64,000 nt of DNA from the NCBI RefSeq assembly GCF_025024155.1, contig NW_026251765.1, positions 124,001-188,000 of the forward strand, read 5' to 3'. The DNA comes from Gamsiella multidivaricata (taxonomy: Eukaryota > Mortierellomycota > Mortierellomycetes > Mortierellales > Mortierellaceae). Positions 1 to 64,000 of the stretch are shown piece by piece (position 1 is the stretch's first letter; the number at the start of each line of letters is the position of its first letter). The translations under genes and the position numbers were made by a program. The notes beneath the pieces are model-generated. The model was not told where the DNA came from, made no database searches, and saw nothing but the letters and a program-made list of their open reading frames with translations.

Positions 1-1588
1 TCTCCGAGCGAGGCGATCCGCCGAAGTCGAATTGTGGCTGCATTCGAGGCATTTGCCTCTCTCTTCTGAATTAAACGCTCCTTGCTGGCTTTGTTTTCTT
101 TCTTCTGCGCGGCCTCTGGTAATTTGGATCGTGATTTGCCGCGCTTATAGTCATAGTCTTCCTCCAATAGCTTCGCCTTGGCCTTATTCCAGAGCTGACC
201 CTTGTTCGTCAGTAAACTAGGCTCCTCCAGCGCAAGACTTTGAGCCGCACAGTTAATGGCATGCTCGTATTTCGTCAGGGACCGTGAAGAGTGCTTTCCA
301 TAGATAAGCGCCTGATGCATGATCAAGTCTCGCGTGGCCTTGTCCGGTTGCTGTGAAGATGATGATGTAGGGTTGGGAGTGCTGCTCCATGAGGAGGAAG
401 AGTTGGAGTTAAAAGAGCTCGGTTCGGGTAGCACAGGCGACGATCCATCCAAAGCCTGGTCGGGAGGCGTTCCTGATGTGGATCTCCGGCGCTTCAACTG
501 CCTATGATCATTTTGCTATGAGATCGATTGACAAGATCGAACAGTGTTAAACAACTCATTTCAAATCGTCGGGCAATGGGTAGCGACTACAAAAAAGCCC
601 ATACCTTGCTAGAAGTCCTTTGTAAAGGTGACTGATCCTGCGAGTATAAAGGCACAGGCTGAGCAGGGAAGTTACCACCAGTGGTTCCACGTGGCGCAGG
701 TCCAACATACTGGTAGATGGATCCTGCGGACAAAACTTGAGAGGGTGTCGGGGTGTACGACTGGGTCTGCGATGAAGGGTTTCCTTGCTGTCTCTGGCTG
801 CTTTTAGATGCAGAGGATTGACGGTATAATCCTGGGTTCTGTGATGATCCTCCTTGAAACGTATATCCTCTGGTCGGCTGTGAAGAGTTGAGCGACGACT
901 GGGAAGGATGTGAGGCTTGAGAGGGCTGCGACAGCTGCGACGATTGCTGGAAGAACTGTGAGTGTGAATAATGCAGCATACTGTGGGGCTCTGGCTGCAT
1001 GAAAGAACTCTGGGAGTTGTCAAAATGCATGGAACCCATGCGGCTGCGTTCGCGTAGGTCGCGGATTCCCTTTCGGAAGGTGACTGCGTGAAAAGGTTTC
1101 ATCGGAATGGCTTCCATGATACTCTTGAGTTCGTCGTCGTCAAAGTCGATAATAAGCGGCATGGAGTCATCCGTGGCACCAGCATCGTTAAAGGACTGGA
1201 GGTACTGCGAGAGGTTGCAATTGTTGAGGAAAGCGGGGAGAGATGGTATCTCATTGAAGGCCGTGAAGCTACTGCTGTTGTTCCTTCTAAGCGGGGCAGG
1301 CACAGGCAAGGTCCTGTGCGCGGGACGACTCTGCTGATTGAGCGGAGGTAGCGCAGGCATCGACCCGTCCACGGAGTTGTTGGGCGGGAGAGAGCCAACT
1401 GTGGAGGGCAGGGGTGTCGGGCCTGGCGGGGGTGTCGGGGTGGGCGAACGCGTTGGTGGTTGCTGTTCCTCATTGGAATCGAATTCAGCATCGGAGGGAA
1501 GGATGGGCGAGGGCATATCTTCGAGCGGACCGTCCTGCCGGGGCTCTACTGGGCCATTGCCAGCGGGGAGACTCTGGGCAGTGGCCAT
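1..1588 (-). CDS. SAM/NCD1-domain protein, NAB co-repressor-like (partial, C-terminus off the window)
   Basis: Two exons are visible: 1588-605 and 497-1, with a GT-AG intron at 604-498 in phase 0; the gene runs off the left edge. I start at 1588 (MATAQSLPAG) rather than at the in-frame ATG at 1738, because the extra 50 residues are hydrophobic and Asn/Ser-rich like a translated leader. Residues about 1-110 are Pro/Ser-rich and disordered. Residues about 115-182 form a compact helical SAM-like domain (FLNNCNLSQYLQSF through FRKGIRDLRERSR) that resembles NAB conserved domain 1 (NCD1). A Gln/Ser-rich linker follows. Exon 2 holds a second conserved-looking helical segment (KATRDLIMHQALIYGKHSSR, then SLTKYEHAINCAAQSLALEE) and a basic Lys/Arg-rich stretch. 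NAB proteins are nuclear co-regulators of zinc-finger factors; a nuclear regulatory role here is inference. The fold call is moderately sure, the function is not. Confidence 0.7.
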
Positions 1589-2347
1589 GCTTGCTGCGTT
1601 GTTATGAGCGATGTGCGATGTGCTGTTGTTGCTGTTTGAAGTCAAGAAAGGAAAGAGTGAGAAGGACAGGGGGAATAATGAAACAAAAAAAATCACACAC
1701 CCGTTTGCACAATATACAAAGATGGCTATTGAGAGCAAACAAGGGCGATGGAAGGATAGATGATGGAAGGGGAAAAAAAGAGATGGGAGGATGGAGGGAA
1801 GGGTTCGTTGATGGCGAGGGAGGGTGATAAATGGCGTCTTTTGAAGGGATTCCGGTCAAAAGTCAAAAAGAAAAGAGAGAGAGAGAGAGCGAGAGTGGTG
1901 AGCTCCTTTTCTTTTTCCCCTCCCGCACCTCAGCCCATCAAAGAAAGGGGTACATTTTGGTGGCGGTGGCGCCTGAATGTGTTTTAAGGGGACGCGACAG
2001 CGTCGCTTTCAGTTGGCACGGCAGTCGATGTTGAGATGTCAAGCGCTGGCGGTTTTGCTATATGGGTCAACACAGCGATACACGCCTACGGCTTGCACAA
2101 GTCGAGTAGCAATTGAGCCCGTATTACAAATGAGCGGTTTGGTGATAGCCCCTTTCCTTTCCACCGGGTTCGGTATGAGCAATTGGTCAATCTTTGAACG
2201 AGAAAGTGACGAAAACACAACAGATCGGGACTGTCGCCCTGTGCCTGGCCTTTTTTTCTGAACCGCGCTTCCACCATCACTTCCACGTACCACCACCTCC
2301 ATTAACTCCAAAATCCCCTTGTCGAGGCTCAAAACCAAACGCCAAAA
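1589..2347. promoter_or_regulatory. Divergent intergenic region between the SAM/NCD1 gene and NAA10
   Basis: 759 bp separate two divergently oriented starts. It contains purine-rich stretches, including a short GA repeat near 1876-1892, and no reading frame with recognisable protein character. It presumably carries both promoters and 5' leaders; no clear TATA element was identified. Confidence 0.5.
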
Positions 2348-3519
2348 ATGAACATTCGCGAGGCCACCGTACGTTCAATGTCGGATTCCAGGATGCGCTA
2401 TTTGTCCCAACCATTCAACACGTGGTGATAACACCGATTTTTCTATCTTTGTACACTCTGAATGCCAGCTGGATGATATGATCCCCATGCAGAACTGCAA
2501 CCTGCACAACCTGCCCGAGAACTATCAAATGAAATACTGTAAGTGCACAGTTCTGGAACAGAATCCTGGGCTCAGCTTGACATTTTGCAAGAAAACAGTT
2601 CTCTTTGCGTTGTCTCACGTCAACAATACTAACCCTCGATATCACCCGATCGACCCGACTTTTAGACTTTTACCATTCATTGACATGGCCTCAGCTCTCA
2701 TACGTCGCAGAGGACGAGAAGGGCAGAATCATTGGATACGTTCTTGCCAAGCTGTAAGGATGTTGGACAACGAGGGATTGTGACTTAACAATCCAACGAG
2801 GCATACAGCTGGGCTAACAGGATCTCGACACCTTTCTTGTTCAATTGGTACCAATAGTGAAGAGGATCCTGCTGCTGAGCCACATGGTCACATTACATCC
2901 CTGTCAGTAATGCGCACATACCGCCGTCTCGGAGTTGCTGAAAAGCTGATGACCCAGTCCCGTAAGCCTGTGTTTTACACTGAATTTTCATCGTTAAAGG
3001 ACTCGGTGGAAGGCTTTTCAGCAAGTCAGCGGGATAGACATGGCTGGACTTGTCAGCAAACTTTCACAACATTAACTCCAACGAAGATCAATGGAGAGTG
3101 AACTAGTGAATCTTCTTGGATTTGAACGTTCCCCTTGGATTCAGTCGTCTCAGGAATACGCTCCGCATCGTGAGCTCCATGTTCAAGGACTCTCTGAATT
3201 TGACCAAAGTATCTCTGTTGCGGCTATATCTGTTTTCTCGTTTCGTTAGAGAATGCTATGCGCGACGTGTTCAACTGCAAATACGTCTCACTCCATGTCC
3301 GCAAGAGCAACCGTGCTGCTCTTCAATTGTATAGGGATACTCTCAAATTCACGTAAGATATCTCTTTCGGCTGTCACCAAAGATAGATGTTACTTGTTTT
3401 AACACAGTGTATACATTCTGACCTTTTACTTTATCCTATGCAGTGTTCAGGATATCGAGAAGAAGTACTATGCCGACGGCGAAGATGCCTACGCTTGCCG
3501 CAAGGTCTTGCTGGAATAG
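2348..3519 (+). CDS. NAA10: N-alpha-acetyltransferase 10, catalytic subunit of NatA
   Basis: Six exons join into a 153-residue protein: 2348-2368, 2469-2538, 2666-2753, 2858-2961, 3250-3352, 3444-3519, all with GT-AG introns. It is a GNAT-fold acetyltransferase that, with NAA15, acetylates the N-termini of nascent proteins (Ser/Ala/Thr/Gly after Met removal) at the ribosome. The N-terminus MNIREAT continues into [20 protein letters not shown], the hallmark start of the family. The acetyl-CoA-binding loop RRLGVA lies in exon 4. The [15 protein letters not shown] segment in exon 5 and [10 protein letters not shown] near the C-terminus are also typical. Length matches the short fungal form, without the long acidic tail of the animal protein. 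Each exon is too short to be noticed alone. The 3' end is only 112 bp from the convergent Fanzor locus. Confidence 0.96.
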
Positions 3520-3631
3520 TTTCATTTTTCTTCTTGAAAACAGGACTATCTGAGCGCTATCTACGTCATCGTAAATTAATCAACGCCCCTGTAATCATCA
3601 CGTGGGTGTGTGTGACCGTACATACAAAATA

Positions 3632-5490
3632 TTAAAGTTCTTTGGCCAATTTTCTTGGACGTTCCTGCTGAGTCGAACTGGAGGTCGATCGTTTTTTCCG
3701 AGATCGAGTACCACCGGCCTGGGTCGGTGGGGTGGAGTCACTGATTCCGACAGCCGCCTCGACGCTTGTCCCTTGTCCTGAACTCGATGATTCCATCCAT
3801 GGATACCTGCCGTCTGCTGTAACAGGGTGAAGATATCGCGGTCGCTCTTGGTACAACAGGTACTCTCGTACAATATGGGACATATTCTCGGCTGCCATGA
3901 CATCTCTGTGGTTATACCGTCCACAGTGGGGACAGAAGAATTGTCGAAGGGTGACTTCGGCCACAAACCGGTGGCAATCCGGACATTTCTTTGAGGTATA
4001 AAACTCGTTAAGACCGACGGCAATATACCCAAGGGACCGCGCCTAATTACAACAATTAAAATAAGTTATTCATCTGCACTCAGTCCTCAGAAAATATTGT
4101 CAATGATACAAAAAATAAAACGTCTGCTTACCAGAGGGACAAAGTATGACAAAAACGGCGAGTGGAGAGACGACAGTCGACTACTGCTCCCGAACTGGCC
4201 AAGACCCACACCAATCAACACTGGATTATCATTGGCTCGACGTTCACCAATGCTGCCGCCAACGATTCCAAGCAGACTGTTGGCAATAGCCTGGTACTCG
4301 ATGTGCTTGGCTCTCTCCATGTCCCATGTGTGCTTCTTGAATCGAAAGTTGTCCCCGTTATAGAACTCCAAGAGTCGGTTCTTGACTTTTTCCAACTCCT
4401 CAATATAGTTGGTGACACTGGTGTCTGGACCTCGGAGAGGTGAGAGCTGGGACTCGATATGCGCAGTCGACTGTAACCCGATATCCGGTTTCAATTGATG
4501 TTGCCGCTCTGGACCCTCTGGTTTCAGTTGCTTCTCGTCCTTGAGCCAGCGTCTATATCGGAAGACAGGCTGCATCACGGCCTTCTGATTGACGGCAAGA
4601 TTGTGGTGAGGGATCTTGTCAGACGCTGTCGTTGTTGCTGGCGGTGTTGAAGTTGTTTGTGCCTCCAAAGACGGCTTTTGCATCAGATCCTGCGGTGTTG
4701 TTGTGGAGTAAGAGGCGATAGGAAATGCGCCATTGAAGGAAGTGGACTCGTCCTTGTTCATCGATTTTCCTAGTAGGTATGCATATGCTCCAACGACAAA
4801 AGCTTGTCCTGCGTCAAGGGTGAGGATCTTGATATCTTTAGGATCGACACCAGGCCAAAGTCTCGCCACATCGTCTTTGGTTCGGACAACGTTTCGGATC
4901 TCCGTCAAAAAATCACTGGTACCGTGAAGTGTTGAAGTCAATCGAGGAGGTAGGCGATCGCCGGGCAACCGTTTGTATTTGACTGACAGAAGTTCCCTGA
5001 CTTTGGAACACAGGAGCTGCATAGTGAATCCGTCAGTTCGTAAGGACCCCCTGAGAAAATATCCTTTGCGGGCATAGGTCTCCGGTCTGAACTCTGGATC
5101 GTCCAGCATCTGCAAGTGGGTCTCGAGATCATCAAGGGATAACAACTTGATCGCAGCGCGGTGTCCAGCCTTGCCTCTCTTGCGACTGGTCAGGTCTTCG
5201 GGATCGATATCGACGATGAGGTGCTTGATGAGAAAGCCTGGTTCTTTTCCTCCTATCCACTCCTCAACATTCCGCATGGATGTGCAGACGGTACCGACCA
5301 GTTCCTGAACCTGTGCCCTCAGTGCGCCTCCGCGGTTGAAAAAGAACATGGCCAGTTGTCACTCTGTGAAACTGACAAAAGGTTGCTTCGCCGTCGACAT
5401 GGGAATAATCCTACGAGGGTTTGGACTCAATTTGTTGATCGCGAGGTAGTTTTCGATAGCAGATACCTCCTCTTGGATCTCCACGTTACT
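3632..5490 (-). other. Fanzor (TnpB/OrfB-like) RNA-guided nuclease domain of the fusion locus
   Basis: The segment contains an N-terminal helical and beta region, then ILTLDAGQAFVVGAYA with the RuvC-I Asp at about 4815-4813. A linker and a conserved pair, HNLAVNQKAV and FYNGDNFRFKKHTWDMERA, follow, then VLIGVGLGQFGSSSRLSSLH. Across the intron comes GLNEFYTSKKCPDC with Glu near 4006-4004. Then FFCPHCGRYNHRDVMAAENM carries the second Cys pair and the RuvC-III Asp at 3904-3902. The Glu lies next to the zinc ribbon instead of in the usual RuvC-II strand, which is the rearranged arrangement reported for eukaryotic Fanzors. Fanzors use an omega RNA to cut DNA. No omega RNA was located; the space downstream of the stop before NAA10 is 112 bp. 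Confidence 0.85.
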
Positions 5491-6523
5491 CGTTGACCTT
5501 GTCGTTTGATCCTGGCAGCCTCGCGCACAGCGTTTCGGATACAGAGGGCAACTTCCTGTTGAACGGTACCGTCGTTTGGCAGAGCTCGTCTGAGGTTAGC
5601 GGATAGAGTACCGACGTTCAAAGTAGACGTTGGGTGCTGGTATTGTAATAACCGTGTAATAGCGAGCTTGCGGGTGGCTGCACTCGAATCGGACAACGTT
5701 TTGAATTTGGGCTTGGGCTTGGGCTTGGGCTCGTCGCTGGAGGGCTCAAGCTCGTCTTTTGCTTCAGGCTCCTTGTAAGGCTTGAACTTGTAGAGCTTCA
5801 TCTTGACTGGAGGTGGGGGGTTTGTTGCCCCTGTCCTCGTCTTGAATGAGTAACGATGGTGATTTCGTGGGAGTTGCGTCCTTGGAAGCGGCGGGTGACC
5901 GTTTGACTCCTGAGACGGTAATGTGGTCGGAGGGTTATCCTGTAGATTCGGTGCAGGTTGTTGTGGTTGTGCTGAGGATGGTTGCGGTGATGGCGGCTGT
6001 GGTAAGCGCGACCCAAGGCCAGGCTTCAACATAGCTGGAGACTCAACTGTCCTATATCGAATGAAAGACTGCGAGGAGCGGAGGCGGATGATCTGATCCT
6101 TGCGAGTACTATTGACATCAAAACAATAAGTAAGGTGAGCTGTGAGATGATTGCCGATGCCAAGTCCTAAATGCCGTGCGATATTGATCAGAAATATAGC
6201 ATACCTTGGTTGCAGTTGTGCGCGAAAATCCTTGTTCTCCTGGTACATGGCACAAAGATCCTTGAGTCGTTTGTAAAGTTCACTGTAGGACGAGACGCCG
6301 GACAAAGGGCGAGGATCGCTGACAGGCGTCTGTTGAAGATCAACAAAGACTCTGAGTGCAAGTTCAAGTGTTCTGTTGTCTGTGTTCTTTAAAACGACCT
6401 TGGAGTTTTCCAAATATGCATTCACCGTCTGTCGCACATCTGCAAAAATAGGGTAAAAAAAAGTAGAAATATATATATATATTAGTTAGCTCGCTCCTTA
6501 ATACTGTGATCATTGATATTTAC

Positions 6524-7292
6524 CTTGTTTCTTGATCGTCTTGATAATCGAAAAGTTGGTCGCCGGTCCAAGAGAGTAGATATTTTTTCCGTAGTCGTTG
6601 TTGGAGGCAACAGCGAGGGCCGTGAGTTGGATCCTGGACACATCGAGAACCTCACAGATATCCGATATCTTGTAGATCAGAATCAAGTTCTTTGAAATCG
6701 GGCGCCACAAGGTTGACACGGATGGGTACGCGAGCATATCGCTATCCGCAGACACGACAATATCATCAGATCTGCAATCCCGAGCGATCACAACATCAGC
6801 TTCCGTCTCGCGTCGCTGAATGTTCCACCCCTCGTCCTGCATATACTTGACAAATGCATCACGGATGGGCAGGGATCAATAGAAGGAGGACGCAAGACTG
6901 GTCCAGGCATCGGCAAAGTGTCGCTTACGGACCTTGAGGTTGTTATCGATCCGTCTTTGTAGTTCATCCACACTTTCTTTGCATCGCTTAGTGGTCTTCT
7001 CCCGAGCTTCTTGGCGGATCTGAACAGTGAACTCCTTCTCCTCTGCCTGGACTCCGTCGACGTAGATAATGATGTTTTCCTTGGTCCCGAACCGCATGAC
7101 ATCCAGCTCTAGGATCGTATGGGCCATCTCGATGGAGTTTCGTGTATAAGCATTCCTGATGACTGAAAAGCGAGAGAGAAGGTCGACTCTTCTGGTGGCG
7201 GTGCTCAAGGTTGTTGACGCGGCTGATGGGTAAAGTACAGAGGGTTGGTAACCCTTCTTACGAAGAAAGGCGTACCAGCCTTTAAGACCCAT
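6524..7292 (-). other. FEN1/XPG (Rad2-family) nuclease domain of the fusion locus
   Basis: The acidic residues expected of a flap endonuclease are all readable: Asp in RRVDLLSR (XPG-N first metal ligand), Asp in IYVDGVQAEEK (the FDGxxxxxK-like position), the Glu pair in RETEADVVIA, the Asp pair in VVSADSDMLAY (XPG-I), and Asp in NNDYGKNIYSLGPATNF, the helix-3-turn-helix region. The domain is interrupted only by the TGA at 6878-6876, which lies between the XPG-N and XPG-I halves in an unchanged reading frame. In this superfamily the domain binds branched DNA and cuts 5' flaps; whether it acts with the Fanzor part is unknown. Confidence 0.85.
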
Positions 7293-7789
7293 CACTTCCT
7301 GTACGTCGAGTGGTGCGATGAGAGAGCTGCTGTCGCATGTGTAGTGTTTAGCTGAAGTAATGTGATCGATTCAATGGAAAAGAGGTCGGATGTCGGGAAT
7401 CTGCAAAGACGATGAGGTTATGAGGTTTAAAGTAAGGAAGGAAAACGAGTGATCAGTGCTGTAACGCGTGGGTTCATGTCAGAGTTTAGCTCTGATTGGT
7501 ATTGTCATGTGACGCTAGACGCGTCTAAGAAAGGATCAACGTCGCCCTCATCACAGAAAGCTCCATGATGTAAAGATGAGCAAAGGCAGCACCGAAACGT
7601 CTAGAACCATGTATTACTAATCAGGACCTTTATTCGTCTAATGATATAAGGAAGGACAGACTATGTAGTTGGACCACAGTTCATATACTCACAACAGTCT
7701 AGCCAATAAACAATCGTCTTCACACATTCGTCTTTGTTCACTCACCTTGTTCACTCGTCTCCCCTCGTTTTCACCTCGTTATTCCTCGC
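7293..7789. other. Upstream region of the Fanzor fusion locus, no gene seen
   Basis: About 500 bp between the Fanzor start and the SWIM relic. A small perfect stem (TCAGAG / CTCTGA around a 5-nt loop) lies near 7479-7495. The 7700-7800 part is a C/T-rich run of short repeats of TCG/TTC type. No open frame or terminal inverted repeat was recognised. It would contain the promoter of the fusion gene. Confidence 0.4.
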
Positions 7790-8314
7790 TCACCCACAAG
7801 TCTTACATATGATGTCCGTACAGACGAAGAATTCGCCATCATTGCTGCCTGTCGCTGCAACTATTATGCTCAACATCAGGCGCCGTGCAAACATATGTAT
7901 ATAACCGCAAAGGTCTATAAGGGCATGCAGATTTCTTATCGAGAGCCTTACGAAATTGACCACTTACAAGTACAGGCCGACCAGAATGATTTTGATCCTT
8001 CACCTGATTCAACACTTCCACCGTCTTTGGAGCAAACCCTTCCACCAGTAATCCTTCTTCTACTTCATAGGCAAAGAGCAGAAAAGGCGGAACAGAAAAG
8101 AATAGCCAGAGAAAAAGAACAGGAGCAGGAGCTTCAGGATCTTGAGGCCGATCTGAAAAACATGATATCGGAGATCGTCATTGCCGCTGACTCAACAAAG
8201 AAGAGGAAATGTACGCTCGAGTACTTCCAGATCACAATTGCAGGAGTAAGGAAGACTTTGCTTGAGGTGAAGGGCCTCAATACTGTCCAGGCGGGACAAA
8301 GATGCCAGAAATAA
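7790..8314 (+). pseudogene. SWIM zinc-finger fragment with coiled-coil tail, possible MULE-type transposase relic
   Basis: An open frame reaches the stop at 8312-8314. Upstream of the first in-frame ATG (7892) the same frame reads TYDVRTDEEFAIIAACRCNY and then PCKHMYITAKVY, giving the C-x-C-x(n)-C-x-H spacing of a SWIM zinc finger. An acidic and charged helical tail follows (ERQRAEKAEQKR-like, Lys/Glu/Gln-rich), plausibly a coiled coil. No start codon or upstream exon with catalytic residues was found, so it looks like the C-terminal remnant of a longer protein. SWIM fingers at this position are common at the end of Mutator-like transposases, which is the basis for the guess. It lies next to the Fanzor locus. 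The finger is fairly sure; the transposase origin is inference. Confidence 0.5.
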
Positions 8315-8585
8315 ATGTGCTGAAGCAGTTAGCCGTTGTCAAACAGGCACAAGGAATTGAGTCTGATGGACGGTCAGAAGATTGTGTTCCAAAATAGGAT
8401 GGTCCTTATTGCCACCTTAAAAAACTTATTTCCAAAAGTCCCTTCGATGACGTAATTAAGGATTCGATTCTAATCAAACCACTTGATCCCCTTGCTCTTT
8501 TATTGATGCACCGCTGCTGGTCGTGATTGACAAACGATCTTTGTGTGCCTCTTTGCTTTCTCATCAATCGATCGTCTTTGCCGTC

Positions 8586-9634
8586 ATGTTCTTTTTGGTA
8601 AAGTCAAGCTGTCACTTGTCGCTGATATTCGCGCTTGCTTGCAATCGTCCTGTAATACTTGACACTGATGCCTCGTCGCCTTCATCTTGCTCTAATACCC
8701 GACTTTAACTGGATATCCTGGACAATTTGCCCTATCGCAACTGGACCATGGACAAAACAGCGCAATCTCTCACATACGATCAACCTTCATCCGTCCTACT
8801 ATGGCCCGCACATGAAAGAGTTCCTGCTGAGGAACCTGTATGCTGATGTCGAAGGAACCTGTTCAGGACGAGTCGGCTTTATTATCTGTGTTTTGACCGT
8901 GACCAACATCAGTCCAGGAAAGGTCTTACCTGGCTCAGGCCTTGCAGAGTTCGTGGTCCAGTACCAGGCCATTGTCTTCAAACCGTACAAGGGGGAGGTT
9001 GTCGATGCGATCGTTACCAGTGTGAATCAGGTATACATGAATTCTGTTTGCTCACAGGGCACAGTGTAGTGCCAATGGCCCTAACATCTGCTTGGTTTTG
9101 CTGGAATAGATTGGCTTCTTTGCCGATGTTGGTCCTCTCCAAGTGTTTGTTGCCCAAAAGGTACTCTTTTTTTTTTTTGGAGGAGGGGGAGAAGGAGGAT
9201 GATTTGCACCGGAAGCAATTGTATGCTAATCGTCTGTTTATTTCACTACCGCAGTTGATGCCCAACGACTTCAAATTTGATTCCAACGGGCCATGTTACA
9301 GAGGAGACGATCAGGTATTGAAATAATGGCAGGAGCGACAACAACAGTAATAGGAAAAAATTGTTTTTTATTTAATCCTGAACTGCGAACTGTCATTGAT
9401 ATCACTTTAGATGATTGAAAAGAATGGACAAGTACGGCTCAAGATTGTCGGTCTGAAGCACCAGGCAACTCAGATTGTAAGTGATTCTATACAAGGGAGA
9501 CGCCCTGTTTACGCTATTACCATGCCACACATGTTGCTGATACAATTCTGCTCTCCTCTTTCTTTAATGCAACACTCTTTGGTTAGAACGCTGTCGGTAC
9601 GATAAAAGAGGATTACTTGGGTCAAATTCAATAA
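8586..9634 (+). CDS. RPB7: RNA polymerase II subunit Rpb7
   Basis: Six exons give 168 residues: 8586-8597, 8761-9030, 9110-9160, 9255-9314, 9411-9476, 9587-9634. Rpb7 pairs with Rpb4 to form the stalk of RNA polymerase II, which binds emerging RNA and helps initiation and mRNA decay coupling. The first exon codes only MFFL, the invariant N-terminus, and continues as RNLSHTINLHPSYYGP. Then come the tip domain (DVEGTCSGRVGFIICV), the junction (VFKPYKGEVVDAIV), the OB/S1-like domain and the invariant C-terminal GTIKEDYLGQIQ. Every junction keeps frame with GT-AG ends. Length fits the family (about 170). The 12-nt first exon could easily be missed by automated prediction. The 271 bp upstream, following the SWIM relic, would hold the promoter. 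Confidence 0.96.
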
Positions 9635-9793
9635 ACAAGAAGGCCACTTTCGTGATGGCCCGCATGGCCATCTATGTACTTTACAAATGTGCACGGTCTT
9701 TCATATTGGTTGCTTGTGAGGGTTATCCAGGGTTGAAGTCGTATTTTATTGTCGGTACAAGGGAGAGAGCGTAAAACAAAAGGGCGGACAAAA

Positions 9794-11444
9794 CTAATTG
9801 TTGGTGATAACAGCCGTGCTGACAGCAGCGCTGGTGAGTTTGGCATTAGCGATGACCTGCAGGATTTCTGCCAAGGACTGCTTCCATCCGTTCAGCCTCT
9901 GGCTGAGCTGCTGCCACTGCTGTGTGCCAAAGGTCCTGTAGATAGATCGGTTAATGGTCACAGTTCTCGAGACCTGGTTAAGCTTTGCCTCGACCAATCC
10001 TGCACGAATAACATCGATCACCCACAACTCAACCTCAGACTCATCCACCTCCAACGCCTTGGCAATCTCCTGATAACTCAATTCACGCGTCAGATTCTCG
10101 GATCCGAGCGAAGCGAGCGAAAGCAGACGGATCTTGCGCAGGGCCTCTTCCTCATCCAATCCGAGCTCCTGCTTGAGCAAACCGGCGTTCTTGGAGCTGA
10201 ATGCGTTGTAGTCCTGGACGTTTCCGCTCAAAAAGATTGAAAGGAGCTCGTATACCTTCTCGGACTTGAGATGCTGGACTGCATCAATCTTCAACAAGTT
10301 TTCGAAGTTGAGAACCTCGGACAAAGCGATCGATTCAGTAATGGCCCTCTTGGCATGGGACTTCTGAGAATCCAGCTCTGCGGTTTGGCTGTTGAATGTT
10401 GTGAGGTACTTGATCAGGAAATCATGAGATTGGTATCTATTTGGGTATCTCTGGTTAGTTCGCCATGATTTCGCTATTCCGTTTAAACTTCATGCCTCAA
10501 ATGCATTGTTAGACTAATGACTTACGGGTTTCCGGACGTCTTCAAGTGGTCTGCCAAGGTCAACAAAAGGGTGCGCTCAGCTTCGGGTGCGATGCCCCAC
10601 TCGCTGATCCAGGAGGGAACATACTGGAGCTGAGGGAGGACCAAATCCATGTCATCGCTTGCTACAGCCAAATCTACGATCGACGTGAAGACAGAGAGGC
10701 GGAGAGGAGAGTTGGCGGGAAGAATGTTGAAGATGTTGGACAACCTATGAGCGATGAGATAAAGTGGTTAGCAAATGCTTCGCTCTGCAGAGTCCATCAT
10801 TCGAGGCGAATAATGATCTACTCACACTTTGAACTTCAGAGGAGTCTTTTGTGCGGGTTCTGTAGTAAGTGTCTTCAAGACGGTCTCCAGATGGGCCTTG
10901 TTCGCATCAGGAACAACAACTGCGATGAGGAGATTGTAAGCAGACTCGAACTCTACAGTGATTTGAAAGTCAAGGCAGTCAGTACTGGACCGAAGTAGAT
11001 GATTTGCGACAAGATACAGTCATAGGCGCAGTCAGCACTGCATACCCTTTTCGGGAGCCTCCAAAAGCGTCTTGCTTTCCTTGACAATAACATTGACAGC
11101 CTCAGCATCCTTCTTGGAATCGACCAAGGAAGTAACCTCCTTGACAAAGGTCTCTGTCTCGTCACCGCGGAGAACGCCGATATATGTAGCCAGTTCGATG
11201 ACCTAAGTATGTATCGCGGAGAACTGTCCATTAAAGTCACCTCTTGATGCGTTCAGTAGCCTTGCCAAGACTCTTCTGGGGTGAATAGTGTAGCCTGGTA
11301 GACTGGAGGCAAGCCTACGATAACCGAAGTATAGTCCCTGTTGGATTGAACAAAAAAAATAAAAAAAAGAATGGCCCATCCTGAATAAAGCGGCCGTACC
11401 TGGTCCTGGAAAGGCGCGTCGATAAAGATCTGCTCGGCGGTCAT
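9794..11444 (-). CDS. EIF3M: Translation initiation factor eIF3 subunit M
   Basis: Five exons encode about 400 residues: 11444-11400, 11202-11046, 10952-10826, 10744-10526, 10448-9794. eIF3m is a PCI-domain member of the octameric eIF3 core, which recruits mRNA and the 43S complex in the cytoplasm. The N-terminal exons give a helical solenoid (VIELATYIGVLRGDETETFV, then EFESAYNLLIAVVVPDANKA). The last exon carries the PCI module with the family signature near the C-terminus, RTFGTQQWQQLSQRLNGWKQ. Start ATG 11444 gives MTAEQIFIDAPFQDQ. The first intron (11399-11203) contains an open frame but no family-like sequence, so I treat it as intron. The eIF3m gene lies downstream of, and on the same strand as, the Bem1-like gene. 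Confidence 0.93.
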
Positions 11445-11712
11445 ATTGATGCTGGATGGTCCGATGAGATGCTGGTGGGGAAGGATGAGGTGTGCTTGTC
11501 TAATGGTCGATCGTGCCTGAGGTCGCCTTGCCCATTAAGCTTGAGAATGAGACTCAAAAAATAAATCATAAACACGAGCGCCACTAAAAGGGTACCCTTA
11601 ACTGGATACCATGGTAACTGGCATTTCTTCATCGAGCATAATAGCCGCCTTGCAAAACCCTCTATTATTATTTTTTTATTTTTTTTGAGTGCACGCAACC
11701 CAACTGAGGCAC

Positions 11713-13091
11713 CTAGTCCACATAGACCATAAGCTTACCGCCACTATTGTCGATTGCCTCGCGGACGTCCTCATCGCCTTGGATCCTTGCAAAGTCGCCA
11801 CGGTCGTCGCGATAACTCATTTCCCCGTGTTCAGTGTTCAAGCGCTCAAAGATCTTTTGCTGGAGCGAGCGGAAGGTAATCGCAACAGGTATCCTCATGG
11901 CCATGATGTCCTCCTGATACGAGATCTTGACTTTGATCATTTCTTCTGATGGGTTTAAGGCGGAGGGCGTTGCAAACGAGGATTGAGAGCGCAAGCTAGG
12001 GGATGCATTTGCAGAAGGCGGGTCGTCCGAGTAGCTGCGGTAGCCTCCAGACTGTGCCTTGGCTACAAACACGGCACGAGGACCTGAAGGCGACGGGCGT
12101 CGGTCGCCAGAGTGGGCTGAAGAAGCAGAGTGGAACATGCTGCCAGTGGGTGTTGAGCGTCCAACAGATGAGGGTGATGCCGGACCGTTACCTACACCGC
12201 CTATAGGTATCTCGGTGTCACCGTCTCGCAGTGCAAGCAGTTGCTCCACAAGTGGATGCTGCGTGATCCTTGCTGGAAGGGCGCACAAGTCCTTGACATA
12301 GCCATCCAAGTCTGCCCTGCGGGAAGCTGTGACAGTATCATCGACCGCCTCGAGCGGGATTGGCATGAAGGGAAGGATCCGAGGCTGACCACCAACTCTG
12401 CCAGACTCAACAGGGAATTCTTCTAGTAGCGCAATGTGAAAGCTGTAAAAGTCCTCGTATAGGCGGTAGAGATTCCGTGAGACTCCCGAGGCATACTCGA
12501 CCCGGACTGTGAACCAATATTGATCGTCCTCATGGTGGTACGAGTCGACTGATGCATTAACAAGTAGCGGAGCATCGGAGTCATAATGGGTGCCGTCGTC
12601 GTATATGTCTCCATTGTTTCGACTTGCCGGTGCTGCTGCTCCTGTGTGTCTTCCATTTGACGACTCCTCGCGAGCAGTCTACATGAGGGCGGTATCAAGA
12701 GTCATTAGCGGCTGTAATCGCTAACACATAGAGTGCAATGCGATTATGATACAAGCATTCATCTCAAGATAATAGCCCAATGTGATATTGCGAACTGCGA
12801 TGTTCAAAAATAAACAACAGCAGTCCAAATATCCGTATAGTTGTACTGCTTACCATGCGTCTACCAGAGTCAAAATCCTGAGAGGGGTTCCTGCGCACGG
12901 CAGGCTCTCTTTGGTGCGATTTGAGGTCCCTGGACATCTTGTTCTTGAGCTGCTGAATAGTAGGTCCGCTGCCTTGACTAGAATGCTGATGAAGCTGCTG
13001 TTGTTGCTGCATGAACTGCTGTGGATGCATGCCATGAGATGCCTGCTGGTGATGATATGATTGATGTTGCTGTTGCTGCTGCTGTTGTTGT

Positions 13092-13135
<44 letters not shown>

Positions 13136-13157
13136 TTGTTGCTGTTGCTGTTGTTGT

Positions 13158-13198
<41 letters not shown>

Positions 13199-13969
13199 AG
13201 TCGCTTCGGTAGCGTCGATTCTACCCAGAGGGATGCTGTTGGCCTTGTACTCCATCGTCTGTTTCTTCCACTCCTCGACACGGGGGATAACTGTCCCTGT
13301 CTGTCGAAGCATCTCCTGAACATCAATAGGTTTCCCTGTGGCCATATCCCTGATCTCGACAAAGCTCACCGGGATCAACCCAGGTCCACCAAGTCTTCCA
13401 ATGGGCTTTGCCACATACCACTCTTCGTTTGACTGAGCAATAACAAGAATGGCATCTCCGACCTTGGCGTCCAGCTCATCGGGTCTCTCGGCACCAAAGT
13501 CGTAGAGCACGATGCCGTATAGCGGTTGACATTTTGGTTTTTGAGGAGCAGGTGGCGCGACCGTCGCCTGAGGCTGCTGCTGCTGATGCTGCTGCTGATA
13601 GTAGTTCTGCTGCCCCTGGCCATGTGCAGGAGAGGGCTCTGTGAAGGATCCCGAATCATTTCCGGAATCCTCGAGGCTCTGGTTGCTGTTCCGCTGGTTC
13701 TTTTCCAGGATTTGAAAGTAGGTGACGGGGACGTATCCGCGGGCCCCGGTGACAGGATTACAGGCCTCATACCAGTCCTCGTCGTCCTCATTGCCGACCA
13801 CATGGAAAAAGTCACCCTTGATAAAGGAGAGCTCCTCACTTTGCTGGGAATTGTAGTCGTAGAGGGCTTTAATGACCTTGCGGGGCGGGGCCAGGGCGGC
13901 GGGGGCACGATTGGAGGAGAGACCGCCAGAGCTGCTCTTGTTTTGAAGAGATCGTCTGAGGTTTTGCAT
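11713..13969 (-). CDS. BEM1: Bem1/Scd2-type polarity scaffold (SH3-SH3-PX-PB1)
   Basis: Two exons, 13969-12854 and 12678-11713, join in phase 0 to about 693 residues. Domain order is the Bem1/Scd2 architecture. SH3-1 is at about 31-90 (KALYDYNSQQSEELSF through GYVPVTYFQIL). SH3-2 is at about 150-207 (GIVLYDFGAERPDELDAKVG through LIPVSFVEI). A long glutamine tract is at about 258-301. A PX domain is in exon 2 (YWFTVRVEYASGVSRNLYRL and onward). A C-terminal PB1 domain follows (IKVKISYQEDIMAMRIPV, ending GGKLMVYVD). Bem1 links Cdc42, its exchange factor Cdc24 (through PB1) and PAK kinases at growth tips. Start 13969 (MQNLRRSLQN) is preferred; an upstream in-frame ATG at 14173 adds a Ser/Leu-rich translated-leader-like segment. 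The polyglutamine insertion between SH3-2 and PX is the odd feature. Confidence 0.93.
13067..13198 (-). repeat. CAG/CAA glutamine-codon repeat in the Bem1-like gene
   Basis: 132 bp of uninterrupted CAG/CAA codons on the minus strand encode about 44 consecutive glutamines. The codons are mixed, not pure CAG, which tends to slow replication slippage. A further Gln/His-rich stretch flanks it. The opposite strand consequently shows spurious poly-Leu and poly-Val/Ala open frames. Confidence 0.95.
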
Positions 13970-14184
13970 CTGGATCCGGGAGATGAGGTCGAGAGAAAGG
14001 GAATGGACTGTGGAGAATCTGGCGACGTGTAAGAAGAAGAGAGAGGAGTGAGGCGATGGCAATAAAGAGGCAATAAAAAAGAGCGCGGAGCGAGAGAGGG
14101 AGAGAAGAGTGGAGAAGCGAGAAGGTGAGTGGGGTGAGAGAGGGAGGAGACACCCATTGCGTGGTGGGTGCACTGTGAGGAGGG

Positions 14185-14217
14185 TTCCATTTCCATTTCC
14201 ATTTCCATTTCCATTTC
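14185..14217. repeat. TTCCAT hexamer tandem repeat
   Basis: Five perfect TTCCAT copies, then a partial one, lie about 220 bp upstream of the Bem1-like start, in its presumed promoter or 5' leader. On the minus strand the unit reads ATGGAA, so it creates a run of in-phase upstream ATG codons. Confidence 0.9.
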
Positions 14218-14428
14218 AAAAATATCGCACTTCAAAAGCCAGCAATTGCTCTATACCACGCATCCCAAACGACCTTTACACTCACAGTGAAACAGATCCG
14301 CAGGTCGATTGCGCTTCGAGCGGTATCATCGCATCATCATCGACATGGTGATCATATTTGTTGGAATTGCCTCTGATTACGACCCAGTTATTTGTATGAT
14401 ACTCAAGTCGTCCTTACCAGAAACAGGG

Positions 14429-14468
14429 GGTTACTGGGTTACTGGGTTACTGGGTTACTGGGCTACTG
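14429..14468. repeat. 8-bp minisatellite GGTTACTG
   Basis: Four perfect GGTTACTG units followed by one variant unit (GGCTACTG). Intergenic, no evident function. Confidence 0.9.
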
Positions 14469-16321
14469 CTGGCGAACATGTCTTTGGCACGCATGTTAAG
14501 CACAGCTGGCTGCTCATACTATGCCATGCAGTATCGATTGGTACCTTTTTGTCCCTCCGAGCTGAAAAGGTGCTTCGTCAAGTAGACACTTTCAAGCATT
14601 TGCTCATTCTCCAAGTGATAAGCTGCACCTCAGTACCCTAACAAACCCCATGTAGTACAAGGCATTTGCGGTGTACAGGTTCACAAGCGAACCCACACCA
14701 GGCCCGCGAAGTGTAAACTGCTTGAAAGCGGCACAAGACAATCCTCCGCGTCTGTCATTCTCGGAATACATACCATAATACATAGCAACTTGCGACACTC
14801 GTTAGCACTTGCAGCGGTTTGTCAACAGACAAATGGTCATATTGTTCGAGGTGGCATTTATTGGTGCCTGAAAGGCAGCTGGCCGCTTATATTGATTTTG
14901 CGCTCCAACCAAAATATAAAGCTAATAGCAACGTACGAAGGTTCGATCATCTTATGTCTTCTGCTCATATCCAGCTATATTGCTCAATGCTGTTGCGTGC
15001 ATCGTTTTTAGCAAGTGAGCATGAGGGAGCTATCTATCTCTATCATACCACCGATGAGAGGACATCGTTGTTGGTGAGCTGTCTGTGATCGAACGAGAGA
15101 CAGGCAAGAAGGTAGTTTCGGAGCAGCAGGCCGCCAGTACGCACATACCCAGGGCCGTGCAGGTCTATGTACGACTTACGCATGAAGTCCTGCTGCATAG
15201 CCTATATTCACCTGGAAGCCTTGGGCAGGTATCTGTAAGCTCCTTGATCTAACGTACGCCCCAATCCTTCGACTTTATCCACGCAGCTGATCCTATATGA
15301 AGAAAAGGAAAGAAGGCGTGTTGCGTGTAAGAGCTCGTTCTTCATTGTTCTTCCCGCGCGCGCGTAGTGGGTCCAAAGTGTTCCAGACCCGTTGCAGATA
15401 TGTCTGGTGAATGCGAGCGCCTGGGCAATATCGTTTGTTCGCCAAGATATCATCACGGATAAGCCTGGCCTATTGAGTATCGATTCATATCGACATGTGT
15501 AAATATGCGCCTCATTCAATACCGAGTCCAAGAGATGGGGAATCCAAGAATTGACCAGCTCGGTACTTGCAACTGGAGATGATTGTCAACAAGAAGGAGG
15601 CACTGCGGCTGAGGGGTGTGGCACTGCTAGGCGAAACGCGTTCCAAAACTCCTATTTGCTGCTCCTTCCTGTTGTCGGCTGTGCACGAATCTACGATTCC
15701 TTTGGACCATAGACTGAGAGATGCGCGTCGTCGATCGATAATTCTTGGTCCAAAAAACAGAAAAGACCTGCCAAATCACTCTCAAGTTCAACATTTATTT
15801 GTTCTTAATGTTACTCCATGCATGCATAGATTCATACATTCAGCAAGTCATTCACCCAATTCATTCATCATTCATTCGTCTCTATCGTTAATGTCTTAAT
15901 ATCTCTAAGAGCTGGCGTCAGTCAAACTAGGCTAAAAGAACGAAGACCGTGTGTATTCATTTACACGAAAAAAGGCTGCTGGTGTCGATTATCAGCGATA
16001 CCAGTGAGTGGACAGACGTTCGCTGGGTTGACGATGCAAATAGTTCATCAAGGGTGGGCGGCAGCAAGGGAAACGGCGAAAGGCGCAGAAGCACAAGCTG
16101 GCAGCATCAGGCCTTTAATCGTATGAAAAAAAAATTATGTCGTATGAGCGACTTACAAATTGCATTTCTGCTCAATTATATTATCGCACACTCTTTCTCT
16201 TCCTTCCCTCCATCGCCCTCATCCCTGCCATTCGCCCTTCCCACCACTGACTACCTCCGTTCAGCGCAGCCTGATCCTCCGCTTACTCATTCTACTTCTC
16301 ATTCCTGCACTTGAACTCGCT

Positions 16322-17661
16322 ATGTCTGCCCTCACGAACGACCAAATTGAAGAGCTTATCACTCAGTCGCTCGAAGGTAATACTACCATGCGTTTTATGC
16401 CTATGTATAATGCAGTACAAATTTCTTACTGAGTACAGGTGGCCATGTTATGCGTTCTCCGGACGTGTCAGGTGCCGTCCATACTGCCAGGCATCTTTCT
16501 CATGGATATTGACTGAAAACTGATACTTCACTGCGCTTTAGCCAGGAACTTCTCGTACAGTCCCTACTCAAAGTTCCGAGTAGGCGCTGCCCTGCGCACC
16601 ACAGATGGCAAAATCTATCAAGGTGAAAGATACATATGCTGTTGTAGTCCTCATTCATTACTGTTCTTTCATGAATCATCACTAACACCGCTATCACCGC
16701 TATCACCGCTTGCATTTCTTTTTTTGTGCACTTTTTCCCAGGCTGCAATGTTGAAAATGCATCGTATGGTAAAGTAGTCTGAGAGGTGTTCACGCGGTTG
16801 GCTGTGGGATAAAAAAGAAAAAGGAAAAAAAAAAGGCGGCGGCCCTGCTGACAGTAATGTACAACCATTCTCATCTGTTGTCATTCTCGCGCTTCTCCTC
16901 GGATATCCTACGACTCTCTACTTCATGCCTCTTTATTATGCGCTATCTGATCTATCAACGCGGTGGTTAGGAGGGGCGATCTGCGCCGAACGAACCGCCT
17001 TTGTAAAAGCAGTTGTAAGTGAGGCTCTTCAGGGTTTGTGTCTTCTTTTCTTTTCGTAATGCAGATCGGGAGGTGTGCAGTGCAATAAATGCACTAGCGT
17101 ATTCTAACGCTGCAAAAAACGAAGAGCCTTCAATTTGCTGACCTTTATTATTGCTACCTGACTCTTTGCTTTAATGACAACGCTACATAGAGTGAGGGCC
17201 ATTTGCGATTCGTGGCTCTTGCCGTGTCCTGGTAAGTCGCTGATTCAATGTCCCGCCATCCAAGGCTTCTCTTCTTTATTTGCATATTGCTTTTGAGGGA
17301 ACTAAAAGCGTGTCCCATCTTCACTAACGAATTGATTTTGATTTCCCCTGTGTTCGCGCCACTTTAATGGAGTCATCAGTGACTTTAACCACTACATCAC
17401 GCCTTGTGGTATTTGCAGGTACGTAAACACGGCACCACAGTCTCAAGGCGCGAAAGCAAGTCTCCACAATAACTCGCAACGAGGACTGTCCAAGTAACTT
17501 TTTTTTTGCCTTATCGTCTTATCACTACCAGACAATTCATGAACGAGTTTGGCAAGAACCTCGAGATCTTCTTTGTGAACGACGACAGGACGTACAAGCG
17601 TTCTGTCCTGACGGATCTGTTGCCATACGCGTTTGGTCCTGAAGATCTCCCTAGCAAGTGA
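16322..17661 (+). CDS. CDD1: Cytidine deaminase
   Basis: Seven exons give 138 residues: 16322-16376, 16542-16622, 16742-16768, 16971-17014, 17191-17231, 17380-17418, 17532-17661. The enzyme hydrolytically deaminates cytidine and deoxycytidine to uridine in pyrimidine salvage, and the family is a zinc-dependent homotetramer. Visible signatures are YSPYSKFRVGAALRT at the N-terminal fold, GCNVENASYG, the zinc and catalytic motif GAICAERTAF (Cys ligand plus catalytic Glu), and TPCGICRQ with the other two Cys ligands. The C-terminal FGPEDLPSK matches the usual end. All exons join in frame with GT-AG introns; several exons are under 50 nt. Length is typical (130-145). Nothing suggests it is non-functional. 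Confidence 0.95.
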
Positions 17662-19573
17662 TTCCGAGCGCGAAAGATCTTGCCGTTGCTTGAGATTGAA
17701 TCCAAACATCTCCAAATAAAATCTGAGAGCGACCTTTGACACTAAAGATGTGTTTTAAAGGCCGTACTTCATTGATGTTTATGTTAACGACGACCACGTA
17801 TTTTGATCGAGATCCATGTGTTCATATGCTGTGTGTGACGACGTAGACTGACTCAGCAAAAATCAACGTTTCCAAGCTGCAGCCCGCCTTCACCCTCCCC
17901 ACCCGCCATTAAAGTATGTATGACGCGTGTGTGTGGAATGGACACTCGAATTGCAGCAATGAAAGGAATAGAATAAGGAGGGAGACGGCGAACAGTGTGC
18001 AGGGACCATTTGCAGGGGCCAAGTCCATGATTAACTTGACTAGGATGTGAGTAGGATAGCAATGGATTGCGCGGGTGCCAGATTGCAAATGCAGAAGAAA
18101 ACTCAAAACGAAACCACATGGCGCGGAATAAATGATGAGGTCAAAAGGGATTAAGGGAGGAAAGCTGGGAAGACCAAGATTTATTTTTTTTTTTTTACCG
18201 TCAGGGTGTCGCGAGAGCTTTAACCTTCCCGATCGACGGACCAATAAGTTGTTGAGACCATGACCCGTTGCATTGACCAAGGTTAAGAAAAAATATAAAG
18301 GAAAAGGTATGTTTGATTTACCTAGTCCATGCATAGGAGCATCCTCCAGTTTTTTGTCTTTATTTCAGGTGTATAGTATGCCCTCAGATGCAGAGGAAGG
18401 ACTCCCTACATGTCAGCAAAGGAGTAAGAGAGTGAGAAAGCAAACGAGCCGTTGGAGGGATATTTTGGGTTCAAGGGCCCATCAACAGAAGAAACAAGGG
18501 ACAACACAGCAAACACTCACACCATGTAGTCTATCAATTGGATAAGAGTAACAGTAATCTGCGGACAAAAAAATATACTCAAAGACGCGTCTTTGGTGAA
18601 GGAGGACGACATGAAGATCTCGCGTCCTGGAAGCACATGTCCATTGGACTGGCGACCCTTTGCCAGCAAAAGACAGTAGTTTGTTGTATTGGGGCATGAT
18701 CGCAAATCGTGATCGAGATGCTAGAAAGAAAGAGCTTCTTCTGCGTATTGTAGGCCATTGAAGAAGGAAAAGAAGACAAAGGGGGAGTTTTTTTTAGCCA
18801 TGCCCATGTGGTGCTTAACTTTTGACGGGAAGAATCCCGCTGATACAATAGACAGACATATATATTCATGTAGTTTTTACACGCATACGCATACACAAAG
18901 ATAGACAAGACAAACAGATGTCCAGTGCACAATTACCATGGCCCAATCCCAGTGCAAATCAGCGCACCCACCCACCCCGCCCAACCACCACAGGAACAAA
19001 GCACAGGAACAAAGCACAGGAACAGGAACAAGAGAACCCTCTGCCGGTCGTGATCTCGAATGGCAAGAAGAAAAGGAGGAAGAAGAGACTTTCTTGACCA
19101 TGGCACTCCTTCTCATCCACTTCATCCCCCTCTCCCCTTCTCATTCTCCTACTCCTTCTCCTCCTCCCCCTCCCCCCTGATCCAGATCCAGCTCTTCCCT
19201 CCAACTCGTCTCCCCTCTCGCCCTCTTCCACATCCCTGCATCCATATACGACCTCACACTCTCGCCTCGCTTCGCTTTCACACTTCACGCTTAACTTCTC
19301 CCTCTCCCTTGCACGACTGCACTATATCATACCACTCACGCAACACCCATTTCCTCATTTCCCCTTCCTCTCCTTGGGCTCCCTACGCCATATACCGTCC
19401 CGCTACCATACCATCGCCTACTCCCACCGACAGACAACCCCTCCAATACTCCTCAATTCTAACTGACTGACTGACCAACTGACCAATTGCATCTTTGAAC
19501 CGCACGCCCTCCTTTTTTTTCATTTTTTCATTTCGGTCCTGTGGCAGTCCGCCCCTGCTGTCTCCTCCTGCAA
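17662..19573. other. 1.9-kb intergenic region between cytidine deaminase and the RasGEF gene
   Basis: No gene could be assigned. On the minus strand, short stretches at 18.50-18.71 kb (opening MPQYNKLLSFAGKG) and 18.19-18.30 kb have splice-like edges and some coding character, so a small multi-exon minus-strand gene is possible but unproven. A T12-15 tract lies near 18180. From 18.9 to 19.5 kb the sequence is strongly C/T-rich, consistent with the long pyrimidine-rich promoter and leader of the downstream gene. Confidence 0.4.
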
Positions 19574-22500
19574 ATGGATGGACTTCAGACGTTGTTGACA
19601 AGGTCGGCAGACGCGCTCTCCAATGGCAACATCAAGGTAACACTCAGTTGCTGTAGAGACGGGAACTGGGGCGGGGAGTGTATCCAAAAGAAAGATAGGA
19701 AAGCTTGTCCATGTTCAGCTCTAAACCAGATTAACACGACAATTGTGGAGAGAAGAAATCGAACTTTAGTGGGATAGTAGGAGCCCAAAGAGACGGAGCC
19801 TTTCATTCTTGGTCACCATCATGTCCATCCTCTCACCGTCGATAGTCCCGCCCTTTTTTCTTTCTCTTGCGTCGCAACCCTGATACCTCTATGATAGGAA
19901 GCGTATTATGGGTACCTCGATATCCTGGATGCAGCTGCGGTTGAGCTGCGAAAGATCAAGTTCATTAACAATGGTATGGAGCGCTTGTCTTATTTCAAGG
20001 ATAAAGATCGACGACGGAGCAAGGTACTAAGTCGGATATAAACACGCTGTGCGCGTTTTCTTTGTGTTATTTATCATTAGTGGCAATCACCTCTATCACA
20101 ACGGCAACGCTGATCTCAGCGACCAAGAGCAGCGTTGCCTCGGTTCAGGATATCCTGGCGAGGCAGAACCCAACCATTGCTGCCGTCAGTAGCCCGCAAC
20201 CAACGAGTCCGACATTCAGGACGACTCCCTCCTACCGGAAGCCCTCTCTAGCCAGGCACTCCGAGAGGATCAGTATGGGCCAAGTTAGGACAGTGACCAT
20301 GCTCACTGAGCAGATCCAGGCCGCCGCCGCCGCCGCAGCAGCAGGTACATCAACCAATACGACCCTTACAGCTGCCACGGCAGCAACAGCACCAGCACTA
20401 GCACCAATACCAGAACCAACTGTGCCAGCAGACGCACCTGTAACAGCACCTGCTTCTGCACCAACGTTCGTCTCAATATCCACTCCACCTTCCGTTCCAA
20501 TAACCGGATCAGTATCTTTGCCAACATCCACTTCTCCATCAACTACAACGATTTCAATACCAGTTTCAGCTTCGGCTTCTGAAGCGAGTTCTGCATCACC
20601 ATCTGCAACGGCCACTGAATCAACGTCTCCACCAGCTTCTGAATCCATCTCTTCGCACATCTCGACGTTCATATCGATACAAGAACAGGCATCAACGCCT
20701 TCATCGGAACCAACAGCACCAACAGCACCAGCAACGCCACCGGCACCACGGACTGCATCAGCAACGACAAACGCCGATAATGACGAGGAAACGGCAGCTT
20801 CATCGGCAGAGCAGCAAAGAAACAAGGATGAATCAATGTCTCCATCAATACATTCACCCCCATCCCCATTCTCTTCGCCTGACACTTCGTCTCCAGCTAT
20901 CTATTCACCCTTGCTCCGCTCTGCCAATGTAACTATTCCGACAAAGCCCACACGTCGGCCCCCGCCATCTCCTTACTCCGATACTCCTTCCATGGATACC
21001 ATCGATACCTCTCGCCAAATCCGGGGCAGCATTGACAGTCCTATGCAACTTTCATATCCACCCAATACACCTCTTGAGTGTGGTGGCCACCCCGACTTGA
21101 ATTCGCCTCCTCTGATGAGACCACCAAAACCAGTTCGCTACAACAGAAAGGCTCCCGAGACAAGGAACTCGGAGGATCTTTCTCTGGACGATGATTCTTC
21201 GGACGATGAAGTGGAAGTGGAAGAGGAGGAAGAGGAGGAAGAGGAGGACCAGGATGTGCAGCAAGGTAAGATATTTGTATTGTATACAAGTACGCTTTAT
21301 ATCTGACGTTCTTTCTATATACTCCATTTGCTGACATTCTTCAACCCTTCAGAGGGAGCGCCTTTGTCCCACATGCTTCAAAGGAAAACATCGTCACCAA
21401 ACATTGCTATCCCACAGTTGTGGAGGCGTCATGGGCCCTCTGTATCCGTGCCAGCCTCGCCAACTCACTCGCCTCCCAGTATACACTCGAGCTGTCCCAG
21501 CTCACAAAGCACAAGGTCGCTGTCGCACACCCAGTATTCACTCTTGAGGCAGAATAGCAACGGTCTCGTCGCGGTCATCCCGGAAGGCTGCGTGGATCCT
21601 TCTAATCTTGTGGAGGCGGAGCGCATCAACGGCGACCAAGAGGACGAGCTCGACCAAAAGACATACAGCCCATCAGATCACCTGCCGACGATCCCGATTT
21701 CACCTCTCAAAACAACCCATCGGTCTCTGCTGGAGAAGGAAAAGTCCTGGACGTCCATGCTCGCAGACACGAAATACAGGATTCAGGAGTTGTACGCTCA
21801 GTATCCACTCCAGGACGACACGAGTGAGGCTGCTGAGCAGAAGCGGTGCAAAGACGATCGGGAAATTATGACACTTGAAGATGATGCGTGCAAATATACT
21901 TCTCAGATCAGCAATATCATGGCAACCATCACCAAAGTGCGAGAGCTGCTTTACCGGTCTGCCGGGATCACATCGATCCTTGAGTTCCCCCCCTATCTGA
22001 TTGCGTATCAATTGACATTGATCGAGTCCGCCATCTTTTTGGAGATTCCGCCGGCGGCGCTTCTGACACACGCTCCCAAAACCCCACATGGAAGTATTAC
22101 AGCTTCGACAGACTTTTTCAATTATCTCACGCGGATGATCGAGTACTCAGTCTTGTTCCCGGCAGAGGCTTCAGGCCGGGCGCAGATCATTAATCATTGG
22201 GTCAAGGTTGCAGTTAAATTGCATGAACTGGAGAACTTCCAAACCCTCAAGGCCGTGTTGTGTGCACTTGGTACGCCACCCATCAAGCGACTCAAGAGGA
22301 CCTGGGGTTTTTTGCCTCGAAAAAGCACCAGCAAGATTGAGATGCTCTCTGACCTGATGAGTGAGGACCGGAACTATGGCAAGTACCGGGAGATGATGAA
22401 CAGCTTGTGGGCCGGAACTCTACTACCTTCGCCCGAAGTTTCTTCTCCTGTGCTTTCGGATTCGGTTTCTGGGAGCAGATTCGATATTCTCGGAGGCTGG

Positions 22501-23265
22501 AGTAGTCCCGAGGTCAAGTCAAAGGAAGCCGCAAGAAGACCTGTGATACCGTTCCTGGGGACTTTTATTATGGATATGACCTATCTCTTGGCTGCTGTCA
22601 AGAAGAGCAACGCTACAAGTGCCGCGCCTTCACCTTCCACCAAGATACCAGCCACTTCAAGTCTTCGGGAAAGGAATCTGACAGTCAACACCACTTTCTG
22701 CCCTGAGGACGATGTGCGGATTCAGGATTTACTCTTGACTTTAACTGCGTACCAGTCTGGACCCCGGTATTCTCCCCAGCCACCTCGATCATACATCAAA
22801 GCCTCCACAAAGACCCAGCATCATTTCCGCGCGCCTTCTCTCAGCTCAGCTCTGCAAATGACGACCAAATATCGCAATAATAATAACGCAGCAGACCGCG
22901 ACCGAGATCGACAGTTTATTTTTGATGATGAGGACGACGATTTCTTGGGAGGAACAGGTGCGGTCAGTGGAGGAATCCGGTCGACACAGCAATTGATCTT
23001 GCACTACATACTCACAAGGCCATGGGCACCTGAGAAAATGGTCGACGAGCTGAGCATGATCCGGGAGCCGAACAAGAACAACAGCAATAACAGCAGCAAG
23101 GGCCATGGGATCGGTGGTGGTAGCTGGTCGAATTCGGCGGGATCTTTGTCGAGCTGGTCTGGTACTGGCTCAATGTATAGCCACTCTTCAACAATTAGCA
23201 CGGACGCACATACTAGTATGGCAAGTAGCGAAGGATCGAGGCCAACTAGTATGGAGGATGAATGA
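19574..23265 (+). CDS. Ras guanine-nucleotide exchange factor (CDC25-homology domain protein)
   Basis: Four exons (19574-19636, 19898-19973, 20081-21265, 21353-23265) join to 1078 residues. The N-terminal 60 or so residues (MDGLQTLLTRSADALSNGNI, then EAYYGYLDILDAAAVELRKI) form a helical module. A long Ser/Thr/Pro/Ala-rich disordered stretch and an acidic run (EEEEEEEEEDQDVQ) follow. The C-terminal half carries the RasGEF catalytic core: PYLIAYQLTLIESAIFLEI, FFNYLTRMIEYSVLFPAE, RAQIINHWVKVAVKLHELEN, FQTLKAVLCALGTPPIKRLK and RPVIPFLGTFIMDMTYLLAA. Such proteins load Ras or Rap GTPases with GTP at membranes. The REM (Ras exchanger motif) domain is not obvious. The C-terminal tail is Ser/Asn-rich. 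The exact Ras target cannot be told from sequence. Start 19574 is the first ATG of the only frame that links to exon 2. Confidence 0.88.
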
Positions 23266-23462
23266 CTCCTTGTGGGCTAACCTCCCCTACGCGAGTAGCC
23301 CACTTAATTTTCATGTTCGCGAATAAATGTTGATCACATGACACCATTGCTGTGCCCACATTTCCTAAAAAAAATGTATGTTTTGGAAACGGCTCCAAAC
23401 TTTCCACCATTCATCAATCATTTGTCTGCGGCAGCCCTGTGGAGAGAGCCAACTGATCGGAA

Positions 23463-26400
23463 ATGAAGAATCTTACGCTGCTGTCCCAGATCCACTTGGC
23501 ACGGTTTGGAAGACCCGCTGGCAAGGACATTCACCACAGCGTTGATCCCGAGACAGGACATGTCTATGTCGCCTACTCTATAGGGCCCTCAGAGGGCGTT
23601 CTTATCAGGATCTCAGACCTTCAGGTAACAACATTAACTGCGCTATATCCGGCTCCATATTTTCCCTCTCAGTATCCTGCAGGGAGCTTCAGATGGGGGA
23701 CGCCGCGAACATGCTAAATGCGTGATACTCACCTCCTTCATGGATCTCTTGATCCGCTTCTTCCTTCTCAAATCGAACTAGTCGCCCTTTCCAGAAATCA
23801 CAGAGCTCGCCGCCTTTCCACCTGAGAACGATGTGAATGTGGATCGGTGGGGACAGGTTGTGGGCGTCAAGTTTTTGGTGGATATTCAGGCCATCTGTGT
23901 TATTTTTTCCCACGGAGATGTCGTTCTCTTTCATAACGAACCAACAGAGTCCAGGGATACTGTAAGTCGGCGCTCAAGGACGATATGAGCGCATGTGCCT
24001 GAGTTGCTGAGGATAAGGACATTATTAACGTCTTTCTCTTTATGCTATAGCTCGAGATCGTTGGGTCTGTAGACTCGGGAATCTCCTGCATGGCTTGGAG
24101 TCCTGACGAGGAGTTGATTGTCATGGTCACTGGTACGTTCTCTTCTTTTCCGCACTCAGCAATAGAAAATCAACTCTAAGGGATAGTTGCTAACATAACC
24201 ATTGGTCCTGAACAACAACAACAATAAAAAATAGGCGAAGGATCCATTTTGGAGATGACCAAAGACTTTGATGTGATTGCCGAGAACCCCATCGATGTTG
24301 AAGAGACCGGAGAAGGTAACTTCATACCATAGAGAAACCCTATGTCCTGTTGCCGCCCTTCAACCCTGTTGCCATGTGCCCGTTGATGACTCATGCTCTA
24401 TTTTCCTTATTTCTGTAAAAAAAAAAAAAAAAAAGATGTCAGTGTCGACGTTGGATGGGGAAAGAAGGAGACGCAATTCCATGGAACAGAAGGAAAGCAA
24501 GCGGCGCAGCGCAAAATCGATACCTCCGCATTCACATATTCACCCGATGACGATGATAAACACAGGCTATCATGGCGTGGCGATGGAACATATTTTTGTT
24601 GCTCCTCTAAGGACAAGCGACTTGGTAAGGGCGCCTTCTTCGTGTCTCAGTTTGCTATTAGGATTTTCAAGAAGATGTACTCTCGCGAATAGGGGTATTT
24701 ACTGACGATAGCATTGAACTATACATTGTCGGACCAAATATAGGGCGCCGTGTGATCCGCGTATATAATCGCGAGGCGATTTTGCAATCAACAAGCGAGT
24801 CGGTGGATATGCTGGAGCACGGCTTGTCATGGCGGCCCTCAGGGAATTTGATCGCTTCCAGTCAGAGGCTGCCTCACCGTCACGACATCGTCTTCTTCGA
24901 GAGAAATGGATTGCGCCACGGAGAGTTCACGTTAAGGGAGCCCAACGATACTATTGTCAAAGAGATGGGATGGAACTGTGACTCGACAGTCTTGGCTGTC
25001 TGGTTACAGCGCTCGAACGGATCGTGCATTCAACTCTGGACCATGAACAACTACAAGTGGTATCTAAAGCAGGAACTACTGTACAATGGAGAAGGATCCG
25101 CCGTTGCTAGCTTCCAATGGGATGCTGAAGCAGCCCTGGCGCTCCATGTCGTCACCGAGTCTGGATCGTATCAGCGGAGTCAGTACTGTTGGGACACCTA
25201 TATCAACGAGACTCTGAGTCCCGAGAACTTGGGCACGGCTGCGGTTGTGGATGGTGCCAATTTAATGGTTACTCCGTTTAGAGTCATGAATGTTCCACCG
25301 CCTATGGCTGCGTTCACATTGACTATGCCTTATGCGATCCAGCATGTCTCATTCTCAACACTACATCATGGCGACGATATGGCGATTTTGCTGGCGGATC
25401 AACGGGTGGCATTCTACGAGATGGCCGACAAAACTACACGACCGCTTCCTGAGCCGAAATTATTAGGAGTGATTGAAATGGCAGAGGTGCCATCAGCTGT
25501 TATTCGACAGATTGCATGGGTTCAGCCAGACACGCTTATCGGCCTTCGGTACGACAGTGACATCGCGACGGATTCGATTGTGGTAGTCAAGCTGGCATTC
25601 GAGAAGGGGAGCAAGGCGCCGAAGATTGAGAGCAGAACAGACGTCCCATTGGAAGGCCTATACCAGCGGCTCTATTTCAACCAGAACTACGGCGACATTT
25701 TACTTCAGCAAGCCGATGGTAGCTTGACGAGTTTGGAGATCGAGGAGGACAAAGAGCCCAGGATCGGAAAGTGGATGGATGTGCATCGTCTGCCCGAGGG
25801 TTGCCTTTGGATGGGTACCACCAGGATAGGAACTGGCAATGTAGAATACAGAGAAAAGGCCGTCATTGGACTAGCACGCAACAACCGGCTGTATGTGAAT
25901 GATCGCCTGATCTCTTCGGAAACGACCTCGTTTTGTCTGCACAACCACTTCTTGGTCTTCACCACGGCCACGCACTCTGTCAGATTCTTGCCTCTGGAAA
26001 CATCTTTCTTCGAGTTTAAGATCGTGGATAACTCCATGCTCCCATATGACGAATCGATCCGCAGAGTTGAGAGAGGCTCCAAGATTGTGCTTGCTCTCCC
26101 ATACTCTGTCAATCTGGTCTTGCAGATGCCTCGAGGAAATCTCGAGACAGTCGCACCAAGGGCGATGGTCTTGTCGGTCACCCGCGATGCCCTCGACAGG
26201 CGCGATTTCAAGACGGCATTTGTGACATGCAGGAAGTATCGTATCGACCTCAATATCCTGTACGATCACAACCCCAAAGCGTTCATGGAAAACGTTGCCG
26301 AATTTGTGAACCAAATTAAGGAGGTTGATTACTTGAACTTGTTCCTTTCGTTTTTGAGGAATGAGGATGTCACTCAGACACTGTACCCACTCTCAGGCTC

Positions 26401-28315
26401 CGGTTCGACAATGAAGCAGCTGCAGCAGCCTTCCCAGGCATTCGCTCGCTCCAAGGGAGGCAAAGGTGCTTCAAAGGGTGCATATAGAGCTGCTGTTCCG
26501 CCCGAAATGGCAGAGAAGGTCAATCAAATCTGCGATGCTGTTCGAAAGGAGCTCAAGACTTTGGACAGGAACACCTATATTAACTCGGTGCTGACCACCT
26601 ACGTCCGCAAATCGCCACCGGACCTCGAGTCAGCGCTGCTGCTTCTGGCAGAGCTCAAGGATCAGGATCAGGCCCTGGCAGAAGATGCACTCAAGTTCAC
26701 CATCTTTTTGGCGGATGTGAATCGGTTGTTTGACGTGGCTCTGGGCATGTACGACTTTACGCTGGTCTTGATGGTCGCGCAATGGTCACAGAAGGATCCT
26801 CGCGAGTACCTGCCGTTCCTGAACGAACTTCGTACGCTGGAGAAGTACTACCAGAGATTTAAAATTGACGATCATCTTAAAAAGTATCAGACGGCGCTTG
26901 AGAACCTGAGCCAGGCCGGCGAGAAGTACTTTGAGGACTGCATCGCGTACATCAAACAGCACAATCTCTTCAAGTTCGCGCTCAAGATCTTTGCTTCGAA
27001 TCCGACCAAACACAAGGCGATTTTGTTTATCTATGGAGACAGTCTGTCTGTCAGCGGCGATCATGCTCAGGCTGGTGTTGCTTATGTCATGGCTGGGAAT
27101 AAGGAAAAGGCACTGGAGGCGTACAACGAGGCAGGACTCTGGCGTGAGGCCGTGGTATTGGCACAGCAGCTAAAATATGAACCATCGGCAATAGCGTATT
27201 TGGCCAGAGGACTTGCAGAGCAGCTCAAATCGAGCAAGCGGTACGCAGAAGCAGGTGTGCTATTGGCAGAATATTCGAAGGATTCGGAGGAGGCCGTCTC
27301 AGTACTGCTGGAGGGACGTCTCTGGAATGAGGCGATCCGGACAGCGTATCTATATAACCGTCAGGATCTGATGGCGACTCATGTCAACCCCGGTATTGCG
27401 GATGGCCATCATGATCTTATGGAATCGGTCCGTGAGATGCAGGAGCAGTTTGACAAGCAGATGAAGAGACTGAAGGAGGTCAGGGATCTGAAGATCGAGA
27501 AGGCGCTTGCTGAGGCAGCCGAGGATATGGTACCAGACGATGCGCTGGACAATGTGGATATGATGTCGGATACGACCTCGATGGCTTCTGGATTCAGTCG
27601 ATATACTGCTGCCAACTCGGTTCTATCCAAGTCTTCTGTATCCTCTAGATCTTCACAGTAAGTTGACAAGCTTGAGTCACTTCTTTCTTATTTATTTTGT
27701 ATTTTTTATGCGCATACTAATACTATGCGGCGTATCGTGACTACAAGGTATACTGCTAGGCTGAAGAAGAGGCAGGACAAGAAACGTGCGCGGGGCAAGA
27801 AGGGCAGTGCATATGAAGAGGAGTACTTGATCAACTCACTCCGAAAGCTGATGTTGCGGGTGGATAGTACCAAACGTAAGTAAAGTGGTTGCTTTCTTTT
27901 TCCTCTTTATGAAATTGGTTGCTGACCCATCCTCTCTATTTCTACTGCTTTTATAGCCGACGTTCACGCCCTCTTGCAGTGCCTGGCTGCATCCATGTCG
28001 CTTGAGCGCGCCAAGGTACTGCAGCAAGAGTTTGGAAAGTTGCTTCAGGACATCGATCAGCACATGCACATCATCTTCGTACCCCCGACAGAAGAATACA
28101 TGGCCAAGAAGAAGGCGGCTGAGGATGCGAAAAATGAGCGCAAGAAGTTGATCAAGCAAATCCAGACGAATGCGCACCTGATGTCACGCCACGACGAGGC
28201 GGTGGCCCAGGCGCAGATCGCGCAGCTGGAGGAGATTGCGGAGCAAGAGATTGCGGATATCTATGGCGAACCGCCCATCATGAGCAAGGAGAATTGGGAT
28301 GTGGACTTGATCTAG
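23463..28315 (+). CDS. ELP1: Elongator complex subunit 1 (IKI3/IKAP)
   Basis: Eight exons (23463-23624, 23782-23961, 24051-24132, 24235-24315, 24436-24624, 24744-27657, 27748-27875, 27957-28315) join in frame to 1364 residues, the usual size. Elp1 is the scaffold of Elongator, which modifies the wobble uridine (cm5U, mcm5U) of cytoplasmic tRNAs. The N-terminal half is a pair of WD40 propellers ([32 protein letters not shown], then [12 protein letters not shown]). The C-terminal half is a TPR-like solenoid ([20 protein letters not shown], then [19 protein letters not shown]). A basic cluster in exon 7 ([16 protein letters not shown]) matches the C-terminal basic tRNA-binding or NLS region of Elp1. 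The exon 5 acceptor is preceded by a run of about 17 A rather than pyrimidines. It follows the RasGEF gene by only 197 bp on the same strand. Confidence 0.96.
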
Positions 28316-28841
28316 ATTTTACTACCACCTATTCTGATATTTTTTGTTTAAAAAAAAATATATTCGAATTGCATTTGCATTATTAAAGAAGTTATTTAAG
28401 GAGAGTCAGAATACCACAATGGCGCGCGATGATTATAACAAGGTTCGCCTCGCACGCTGAAGTCATAAGCACATTCGCCGCAAGCGGCAAACGACTGTTG
28501 ATCATATAGGAGCGAAAATGGGTATCATCATGTTTTCTGAAATACAGAAGGATTCATAGGGAAAAAAATTAAAAGCAAACACAAGTCACTCGGCTTTAAG
28601 GGAAATCGGCTCTCAAGTCCGGTAGTCTGCGTTGTTGGTGACCAGAAGCGAGATCTGCTCTATGGGACGATCATACAAAAAATTTGCTCTCAATTGAACG
28701 TTTTATACTCATTCGCAGTCCGAGGCATAGTACCATCAATGCCAACTGCACACTGCACCCCGGTTCCAACGGTATAACCTGGCAAACGAGCTACCGTTAG
28801 TCTTCAGTCCAGCCCACCTTATTCGCGCCAACCTCGTGTTC
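28316..28841. other. Convergent 3' intergenic region ELP1 / SET gene
   Basis: 526 bp between two convergent stop codons. It is A/T-rich just after the ELP1 stop (a T-run, then A8 and ATTATTAAAG, plausible polyadenylation context). No open frame of note. Confidence 0.5.
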
Positions 28842-30086
28842 TTATTTAGGCTGCTGCGCTTGCTTATCTTGCTCGACCTCATTCTCACTCCAATCCTCCA
28901 GATCCGTATCCCAAGTATCCTCCCACTCGTTTCCCGAGACTGGAATGCCACGGCTCTTCCAATAGGCCTTCCCATAGGTACACAAGATCTCCTCTCCAGG
29001 TTGGATCCTCTTCAGCACCTTGCAGCCCATCCGAACCTCTCCTGTGTCGGCATCTCGGTATAGATCCCAGGCGACGTTTGGACCCTGCTGTTGAGTCCTG
29101 ATCCTCCGAAAGTCGTTCACAAAGCGTCCGTGATTCCCCTGGGCGGATGCGTCGAGGTTGAGGTCGTTGCAAAGATAGAGTGTATGATCTGATTCCGGAT
29201 CGGCGTATTCGTCAGGGACAATGAGAGAGATATAGTCAAGGAGATGGCGGCCGGGACGGAGGGGTTCGGTTGCAAAAAGACCATAGGATCCGAGAACTGG
29301 GTGGGTAAGCGGAGAGTCGATGAGACGGATTTCGTATGGTGGAAGAGGTACGATACTGGAGTCATTATTATCATTGGTTGTGGATTGTAGTCGAGACCGA
29401 AGGAGTCCTGAGATGGCGTGTCCGATAGGTAGATTGTCGTACTCGTCCTCGCCTTCGTCCCTTGATCCGTCCTCGTTATTTGGCTCATCCTCGGCTTCGT
29501 CCCATGATCTGTCCTCGTTGTCTGGCTCGTCCTCGTCCGTGTCATCATTGTTCTTCTCGCAGACTTCCTGCACGTCCTCAACACTGTGAGCCTGTGGCCA
29601 CTGTGTCAAAGTACTCATGGTTCCGGGATCCTTATGCTGTTCGCTCTTTTTCCGCCGTCGTCCTTGAACAAGACCCAGGACCGAGGGGGAGATAGCAGGA
29701 TGGTATTCGTAGTCAATCAAGTACTTGACCTGCTTGGGCCAGTTTGGCGGCAAGAGCTCTGGATCGATCATCGAGACGTGCTCCTGCTGCTGCTGTCGTT
29801 GTGGTGGTGGCGGCGACGATAGTGGTTGTCGTTGTTCTGAAGTAAAGTCGTCTGATCTGGGCCGATTTATAGGTCTCGGTTGCTGTGAGTCCTTCATCAT
29901 CGACTGTCTTTCACTTGATATGAGCTCCTGAAGTATTGAGTCAAGTGCGATTGGCGGAGTGAGGTCGTCTTCATTGTCGCTTTGACTGTCGATCCTATCA
30001 CTGGTGTTTCCTCTATGATCGATCCTGCTGTCCTTTAGAGTGGCGTGGGGTGAGTGCTTCGACTGTATTCGTTCATCTTGCTCCAT
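28842..30086 (-). CDS. SET-domain protein
   Basis: A single-exon frame of 414 residues. The N-terminal 200 residues are polar and acidic (repeats of DEDEPDNEDRSWDEAEDEP type) and probably disordered. The C-terminal part is a SET fold: GSYGLFATEPLRPGRHLLDY (N-terminal SET strand), GNHGRFVNDFR in place of the usual NHSxxPN motif, and EEILCTYGKAYW with the catalytic-pocket tyrosine. SET proteins transfer methyl groups from S-adenosylmethionine to lysines of histones or other proteins. There is no pre-SET or post-SET cysteine cluster, so it belongs to the SET-only group and the substrate is unknown. The acidic domain could bind basic partners. Start at 30086 is the first ATG of the frame. Confidence 0.85.
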   Translation of the reverse strand: MEQDERIQSKHSPHATLKDSRIDHRGNTSDRIDSQSDNEDDLTPPIALDSILQELISSERQSMMKDSQQPRPINRPRSDDFTSEQRQPLSSPPPPQRQQQQEHVSMIDPELLPPNWPKQVKYLIDYEYHPAISPSVLGLVQGRRRKKSEQHKDPGTMSTLTQWPQAHSVEDVQEVCEKNNDDTDEDEPDNEDRSWDEAEDEPNNEDGSRDEGEDEYDNLPIGHAISGLLRSRLQSTTNDNNDSSIVPLPPYEIRLIDSPLTHPVLGSYGLFATEPLRPGRHLLDYISLIVPDEYADPESDHTLYLCNDLNLDASAQGNHGRFVNDFRRIRTQQQGPNVAWDLYRDADTGEVRMGCKVLKRIQPGEEILCTYGKAYWKSRGIPVSGNEWEDTWDTDLEDWSENEVEQDKQAQQPK

Positions 30087-30315
30087 TTATCAGCCGTCAT
30101 TCCTTGCTGGGATCTCAAATAGCCTCGATATGGATGGCAGGAAAATATAGTGGGCAAAACAAAGAGACGAAATGGTTATCAGAATGCCAGTGTGGCTTGT
30201 TGGAGGGGCGCGCCTTGGAGTGCCTTCTCAACCTGGCTGCAGTCGATGTTGGTTGTGAAGACATTCCTCTTCCTTCGGTTCACTTCGACTCTCAAAGCTT
30301 CTTTTACTATCAAAC

Positions 30316-31280
30316 ATGTCAGACAGAGTAAGGATGCTTGTCTCGCATAAATGCATTGCCATCGGCATCTTTAAGACGGAACTGGACGCAGGACGCAGGA
30401 CAGCGGTTTGATTGATTCGACAAACCGCACTAGACACACAGGCCAGAAGGAGAGATAGAGACAGAGTACAGAAGGTCGACCTCGTCACACTGGACGTCAG
30501 GATCCCTGGAAATACTATTGAAGGAAGACTCGAAGGGACTCATTCGGAGCGCAGCAACGGACATAAGCAGTACCCTTTACCACGCGACCTCTATTGAAGA
30601 AGACAATTAAACTCAAGTCCTGCTCAATACTTTCATGACATGATTAGCCAAGAGGCGGATATAACAGCCGTGGAGGCGGAGGACGTGGTGGTGGTGGACG
30701 CGGTGGTGGTAGTGGCGGTGGACGTGGAGGCGGACGCGGCGGTGGACACTCCTCTCACACAGAACGGCCCAAGAAAGAGTCGATCCTGGATCTTGGAAAA
30801 TACATGGATCAGAAGATCCGAGTCAAATACAGCGGCGGACGTGAAGGTAAAAATGAAAAAATAACGACGGCAGCAAGCAGCAATGGCTCTGTATAAAAGC
30901 AAATAATTCCATGGTCTCTTGAACTGACAATGATTCTCGGTATTCGTCTCGGTCTATGCTTTGCAGTCATAGGAACATTGAAGGGCTACGACCCTCTTTT
31001 GAACTTGGTACTGGATGAGACCGAGGAGTGCTTGAGAGGTAAGGAAAACGTCTAATTGGAGATCGCTTGATGTTGTCTCATCGACGGGTCTTCTCACTCG
31101 AATTTTGTTGCTGCTGATTTTCTGCCGACCGTAGATCCTGAGGATGGCCGCTTGTTGGATCAGACCAGGACCTTGGGTCTCATTGTCTGCAGAGGCCCCG
31201 CGATCATCTTGATCTCACCTATGGATGGCACTATGGAGATCGCCAATCCTTTCATCCAGGAGGAAGAGGCCGTTATCTGA
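30316..31280 (+). CDS. LSM7: U6 snRNA-associated Sm-like protein Lsm7 with RGG-rich N-terminus
   Basis: Four exons (30316-30327, 30648-30846, 30967-31038, 31135-31280) give 142 residues. Lsm7 is part of the Lsm1-7 (mRNA decay) and Lsm2-8 (U6 snRNA) rings. The Sm fold is clear: KKESILDLGKYMDQKIRVKY, then GGREVIGTLKGYDPLLNLVL, DETEECLRD, and Sm2 motif LGLIVCRGPAIILIS, ending NPFIQEEEAVI. The first exon codes only MSDR, and the start rests on its clean GTAAGG donor and in-frame phase-0 join. Exon 2 begins PRGGYNSRGGGGRGGGG and continues Gly/Arg-rich for about 30 residues before the fold. The usual Lsm7 has a short plain N-terminus, so this RGG-like extension is unusual. The first intron (320 nt) is long for this window. 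Confidence 0.9.
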
Positions 31281-31613
31281 AGCGACTGTAGCTGGAAAAT
31301 AAAATGAATTTTTTTTTTTATGCAGCATTCCATTGTTTCTTGTTTGCATGACCTTGCTGGTGCAATAAAACGCAACATACAAAACGAAATAATCATGAAG
31401 CTGGATACAGGTCGATCGACAAAGCGACCAGATCAAGAGACAACAGTCTGAACCAGTGTTTCTATTGATCGTCTTTTATTTATTGTCAAAATCTTGCAAT
31501 TTAACAACAGGCTGTGTCATTCAATTACAGGACACCATTCTTCTCGATGTTAATGGTTTCTAATTGATATCTGTCGCCGTCGTAGTGTCTTTCTCGTAGC
31601 GTCAGGTTTCGTA
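31281..31613. other. Convergent 3' intergenic region LSM7 / NDUFA1
   Basis: 333 bp between convergent stop codons. A T9 tract lies near 31311-31319, with A/T-rich sequence suited to 3' ends. No gene. Confidence 0.5.
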
Positions 31614-32659
31614 TTACAGATGCTCCTTCTCCAAATCCCAGGCACTGTTAGTCGAGAATCCAGCAGGTGCAGTCTCTTTATGCTATATTATCGTAACATG
31701 AGTGAAGGACATCAGAAATACATTAGTTAAAGGAAACAATAAATAAAACACAGGCACTGCAGAAATTGCCAAGTACGATTTGACCAATGCTGGAGGAGCA
31801 GTGTTGCGTATGAAACAAATGTCGAAAAACATACCGCTTGTCCACGTTGCGTGCCTGTGAGGCGGTAGTCGCGATCCATCATAACTCTGTCCCAGCGGTC
31901 ATTGCCGTATCTTGGGGGCTAAGCAGTCATAAAAGAAGGATATCGCTATTAATACTGTGTCCTGAACAGATCACGACAGTAGGACATGGTGCTAAATACT
32001 GCCACCAAGAGCATTTTCCAGTATGCTGGTACAGTTCCAAACTAAAAGCCATGATGTTGTTGGCTGAATCACCACTTAATTCGCTGACATTAGCATCCTA
32101 ATATCCTGTGAGTTGGCATCGGTATGTTCAGAAAAATCTGCGGCTATCCATGGTACGGTAGCAGAGGCGAGAAAGGATCGGTGGAAATATCGCGGCACGA
32201 AACCGATTGAACAGCTCCTGATCGATTCCATGTTCATATTATCCTGCGATCCACGTAAACATGTCTATGATGGTCGAGTCCAAGTGTCCTGGGTGTATGG
32301 CGAAGAGTTGGCAGTCATACCTGTCCCTCGTTCACGCTGACTTTGAGCTTCTGGAAGAGAAGACCGGAAACACCAAAGAATCCGGTGATCAAACTAGACA
32401 GTTGCAACACCAGTAGAATCCGATATACTGCGTGTTAGAAACAACCGATTCCTGATCGACAATTGTATAAAGCGATCGAGGAGAGCCGTTGACGGATCTC
32501 GAAAAAAAAGACATGCAACAGACGCCAGGGCGGCTGTGTTTGTGCGTTCAAAGATCGTTTGTTGACACAAGAAGCTAAGGCGACGCTGTTACGTTTGCGG
32601 AATCAGTGATCCAGATGGTCGTACCCAAGGGGAATCAAGGCCTCGAATGGAACTGGCAT
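31614..32659 (-). CDS. NDUFA1: NADH:ubiquinone oxidoreductase subunit NDUFA1 (MWFE/9.5 kDa, fungal type)
   Basis: Four small exons not visible as one frame: 32659-32625, 32393-32321, 31918-31835, 31673-31614, totalling 83 residues. The protein is a single-pass accessory subunit of mitochondrial complex I in the inner membrane. The fungal-type opening MPVPFEALIPLG leads through a splice into LITGFFGVSGLLFQKLK, the membrane helix. Exon 3 reads PPRYGNDRWDRVMMDRDYRL, the conserved intermembrane-space part with its basic and Trp residues. Exon 4 reads TAPAGFSTNSAWDLEKEHL and stops. All junctions are GT-AG and keep phase. Length equals the family norm (70-85). The second acceptor (CTAG before TTTGATC) was chosen over an earlier CAG because only it keeps frame. 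Confidence 0.9.
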
Positions 32660-35600
32660 GGTGGTCGATATAACGAGGAGTGGGGAGTGATGGAGTAATT
32701 CGTTTGTCTGTGTTCGGGGTCTCTCTTCAGCATCGGAAATCCGCACATCTGCGCACGAACATGTGACGTATGAGCACAAAATGTTTTCGTATGCACTGTG
32801 CCCAGCCGAATCTATGAGACGGTTCGGGCGGTTCAAGACTCGCGTCTAACACAATTGCTCCTAACAACGGAACTGGAGTCTATGAAAACTGCACGCGATA
32901 TCCCCACCCCTGTTACTTAATCTGAATTCAGGAAAACAAACGCGCACTTTTGACTGATTTGGCCAATCGCTTCCTTATTGCTCCACTTCATAGAACGGGG
33001 GAACAATGCCAGCTGGTCTGTGGACGTTGCGTGAGCCTGCTCGTTTAGTCGACTGATCTGATTTATATTTATCTGTTTCCGGAAAATGTATCCAGCAATG
33101 TAGAAGACGCATCGTTCGGATTAATAAAGCACGGACAGGGACCGAAGACAGTATGAGCGACATCCCCGCGCACACGCACCGAACAATTTTTTTTTGCTTC
33201 CTGTGTAGAAGCTTCAAATAAGGTTTGTGGAAAATCCATGCATCATTGCTTTGCTCATTTGGACCGGGATTCCTGCAAAACATAGACTATCTACACCACC
33301 ACATCGCAATTGATTAACACGAGTGCCTCGACAGATAAAAAGACTAGCAATTGACGTGGATATCTTGAGAACAATGATGATGTAGATCTGAGAGCATTGC
33401 AGAACAGAGTAGAGCACTGGTTCACTATGGTTTAATCCTACACGTCTATCCGCTAATATTATTGATGATATTGTGCACGATGACGGTACACAATGACAGC
33501 GCGCGATGACGGTGTTTGCTGAGGGCTGCACATGTTGAAGACAAAAAGAGGGTTGTTAATGACGATGGAATACTTGGTAGCTTTTTTTTTAGTTCATTAG
33601 TTCTTCCTCTTCGATGATGCCAGGAACCGAATCTGATCTGGGCGAGAAGGTACAGGATGGTTTTATTTTGCACGGGCATTTCATCACCCGCATCAACCTT
33701 TTGGACACAACACTAGCAAAAACCCCCCTGAATGAAAGCCCTGGGCTCCACCGCACAGAATACTGCCGATCAATCAGATCCTTATACTTCATCACCAATA
33801 CTCCACATCGAGGCAAGGGCCCAGTCAGGAGAATCCAAACCCAGCTGTACCTTTTGTTGTCTCTTGCTCTTGACGTTGCTGTACCTGTCGCTTTGCCCAT
33901 TTAATGAACCTCACGCGAAGTCAATCATATATATGAAAACCCCCACTTCGCATGAATTCTACGAATAGTCATGCAGCACTCTCCCATATCAGGATATTTC
34001 TTAACGCCACTGGCTACCCACGCCATCAAACCAAGCTCGTCCCATGCGATGTACGCCTGTCGCTTCTAGGGGTTCGGCGCACCGTAGTCATATCTAACCT
34101 GTGTCTGGTTATGTATCTATTTATCTATGCGCCTGTGGGAGCGGTCAGGCTCGAGCACGTAACCGTCGTCATCATACATGGACTGCATGAATTAGTACCC
34201 GTTGTTTAGTCCTATCATACCTGTCTTCCTTCCTGCTCCCTCCATTCTCAACATGTTAAGAATTAGTACCTTTTAGACAATGGAATACATCATCTAAAAT
34301 AAACCGCTATCCTTTACGGCATGGGAGGAAGGGATACTCTTTGCTTGCTTCTCTGCACGTCCAAACAATTGTGCAATGATAAATTCGCTCTTCGCCCTAA
34401 CGGAAAGTATTGCTTGGCCAAGGCACTTTCGAACTTGACCCACAATCGAAGCAATGTGTCCGTCAATCATGGATGGGGAGCGTTGGGTCTGCAGACGATC
34501 TCCTCAGGGCTGTGGGAATGTGGTCTTGGCAATGGATTCATCCATCGATCCCAGACGCTGCATTATGTCTCAGTTGGCATTAATATCGAAAAATGGGGGC
34601 AGAGCTCGACAACCAGATTCGCTATTCATGTCTTTGTTTTCGCCTGTGTTTCTCTTCTATTTTATCCTTACTAGAGAACGAAACAGATTCGCATGCGCAT
34701 GGTAGCCCTTCTGTTCTGTCCCAACCACAGAACGGAGGGTCTCACCTCTCGTAAGATATGCTGCTTCTCCGTTCTGTTCCAGCTAGAAAACGAAGATCGC
34801 GTTATACCTCCCTTTGGAACGTATTGTCATTACATCACTGCGAAGGGAGGAGGTTTTTTTTAGCTTCTTTCATGCCTTATGAATGTTTGGGTGTAAGGCA
34901 CAAGCGTGTACCTGATTCGCGTTCGACGAAGCGTACCGCTTTTGGTACACAATTCACGTAAGTATTGGATATGGGGACAGCTCCCCTGCCCCGCTGCATG
35001 AATTGCAGCCGTCTAAAACCTACTCTTTAAAGATATCGGCGTTAGTGGCCCAGTAGCCTCTGATTTATCCTCCGTGCTTTCTCCACCTGGATCCCTGGAC
35101 AACTGAGGGAGCTGAAAGATCGTCATTGCGGCATAGGATGAGCTATGGTGCATTTCGTTCTCATGAATAGGGCTTTCCATAAGCGACTGACAATCATGCA
35201 CTAAGTGAACTTAATGGCCCTGGGCACTATCTAGTGTCGGGAGTGACGACATGCGAAAAAGAAGGGGGGAAACCAAGAGTGCGACGATCGATAGTCCCAA
35301 CTGAAATGAGAGAGCCGTTGTAAAAAAGACGAACCAAGTGATCTGCAAAACGCACTGACGTTTGGAACATGTAATTGACAATTGACGATTGGCAAATTTT
35401 TAATTTCAGAAAAGGAAGGTGCGCGCGAACGCACTCCTGTGAACACGCAGACAAGGCGGATGGACGCGTCTGATTTGATAGGTTTGGGCGATGATGGCAT
35501 CGATGGGGGAACCTGCTCGTCCGGGGATGTTCAGCGGTTTATGCTTTGTTGTGCCCACAACAAAGGCCTACGGCAGTGACCGTCCTGTACGTACATACAG

Positions 35601-36243
35601 TGCACACTCGGGCCTGTCTCTCTCCCTTCCCCCTCTCGCTCTTTCCCTCTCCCTCAATCGATACCGCGCATCAAGCCACTGTCTAGACTGAATTGGATAT
35701 AGAGTAATGAATATGTCTTCCAGTCATTTGCTATGATTCAATTGTCGCCATCGACTGAATCTAATTCAGCCATCTCCTTTTTACTTTACTCCGTTGACTT
35801 GTTGTTACTGTGGACAGGCCGATTTGGTTCTCACACGTCTAGCAGAGGCGCCTTTTTCTTTTACATACTTTGATTTGAATAGAGCAGAGTAAAGAAGTGC
35901 CCTGCCCTCCTCTCCCACCACCAAGTCCATAAATACCCTCGCGACCTGGCACTCCTCCCCCACCGGTTCGTCTCGTCTCCTTTTTACACATAAATACTAT
36001 ACAGATATACACCGTTGACCACCTCTTTTCCTTCTCTCTTCTTTGAGACACAGCTACTTCTACTTCTATCCAGACTACCCATTTCCAACCAGCCGCAACG
36101 ACAACCCCGCCTAACAATCCGCATCTTCACGCTTTCCTTACACGTTCTTTCACGCACTTGTTGTATAGCGCATCCTTTTTTTTTTCGCTCTTATCTTCTC
36201 TACTACCTCAGAGTCAACAACTCGTTCTGCCGAGAACGATATC
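32660..36243. other. 3.6-kb region with no recognised gene
   Basis: Upstream of NDUFA1 and of the bZIP gene. Open frames are all under about 120 codons, on both strands, and carry no family signature; some may be decayed coding sequence. The segment at 34.7-34.9 kb repeats a CTTCTGTTCTGTCC / CTTCTCCGTTCTGTTCC-like word. A C/T-rich stretch (35.6 kb) and the 35.9-36.2 kb pyrimidine-rich region look like the promoter and leader of the bZIP gene. No tRNA, LTR or terminal repeat was found by eye. Confidence 0.35.
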
Positions 36244-36340
36244 ATGTCCTTGGAGGTCACCAGTATCCGTCGAGGTAAGCCTTTGTTATCATGTCCTTGC
36301 AGTGGACACGTTTCATCACAAGCAGTCTGTCGATACCAGG

Positions 36341-36373
<33 letters not shown>

Positions 36374-37007
36374 CCACTCTTGTCTTCGCCACCTGCCTTC
36401 GCACTTCAGCACACTCCGTAACTCCATATCGCCAAAATAAAGCTGCGGCCGAACCCTGTCTTCTTTTGTTTGCTGCTGCTGCCTGCTACCACTTTATCAC
36501 TATGTCTGTCTCGGTAAATGGCCCGATCATCGCACGCCTTGTCCTTCGACAGGGCTGCTCTGCGGTGCCCTCATTCATTCCAGATGGACCTTCTCTTTAT
36601 CTGAAGCAACTCTCCTTATCCACCCTGAGACTTCAACAAATCCACCATCGAAAAAACGACGCTTCTGCTGTAGATGGACATGTCCACTAGTTTACTTTGT
36701 TTTGCCATCAAAAGCTGCTTGGCTGCCTGTTACCATGTTCAACAAGATGATAATACTCACTTCAAACCAAACAACTATTACCCTTCAACTTCCTCTTCGC
36801 CCTTCTTATCACCATCTATCTTTACCATCATCTACCCCTTCTGGTTCTTCTTGTGGCCTCGTTAATATCGGACAATCATTTACCATCAACCTCCTCACAT
36901 CTCCTTCTGCTCCACATCCACACTACACACTGTATTCTCTCTGCGCATGACCCACCCCACTTATTTCAAACCACACAGACACAAACTCGACCCCGACTCG
37001 CTTCCTA
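36244..37007 (+). promoter_or_regulatory. Long leader or alternative first exon of the bZIP gene
   Basis: ATG 36244 opens MSLEVTSIRR and meets a consensus donor (GAG then GTAAGC at 36275). An acceptor at 36977-36978 (CACACAG) joins it exactly in frame to the main exon, adding about 20 residues before the internal ATG 37008. The intervening 704 nt would be a long intron for this genome; it contains an A30 tract (36341-36370) and several short upstream ATGs. Alternatively this is a long untranslated leader with uORFs, as is common in stress-response bZIP genes. Confidence 0.45.
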
Positions 37008-38390
37008 ATGGAGTGCGAGGACTTGAATCCCGGATTCGGTCTCAACCTCGATAACCCCTACAGCCCTTTTGACACCACCTACAAATTCCTCAATCCCGGA
37101 ACACCTAAATCGGAGGCTGATCCCCTTGACACTGGCTACAAGACACCAATCACCTCGGTATCCATGCTTTCGCAGCAGTCCTTCCTTGCAGCAGAGCAGC
37201 AGCATCCGTGGTCGGACATGGTGTATGATGAGGCCTGTATACCTCTGCGCCAGATGTCTCCCAGGGTCTCTCCCTCTTCCTCAATCTCTTCCAACTTATC
37301 CTCCTTGTCACACACTCCACCTCGTCAAACACCCACCTCGGAGTCGAGTGCATCCAACCCCTTCCGCTCACGCATGTCCTCAGTAGCATCAGATCAGCTT
37401 ATCTTTAACTCCGAGGCCACACATGCCCATACTCATGAATACAACGCTGTCTTTGATAAACTTATTCCGTCCCAACAGTCATATCACAGTGATCTGGAAC
37501 TTCCATCCCTTGCACCCGATTCTCCATCCCCCGACTCTCTCGTCCCAACCGACACTCTTCGAACAAGCAACATCACCATGAGCCAGGTTCGCCAAGCGGA
37601 CACTCGACGTGCAGTCCCCTCGCAAGACAACGCCGATTACGGCGATCAGTACATGAGCGACGAACATGATAGTGAAATGGACGTCGACTCGAACGATTCA
37701 AACGATGAAGGCAACGACGGCGAAACCAGCTCTTCCAAAGACTCTAGCAGCTCCCGCGAATCATCGTCCATGATCGAAGGATCACCTGCTAGGTCTACCC
37801 GAACACGCGCCTCTGCTCGAGCTTCCGCTAAATCCACAAAGTCCATCAAACCGGCGTCACAAAAGTCTTCGACCAAGACCAAGAAGAACACTGCAGCCAA
37901 GAGCACAGCGTCTTCTAGAAGACCTCAGGCCGTTCCCACCAAAGGCTCTTCAAGCAGGGCTTCGATAGCATCGACCGCATCAACTGGATCGACCAGCTCG
38001 GTCAGCTCCAAAGAATCGAGCCAGGCCAGGAAGCACTCTTCTGAGGAGGAGTCGCCCGAAGCCAAGCGGCAAAAGTTCCTGGAACGCAACAGAATGGCGG
38101 CGTCGAAATGCCGCGAGAAGAAGCGGTTGCAGACCCTCAAGACGATTGCAGATGCGGATGCGATCACAGCACGCAACCAGGCTCTGCACGAGTCGTTGGA
38201 CGAGTTGCAGGAGGAGGTTCGAACGCTTAAGAACCAGATTTTGTGCCATCGTGACTGCGGATGCGACGTGATCCAGAAATTTGTACAGAGTAGCTTTTGC
38301 TCGACCCCGTTCTTTACTGGAACTACCGCTGCCGCTGCCGCTGGCATCAACCAAGGGCATCCTTCTCACGCTTCCACGCAGCTCTGTTAA
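37008..38390 (+). CDS. ATF/CREB-family bZIP transcription factor
   Basis: 460 residues in one exon from ATG 37008, possibly with an upstream exon at 36244-36274. Most of the protein is Ser/Thr-rich and disordered, with an acidic patch (DEHDSEMDVDSNDSNDEG) that could activate transcription and a Lys/Ser/Ala-rich stretch (residues about 270-340). The bZIP lies near residues 350-420. The basic region KRQKFLERNRMAASKCREKK is the ATF2/Atf1 type (N-x3-A-S-K-C-R), and a leucine zipper follows (LDELQEEVRTLKNQIL). After the zipper comes HRDCGCDVIQKFV, the extra Cys/His segment seen in Atf1/ATF2-like factors. Such factors bind CRE sites (TGACGTCA) in the nucleus and usually act below a stress MAP kinase. 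It sits 1.65 kb upstream of the phosphorelay protein Ypd1 on the same strand, a functional coincidence worth noting. Confidence 0.9.
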   Translation: MECEDLNPGFGLNLDNPYSPFDTTYKFLNPGTPKSEADPLDTGYKTPITSVSMLSQQSFLAAEQQHPWSDMVYDEACIPLRQMSPRVSPSSSISSNLSSLSHTPPRQTPTSESSASNPFRSRMSSVASDQLIFNSEATHAHTHEYNAVFDKLIPSQQSYHSDLELPSLAPDSPSPDSLVPTDTLRTSNITMSQVRQADTRRAVPSQDNADYGDQYMSDEHDSEMDVDSNDSNDEGNDGETSSSKDSSSSRESSSMIEGSPARSTRTRASARASAKSTKSIKPASQKSSTKTKKNTAAKSTASSRRPQAVPTKGSSSRASIASTASTGSTSSVSSKESSQARKHSSEEESPEAKRQKFLERNRMAASKCREKKRLQTLKTIADADAITARNQALHESLDELQEEVRTLKNQILCHRDCGCDVIQKFVQSSFCSTPFFTGTTAAAAAGINQGHPSHASTQLC

Positions 38391-40042
38391 AGGAGTCTCT
38401 GTATAGGCCTCCGAACAAGATTGTAGCACGCTTTTCCTGTACTTCTTTGTCCATATAATTCCTCGCGCCTGCTTTCTTCCGCTTCGAAACCTAGCCTGAG
38501 AACTGTGCACCTCCATTCCCTTTCGCATGAATTCCTTTCATAATACCGCACCTGATGTACATAACGACCAGAATATTTCAAGTCGTTTCACCAGCTTCAT
38601 TTCAGTATCCACACTGTACCATATTTTCTTCTCTTTTCACCAGTTCAATCAACCCAGCACTTTCTACTCTTTCTCTTTTTTTCTGTTATAATGTGCCTTT
38701 TATTTCAGTTTGCACACATAGCAAACACACACGCCTTCAAACAGAACAGAGTTTCTTCTGCATCCAGATTCAAAAACCAATAAAATGAATAAAATAACCA
38801 AAATAACCACGTTTTAATTTTTTTGCCATGTGGAAAGAGGAGCAGGGATCTGTTTATCCTGCATTGGACAGGGCACCAACAAAAAAAAAAAAAAGGGCAA
38901 CGCGTGGCAGGTATGATTCGCGTGAAAAAAACGCGATATAGTGTACCAAGGGACGACTCTCATTCGTTCCTTAAACGCAAAAAGAACACAGATGCAGGTA
39001 CAGTGCACACAGAGAACATCGTTATTCCTCTCGCCCATGCGCTCACATTTTGTCCCTTCGTTTTCTCTTTTGATTCTGAAATTCACTCACGCCGATGGGT
39101 TATATCCATGCACGGTCCAACGCTTCAGTGACCACACAACCAAGCGCGGCTCTCCTTTGAGTATATGCTGTATGTAGTAAGTACTTAGGAAACAGAAAGC
39201 AATAGTAGAGTTTCATTCACGCGAAAATGAGTTTCTCGTGTAGCACAGGTACAACGGACGCGTCCAACGGACAAGAGCGGGGGAGGCCTCGGAAAGAAAA
39301 TAAAGTAAGTGATCTGCGAGGTGTGAAATGTGAGAGTGAATGTGCATGGGTGTAGCCTACCGTCTGCTATAACGAACATCCATCCAAAGAGGCAAAGGAA
39401 GCCTTGGAGTGGTGTTCTAGTCTACCGTGGTAGCATTGGCGGGGAGATGTAAAGAAAGGTCAAGAAAAAAAAGAAAGAGCGGATGCACATACATGCATAC
39501 ACACATGGCGTCGGTATTTTTTTTTTTCTTTTGTTGAAGAGCATTGACATTGTCGAGTGCACCGCAGAAGAAGCTTACGAGAAGAAAAAGGAAATGTGTG
39601 GGCATCTACAGAGCGTATTTCGCGTTTCGTGTTCTTCTCTCCATTTGCGTCTACAACCACTGCCCTTTCTTGCTTTGCCTTGACTTGTTGATATGGGTGA
39701 GAATGTGGGTGTGTAGGGGAGCAGCGGTGTGCATTGGTGTGCCCCGAATGAGGTTGGGTGCGGTTGGGTGCCCGTTGGACGCAATTGGGCTGGACCGAAG
39801 AGACAAGAGCGGGAACGCGCTCTGTGCGCAACCCTGTGGCCACCAATTTTCCCGCTCCCTTTCCTTCCGTCCATTCCCCTCCTCTTCTTTTCCTTCCTTC
39901 GGTCTCGCTCTTCCTTTTCTTCTTAGGCTCACTTTCAAGCACCACCTTCGCTTCCCTCACACGCCACCGACACACCCTCCGCTCCATCCACCACATCCCA
40001 TTCATATCATATCCATTGCTCCATCATACTGAGTCAGCCATC
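38391..40042. other. 1.65-kb intergenic region bZIP / YPD1
   Basis: Starts with the 3' region of the bZIP gene (A/T-rich, AATAAAATGAATAAAAT near 38779-38795, a plausible polyadenylation signal). An A14 tract is at 38881-38894. The rest is unassigned and ends in a C/T-rich leader before the YPD1 start. Overlapping open frames on both strands at 39.4-40.0 kb look like by-products of biased composition. Confidence 0.4.
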
Positions 40043-41094
40043 ATGACTACCGTCGCCGCACACCCAGAACCTGCTCCTGTAAGAATCTCCTCCGTCCTGG
40101 GACTCCATGGCGTGTTCTCATGAACCAAATGCCTGAAAAAAATTGAGCAAACAAAAAAGCTCATGAGAGTCAGTAGTTGATTCATTCCATTCCAGTTCAT
40201 TGTCCCTCGGCGCAGTGAGGTCCTTGATGCCTCTTATTATCCTCTCCGCCTCTTTTTGTTTATGAGCGATTGCCGCGAAGAATAATATCGTATTGCCCGA
40301 TTTTTCAACCATCAGGATGAAACTTTGCTGGGGGAGCTTTTTTTTATTTTTATTCGACGGCATGAACCAGTTATTTGGGAGGAAGGGCCACAGGATCGTG
40401 CTCTGCTTTAACTTCGATCGATTCAATTCATTTGATAACAGTGTGTTGTCCAGCTAACATTCTTCATTCTATCCTTCTCGGCAGGTAGAGGTCAAGGACG
40501 AGGTTGAGGTCGAGACAGATCCTGAGGACGACTTTGAGGACGATGAAATCATTGATCATGCTACATTTGACCAGCTACTGGAAATGGATGACGAAGAAGA
40601 CCACGAGTTCTCAAGGTCCCTTGTCTGGAACTACTTTGAGCAGGCCGAACAGACTTTTAAGGAGCTTGACGATGCCATGTAAGTTAGAGTTCCCATTTTT
40701 TTTTCTGGGTCACTTCACCCCGAGGAAATGGTCCGGGCCATGGAAGCAGAAAACAAACGCGCGTGGTGCCTTGCTTCTGCGCCTTCCTTTTCTTTTCCTT
40801 TTTTGTCGCGACGATGAGTGGAGCTGTATTGTTTAAGTGCGCCCGTGAGTTGGATTGTTTTTTAATAATACGCTTTTGGAGCGCAGCATCGGTGCTGTGT
40901 GGTGCGTTGCGGTGCAGTGTGTGTTCTAGCTGTATAAGTATGATTGGGGCGAAGGAGTACCCTGGTGGGCTTTTTTTTTTTTGTCGATCCCACTGCAGAA
41001 TCAAGTACCATCTTGCAGCATCTTCCTGTCTATAAAACAAATCTATGATTTGATAAAATACGCGTTTATTATTTTTATTACGCACTTAAATGGG

Positions 41095-41127
<33 letters not shown>

Positions 41128-41394
41128 TAATAATCGATTAGGACACGGTTGGACTTTCCGGACCTGTCAAGACTGGGCCACTTTCTGAAGGGATCCTCGG
41201 CAGCATTGGGACTGATCAGAATCAGGGCGTCGTGTGAACGACTGCAGCACTATGGAAACTGCAAGGATGCAGATGGGGTCACGACGATTACGAACGAGGA
41301 GGCTAGGGAGCTGATTAAGGCACTACTAGTTCAGATGCGGCAAGAGTACGATGAGGCACAGAGCTACCTCACCGCATTCTATGAGGGACAATAG
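40043..41394 (+). CDS. YPD1: Histidine phosphotransfer protein Ypd1
   Basis: Three exons (40043-40078, 40485-40678, 41142-41394) give 160 residues. Ypd1 passes phosphate from hybrid histidine kinases to the response regulators Ssk1 and Skn7, upstream of the Hog1-type MAP kinase, in cytoplasm and nucleus. The four-helix HPt fold is clear: IIDHATFDQLLEMDDEED, then FSRSLVWNYFEQAEQTFKEL, LSRLGHFLKGSSAALGLIRI with the phosphorylated His in GHFLKGSSAALG, and a final helix QMRQEYDEAQSYLTAFYE. The N-terminus is very acidic (EVKDEVEVETDPEDDFEDDE). The second intron contains a TAA microsatellite directly before the acceptor. Length and motif match the family, lacking only the long loop of the budding-yeast protein. 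Confidence 0.95.
41098..41134. repeat. TAA trinucleotide repeat inside YPD1 intron 2
   Basis: About 12 units of TAA with one TGA interruption, ending within 10 bp of the 3' splice site. It takes the place of a polypyrimidine tract. Confidence 0.9.
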
Positions 41395-42025
41395 TCTATA
41401 GGATCACGTATCATCATTCTCCTATATACATATGTCCCGACTCTGTTTTTCATTTTGTATTCTTCATACTGTCAATAACATGTGCCATTTTAGTTTTCCT
41501 CAGAATCTCGAACTCTTCGATGATGACCTATCTCCGTGACAATTACCACATCCTCGGCGTGCGGGCGGGCGAGCGGCATACTTGTAATGGGTGGGTGTTA
41601 ATCTTGGGTGTGTTGGCTTCTTGGTGGAAGAAAAGAGGAAGGGCGTTGTGTTTTGTTTCGTTGTCCGCATGGGGAAGACTAGCCATATTTGGATGCCAGT
41701 GTGTCTTGTGTGGATACCGCTAGTGCATGCAATATGCAAAGCCGTATTTGCATGACCCACATGGATGACTAATCGCGAGGGCACAGCCTGAAGAGGAAAC
41801 AGGAAATAAGAAAAGAAAAGAAAAGAAAAAAAGGATCAAGACGCGTCGCGTAGGGACAGGAGTCTCTACACTCATTTTCAAACGCGAAAATTAGTGGAAG
41901 CCTAGAGTTCGAGTCTACCTAACGGTTTAGTTATTTTCTTTTATTCTACAAAACTGGACCTGAATGTATAGACCCACCAACAATGGCTAGATTGTACGCA
42001 ACAAAAAAACGCTCCTCCAATACGA
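41395..42025. other. Intergenic region after YPD1
   Basis: 630 bp with the YPD1 3' end, then unassigned sequence including an AAAAG-rich stretch near 41811-41832. A GTTCGAGTC word near 41909 resembles a tRNA T-loop, but no cloverleaf could be built around it. Confidence 0.4.
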
Positions 42026-43155
42026 ATGATATTCCCCCGGCTCTACAACGCCACTGAGGACTCCATTGAGTTCAGATGGCAGGGCTTTACAGCGCGTTTC
42101 CATCGTTTGTTTCGTTATCAGAATGTCGGGAACACTAGGGATTTCGTCGAGATCGAGGATATCGAGGGCAAGAGGCGGCACTATCTTCAAGAGCGACGGT
42201 CCGACAAGTATAAGGACGCCCTGTTTGTGTATTTGGATGAATCCTATGTCAACAGCAAGGTGGGTTATGTTTGTTTAGGATGTGTTTATGGCTTCATCTC
42301 AGACAGAAGAACGTATGTTCTACTTTCATTTTGTTCTTATCAGTCGTGGTTCACTAATGGGGTGATGGCACGCCGTGCGAATAAGGGCAAGCGATACTGC
42401 ATCATTCATGTTGGTTGGGAGGATGGTTGAATTGGGGGACCGCGGGTCTGGTCAGCGAAATACGGAGGAACTAGCGAATACCATGAGAATTTGAACGCGT
42501 CGATTTTCGAGAAATATCTGGATGAGCTTTGTCGCCACTGCAAGGATGATTTAGAGTTTTCCAAAGTCGTGTTTGTCAGTGGAGAATGCCAAGTACCATC
42601 GTAAGGAACATTAAGGATATAGTCAGTAAAGCGTCGAGGCCGAGCAGGACGAACAGCCTAAGAAGTACAGAACACTTTCTCAACTCAGTAAAAATGAACT
42701 GCGTTAGCGGCTTCAGAAGGTGAACGCTGATATCAACGTACTTCATGCGCTCAACAAGAAGCAACTGTATGAGATGGCCAAGGAACCAGAATACAAGTTT
42801 CCTCTTCAGAGGTCATTGCCCAGAAATGAGATTCATTGCGATGTCGAGAGCATTGACACGTTATATCGTATTTAACATTTAGACTAACTACGACCTACCA
42901 CAACGATGAGTCCAACTTCCAGATGGTCAAGGAGACGATATGGAGCTAGCAGGTCCAAAACGGGGCGACTTGGTGAGACGGACAATGGATAATGAAGAGA
43001 AATATAGGACTACAATGAATATGAATGATCGCCCTTGCTCTCCGTTGCTGGTTGATTTTGATGAGGAGAAGGAAGACGAGGAAGACGAGGAGGAGGAGGA
43101 GGTTACTGACGGAGACACGTTTATGGATGAGCTAGGCTTTGCAGAGGAAACGTGA
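42026..43155 (+). pseudogene. Decayed DDE-superfamily transposase (DDE_3/IS630-like)
   Basis: Successive pieces of one protein remain in order. VYLDESYVNSK carries the first Asp of the DDE triad. SWFTNGVMARRANKGKRYCI follows after a GT-AG gap (42260-42340). Then IIHVGWEDG is broken by TGA, and RVWSAKYGGTSEYHENLNAS continues in the same frame. VENAKYHR comes next after a frame change; the expected second Asp of this motif reads Glu. Then LNKKQLYEMAKEPEYKFPL appears after a TAG, and finally an acidic tail with EEKYRTTMN. The third catalytic acidic motif (HPxxNPIE-like) was not found. Several stops and frame changes make this a dead copy. It marks the left side of the accessory island. Family assignment rests on motif order and is fairly sure; no terminal inverted repeats were identified. 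Confidence 0.7.
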
Positions 43156-44013
43156 AATTAAGGTTCAGTAAACTACAGCACATATCATACCGGGTTACAC
43201 AACAGCTCTCCAAGGTGATCTGGAAAAGTTGTATCGCTGCGAAGTTTACATCACCATCGCAATACCTCGCAAGCGAGCTTCCTATGGAAAAGGTTCTGGA
43301 TATTCAACAAATGTCATTACAATATTACTTGATTGAGCGCAAGTCAGAGTCAGGCCCATCCCCCAGCGCTTAGGGAAATCAATTGGTATTACCATTTTTT
43401 TCCATCAACCCCATCGAAAATCCCAGCCTCTCCAACAAGCACCACCTTAACTCTCTCTCTTTCTTCCTCACCTCAGCTCCACCCACTACCCATCACTTTT
43501 TTTAACTGCCTTGCATTTCCCTTGCACTCTCTCCTTTTCTGTACAATGCGGGACATCTAGTCGCGACATAAGACTTTTGACTAGAAACGCCTATTCATTT
43601 TCAAGTACAACCGCTGAATCGAAGTCTGAGTCATTAATGTGTGCATTATCCTTCCTTCTACAAACCAATGTCCGCCGTTTGTCAATATAACCTTTAGTTC
43701 AAAGGGGTTTGAGCTTCAACATTTTCTACGTACAGTCACGACTAGATGTCTCGCACTATATTCCTTTACATACTTACTCGTCTTTCTATTTGTTGCTCCT
43801 GTCGAAACGCACACATGGGGGTGGAGGCGGATGTACTCGGCATATACTTTTCCTACATTCGCGTAACCCGCCAGAGGATGACGTCCGAGGCATTCTGGCG
43901 CGCCGCCCAGTCCACGAACTCCGTCACCGCCATCCAATTCCGTCATGACACGACTCGTTCAGGTGCTCCATAAGATGTTGTTGCAGATATTTACCTAAGG
44001 CCCAGTAACCATC
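43156..44013. other. Unassigned segment between two relics
   Basis: About 860 bp with only short open frames. The part near 43.93-44.01 kb (plus strand) may be further upstream sequence of the FEN-like relic, but no motif is readable. No functional element recognised. Confidence 0.35.
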
Positions 44014-44422
44014 CTGCACTTTGATGATCCACCGACGACGCAGAAGGCGAAAGCACGGGAGAAGAGAAGGAGCTGGAGCAGCAGAGATGCGGGGGCTATG
44101 AACGATCAAGCAAAGGAGATTTAGAAGATGGTGAACTCCGACAGCACCAACCCATTGTCGAGGACTCGGAAGCACAAGCTTGTTCGGTCGACCCAGAAAG
44201 TAAAGGGGAGCTGGGCCGCCGCGAGGACGATCGATTCGACGATAAAGACGTCTTATTGCCGGGTTGAAGAAGGTGGGTTGGAACGTGTACCACTGCAACG
44301 GGGAGACGGACGTCTGTATCGGTGTCAAAGCAAAAGAGCGCTCTGGCCAGGCTGTGGTTGCCTCAGTTGATTCAGATATGCTCTTCCACGGGGTGAAGGT
44401 GCTCCTTAGTGCACTATATTGA
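44014..44422 (+). pseudogene. FEN1/XPG-like nuclease relic (second copy of the superfamily in the window)
   Basis: Plus-strand fragments in two frames. LHFDDPPTTQKAKAREKR matches the XPG-N motif with its metal-binding Asp (FDGxxxxxK type). After a stop and frame change, KKVGWNVYHCNGETDVCIGV (the E-x-E/D helix) and VVASVDSDMLFHGVKV, with the paired Asp of XPG-I, follow. The spacing between motifs is that of the nuclease domain at 6.5-7.3 kb, although residues differ, so it is a related family member and not a duplicate of that gene. No Fanzor-like sequence is seen after it. A 217-codon open frame on the opposite strand covers it and is an artefact. Confidence 0.6.
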
Positions 44423-45428
44423 CCTATGTAGTATGTACGAGCAGAGAAGAGGACTCTTAATGCGGTGCAGAAGGGGAACCGCTTTATAAGGTGCCCGTCT
44501 GCCCTGGAAATAAGGATCTCTCGCTTGTCTTGTTGACTTTCTTGTACGAAAGTAAATATATAAGAGTAAAAAATCATACCACCACACGAAAACCAACATA
44601 ATCATTTTTGAAGAAATATAGCGAGGACACATCCTACCGAAGACAAAAAGCCCTCAGGGGTGGTTCGCGGTGAAGATCGGATACAAAAAAATACTTGAAA
44701 AAGCGCGTCTGGCTCAGCCAATGGACTTGCTTTTACCACAACAATAGTAACAACGAAACCCGCTATCTGGAACACTCCCCACAGTCAATGGGTCGTGGCA
44801 AAGATGATGCATTAATAAAAAAAAAAAAAAAAAAAAAAAAAAGAAGGATTGGGAGCTGATTCCTAGGGACGAAGGTTCAATGATAAAAAAGAGAAATAGT
44901 TTCCCAGAAAAACAGAACAGAAAAGGCATTCAGCAATAATAGAAACCAGGGCTAATGCATTGTCCGTGTTCCATTTGTGGTCTTACGAGGAGCTCCTTCA
45001 TTGCGGGTGGATGTGAATGTTGTACAGGTGCTCTGAAGGTCAAGATCTATGTGATGCCATCGAGGCTGTGCACCGCTCGGGCCAGATATACGCGTCGATC
45101 ACTATGTCCCTTCAATGCAGTGCGAGTACCAAGTGCAAGCCCATTATGCTGCTGACAAAGGCTTTTCTTGCTATTACACATTTTCATCTTTTCATCGTTT
45201 GGTTCAATCCTCACTCTTTATTTCATTTTCGCATTGACGTTTGCTGATTCTAAGGTGACTAAGGTTTGGGGTTCGAAGCGAGATATACAAAGGAAAGTGG
45301 ATTGGCTTGCCATCAGTCAGACTTACTTGGGAAAGTGAAGACTGTGCAGGGTACACCGCGGGCAGGTTGCAAGCCATGGTACCCCAGAAAAAAACCCACA
45401 AGGGAAAAAAAAGTTCGGCTTTTGTTGA

Positions 45429-45897
45429 CCTTCTTATTTTTTTTCCTGATCGTTGTTGCTGTTGCTGTTGTTGTTGCTGTTGTTGTTGCTGCTGCTGTTC
45501 CTGTTCCTGATGGTTTTTTTTTTTTTTTTTTCTTTTCATTTTTTTTGTTGTTGTTCCTGTTCGTTTTTTTTTTGTTCTTTTTTTTGTCCCTGCTCCTGAT
45601 AGTTTTTTTGTTGTTCCTGTTCCTGATTTTTTTTTTCTTTTTTTTTTTGTTGTTGTTCCTGTTCGTTTTCTTTTTCTTTTTCTTTTTCTTTTTCTTTTTC
45701 TTTTTCTTTTTCTTTTTCTTTTTCTTTTTTTTTTTCTTTTTCTTTCTTTTTTTCCTGTTCCTGTTCGTTTTATTATTTTTATTTTTTTGTTCCTGTTCCT
45801 GCTCGTTTTCTTTTTGTCCCTGTTCTTGTTCCTGATCGTTTTCTTTTTGTCCCTGTTCCTGTTCCTGATCGTTTTCTTTTTTTTTAGCTTTTCGCAT
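45429..45897. repeat. Compound polypyrimidine microsatellite (TTTTTC, TTGTTCC, TTGCTG)
   Basis: About 470 bp of almost pure T/C/G sequence. There is a (TTG/CTG) block at 45449-45500, then mixed TTTTTTTTGTTCCTG units, a long TTTTTC hexamer array at about 45668-45745, and repeats of TTCTTTTTGTCCCTGTTCC. The reverse strand gives false Lys-rich and Gln-rich open frames. Purine/pyrimidine strand bias this strong can form triplex DNA. Confidence 0.95.
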
Positions 45898-46159
45898 TCA
45901 ACCGATAAAAAGTGTACGAGAGTGCGTGAGTATGTGTACGTGAGTTTGTGTGCAACTGTGAATGTGTGCGCAAAGTGAAGGTCGGTGTACGGAATGATTT
46001 CGTGTGGCGAGTGGACTGTGATATGAAAGATGGAAGGTGCAGAGCGGAGAGATGTAAGAGCGGGGAGATGAAAAGGCGGAGAGGGGAGGTAGGTCTTTAT
46101 TTGTGTCACTTACTTTCTTGGTGGTCCGTTCGCTTGTCGCCATGGATGCGCCCTAGATA

Positions 46160-46325
46160 CATGTGCAAGAGAAAGAAGAAGAAAAGGCAAAGCAAGAAAA
46201 AAAAAAAAAAAAAAAAAAAAAGCAAAGCAAAAAAAAGCAAAAAGCAAAAAGCAAAAGAAAGAAAGAAAGAAAAAACCAAAAATGAAGTAAAAGAAAGTAA
46301 AAAGAAACAAAAAAACGAAAGAAAA
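46160..46325. repeat. Poly-A/AAAG-rich microsatellite
   Basis: A near-continuous purine tract on the plus strand with A-runs up to about 23 and AAAAGCA, AAAGAAAG and AAGTAAAAG units. Confidence 0.9.
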
Positions 46326-48591
46326 GCCCTCCGAATATCAGACAGTCTTTGTATTCATTGGCGATCTGAAGATGCCTTGAAAAATAGAGCTGTTCATCAT
46401 GTCAAGGAAGGAAAGCAGCTCCACAAGAATAAGCAGAACGCGTCTTGGCTGGCCCTCAAGTGCTGTTCAGATAGCCTGTACTCAATAGTAACTCGAAGGA
46501 GGCTATATGCCAGAGCCGATCATCATGTGTATAAAAGAAGGCAAACAGCGACACAAAGATCCCATCAGTCAAGGAAACAGTTCTAAAGGGGAACAATACG
46601 CAAAGAAAAAACCACAGAAACGTGGAAAAAGAGAGGCTCAACCCCATTAGCCAACACCCAAAGCTGTCCCCCGGAGCTCTCTCTTTTTTTACTTCAGTCG
46701 TTGGATCAGACCACATATGGAAGGTCATCATGTCCAGAAGAAACGTGGAGCCCTCGTCCCAAAAGAACGCAATCCGTCAATCAAAAGTGCGTATTCCTCT
46801 CCCCGCTCTCTAGAGCTCGAACCACTCATCCTTGTTCATTGGAATCCCCACCCAAAGTACCAAAAAAGCAAAAAAAAAAAAAAAAGAGCAAAAGCAAAAG
46901 CAAAAGTAACAACAGAACAGAAAAAGAAAGGGCCAGAGAAAAAGGGTGGCAAATGGTCACAAGCGTGTTTTTACCAAATATGGTGGGCAACTGGAAGACA
47001 AACTCATATTTTCATTTACCTCGAGATCCCATTCGCGGTAAGGGGACGCCTGAGTATCAACCGACTGCCACAGGTCTGCAGCCCTTGAATGGTTGTCTCT
47101 TAGAAGAGGAGGCCGGGCACCTAGCAATAGCGAGAGAAAAAAATAGAGAAAGAGAAGGATAAGGAGCAGGAGAAGGAGAAGGAGAAGGAGATATATATAT
47201 ATATATACAAGAAGTGCAGAGGAACAAGGCTGAGGCGGACAAAAATGGGAGAGAGTAATGAGGAAGAAGGGCAAGAGACAGCAGAAGTGAAGGACTGAGA
47301 GTGAAAGTGGGAGTAGCTGAAGTAGGGTAAATGTGGAGAAGAAGGAGGGAAAAGAGCTTACCTTGAAGACCGGGTGAGAGAAGAGAAGAGAAAGAAGAGA
47401 AGGGGGAAAAGAGGAGGGCTTCATATCCCCACCTCGATAGACACTCCTTCCTCGACAAACGGTAAACGTCATCGCTACTATCTGCAGTGGGGAGAGAATG
47501 TCTTCGGGCAGCCTCCTATCGGTATAGTCTCTTTGGGTCTTTCATATGAAAGAAAAAGAGATAGTGGGCGATAGACAGCACGGAGACAGTGGACAGAGAC
47601 AAGCAAGGAGATAATGATGGCAAAATAAATCTGGCCGGTGACCTATCGGGACATGAAATATACTTTGGCGGTAAGATAGCCTGGTCTTGGCAGCAAAGGA
47701 GCAAAGAGAGAGAGTGAGTGAGTGAGAGAGGATGAGAGAAAGAAGGGGAGAAAGAAAAAGAGAAGGAGAGGAAGAGAGGTCTACTTTGATGAGCATGCAA
47801 GCATGAAAAAGATAGAAAGCAATAGACAGAAAAGACATGGCAAAGGTAGTGCCACCATAAGAGTGTCTTTTGTGAGTGCAGTCAGCACGTCTATCGAAGC
47901 AGCCAATGATGTAATGATGTACCTGGGAGTGTGGGAGGGATAAAGACACAGGAACAAGCAGCAAGGAAAGAGAACGATGATCATATGGGTCACATACAGC
48001 GATATTATTCTTTCGCGGCACTATGCGGGCATACAATAGTCATTAAAGACAATACATCGCGAGTATGTTGGACTCGGACCAAATTGTCTATTCTAGTACA
48101 ACCACTGCTGGCTGCATCCTTTCCAGCTTTTTTCGTATTTCATCAAGTGCTCACATATGGCTGAGCCGCATTTATCCCCTCCTAAAGAAAATCAACCTGC
48201 TACAGACAACACCACCTAGTCGACACACGTCGTAACTGCGGATAGCAGCACTGGAAGTGGCAGAAAGGGCTGTCAGCAATGACACACGCGTCTCTCTCCA
48301 AGGATTGTCCGTGTTTATGCGCATACTCCACAGCACTTCATTTTTTCCCTATTAGTATAACCCACACGAGACATCTGCAGTTGTGGTAAAAATGGGCGCA
48401 GTCCACAATTTCGAAGAAATCCAAACCCAAACTTTGTTTTACACGCCGTAACAGCTTACGACTTTCAGAAGGATAAGAGAAAGGGGATGATAACCACAAG
48501 TTCGCTTATCTACTCCATTCCTTTCATCAGCCTTCTCTCGCATCACCCTACTTTCGCGTACCTCTTCTTCGTACAATCTACTTCCTTTGCC

Positions 48592-50129
48592 ATGGCCAAC
48601 CTCAAATTATTTTGTCTTGTTGATGGCGAGCCCACGTCGAGTGCATTTCCTGTCGAGATTGCCGCAGCAGAAACCATTGGTGACCTCAAGGAGCGCACCA
48701 AGGCCGAGAAACCTGACATATTTGATATAGAGGCCGACCTGCTCATTCTCTGGAGTGTCAGTCCCCATCACTGATGAGGAGGATGAGCTGCCAGTCAAAC
48801 TCGACACCCTGAATGAGAAGAAGAAACTCTTTCCCAGGATTCTTCTCTCTCAGATATTTCCACAAGAGCCAGACGACGACAACTATATCATAGTACAACG
48901 CCCGCCACCAGGTAATAACACTCATTGCTCAATGCAAACCTTTCAATACTGGCTTTGGTGTCTAACAGTCTCTTCTTTATATCTCCAGGCAAAAGGAGGG
49001 CAGAAGGAGATAATGACCCCTCCAAAAGACATAAGACAACCCTCTTAGGTGCGATTGAGAACGCTGGATTTGCAGACAGGACAATAGTGCATGGTGGACC
49101 CAAACTTTCTGTCCTAAACCAAAAAGACAGGGTCGCTGTATTGGAACATCTTGGCCAGGGAGCTTGGCGGATTCTTCATTCTGGTCACTGCTCGAGACAG
49201 CGCGTGCCTTCCGGGAGAAAGACACTGAAATACAGCTTTTGGAGTTAATATCTGCACCTTCCGGCACTCTGTTTCCTATTGTCGACACACAGGATCTATA
49301 CGTCAGGGAGGATTACAAAAAACTTTATCTGGATATCACCTCCACATTCACGGATACCATATCGCCACTCCAGAATCGCATCGTCGTCACCGGCATCTCT
49401 GGCATTGGCAAGTCAGCGTTCTTGGCGTACTTTACTGTCCGACTTCTTTCAGAAAGCGATGGTGACAACCCTCCTATTATCATTTTCCACACGAAACGGA
49501 GTTCAAGGTGCTATGTCTATGGAGGGATCTCTACTGTATGCATTGGAGTGGTCAGCGATTTTCAAGCCTTTCTCGATCTGCCTGGAACGTGGTATTTAGT
49601 CGACAGCTCCCCAGACCCAGTGCTCGGCCCAGCCAAGACTATCCTATCAGCATCGCCAAAGACCCTCGTGGAGCAATACAAAGAAGTAGCCAAAGAATCA
49701 CCACGGTATTACTACATGGCGCCTTGGGAGTTGAATGAACTGGAGGAGTGCCGAGTCAGCGTCAAGAGTTTCAATATGGTCAAGCCGGATTTTATGGAGA
49801 AGCTTTACGTTAAGATGGGAGGAGTACCGAGATATGTCCTGCAGTTTCCATGGGTTATACTGGGGCGAGATAAGAATGCCACTGTTGAAGCCGAGGATGA
49901 AGCATATTGTGGTGTCGATGAGGCCATTAAGCGCGTCAAGGATCCAGCTATGCTTCTGGAATGCTTTGCTCATGGAAGAGTTTCCTTAGAGTTTAGCAGC
50001 CGTATTCTTCACCAGTGGCCCACTGAGGATAACAAAAGCTACTGGTTGGCATGGGCTTCACCACATATTCAGCAAGAGATCGTCGAACAACTGAAGGAGA
50101 AATCACGCGGAGGGCATAAGCTGGAGTAG
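48592..50129 (+). pseudogene. Crinkler (CRN)-type protein with P-loop NTPase, two frame disruptions
   Basis: ATG 48592 opens MANLKLFCLVDGEPTSSAF and continues DLKERTKAEKPDIFD, the ubiquitin-like CRN header seen in oomycete, chytrid and Mucoromycota Crinklers. A one-base frame change near 48752-48757 shifts into DEEDELPVKLDTLNEKKKLF and DNYIIVQRPPPG, still header-like. An intron (48914-48988) follows. A second frame change near 49150 leads into the main frame, which carries a Walker A motif GISGIGKS with flanking FLAYFTVRLL, then YYYMAPWELNELEECR, and ends at 50127-50129. CRN proteins are modular STAND-like NTPases with variable C-terminal nuclease or kinase parts, some of them host-directed effectors. 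No C-terminal effector domain is evident before the stop. The two frame changes mean either a recent pseudogene or sequence errors in a live gene. Confidence 0.75.
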
Positions 50130-50465
50130 TTACACATGCAGAAGCAACCCTCTAATATTTGTCTCACGAGGTAATTATTGGACTCCAAACTGATTTAGGT
50201 TTAAAGTCGAATCCACCAGTGCACACCCAATCCTTAAGCATCTCCATTCCCATCTTCGTTTCAATTGAAAGATTTTAGGAAAATTGCTATGTATCGCTCG
50301 GCATCTGGATCAACAGAAAGTAACTCTATCTTCTGACACAAGGACGGTCGCTTTAGTTTTGGAGGTGCCTTGTGTTCTGATTAATTATCTGAATGCACCA
50401 GGCTGGCATTGCAGGCATTTCATCACGGTGCTGAGGTGGTTTGACAAAATGGTATTTTTCGGACT
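50130..50465. other. Gap between the Crinkler gene and the primase-polymerase relic
   Basis: 336 bp, convergent arrangement. It may contain the decayed C-terminus of either neighbour; the minus strand near 50.35-50.46 kb still has open frame but no motif I can name. Confidence 0.35.
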
Positions 50466-50900
50466 TCAGGCTCTTGGGGCCACAATGATACACCCGCCAT
50501 GGCCACGTGTGTCGATAGGAGTGAGTATACCGTTTATACGTAATTTTGTGCAATTTTTAACAGCATTCAAGCCATTTTCGGCGGATTTTAATAGAGAGAA
50601 AAAGTAGTGCACACCACCTCCGGTAGTTTTTTGGATGGGAGTGTTATCGGGCAATCGAATATGACAGTTCCCTCCTTAATATCGTTTTGTTGATCTCTGT
50701 CTTTTAGTATGTACATCGCAATCAATGACGATTATATCACTGGCTTCACCAGTTAAAAGGGCTATTCCATTGTCTTGGTGGAAGAATTCCTTATAGGTAT
50801 CGAGCGTGGCTCGTTCCCAACCCGGCTTGAAAACAATTTTCTTTCTGTTAACAACATCATCCCAGCGCAATTGATCCCAATAGGAACCATACTGAGGCCG
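50466..50900 (-). pseudogene. Primase-polymerase (AEP, bifunctional DNA primase/polymerase N-terminal) domain relic
   Basis: Minus-strand frame from about 50900 to the TGA at 50468-50466, broken by one in-frame TAA near 50670. It reads YWDQLRWDDVVNRKKIVFKP, then NGIALLTGEASDIIVIDCDV, then TTGGGVHYFFSLLKSAENGL and ILTPIDTRGHGGCIIVAPRA. These give all three archaeo-eukaryotic primase motifs in order and spacing: motif I hhhDxD (VIDCDV), motif II with conserved His (GGGVHYFF), motif III hD followed by RG-x-GG (PIDTRGHGG). Such Prim-Pol domains are found in plasmids, large DNA viruses and mobile elements, where they start replication. No helicase module was seen next to it. The relic is short, lacks a clear start and end, and is probably dead. 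The domain is fairly sure; its source is not. Confidence 0.65.
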
Positions 50901-51141
50901 ACATATTTTTTACCAAAGACTTCCATCGTTTAACTTACAAACTTACTATCCACTTTCGCGCTCGTGCATTTAAGAAACACGTGCATTTAGAGAGGGACAA
51001 GCACACGCTTCAAAAAATCTCACGGGCTGCCTCGACAGACCAAAGGGAATGAGACCTGATCAGCGCAGCACTACTCCGCTTTCATCGACACAACACACAT
51101 CAGCCAACTAGAACGCATAGGAACACAGGATCATCTCAGAA

Positions 51142-51269
51142 ATGCTCGGATTCGTACGTCGCTCACTCAATGCAATCGGAGCAGAGACCGTCAAGGGTAT
51201 GCTTGTTTTCTTTCTTTTTTTATTTTATTTTTTTTCTAACACTCGATTCACATACTTAAACCACTGAAC

Positions 51270-51308
<39 letters not shown>

Positions 51309-52419
51309 CCCCACTCGATCGAATGCCGTTTTCTATTGTGTTTTATTTTACTTTGGACAGGCAGTGCAAATCGTACTCTAATGCTCCCACCTTTGTCTAC
51401 CATATACAGTCGTACGGATGGACCACTCGCCATGGAAGCGAGAGATGCCTATGGCCGCACTAAGGACACAGGAGGATTTGAAGGGCTGGCTCGTAGGTTG
51501 TGACAAGGACATCGGAGGCTTCTCAGAGGCTCATCTGGAGATCACCAAGAACGGTACAGGCAAGTCAAGTCCAGGGAGGACAGCTCAGGACCATGGCTGC
51601 CGAACGACAGCCGACAGTCAGGACTACTATCTAACATTGCCTACTCTTGTTTCGAATGGATACCCTTCAAAAACACACAAAAAACAAAAAAACCTCAACG
51701 ATAGGTCGCTTTTATGGTCATTTGTCACTGGATCTTCCCGAGAACGAGGACGTTGAAAAGAGTGGATATGCAGGCATCAGGACAAAGGTGAGAAGACACT
51801 GCTATACCAGGACTCACTCCCAAGATCGCACTTTCCATTGGACGATATTATTGATCTTTTTGACCGTCAAATCTTCAATAGACAAGGCCAGGATCGGTTT
51901 TTGGCACACCTGTCTGGGATACATGTCTTTACGAGTACCTTTCGTTAAGAGTCAAGGGCGATGAGCGGAAATACTTTGTCAATCTCCAAACAGATGGTGT
52001 TGTGCCTACGGATCTGTACCAGCACCGTCTCTTTTTGAAAACGCCCGGCGAGTGGGAGACCGTTTTGGTAATTAAACCACTGCTATTGCCAATCATCTTT
52101 TTTTCATTTTTCTTTTGTCTGTTTTTTTTATGGGTACCATCGCCAGGTGGCATGGGTCCTCGTTCCGCCTCGCATATTAACCATCGTCTGTTGTTTCTGT
52201 CCCTATATCGAACAGATCCCATTTAAGGACTTTATCTTGACAAATCAGGGCTTTATTCAGGAGGATCAAATCGAGATTTACAGGGAGAGGGTCAAGAACG
52301 TGGGTGTCTCCATCATTGACAGGAAATCAGGCCCTTTCGAGCTGGAGATTGAAAGCATCAGCGCTGCCAATGTCGGACCGGATCCAAATGCACCCCAGCC
52401 AGAGAATGAGCACCATTGA
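51142..52419 (+). CDS. CIA30: Complex I intermediate-associated protein 30 (CIA30/NDUFAF1-like)
   Basis: Five exons (51142-51196, 51410-51553, 51705-51787, 51882-52067, 52216-52419) give 223 residues. CIA30 is a mitochondrial assembly factor for the membrane arm of complex I. The N-terminus MLGFVRRSLNAIGAETV is basic and amphipathic, fitting a mitochondrial presequence. The body has the CIA30 beta-sandwich signatures: WLVGCDKDIGGFSEAHLEI, YAGIRTK, VWDTCLYEYLSLRVKGDERK, then YFVNLQTDGVVPTDLYQHRL, IPFKDFILTNQGFIQED and GPFELEIESI. Exon 2 uses the acceptor at 51408-51409; an earlier one at 51358-51360 would give a stop. Intron 1 contains an A35 tract (51269-51303). The same pathway is served by the NDUFA1 gene 18 kb away. 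Confidence 0.93.
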
Positions 52420-52589
52420 GTTCAAAAAATAGGACCTTGTTTGGTATTAAAAAGGCATGTATTGTACAAGAGATGAGATCTTTTAGCTAGTCGTGATAAG
52501 TGAATGCAAAAAAAAAGAAAAATGGCATCATGCGAGTAAGGATAATAAGTGAAAATAAAAGATGTCAAGAGAGAGCAAGAAAAAGATGT

Positions 52590-54985
52590 CTACTGGCGAC
52601 GCTTCTTGCCCTGGTCGCGCAGTTTTGTTGCCAGCTTATGGGGATCCTCGGGCTTAACCTTGTTGCGGTTCTTGTTCTTGACGTTCGCAGTCTCATAATA
52701 ATGAGTACCGACCTTGCCCTTGTTCGTCGTCATACGGGCCTCCTTCACGGGCTTTGTCTCTTTCTCCTCCTCCTTCTGCTCCTCCTCTTCAACATGCTTT
52801 CTCTTGCCAGCCTTTGCAGTCTTCTTGATGTCCTTGACCTCGAATCCAGCAGGTCCAGCTGCAACGCGCTTCAAGGCGGCACGCTTCTTGATCCTCTGCT
52901 TACGCTCGGTCTCCTCATCTGAAAGCTCGAGCTCACTGTCGACATCCTCCTCGCTGTCATTGTCTTCCTGTCCAGGGATTGAGTTCACAGTCTCTCCTAC
53001 AACGTTGGCAAAGACATCATCCCAGTCCAACTTCTCGCCCGAAATCGCGCTGCTAGCCTTGGCCACTGCAGCCTTGGTCTCCTTCTTGGCCTTCTTCTCC
53101 TGTCGAAGCTGAGCCTTGCTCTTGCGGGTCTTGGTGGATGTGCTGAAACTTCCCTCCTTGTCCTCGTCCTCATCATCAGTCTTGTTGACATCATCCTCAT
53201 CGACCTCATCAGGCAAAATACCCTCAGGAGCATTACTCTCCCGCTTGTTTTTCTCCTCCTCGAGCAACGACGCGTTCTTAGCCAGATCGTCAGCCATGAA
53301 TTTTTGCATGACGGGAATCTTTGAGAAGATCTGCTCGACCTGAGGCAGTGATGGGTCAATGCTGTTATAAATCGGGGCCTCTTCCACAGCCTCTTCACCG
53401 GGCTTGTCACCCTCAGGAGGAGCGGTGTAATAAGGAATCTTGCCGCGCAACCAGTCGTTCAAAACCATCTTGGCGACACTGCCCAGATCCGCCTCGCCTC
53501 CTTTGATCAACTTTCCGGTGCGCTTGGCGAGCTGAGTCAAAAAGTCGACAGAGTCCTCCCAGTGGTCCAACTCGTATGTGCGCTGGATGTACTCTGGACG
53601 GACACGGCTCAAAAGCTCTGGAATGTAATCATCCGGTTGCTTGATGTTCTCTACACGGACGACTCCCTTGAGAACGATATCGGTCTCGGTATCCGTGGTC
53701 GAGGGATGGACGACTCCAGGGCAATCGATCAAGTAGATGCGCTTCATCAGAGTGATGTACTGCCAGACCTTTGTCTCACCAGGAATGGGGGCGACGTTGC
53801 AGACCTTCTTGCCACGAAGAGTGTTGATAATGCTGGACTTTCCAGTGTTGGGATAACCAATGAAACCAACCGAAATCTGCTTCTTGTCCGAGTGGAGGGT
53901 AGAGAACTGACGGAGGAGCTGGATCAACGATCCTTTACCGAATGAGTTGTTAATAGAGGCGTGGAAGGCGAGCGTAGGGTATTCTTTGGACAAGACCTTG
54001 ACCCACTTGGCCTGTATATTATAGTGGAAATAGAAGCGTTGTTAGCGTCGGCAGCCTGGAAACAATCAAGACTGCATGTCCTATTGAAAATGATGGCAAA
54101 CTTACAGTGACCCAGGTGGGGACGAGATCGCACTTGTTGAGGACGAAGATCAACTGCTTGTGGCGAGCCTCCTTCTTGATGTGGTACTCAACGTTGGAGC
54201 AGCGGGTGCCCATAGGGTCACGGGCATCCAGGACGTGAATAACAACGTCCGAGGAATCAATAACCTTGTAAAGTTCTCCCCAGATACGTTTCGACTGTCC
54301 CTTCTGGAAGACGCTGTCTCTGGCCTCTTCAATCCAGTCCGTGATCACATTCGACTGCAAGTTCTTGTCAGCCTTCTCGTCATAGTTCTCCAATGTCGAC
54401 TCGACCTTCGCTGCCAAATCCTCCAAGTTTCCCATGGCCAACTTTGGGCGTTTACGCTGAGCCTTGTTTCCGAAGGTATCGCTAAATGGCTCTGTCTCCA
54501 ACACATGCATTTTACCGACCTATACGAGGCATCATCGAGCGTATTTTAGTCACACGAGTCCGTACTGAAAGAATATGGGATGATGCACTAAAGATTGGAA
54601 TAAGGATACTTACATGAACGGGATCCTGAAGAAGGGACATGGGAAGCTTGTGCTGCTTCAAAAGGACCTGGAAGGGATCGTTGACCTTGGCAGCCAGGTT
54701 CTCTCTGAAGCTCTCGAGGGCTTTTTGACCGATAACACGGGTATTACCGAACCACTTGCGATTGGGAGCCACACGGCCAGGCTCGACAGCCTTGCTCTGG
54801 AAAGAAGCAGCTTTGATGACCTTGCCCTGAGCATTGCGAATCGCCCTACCGCCCTTGAGGAGCTGGACCTGCTTGGCAGCCTTGGCATCTCTGTAAAAGT
54901 TCTCGCCCTTGACCTTAACGTTTCCGAGGCCGTTTGAGCCTCCCAAGGCCTTAACTCTGTTGTGCTCCTTCTTTAACTGGCCCAT
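52590..54985 (-). CDS. NOG2: Nucleolar GTP-binding protein 2 (Nog2/GNL2)
   Basis: Three exons (54985-54614, 54519-54106, 54011-52590), all phase 0, give 735 residues. Nog2 is a circularly permuted GTPase of the late nuclear pre-60S ribosome that acts as a checkpoint before export. Permuted motif order is visible: G4 NKCDLVPTW and the earlier HVLDARDP in exon 2, then G1 GYPNTGKSS and G3 DCPGVVHP in exon 3. The N-terminal NGN1NT domain is present ([35 protein letters not shown]). The C-terminal 250 residues are acidic and Lys-rich, the usual nucleolar tail. ATG 54985 opens [10 protein letters not shown]. It is divergent from COX6A and convergent with CIA30. Confidence 0.95.
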
Positions 54986-55258
54986 GGCGTGTGATGTAAG
55001 AGTGGAGTAGTGGGGAGGGGGTGATGATGTTTATGCCTATTGTTTTTTTTTTCTTTTCTTTTCTTTTTTTTTTATGACTGCCTCTTGCCTAGTTCCAAAA
55101 TGTAAATAATCACTGTCAGGGCGATGTATCCCAAATTCCAATGCGTCACTTTTGCCGTGCCTGCCGGGGTTCGGTGCCTGGAAATTGACATGCAGCCAAA
55201 ATAGATACCCTCTTACTCCAGTTTCCCAACAGTAATTACTTCTTTCCGTATAATCACA
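54986..55258. promoter_or_regulatory. Shared divergent promoter NOG2 / COX6A
   Basis: 273 bp separate the two start codons. It includes a T-rich TTTTTTTTTTCTTTTCTTTT stretch (55041-55073) next to the NOG2 side. No classic TATA box; no further element assigned. Confidence 0.55.
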
Positions 55259-56128
55259 ATGGTCTCCAGATTCGCTCAAGCTGCCAAGGGCATCCGCTTC
55301 GCCTCCTCGGCATCTGCCAACGCTGCTAACCCCTGGTTGGCCGAGCGCGTCGCCATCAAGGAACACGCTGGTCGTACGTCCCTCAAATCTCATTCCCCTG
55401 GAATCAGGACAACTTGTACACTTGATCACAGTGAAGATCTTAAGTCAAAAATCATGTATTCCGTTACTATTGCAGGACTATCGCAGGACTATCGCAGGAG
55501 TAGATCAATGTAGCACAGAAAGCAGATCGTAACCATATCCACAGTTTTGAGGAGTAACAGTAGTACCGACCGTTCCAGCACTCTAGATCAGCAAACCCCT
55601 CTCCCGCGTTCAATTGATGCACTATGCACATTCGAAATGCGCTCGAGCCCCTTTTACCCCTGACAACGAACACTTCGTGATAACCATCCAGCTCGGCAAC
55701 TTTTACGCTCTATACATCGTCACTCACTCCCAGTTTCATCTCTGCACTTCCTTCAATTGGACACGTCCACAGCCGCTGCTGAGACCTGGCGCAAGATCTC
55801 TATCTACGTCTGCATCCCTGCCGTCATCGCTGCCTCTGCTAACGCCTACAACCTCTGGGCAAAGCACCAGGCCCATCTGGAGCACGAGCGCCACGAGGGC
55901 CATGAGGCTGTCAAGTACCCCTACATGCGTCTTCGTACCAAGGTAACCAATGCATCCTATACGATACGTGTCATATGTCTGTGTATTACTCATGTACTTA
56001 GTATGGGCAAACCCCCTTCACTTTTCCTGACACACCGCCAACATCTCTCTTATTTACTTTTTACCCGCCTCTAGGCCTTCCCCTGGGGTGATGACTCTTT
56101 GTTCTTCAACCCTGAGGTTAACATGTAA
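55259..56128 (+). CDS. COX13: Cytochrome c oxidase subunit 6A (Cox13)
   Basis: Three exons (55259-55373, 55773-55942, 56075-56128) give 112 residues. It is a nuclear-encoded single-pass subunit of complex IV in the mitochondrial inner membrane. The N-terminus MVSRFAQAAKGIRFASSASA is a typical Arg/Ser/Ala presequence. The membrane helix is ISIYVCIPAVIAASANAYNL. The conserved matrix/IMS end reads YPYMRLRTKAFPWGDDSLFF and stops after NPEVNM. The first donor could be GTACGT at 55374 or a GTCGTA 4 nt earlier in the same phase, which changes one residue; the former fits consensus better. Length and motifs match the family. Confidence 0.93.
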
Positions 56129-57007
56129 AGACCAGTCCTCGGAAGCATCGACGCTCAACCCATGATCAAGAAAGTACGAGTGAAGGAAAGACGAGGCAGA
56201 GAAATCATATAGAACGTCTTATCACCCGACTCCGGCAATGAAATCGGAGGCATAGAATTGTGGATTTTTTCAAATGTAAACCAACATTGTTCAAACATCT
56301 TATTCATTTTCTTCTTGTGGATATTGTTGGGTGGGCGCAGGACCAAATGCAGCCGATTGTTAAACGTGGAAGGCGAAATATGCCTATAATCGGTCAAAGA
56401 TGGGCTCATGACATCTACTTGTAAAGAGAGCAGAACGTGTCAAAACGCGCCGCAAACTTTTCCCGCGGAAAAGGATGGACTTTTAAATGGGGTTTCTTCC
56501 TCACGAAATACCTGCGAACCTTGCATTAAAGAGCATTTGTTTGTAGTCTACTGAAGCGCTGCCTCAGTCCATAAAATCTTTTGGACAAGGCCGTTGATGA
56601 CACAAAATCCGTTTCGTGCGACCTGGATCCTTATTGACCATCAGCCATTTTTTTTCTTTTTCTGTCTCTCTTTGCTTGTGCGATGGTGGCGAGGGGGGGA
56701 GTGCGCAAATAGAATGACCGCAAAGAGTCGAGAGCAGTATCGATTGTATGCATGTTGATGCTCACATGAGGCTAAGGAGCACCTTAGCAAGCACAGCAGC
56801 TGAAGCGATCGGCGGTAGTGCTTGTTGAGTCGATGGTGGAAGTGAGGCGTAGTAACCCTTTTTCCCGGCCATAAAAGTGAAGAGAAGCTCCTCACTCCTT
56901 TCCACATCCGCTTATACACTCCTTCGCCTTTTGATATCCCATACACGCACATCTACAGCAAACTCCTTCTCCTGAGCGCCATTCTCCTCTAGCAAAGCAT
57001 TGTAACC
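56129..57007. other. Intergenic region COX13 / aldonolactone oxidase
   Basis: 879 bp. The first third is the 3' region of COX13. The rest is unassigned; the final 100 bp before the next start are C/T-rich leader-like sequence. Only short open frames. Confidence 0.45.
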
Positions 57008-59002
57008 ATGACTATCGAGAGCTACAGCAACAAATCCCGCAAGGCCCAAACTACAACCAAGACAGGCGGCCTGAGCGGCTTCTTCAGCTCCATGTTCCAC
57101 TCCTGCTTCCCAAAGAACACAACCAAAAATGCAACATGGACCAACTGGGCCAAGAACCAGTCTTGTCGTCCCGCCGACATCTTCTACCCCGAAACCCTTG
57201 AGGATCTAAAGAAGATCGTCAACATGGCCCGCACGAATGGCAAGAAGGTCCGATGTGCAGCGTCGGGCCATTCCTGGTCCTCTACGTCTGTCACGGACGG
57301 ATACCTGGTGGTCGTCAACAAGATGGAGAATGTGTATAGTCCTGTCTATTCTGAAAAGGAAAAGACCTGGACCGTGCAGCTCGAGACAGGTGTCTTGGTC
57401 AAGGACTTGGACAACGTGCTGAGGGACCACAACCCTCCATTGACGCTGCCCTCGAACGTCGTATTGGACTCTGTTCGCTATGGCGGCGTTCTGAGTCTTG
57501 GCTGTGTAAGGAACTTCGTACCTCCATGTTATCACTCGCCGTTCGTACACTGTGGGTTTCTCTCAGTCAGCATCCCTGCTCCAAGGATGCCTTAACTAAT
57601 CAAAAACTTGATATCCCTATCCTTTTTCCAATCGATAGCATGGTGCCGCAACACACACCCGCACCCTTCCGGATCTCGTGAGCGAGGTCACCATCATCGA
57701 CGCCAACGGAAACCTGAACACGTTCTCACAAGAGAAAGATGCAGAAGAATTTTCAGCAGCCTGCGTCAATCTCGGCCTACTCGGTGTCATCTACAGCTAC
57801 ACACTCAGGGTCGAGCCCATGTTCAAGTTGCACATGGTATGATTATTTACCCTCACGAACGCGCCAAACTTTTATAGACCACTGCATTTTTTAAATCAAA
57901 TGCATTTTCATTTCTATAGACGGACACGTATCCGCCTCTCAGCGACTACTTTGCTTCGCCTAATTTGTGCGGCCCAAAGCTCAAGGCCATGGTCTTGGCC
58001 AATGACCAAACCGAGATCTTTTACTGGCCCTTTAACACACCTGACCTGGGCGCTGCCAATGATCGCATCTGGGTGAAGCAGTGGCAGCGTACCACAGTTC
58101 TGCCAGTTAGCATCAGTAAAGAATGCGAAGCCTTCCACAAGCTGATTCAAGGGTATGAGACTCAGTTTGGTGAACATCTATACGAATTCATGGCAAAGCA
58201 TCCCTCGAGCACACCATTTGTCAACTGTCTACTGTTCAAGGCAGTCGGAAATAAGGACGTAGAGCAGGTCTTAGAGGCGCCTGACGCGATTCATTATCAG
58301 GCTGGGATTGATAACCTGCCGTGTGTGGATTTGGAGATGGCGTTCAAGGTCAACGAGGATTTTTCGAATGTGGTCATTGCCTGGAACTACGTGATTGAAC
58401 AGGTGAGCGAGCATGCTGTCCGACCTTCAAGCTACGGAGCAATGTGCAGAGATGGCGTTTATCATATCTTCGTTACTGCTCGCACTGACAATTGCATTTG
58501 AAATTTTTTTGCTAGCTATACGAATATGCGAGCCGTGGCGAATTTCCATTCAACCTCACGCTCGAGATGCGTTTTGTCAAGTCATCTTCACTGCTCATGT
58601 CGGCAGCGTATGACACAGACCCCGAAGCGATCTACTGCATGATCGAGATTCTTTCGGTCAACAACACCAAGGGTTTTGATGAGTTCTCGAGTAAGATTGC
58701 CAAGTTCTGGATGGACAATTTCCGCGCAAGGTATGTACTATATCTGGTTTACTCTTAGTTCTCTCCTCCCTCCTCCTCTTCCCCCTCACTCATCTCAGAT
58801 GTTTTTGCTGACGCTGAAAATTCTTTCTATTGCGCATTCTAGGCCGCATTGGGCAAAGATGTGGGAACATGTACCGGGCATTGTGCCCTATCTCCGCCAG
58901 CAGGACAGCGAACGTTACGATCGCTTTGAAGTCGTGCGTAGGAAGTACGATCCTAATGGCATGTTCATGAACTCGACCTTTGCCGGTGTATTAGGCCATT
59001 AG
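57008..59002 (+). CDS. ALO1: D-arabinono-1,4-lactone oxidase-like flavoenzyme
   Basis: Five exons (57008-57505, 57639-57836, 57920-58402, 58516-58730, 58843-59002) give 517 residues, close to the yeast enzyme. It belongs to the vanillyl-alcohol-oxidase flavoprotein group. The FAD-binding segment is CAASGHSWSSTSV, whose His is the usual covalent-flavin site. The region continues with NGKKVRCAASG upstream and LGCHGAATHTRTLPDL across the first splice. The C-terminal ALO domain carries the HWAK signature (RPHWAKMWEHVP) and ends YDPNGMFMNSTFAGVLGH. Such enzymes make erythroascorbate from D-arabinono-lactone, producing hydrogen peroxide, on the outer mitochondrial surface in yeast. An N-terminal segment of about 40 residues precedes the fold. 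Exact substrate (arabinono-, gulono- or galactono-lactone) cannot be told. It is convergent with FTR1, 149 bp apart. Confidence 0.85.
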
Positions 59003-59151
59003 AAACAAAAAAAAAGATATGCGAGAATTTATACCGCTTAATACATGACCATTGCACATACATTTCGCAGCCCAGACGTCAGTCGAGGATGTATAGAAGT
59101 TTATATTCCGTGTATTGAGGCTATCTATTGTCGTATTCAATCCAAGGTCGT

Positions 59152-60694
59152 TTACAAGTGAAGGACTTCTGATTCTTCATTCAGGGTTTGGTCGCTGAAA
59201 TGACGAGCAAGTTGACTGTCTTGCTTTACAGACGCTGCAACGCTCTCCTGTGCGTCGCCACCGGCCACAGCAATGTCCATTTTTTTATCTTGCGAGAAAT
59301 CAGCATTCTTTTCACCATCTTCGTCAACTACAGCACTTGTAGAAGACTGGAGGATAGTTTCTTCGCGAGCGCGTCTGCGGCGTCTCAGCTTCATGAAAGC
59401 CAGACCAGCAATCACTGCAAACCAATATAGAATGTAGCTGACGATGGTGCCAATAGAGGCAACGTTATTCCAGCCCTATTCAACATTCGTACAAAAAGGG
59501 GTTAAATTGTAGCCTAACATCTTAAAACACATAAAGAGCGGCAGTAAGAGAGTCCGTTACCAGAACCGCGTTCAACAACGCCCAACCCCCAGCATTCGGG
59601 TCGTTCGGGTTACAGCATTTCAGTCCCCAGACATTGACGCGTGGATCATACGTGCCCACATCGTCCGACTGCGTGTCCGTCAGCCTGTTCCAGGTATTGG
59701 CCTCGAACGCAGTAACAGCCTTGGCGACCAGGCCTGCGGCGATGATGAGTAATAGGCATGTGGAGGCCACGAAGAACTTGTGCAGCTTCATCATGTTGCC
59801 TCCTCGGTAGAGCAGGAATCCGACAAAGAGGCCGCACAGGATACCGACGACCACGGCTGCAGGGATCGCTCTTGCCTGCTCAGAAAACGTAATCTTTTTA
59901 TTTTATTTTATTTTTCAAACGAAGAAGGTGGTTACAAGAGTGAGTATATCGAGTTGAAAGAGTAGGCATATTGTCAAAAGGACCAGATCGAGTAATGTTT
60001 GTTTAATACAAAAATAATAACTTACACCACCGATGAAGACAATGGCCTCGAGACCCTCGCGCAAGACGGTGATGAGTGGCAGGATAAAAAGTGCATAGCG
60101 ACGCGAGCTGTTGCCGAGGCCACGCTCGTTCTCTTGCTCCATGGCCTTGGACAACTTGCCTTTCCATTTTTCTTGGATCTGCGTCGTCCGCAGCATGGCA
60201 ATGCCCATGACCGTGATCATGACCACGGCAATCAACGAGAAACTACCTTCCCAGAGCTCTTCACTGTTGGCCCATAGGTTGTTGGCGTACTTATTCCTAT
60301 TTGAGGGATCGGTTGGTTTTAGAAATACGGTTGCGTAGGGAGGGTAAAAATATTTTAAAAATGAAATCCAGCGACTTACCAGATAACAATGAATGCAGCG
60401 CCAATCGCCAGCGAGATGGCTAGCCCTAAGGCTGTCCCGGCCCACACCTTTCTTTCAAACAAACAAACAAAAAACGAGCTGATGAGCGATAGGGTTCTGA
60501 CAGGTTTCTTAATTTGCCTGGTTATAAGCCAGAACAGGACTGACCTGACGAGATAATCTCTTCTTGATTAATGGATCCTCAGTCAGGACTTGCTTCAAGA
60601 ACGAGAGCAAGACAGAGACAATGATCGCAGCCTCAGTGGTCTCGCGAAAGATGATGAAGAAGATGGGGATCGAGAAGTAGTCTGTTGCTCCCAT
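59152..60694 (-). CDS. FTR1: High-affinity iron permease Ftr1
   Basis: Five exons (60694-60545, 60447-60380, 60296-60026, 59878-59561, 59475-59152) give about 376 residues. Ftr1 takes up ferric iron at the plasma membrane with a multicopper ferroxidase (Fet3). Two REXXE iron-binding motifs are present: RETTE at residues 17-21 in the first helix and REGLE in exon 3. About seven membrane helices are readable (FFIIF, VWAGTALGLAISLAIGAAF, SLIAVVMITVMGIAML, VVVGILCGLFVGFLLY, FVASTCLLLIIAAGLVAKAV and a last helix before a cytoplasmic tail). The tail is charged, with a Lys/Arg run (RRRRRAREE). The exon 4 acceptor is a GAGCAG tandem, so one Gln (CAG, 59878-59876) may be included or skipped. No FET3 partner is in the window. 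An iron-type GATA palindrome lies upstream. Confidence 0.95.
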
Positions 60695-61584
60695 CGTGTT
60701 TTTGCTATGTTTGCCGCGTCTCTGAAGGACGTGCTGTGCGGAAGTTGTGTGTGGATAAAGTATTAAATACGAGTTGACACGCGCGAATAAGCAGCGATGG
60801 ATGTGTAAGGAATCCCGGTGAAGATAGACGATGAGGAGGGAAGCACAGAGAAAAGGGTACTCGAGCGAGGAGATGGAGAGCGCGACGAAGGCCTTTTTTA
60901 TATATTGAAATAAGGTTATCAGATGGTGTAGTTCAATCTGATAACAAATCGGCGGAGAGAAAAAAAAGAAAAAAAAAAAAAACTCCCCATCTCATAGTTC
61001 ATCCGTGGCGTATTTTCAATGCCATACACACACACATCGGACAGCAAAGTACATCAACGTGAACAACCAGACTGATGAAGAGATGAGTTTATCCGTAGAC
61101 ACCAACACTAGCCCGCATAGAATAAGAAGGCGTGGTATCAGATTCATCTTTGTTTTATTTTTCTGCTGTCCAACCCACCCCGGGCTGCCATTTTTATTAC
61201 TCATCAGTTTACTCCGCTCTCTTTGCAGCCCAAATAGGGCGCATTTTATCCAGCTGGTCCTGTCGCAGTGACATCGTGTGAAAAAGAGACGCACAGAGCA
61301 GTGGTACCACCCTTGTTCTGGCCCATATCTGCAACATTGTTTTTCCTGTACTTTTTCTTGCATTAGGTCTGGGCCTAATCATTTCTTGTCCAAAATACCC
61401 GGCTCACTTTACGAATAGTCTGTAACAGATGCTTTTATTCTGTACCATGCCATTGGTAGCGTGTCCGCTATTCCTCCCATATCAATCAGCGCATGAAAAT
61501 ACTGCACAAAGATGAGATTGTTGGTCATGAATGTTTGGTGTCTTTACTTGTGCTCATTAGGCGAAAAAGTCGGATAACATCGCC
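60695..61584. other. FTR1 upstream region and gap to the Dlt1-like gene
   Basis: 890 bp between the FTR1 start and the 3' end of the Dlt1-like gene (both minus strand). The FTR1 promoter occupies its first part and includes the GATA palindrome. An A-rich run (60961-60982) lies just beyond. The remainder has only short open frames. Confidence 0.55.
60915..60945. promoter_or_regulatory. Inverted pair of ATCWGATAA motifs (iron-responsive GATA-factor site) upstream of FTR1
   Basis: GTTATCAGAT (60915-60924) and ATCTGATAAC (60936-60945) are perfect 10-bp inverted repeats separated by 11 bp. Each arm contains ATCTGATAA, which matches the consensus ATCWGATAA of the fungal iron-sensing GATA repressors (Fep1, Urbs1, SreA, Sfu1 group). 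The site is 221-251 bp upstream of the FTR1 start, on the expected side. In those systems the factor represses iron uptake when iron is plentiful. Binding here is inferred from sequence alone. Confidence 0.75.
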
Positions 61585-63414
61585 TCAGGACCTCGTCGTA
61601 CTTCCTGTTCGCATGGTGCGCATCGTCAGCAAACTTCGCGTGCTCAGATTGCCGCTCCTCGACAGCTTCCTTTGGCTCCTTGATAATGCCTCCGACACTT
61701 CTACACCACCTAACCTGCCACCACCACTGCTTCCCGTGCCCTTTTGCGCTTGACTGTACGCCTGCACCTCTGACTCGTCCACCAGATAATAGCTCTCCCC
61801 ACTAAGGCGACTATTTCTGGTCCGAGCCGACATGGGGGACCGTGTGTGTTCAATTCCACTGCTGCAGCCATAGCGATTTTCATTTTCCTGTCCAAATTCC
61901 TGTCGACTCCGCACTCGGCCCAATGACTCGGTTCCGAAGTCCCTTTGTTGCTGCAGCCGCTCCTGCTCGCGGCATTCCTGCTCGTACAAGTCCTCTGTTT
62001 CTTCATCCCACCCTAATTCCTGAAGAATCCAGCTCAAAACCTTCATGAATCGGATGTAATCCTCCTCTTCCGCATTTTTTCCTGTGCCTCGCGCGAGATG
62101 TGAAGCATTTCCATCGTCCATGGCCGTTGACACGGTTGAAGGGTCCTGGTTTGGATGCCGGGAGCTTGCCCCGGAGGGCTGGCGAGGGTGACGCCCTGAG
62201 TCAGGTTGCTGATGACGTTGGTGGTGTTGGTGAGGGCGGAGTGGAGATATGGCCACCGGTAGAGGATCGTTCCTGGAGCTACCGAATCGTGCTTGCTCGT
62301 ATCCTGCTATATATTCCAGTCCAATATCTCTCGTTATCAGCTTTTGGTCCATGAGCATGTGGATATACGCCGAGATGGACATGTTGGGTGGCCGGGCCAA
62401 ATCCGGTGAGTTCGCGACGGCGGCTCGTTCTGTATTTGACGATTGCGAGATTGATGAAACAAATGTCAGTACAACATCATCTAAGGGGCCTTATTGCTAC
62501 CAGTCGGGAGGCATATTTTTTTGTTTTCTACCAATAAAGTGAGGTGTGCTAGCCATAAAGGTTTTAAAATGAGTATCCTGCAGTGACGACTCTACGATCA
62601 GACAAGATGGTGTTTCGAAGTCAATCGCTGGTCTTTGATCGCAACATTGCAGAGAAAATCTGTACGCCAAGGAGACAGAACTAACCAGGTTTGCCCCACC
62701 CTGGCTGTCCGCTTTCCTCCAGCAATGGCTGAGCTTTCTTGACCAGTCTTGCAACGCGATCCAGCTCCGATTGTACAAATTCGTACACTGTCTAGGAATG
62801 ACCAATTTAACGACAATGTAAGCAGTTGTTCCAAACATCCATTCGGATTGTTAGACTGCGCGCGTCGTATCCTCAAAGTCCTGAATACCTTTGGCAAATC
62901 TTCGCGTGTGATAGGCATATACGCCTTTGGGATCGCCTGTCGTGCCAGTTTTACTGTCACATATCGAGAGAATCCAAAGATGGTGGCCAACAGACCCTAT
63001 AAAGCACAATTGCATCATCGACGCAGTATTATGGTTAATATTTTGCTGGATAAACCAGTCGGTTATTACGACGCATTGCGGGCGAAGCACAATGAGATAT
63101 CAAAACTTACTAGAAGAACGTAGCTGCCGCCAAATACGGCAAGATTTTTGTAATTGGGAGGATCGCCCAGGTTGGCTGGGTGAAAGATCTGAAAGATCAC
63201 ATCATATGCTGACGCGAAGATGCATATTCCTAGCAAGGTTATGAAGAACAGCGTTGATATCGTTGATATTGTTGATATTGATATCCTGTTGTTGCTATCC
63301 AATAGTGCAGCATAGTCTTTGTGCGTTTGGACGAGACAAGGGTGACGCACCTGTGACTGCAACCAGGAAGAATAGCGAGCTCACATAGAAGCAGCTGGAG
63401 CGCGTCAGTGGCAT
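61585..63414 (-). CDS. DLT1: Dlt1-like (defect at low temperature) membrane protein
   Basis: Five exons (63414-63351, 63229-63111, 62996-62889, 62791-62686, 62480-61585) join in frame to about 430 residues. The N-terminus has two membrane helices: CFYVSSLFFLVAVTGICIFA and LAVFGGSYVLLGLLATIFGF. A conserved juxtamembrane part follows: ARQAI, PKAYMPITREDLPK, TVYEFVQSELDRVARLVKKA, QPLLEESGQPGWGKP. A long cytoplasmic tail has one ordered patch (AYIHMLMDQKLITRDIGLEY) and a Gln/Ser/Arg-rich end. Dlt1 is a poorly understood fungal membrane protein; yeast mutants are cold-sensitive. The exon 4/5 join creates GAT across the splice and all frames agree. The family assignment rests on membrane topology and the IPKxYxPI-type motif, so it is less sure than the gene structure. 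Confidence 0.72.
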
Positions 63415-64000
63415 TCACTCTGCGTGTGTGCGTCAAGGCGACTTGATGGTGATGTTATAGGGTCAAGGTCTAAATGAAGGCGGTCTTGGCCTGGAGATGT
63501 TGCGAGTGATGAAGGCAAAAGAAAAGGGGCTCGCTCTGCCAGTTTGTACTTTGTAGTGAGCATTCATATATTTACACGTGATTCATTCATAGCACCTTGC
63601 GCCCAATCCAGGCACCAGCCAAAGCAGTGTACAGCATACTCCATGTGTCGCAGAACTGTATTTTATACGATACAGGAGTGGTCTAAAGATGATGGCTAGT
63701 GCCAATTGCTAGTATACATAAAGGACGAAAACGAGGAATAAGGCCGAAGAGTCCAGTTTTCCGTAGGTTTGTAGTTGATGTTCACGGGTGCTGTCCGGAT
63801 CGAAGAATGGCAAATTTAAAGCTGCTTCTGGAGGCGGGCCAAGTGGTAGTTAACAGTGTTAACCTTCTTCGTCTTCGTGGGCTATATAGTACGAGAAGGT
63901 AGGGAGGAATTATTAGAGAGATTGTCTTGGATCAAAATCCCCAATTGAACAGCTTGTCAATTGCTGTTTGTCGTGCTCCTGCCTATCGCCTTTTTACTCT
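63415..64000. other. Right-edge region upstream of the Dlt1-like gene
   Basis: 586 bp with the Dlt1-like promoter. An open frame at 63699-63902 (plus) has no recognisable motif. A neighbouring gene may begin beyond the edge. Confidence 0.4.

What the first reader, a model, noticed from the sequence alone, without database searches (positions are those of the whole stretch)
3632..7292. A flap-endonuclease (FEN1/XPG) domain fused to a Fanzor RNA-guided nuclease
The same minus-strand locus encodes a full Rad2/FEN-type active-site set at the N-terminus and a full Fanzor core (RuvC Asp, relocated Glu, zinc ribbon, RuvC Asp) at the C-terminus, connected by spliced, largely in-frame sequence. TnpB and Fanzor proteins are usually described with only a helical/WED region before RuvC. 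A structure-specific DNA nuclease in front suggests an element that couples RNA-guided cutting to processing of flaps or branched intermediates, for example to help homing, copying or strand repair after the cut. I do not know whether this fusion has been formally described; it may be a distinct eukaryotic Fanzor lineage.
Basis: partly seen in the sequence, partly recalled or inferred. Interest (0 to 1): 0.95.

Follow-up and report, generated by a model that had tools for sequence, protein, structure and literature searches.

The report
Flap nuclease fused to RNA-guided nuclease
In a family of soil fungi, jumping genes carry a single gene that joins a DNA-flap-trimming nuclease to a CRISPR-like RNA-guided nuclease called Fanzor; the copy seen here is broken, but related proteins are predicted as one chain in many species, which hints at an enzyme that both makes a programmed DNA cut and trims the ends.

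The parts
6524..7292 (-). Exon 1: FEN/XPG-type nuclease domain (MGLKGWY, RVD, YVDG..K..R, TEAD, DSD, NDY motifs); internal TGA at 6878-6876
   Evidence: residue mapping; PDB profile; fold of a relative
6440..6523 (-). Intron 1, 84 bp (GTAAAT...TTTTGCAG)
   Evidence: agrees with P0001 protein
6205..6439 (-). Exon 2: C-terminal part of the FEN domain
6109..6204 (-). Likely in-frame 96-bp intron 2 (GTATGC...CAATAG; P0001 reads QQPST across it)
   Evidence: inferred by protein homology
5488..6108 (-). Linker (low complexity, YSFKTRT motif) and start of the Fanzor N-lobe (TLNVGTLSANLRRA)
5486..5488 (.). Deletion scar: 575-581 bp present in six sister copies is missing here; most of the N-lobe and the third intron are lost
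4132..5485 (-). Fanzor core, RuvC-I Asp in LTLDAGQA; TGA at 5361-5359
4043..4131 (-). Intron before the zinc ribbon, 89 bp (GTAAGC...TAATTAG)
3632..4042 (-). Alternative Glu (GLNEFYTS), C4 zinc ribbon, RuvC-III Asp (HRD), C-terminal tail; PF07282
   Evidence: E 3.7e-12
3535..3631 (-). 3' non-coding tail to the right end of the element; hairpin just after the stop codon and a terminal stem with two compensatory pairs between two families: candidate guide-RNA scaffold
7703..8314 (+). Remnant of the divergent transposase gene (SWIM-like CxC...CxH segment at 7811-7939); no catalytic part found in this copy
   Evidence: no Pfam family at E 0.01 for this ORF
3535..8458 (.). Whole element remnant; homology with sister copies runs from 3535 to 8433, left-end motif TAATTACGTCAT near 8458

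Best explanation
SHOWN by computation: one spliced gene of a Mutator-like DNA transposon of Mortierellomycete fungi encodes a predicted bifunctional protein, mostly 1,200-1,335 residues long: an N-terminal FEN/EXO1/XPG-family domain with a complete predicted active site, a flexible linker of roughly 200 residues, then a Fanzor with N-lobe, RuvC, relocated Glu and zinc ribbon. It points away from the transposase across a short shared intergenic region and runs to the right end of the element. INFERRED: the Fanzor half binds an RNA made from the right end of the element, uses the flanking host sequence as guide, and cuts the empty site left after excision. The tethered FEN half then trims 5' flaps or resects the 5' ends so that repair copies the element back from the sister or homologue rather than rejoining the ends.
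Against: No RNA-seq, no biochemistry. All fused proteins are automatic gene models. Every copy that I read closely in this genome (window, L025, L029, L033, L034, L037, L042-L044) seems damaged somewhere; within families pN/pS is 0.41-0.79 for FEN and 0.32-0.99 for the core, as for decaying copies. In seven deeper family comparisons FEN gives 0.44-0.63 and the core 0.43-0.53, FEN being the less constrained in five of the seven, with synonymous sites saturated. 29 of 97 FEN loci have no Fanzor found downstream and 54 of 109 TNB loci have no FEN found upstream, partly from decay and contig ends. DPG, near-exclusive in published Fanzors, is mostly absent. The Fanzor fold was not modelled (server busy). 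The role in repair is inference only.
Confidence: 0.6

Rival explanations
1. The FEN half serves the transposase, not the RNA-guided cut: it trims flaps or end structures made during Mutator excision or integration, and it is fused to Fanzor only so that both accessory activities are made together.
For: The gene sits head-to-head with the transposase, so co-expression is likely.
Against: Fusion to Fanzor rather than to the transposase, and co-divergence of FEN with Fanzor (co-divergence with the transposase was not tested).
Confidence: 0.25
2. One nuclease is a passenger: FEN acts only as a DNA-structure-binding module, or in some members the RuvC half is dead and Fanzor merely guides FEN to its target.
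For: D185 is G or N in 4 of 23 and the alternative Glu is Lys in 3 of 23 aligned proteins.
Against: Most of the 25 aligned members keep both sets; between the two best-comparable families FEN is as constrained as the core (0.31 against 0.36), though not in several deeper comparisons.
Confidence: 0.12
3. Two neighbouring genes wrongly joined by gene predictors.
For: Some annotated models are split, such as P0199/P0013 on one 5.9-kb contig and P0177/P0064; the latter pair leaves the linker and N-lobe uncovered.
Against: The P0199/P0013 split and the models P0027, P0037, P0041, P0046 break inside the Fanzor half, not between the domains; the frame is open across the junction in L027; canonical short introns; nearly constant spacing in diverged families.
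Confidence: 0.06
4. A decayed relic without present function anywhere.
For: The window copy is dead and many copies hold stops.
Against: Apparently complete models in several genera; left ends of nine copies 95-100% identical show recent mobility of one family; purifying selection between families.
Confidence: 0.1

Closest known systems
Fanzor1 (Bao and Jurka 2013, PMC3627910; Saito et al. 2023, PMC10432273; Yoon et al. 2023, PMC10711439; passages seen), including Fanzor1 in MuDr elements of Rhizopus, Phycomyces and Mucor
   Same: RuvC-I Asp, alternative Glu just before the zinc ribbon, C4 ribbon, RD; carried by a eukaryotic DNA transposon, here too Mutator-like; coding end next to the right end of the element
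   Different: An N-terminal FEN/EXO1-type nuclease domain and long linker; DxG mostly not DPG; transposase head-to-head in the less deleted copies, whereas the published MuDr-Fanzor elements encode none. The text of none of the three papers holds flap, XPG or Mortierella (word searches)
FEN1 / EXO1 / XPG (Rad2) structure-specific nucleases
   Different: 13-19% identity to the solved structures; part of a transposon protein, followed by Fanzor
MULE-Mucorales / MuDR DNA transposons (Mob DNA 2019, PMC6446971, table passages)
   Same: SWIM-type transposase; 35-bp terminal inverted repeat (28/35) in L029
   Different: An extra FEN-Fanzor gene; no clean target duplication was shown here; that paper's text holds no XPG, TnpB or Mortierell
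TnpB / TranC / Cas12
   Same: Zinc ribbon and RuvC-III matches (LaTranC E 7.6e-6, TnpB-like L79 0.0019, TnpB 0.21)
   Different: The matches cover only the C-terminal part; relocated Glu here; a FEN domain in front

Membership tests
Fanzor | Alternative RuvC-II Glu six residues before the zinc ribbon | tested here: met
   20 of 23 proteins with a residue there; Lys in 3 (P0014-P0016); regex 32 of 43 complete Fanzor halves
Fanzor | Motif D-X(125,275)-[TS][TS]-xx-C4 zinc finger-X-RD | tested here: met
   33 of 43 complete Fanzor halves; 243 residues from D916 to TS in P0004
Fanzor | DPG at RuvC-I (near-exclusive in published Fanzors, PMC10711439) | tested here: not met
   P in 1 of 24 aligned proteins, otherwise G, A, L or M; P in 3 of 36 regex matches among 43. 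So it is filed as Fanzor-like, a diverged lineage, not as a typical Fanzor
Fanzor | Carried by a eukaryotic transposon | tested here: met
   head-to-head with a SWIM-type transposase, precise ends
Fanzor | Right-end guide RNA | tested here: inconclusive
   hairpins at the right end, two compensatory pairs in 8 sequences of two families; z -0.45, -2.18, -2.07
Fanzor | Overall Fanzor fold (WED, REC, RuvC, NUC) | not tested
   structure job never accepted; SpuFz1 (8gkh) only E 0.06 by profile
Fanzor | RNA-guided DNA cleavage | not testable with these tools
   bench assay needed
FEN1/EXO1/XPG superfamily | Fold | tested here: met
FEN1/EXO1/XPG superfamily | Seven active-site carboxylates and arch Lys/Arg | tested here: met
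   weakest position D185, 19 of 23. Equivalence to FEN1 numbering is recalled
FEN1/EXO1/XPG superfamily | 5'-flap or 5'-exonuclease activity | not testable with these tools
   bench assay needed
Mutator-like transposon | MULE transposase domain | tested here: inconclusive
   conceptual transposase from L037: SWIM over cut-off, MULE E 0.0011 below cut-off, ISL3-type DDE E 4.5e-4 below cut-off
Mutator-like transposon | Terminal inverted repeats and 8-11 bp target duplication | tested here: inconclusive
   L029: inverted repeat 28/35, no duplication seen; the window, L021, L025, L027, L028 and L037 gave no clear inverted repeat. L037: direct repeat AGCGCTTGTAGT abuts the right end, but its left copy ends 8 bp outside the shared left boundary

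The most novel reading that the evidence does not exclude
A self-contained two-step enzyme: an RNA-guided nuclease that opens a chosen site and, in the same chain, an EXO1/FEN1-type nuclease that resects or de-flaps that very site to steer repair into homology copying, giving the transposon a built-in gene-conversion drive. It would be the first natural RNA-guided nuclease known to me with a fused structure-specific repair nuclease.
Probability: 0.4. Interest if true: 0.95.

Novelty: new variant of a known kind. Interest (0 to 1): 0.85.

Why it matters
Fanzors are thought to help transposons by RNA-guided cutting, but how the break is turned into a new copy is open. A lineage that has fused a repair nuclease to its Fanzor, and kept both active sites over deep divergence, makes the hand-off from cut to repair testable in one protein. 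Editing tools (recalled, not searched) already try to bolt exonucleases onto Cas enzymes to favour homology-directed repair; this would be a natural example.

Tried and rejected
Rejected: chance neighbourhood; merged gene models as the whole story. Viral origin: viral-contig scans found only zinc-ribbon-range matches for the Fanzor profile (4 loci) and none for FEN; the weak Pox_G5 Pfam match was not followed further. Homology ends that vary at the 5' side looked like retrotransposition at first; the precise left end in the young family and the head-to-head transposase argue for a DNA transposon. Rfam at gathering threshold and tRNA scan: nothing in the window. Guide-RNA structure: only suggestive. 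Structure of a whole fused protein (P0049, alignment A4): never accepted by the busy server. Foldseek pdb and viral searches: not accepted; only the pdb_via second look ran. Paper searches for Fanzor with FEN1, XPG, Mortierella, Rad2, Mutator/MULE, fused/domain/fungal, TnpB with flap endonuclease, and OrfB_Zn_ribbon with XPG gave no title or abstract that describes this fusion (listings only, the papers listed there were not opened except PMC6446971, word search); the Science Advances 2023 Fanzor survey is not held and supplements were not open to me.

Database counts depend on query length: two searches used single-domain queries, which favour one-domain proteins, so 112 FEN-only and 114 Fanzor-only of 276 are not frequencies of unfused genes. 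One search had 215 hits of which 120 were listed and examined; searches scored only the 8000 candidates sharing most words. Genome lists are lower bounds (102 of 203 candidates scored; 71 of 157). One search used 28 loci that I picked by hand, mostly taking the best-scoring piece. One search left out L024, whose FEN part is missing at a contig start. In one search one copy (L021) lacks the intron-1 acceptor AG.

Full report
WHAT THE WINDOW HOLDS. The window is G000:C134:124001-188000 of a 37.5-Mb fungal assembly in 180 contigs. Database proteins of Gamsiella multidivaricata lie on contigs of exactly the same lengths as C97, C124, C126 and C13 (455953, 310394, 736129, 580665), so I take it to be that species. 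On the minus strand, 7292-6524 encodes a FEN/XPG-type domain, continued after intron 1 (6523-6440) and a likely in-frame 96-bp intron (6204-6109) into a low-complexity linker and the first part of a Fanzor N-lobe; then comes the Fanzor core, an intron (4131-4043) and the zinc ribbon to the stop at 3632.

THE COPY IS DEAD. It has TGA at 6878-6876 and at 5361-5359, and at 5486-5488 it lacks 575-581 bp that all six close sister copies have (L021, L022, L025, L027, L028, L029). The case for a fusion must come from relatives.

RELATIVES CARRY BOTH DOMAINS IN ONE PREDICTED PROTEIN. A search with the read-through (X at the damage) gave 54 proteins, all named from genera that I know as Mortierellomycete (Gryganskiella, Entomortierella, Podila, Haplosporangium, Linnemannia, Mortierella, Dissophora, Benniella, Actinomortierella). 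With one profile for each half, 41 of these 54 carry both, 9 only the Fanzor half and 4 only the FEN half; over all three searches 50 of 276 carry both, FEN always N-terminal. Ten cover both profiles essentially end to end (P0001, P0004, P0007, P0008, P0020, P0026, P0029, P0031, P0033, P0049; 1,030-1,335 aa). The four FEN-only ones of the first search (P0027, P0037, P0041, P0046) run to residue 704-708 of P0001, at the third intron, inside the Fanzor half; the AD094 pair P0199/P0013 is also split inside the Fanzor half. P0177/P0064 of Dissophora ornata leave a gap over the linker and N-lobe, so that case stays open.

THE FRAME RUNS ACROSS THE JUNCTION. In L027 a 1,410-bp stretch matching P0001 residues 271-706 has no stop, whether or not the 96-bp intron is removed; L022 and L025 have one stop there and L021 two. 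The next intron is canonical (GTATGAG...TATAG) in all five sister copies checked.

THE FANZOR HALF. PF07282 matches 23 of 25; P0004 hits LaTranC (7.6e-6) and, weakly, TnpB-like structures (0.0019, 0.21). RuvC-I Asp 24/24, alternative Glu 20/23 (Lys in P0014-P0016), RuvC-III Asp 24/24. The Bao-Jurka motif is met by 33 of 43 complete halves. DPG, which Yoon et al. report as near-exclusive in Fanzors (PMC10711439, passages read), is found in only 1 of 24. I therefore call it a diverged, Fanzor-like lineage. Its fold was not modelled.

CO-EVOLUTION AND SELECTION. Distances of the two halves correlate in 28 fused proteins (Mantel r 0.79; best of 5000 permutations 0.39), and the two trees share many clades with some conflicts, such as the place of P0005/P0042 and P0014-P0016. 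In this genome, FEN and Fanzor identities to the window copy correlate over 28 hand-picked paired loci (Spearman 0.82). Between the two closest families pN/pS is 0.31 for FEN, 0.57 linker, 0.44 N-lobe, 0.36 core, 0.36 zinc ribbon. In seven deeper family comparisons FEN gives 0.44-0.63 and the core 0.43-0.53, with FEN the less constrained in five of the seven; synonymous sites are near or past saturation there, so these ratios are rough upper values. Within families FEN gives 0.41-0.79 and the core 0.32-0.99, as for decaying copies.

GENOME-WIDE PAIRING. Of 97 merged FEN loci, 55 have a TNB domain downstream on the same strand within 6 kb, mostly at 2.7-3.1 kb; 68 have TNB or core. Three have a TNB upstream. 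Random placement gives mean 2.5, maximum 7 over 500 trials. 29 FEN loci have no Fanzor found, and 54 of 109 TNB loci no FEN found; contig ends and decay explain some, and FEN-less Fanzor families may exist.

THE CARRIER. In L037 a divergent gene starts close to the FEN start and encodes a transposase-like protein (SWIM over cut-off; MULE and ISL3-type DDE domains below cut-off). Relatives of it lie head-to-head with FEN, 154-1062 bp apart, at 16 of 42 loci; one locus is arranged otherwise and 25 have no FEN within 4 kb; random mean 0.45, maximum 3. The window keeps only a SWIM remnant at 7811-7939. The left end of the L037 family is precise: apart from L037 itself, 12 of 13 matches begin at the same base and one begins five bases inside it; nine of them are 95-100% identical over the full or nearly full end. 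The right ends are precise as well. An inverted repeat (28/35) was found in L029 only, and no clean target duplication: in L037 a 12-bp direct repeat abuts the right end but lies 8 bp outside the left boundary. Bao and Jurka reported Fanzor1 in MuDr elements without transposase in Mucoromycotina (PMC3627910, passages read), so a Mutator link is known; the FEN domain and the accompanying transposase are the new parts.

CANDIDATE GUIDE RNA. The last 100 bases before the right end fold into a hairpin after the stop codon and a terminal stem in the alignment of two families; two pairs of the stem change on both sides. This is one event between two families, and single-sequence folds are weak (z -0.45 for the window, about -2 for two others).

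MECHANISM. Shown: gene layout, domain make-up, conserved active sites, constraint. Inferred: guide from the right flank, cutting of the empty site after excision, trimming or resection by FEN, copy-back. The closest folds are EXO1, the resection nuclease, and FEN1, the flap nuclease (tied in Z), which suits either end resection or flap removal. I give about 0.9 to the architecture and 0.4 to the mechanism.

NOVELTY. I found no description in the held papers (searches; word searches inside papers). That library leaves out most subscription journals and one main Fanzor survey, so a table entry elsewhere cannot be excluded. Public records name these proteins hypothetical, putative transposase, XPG-I or Cas12f1-like TNB domain proteins.

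Noticed in passing
window 3440-3535 (+): A GNAT gene (PF00583 on 2784-3101; its end reads like the NAA10 C-terminus, recalled) stops about 15 bp before the right end of the element, so the would-be guide of this copy lies in the end of a host gene.
   Followed up: partly
window 8656-9069 (+) and 9794-10489 (-): Host genes next to the element: RPB7/RPC25-like N-terminal domain and an eIF3m-like PCI domain.
   Followed up: no
window 3535-8433 against L021, L025, L027, L028, L029: The FEN half is 95-96% identical to all five, but the Fanzor half is only 77-90% to four of them and 95-98% to L025: copies look recombined near the deletion scar.
   Followed up: partly
P0014, P0015, P0016 (Mortierella sp. 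GBA35, AD031, NVP41): Lys in place of the alternative RuvC Glu and Gly at the first Asp of DSD: a sub-lineage that may have lost both nuclease activities.
   Followed up: no
G000:C28:70762, C134:62671, C8:46439: TNB loci of nearly equal score without FEN found upstream: perhaps a FEN-less Fanzor family in the same genome.
   Followed up: no
P0157: A Fanzor half of this lineage in Apophysomyces sp. BC1021 (Mucorales), 52% identical to P0004 over about half of the query: horizontal transfer or contamination.
   Followed up: no
G000 contigs C62, C121, C140, C12, C33: Several near-identical FEN-Fanzor copies end at contig ends, probably assembly breaks in a young repeat.
   Followed up: no
window 45514-47779: T-rich then A-rich tracts with strong skew, made of degenerate short repeats.
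   Followed up: no
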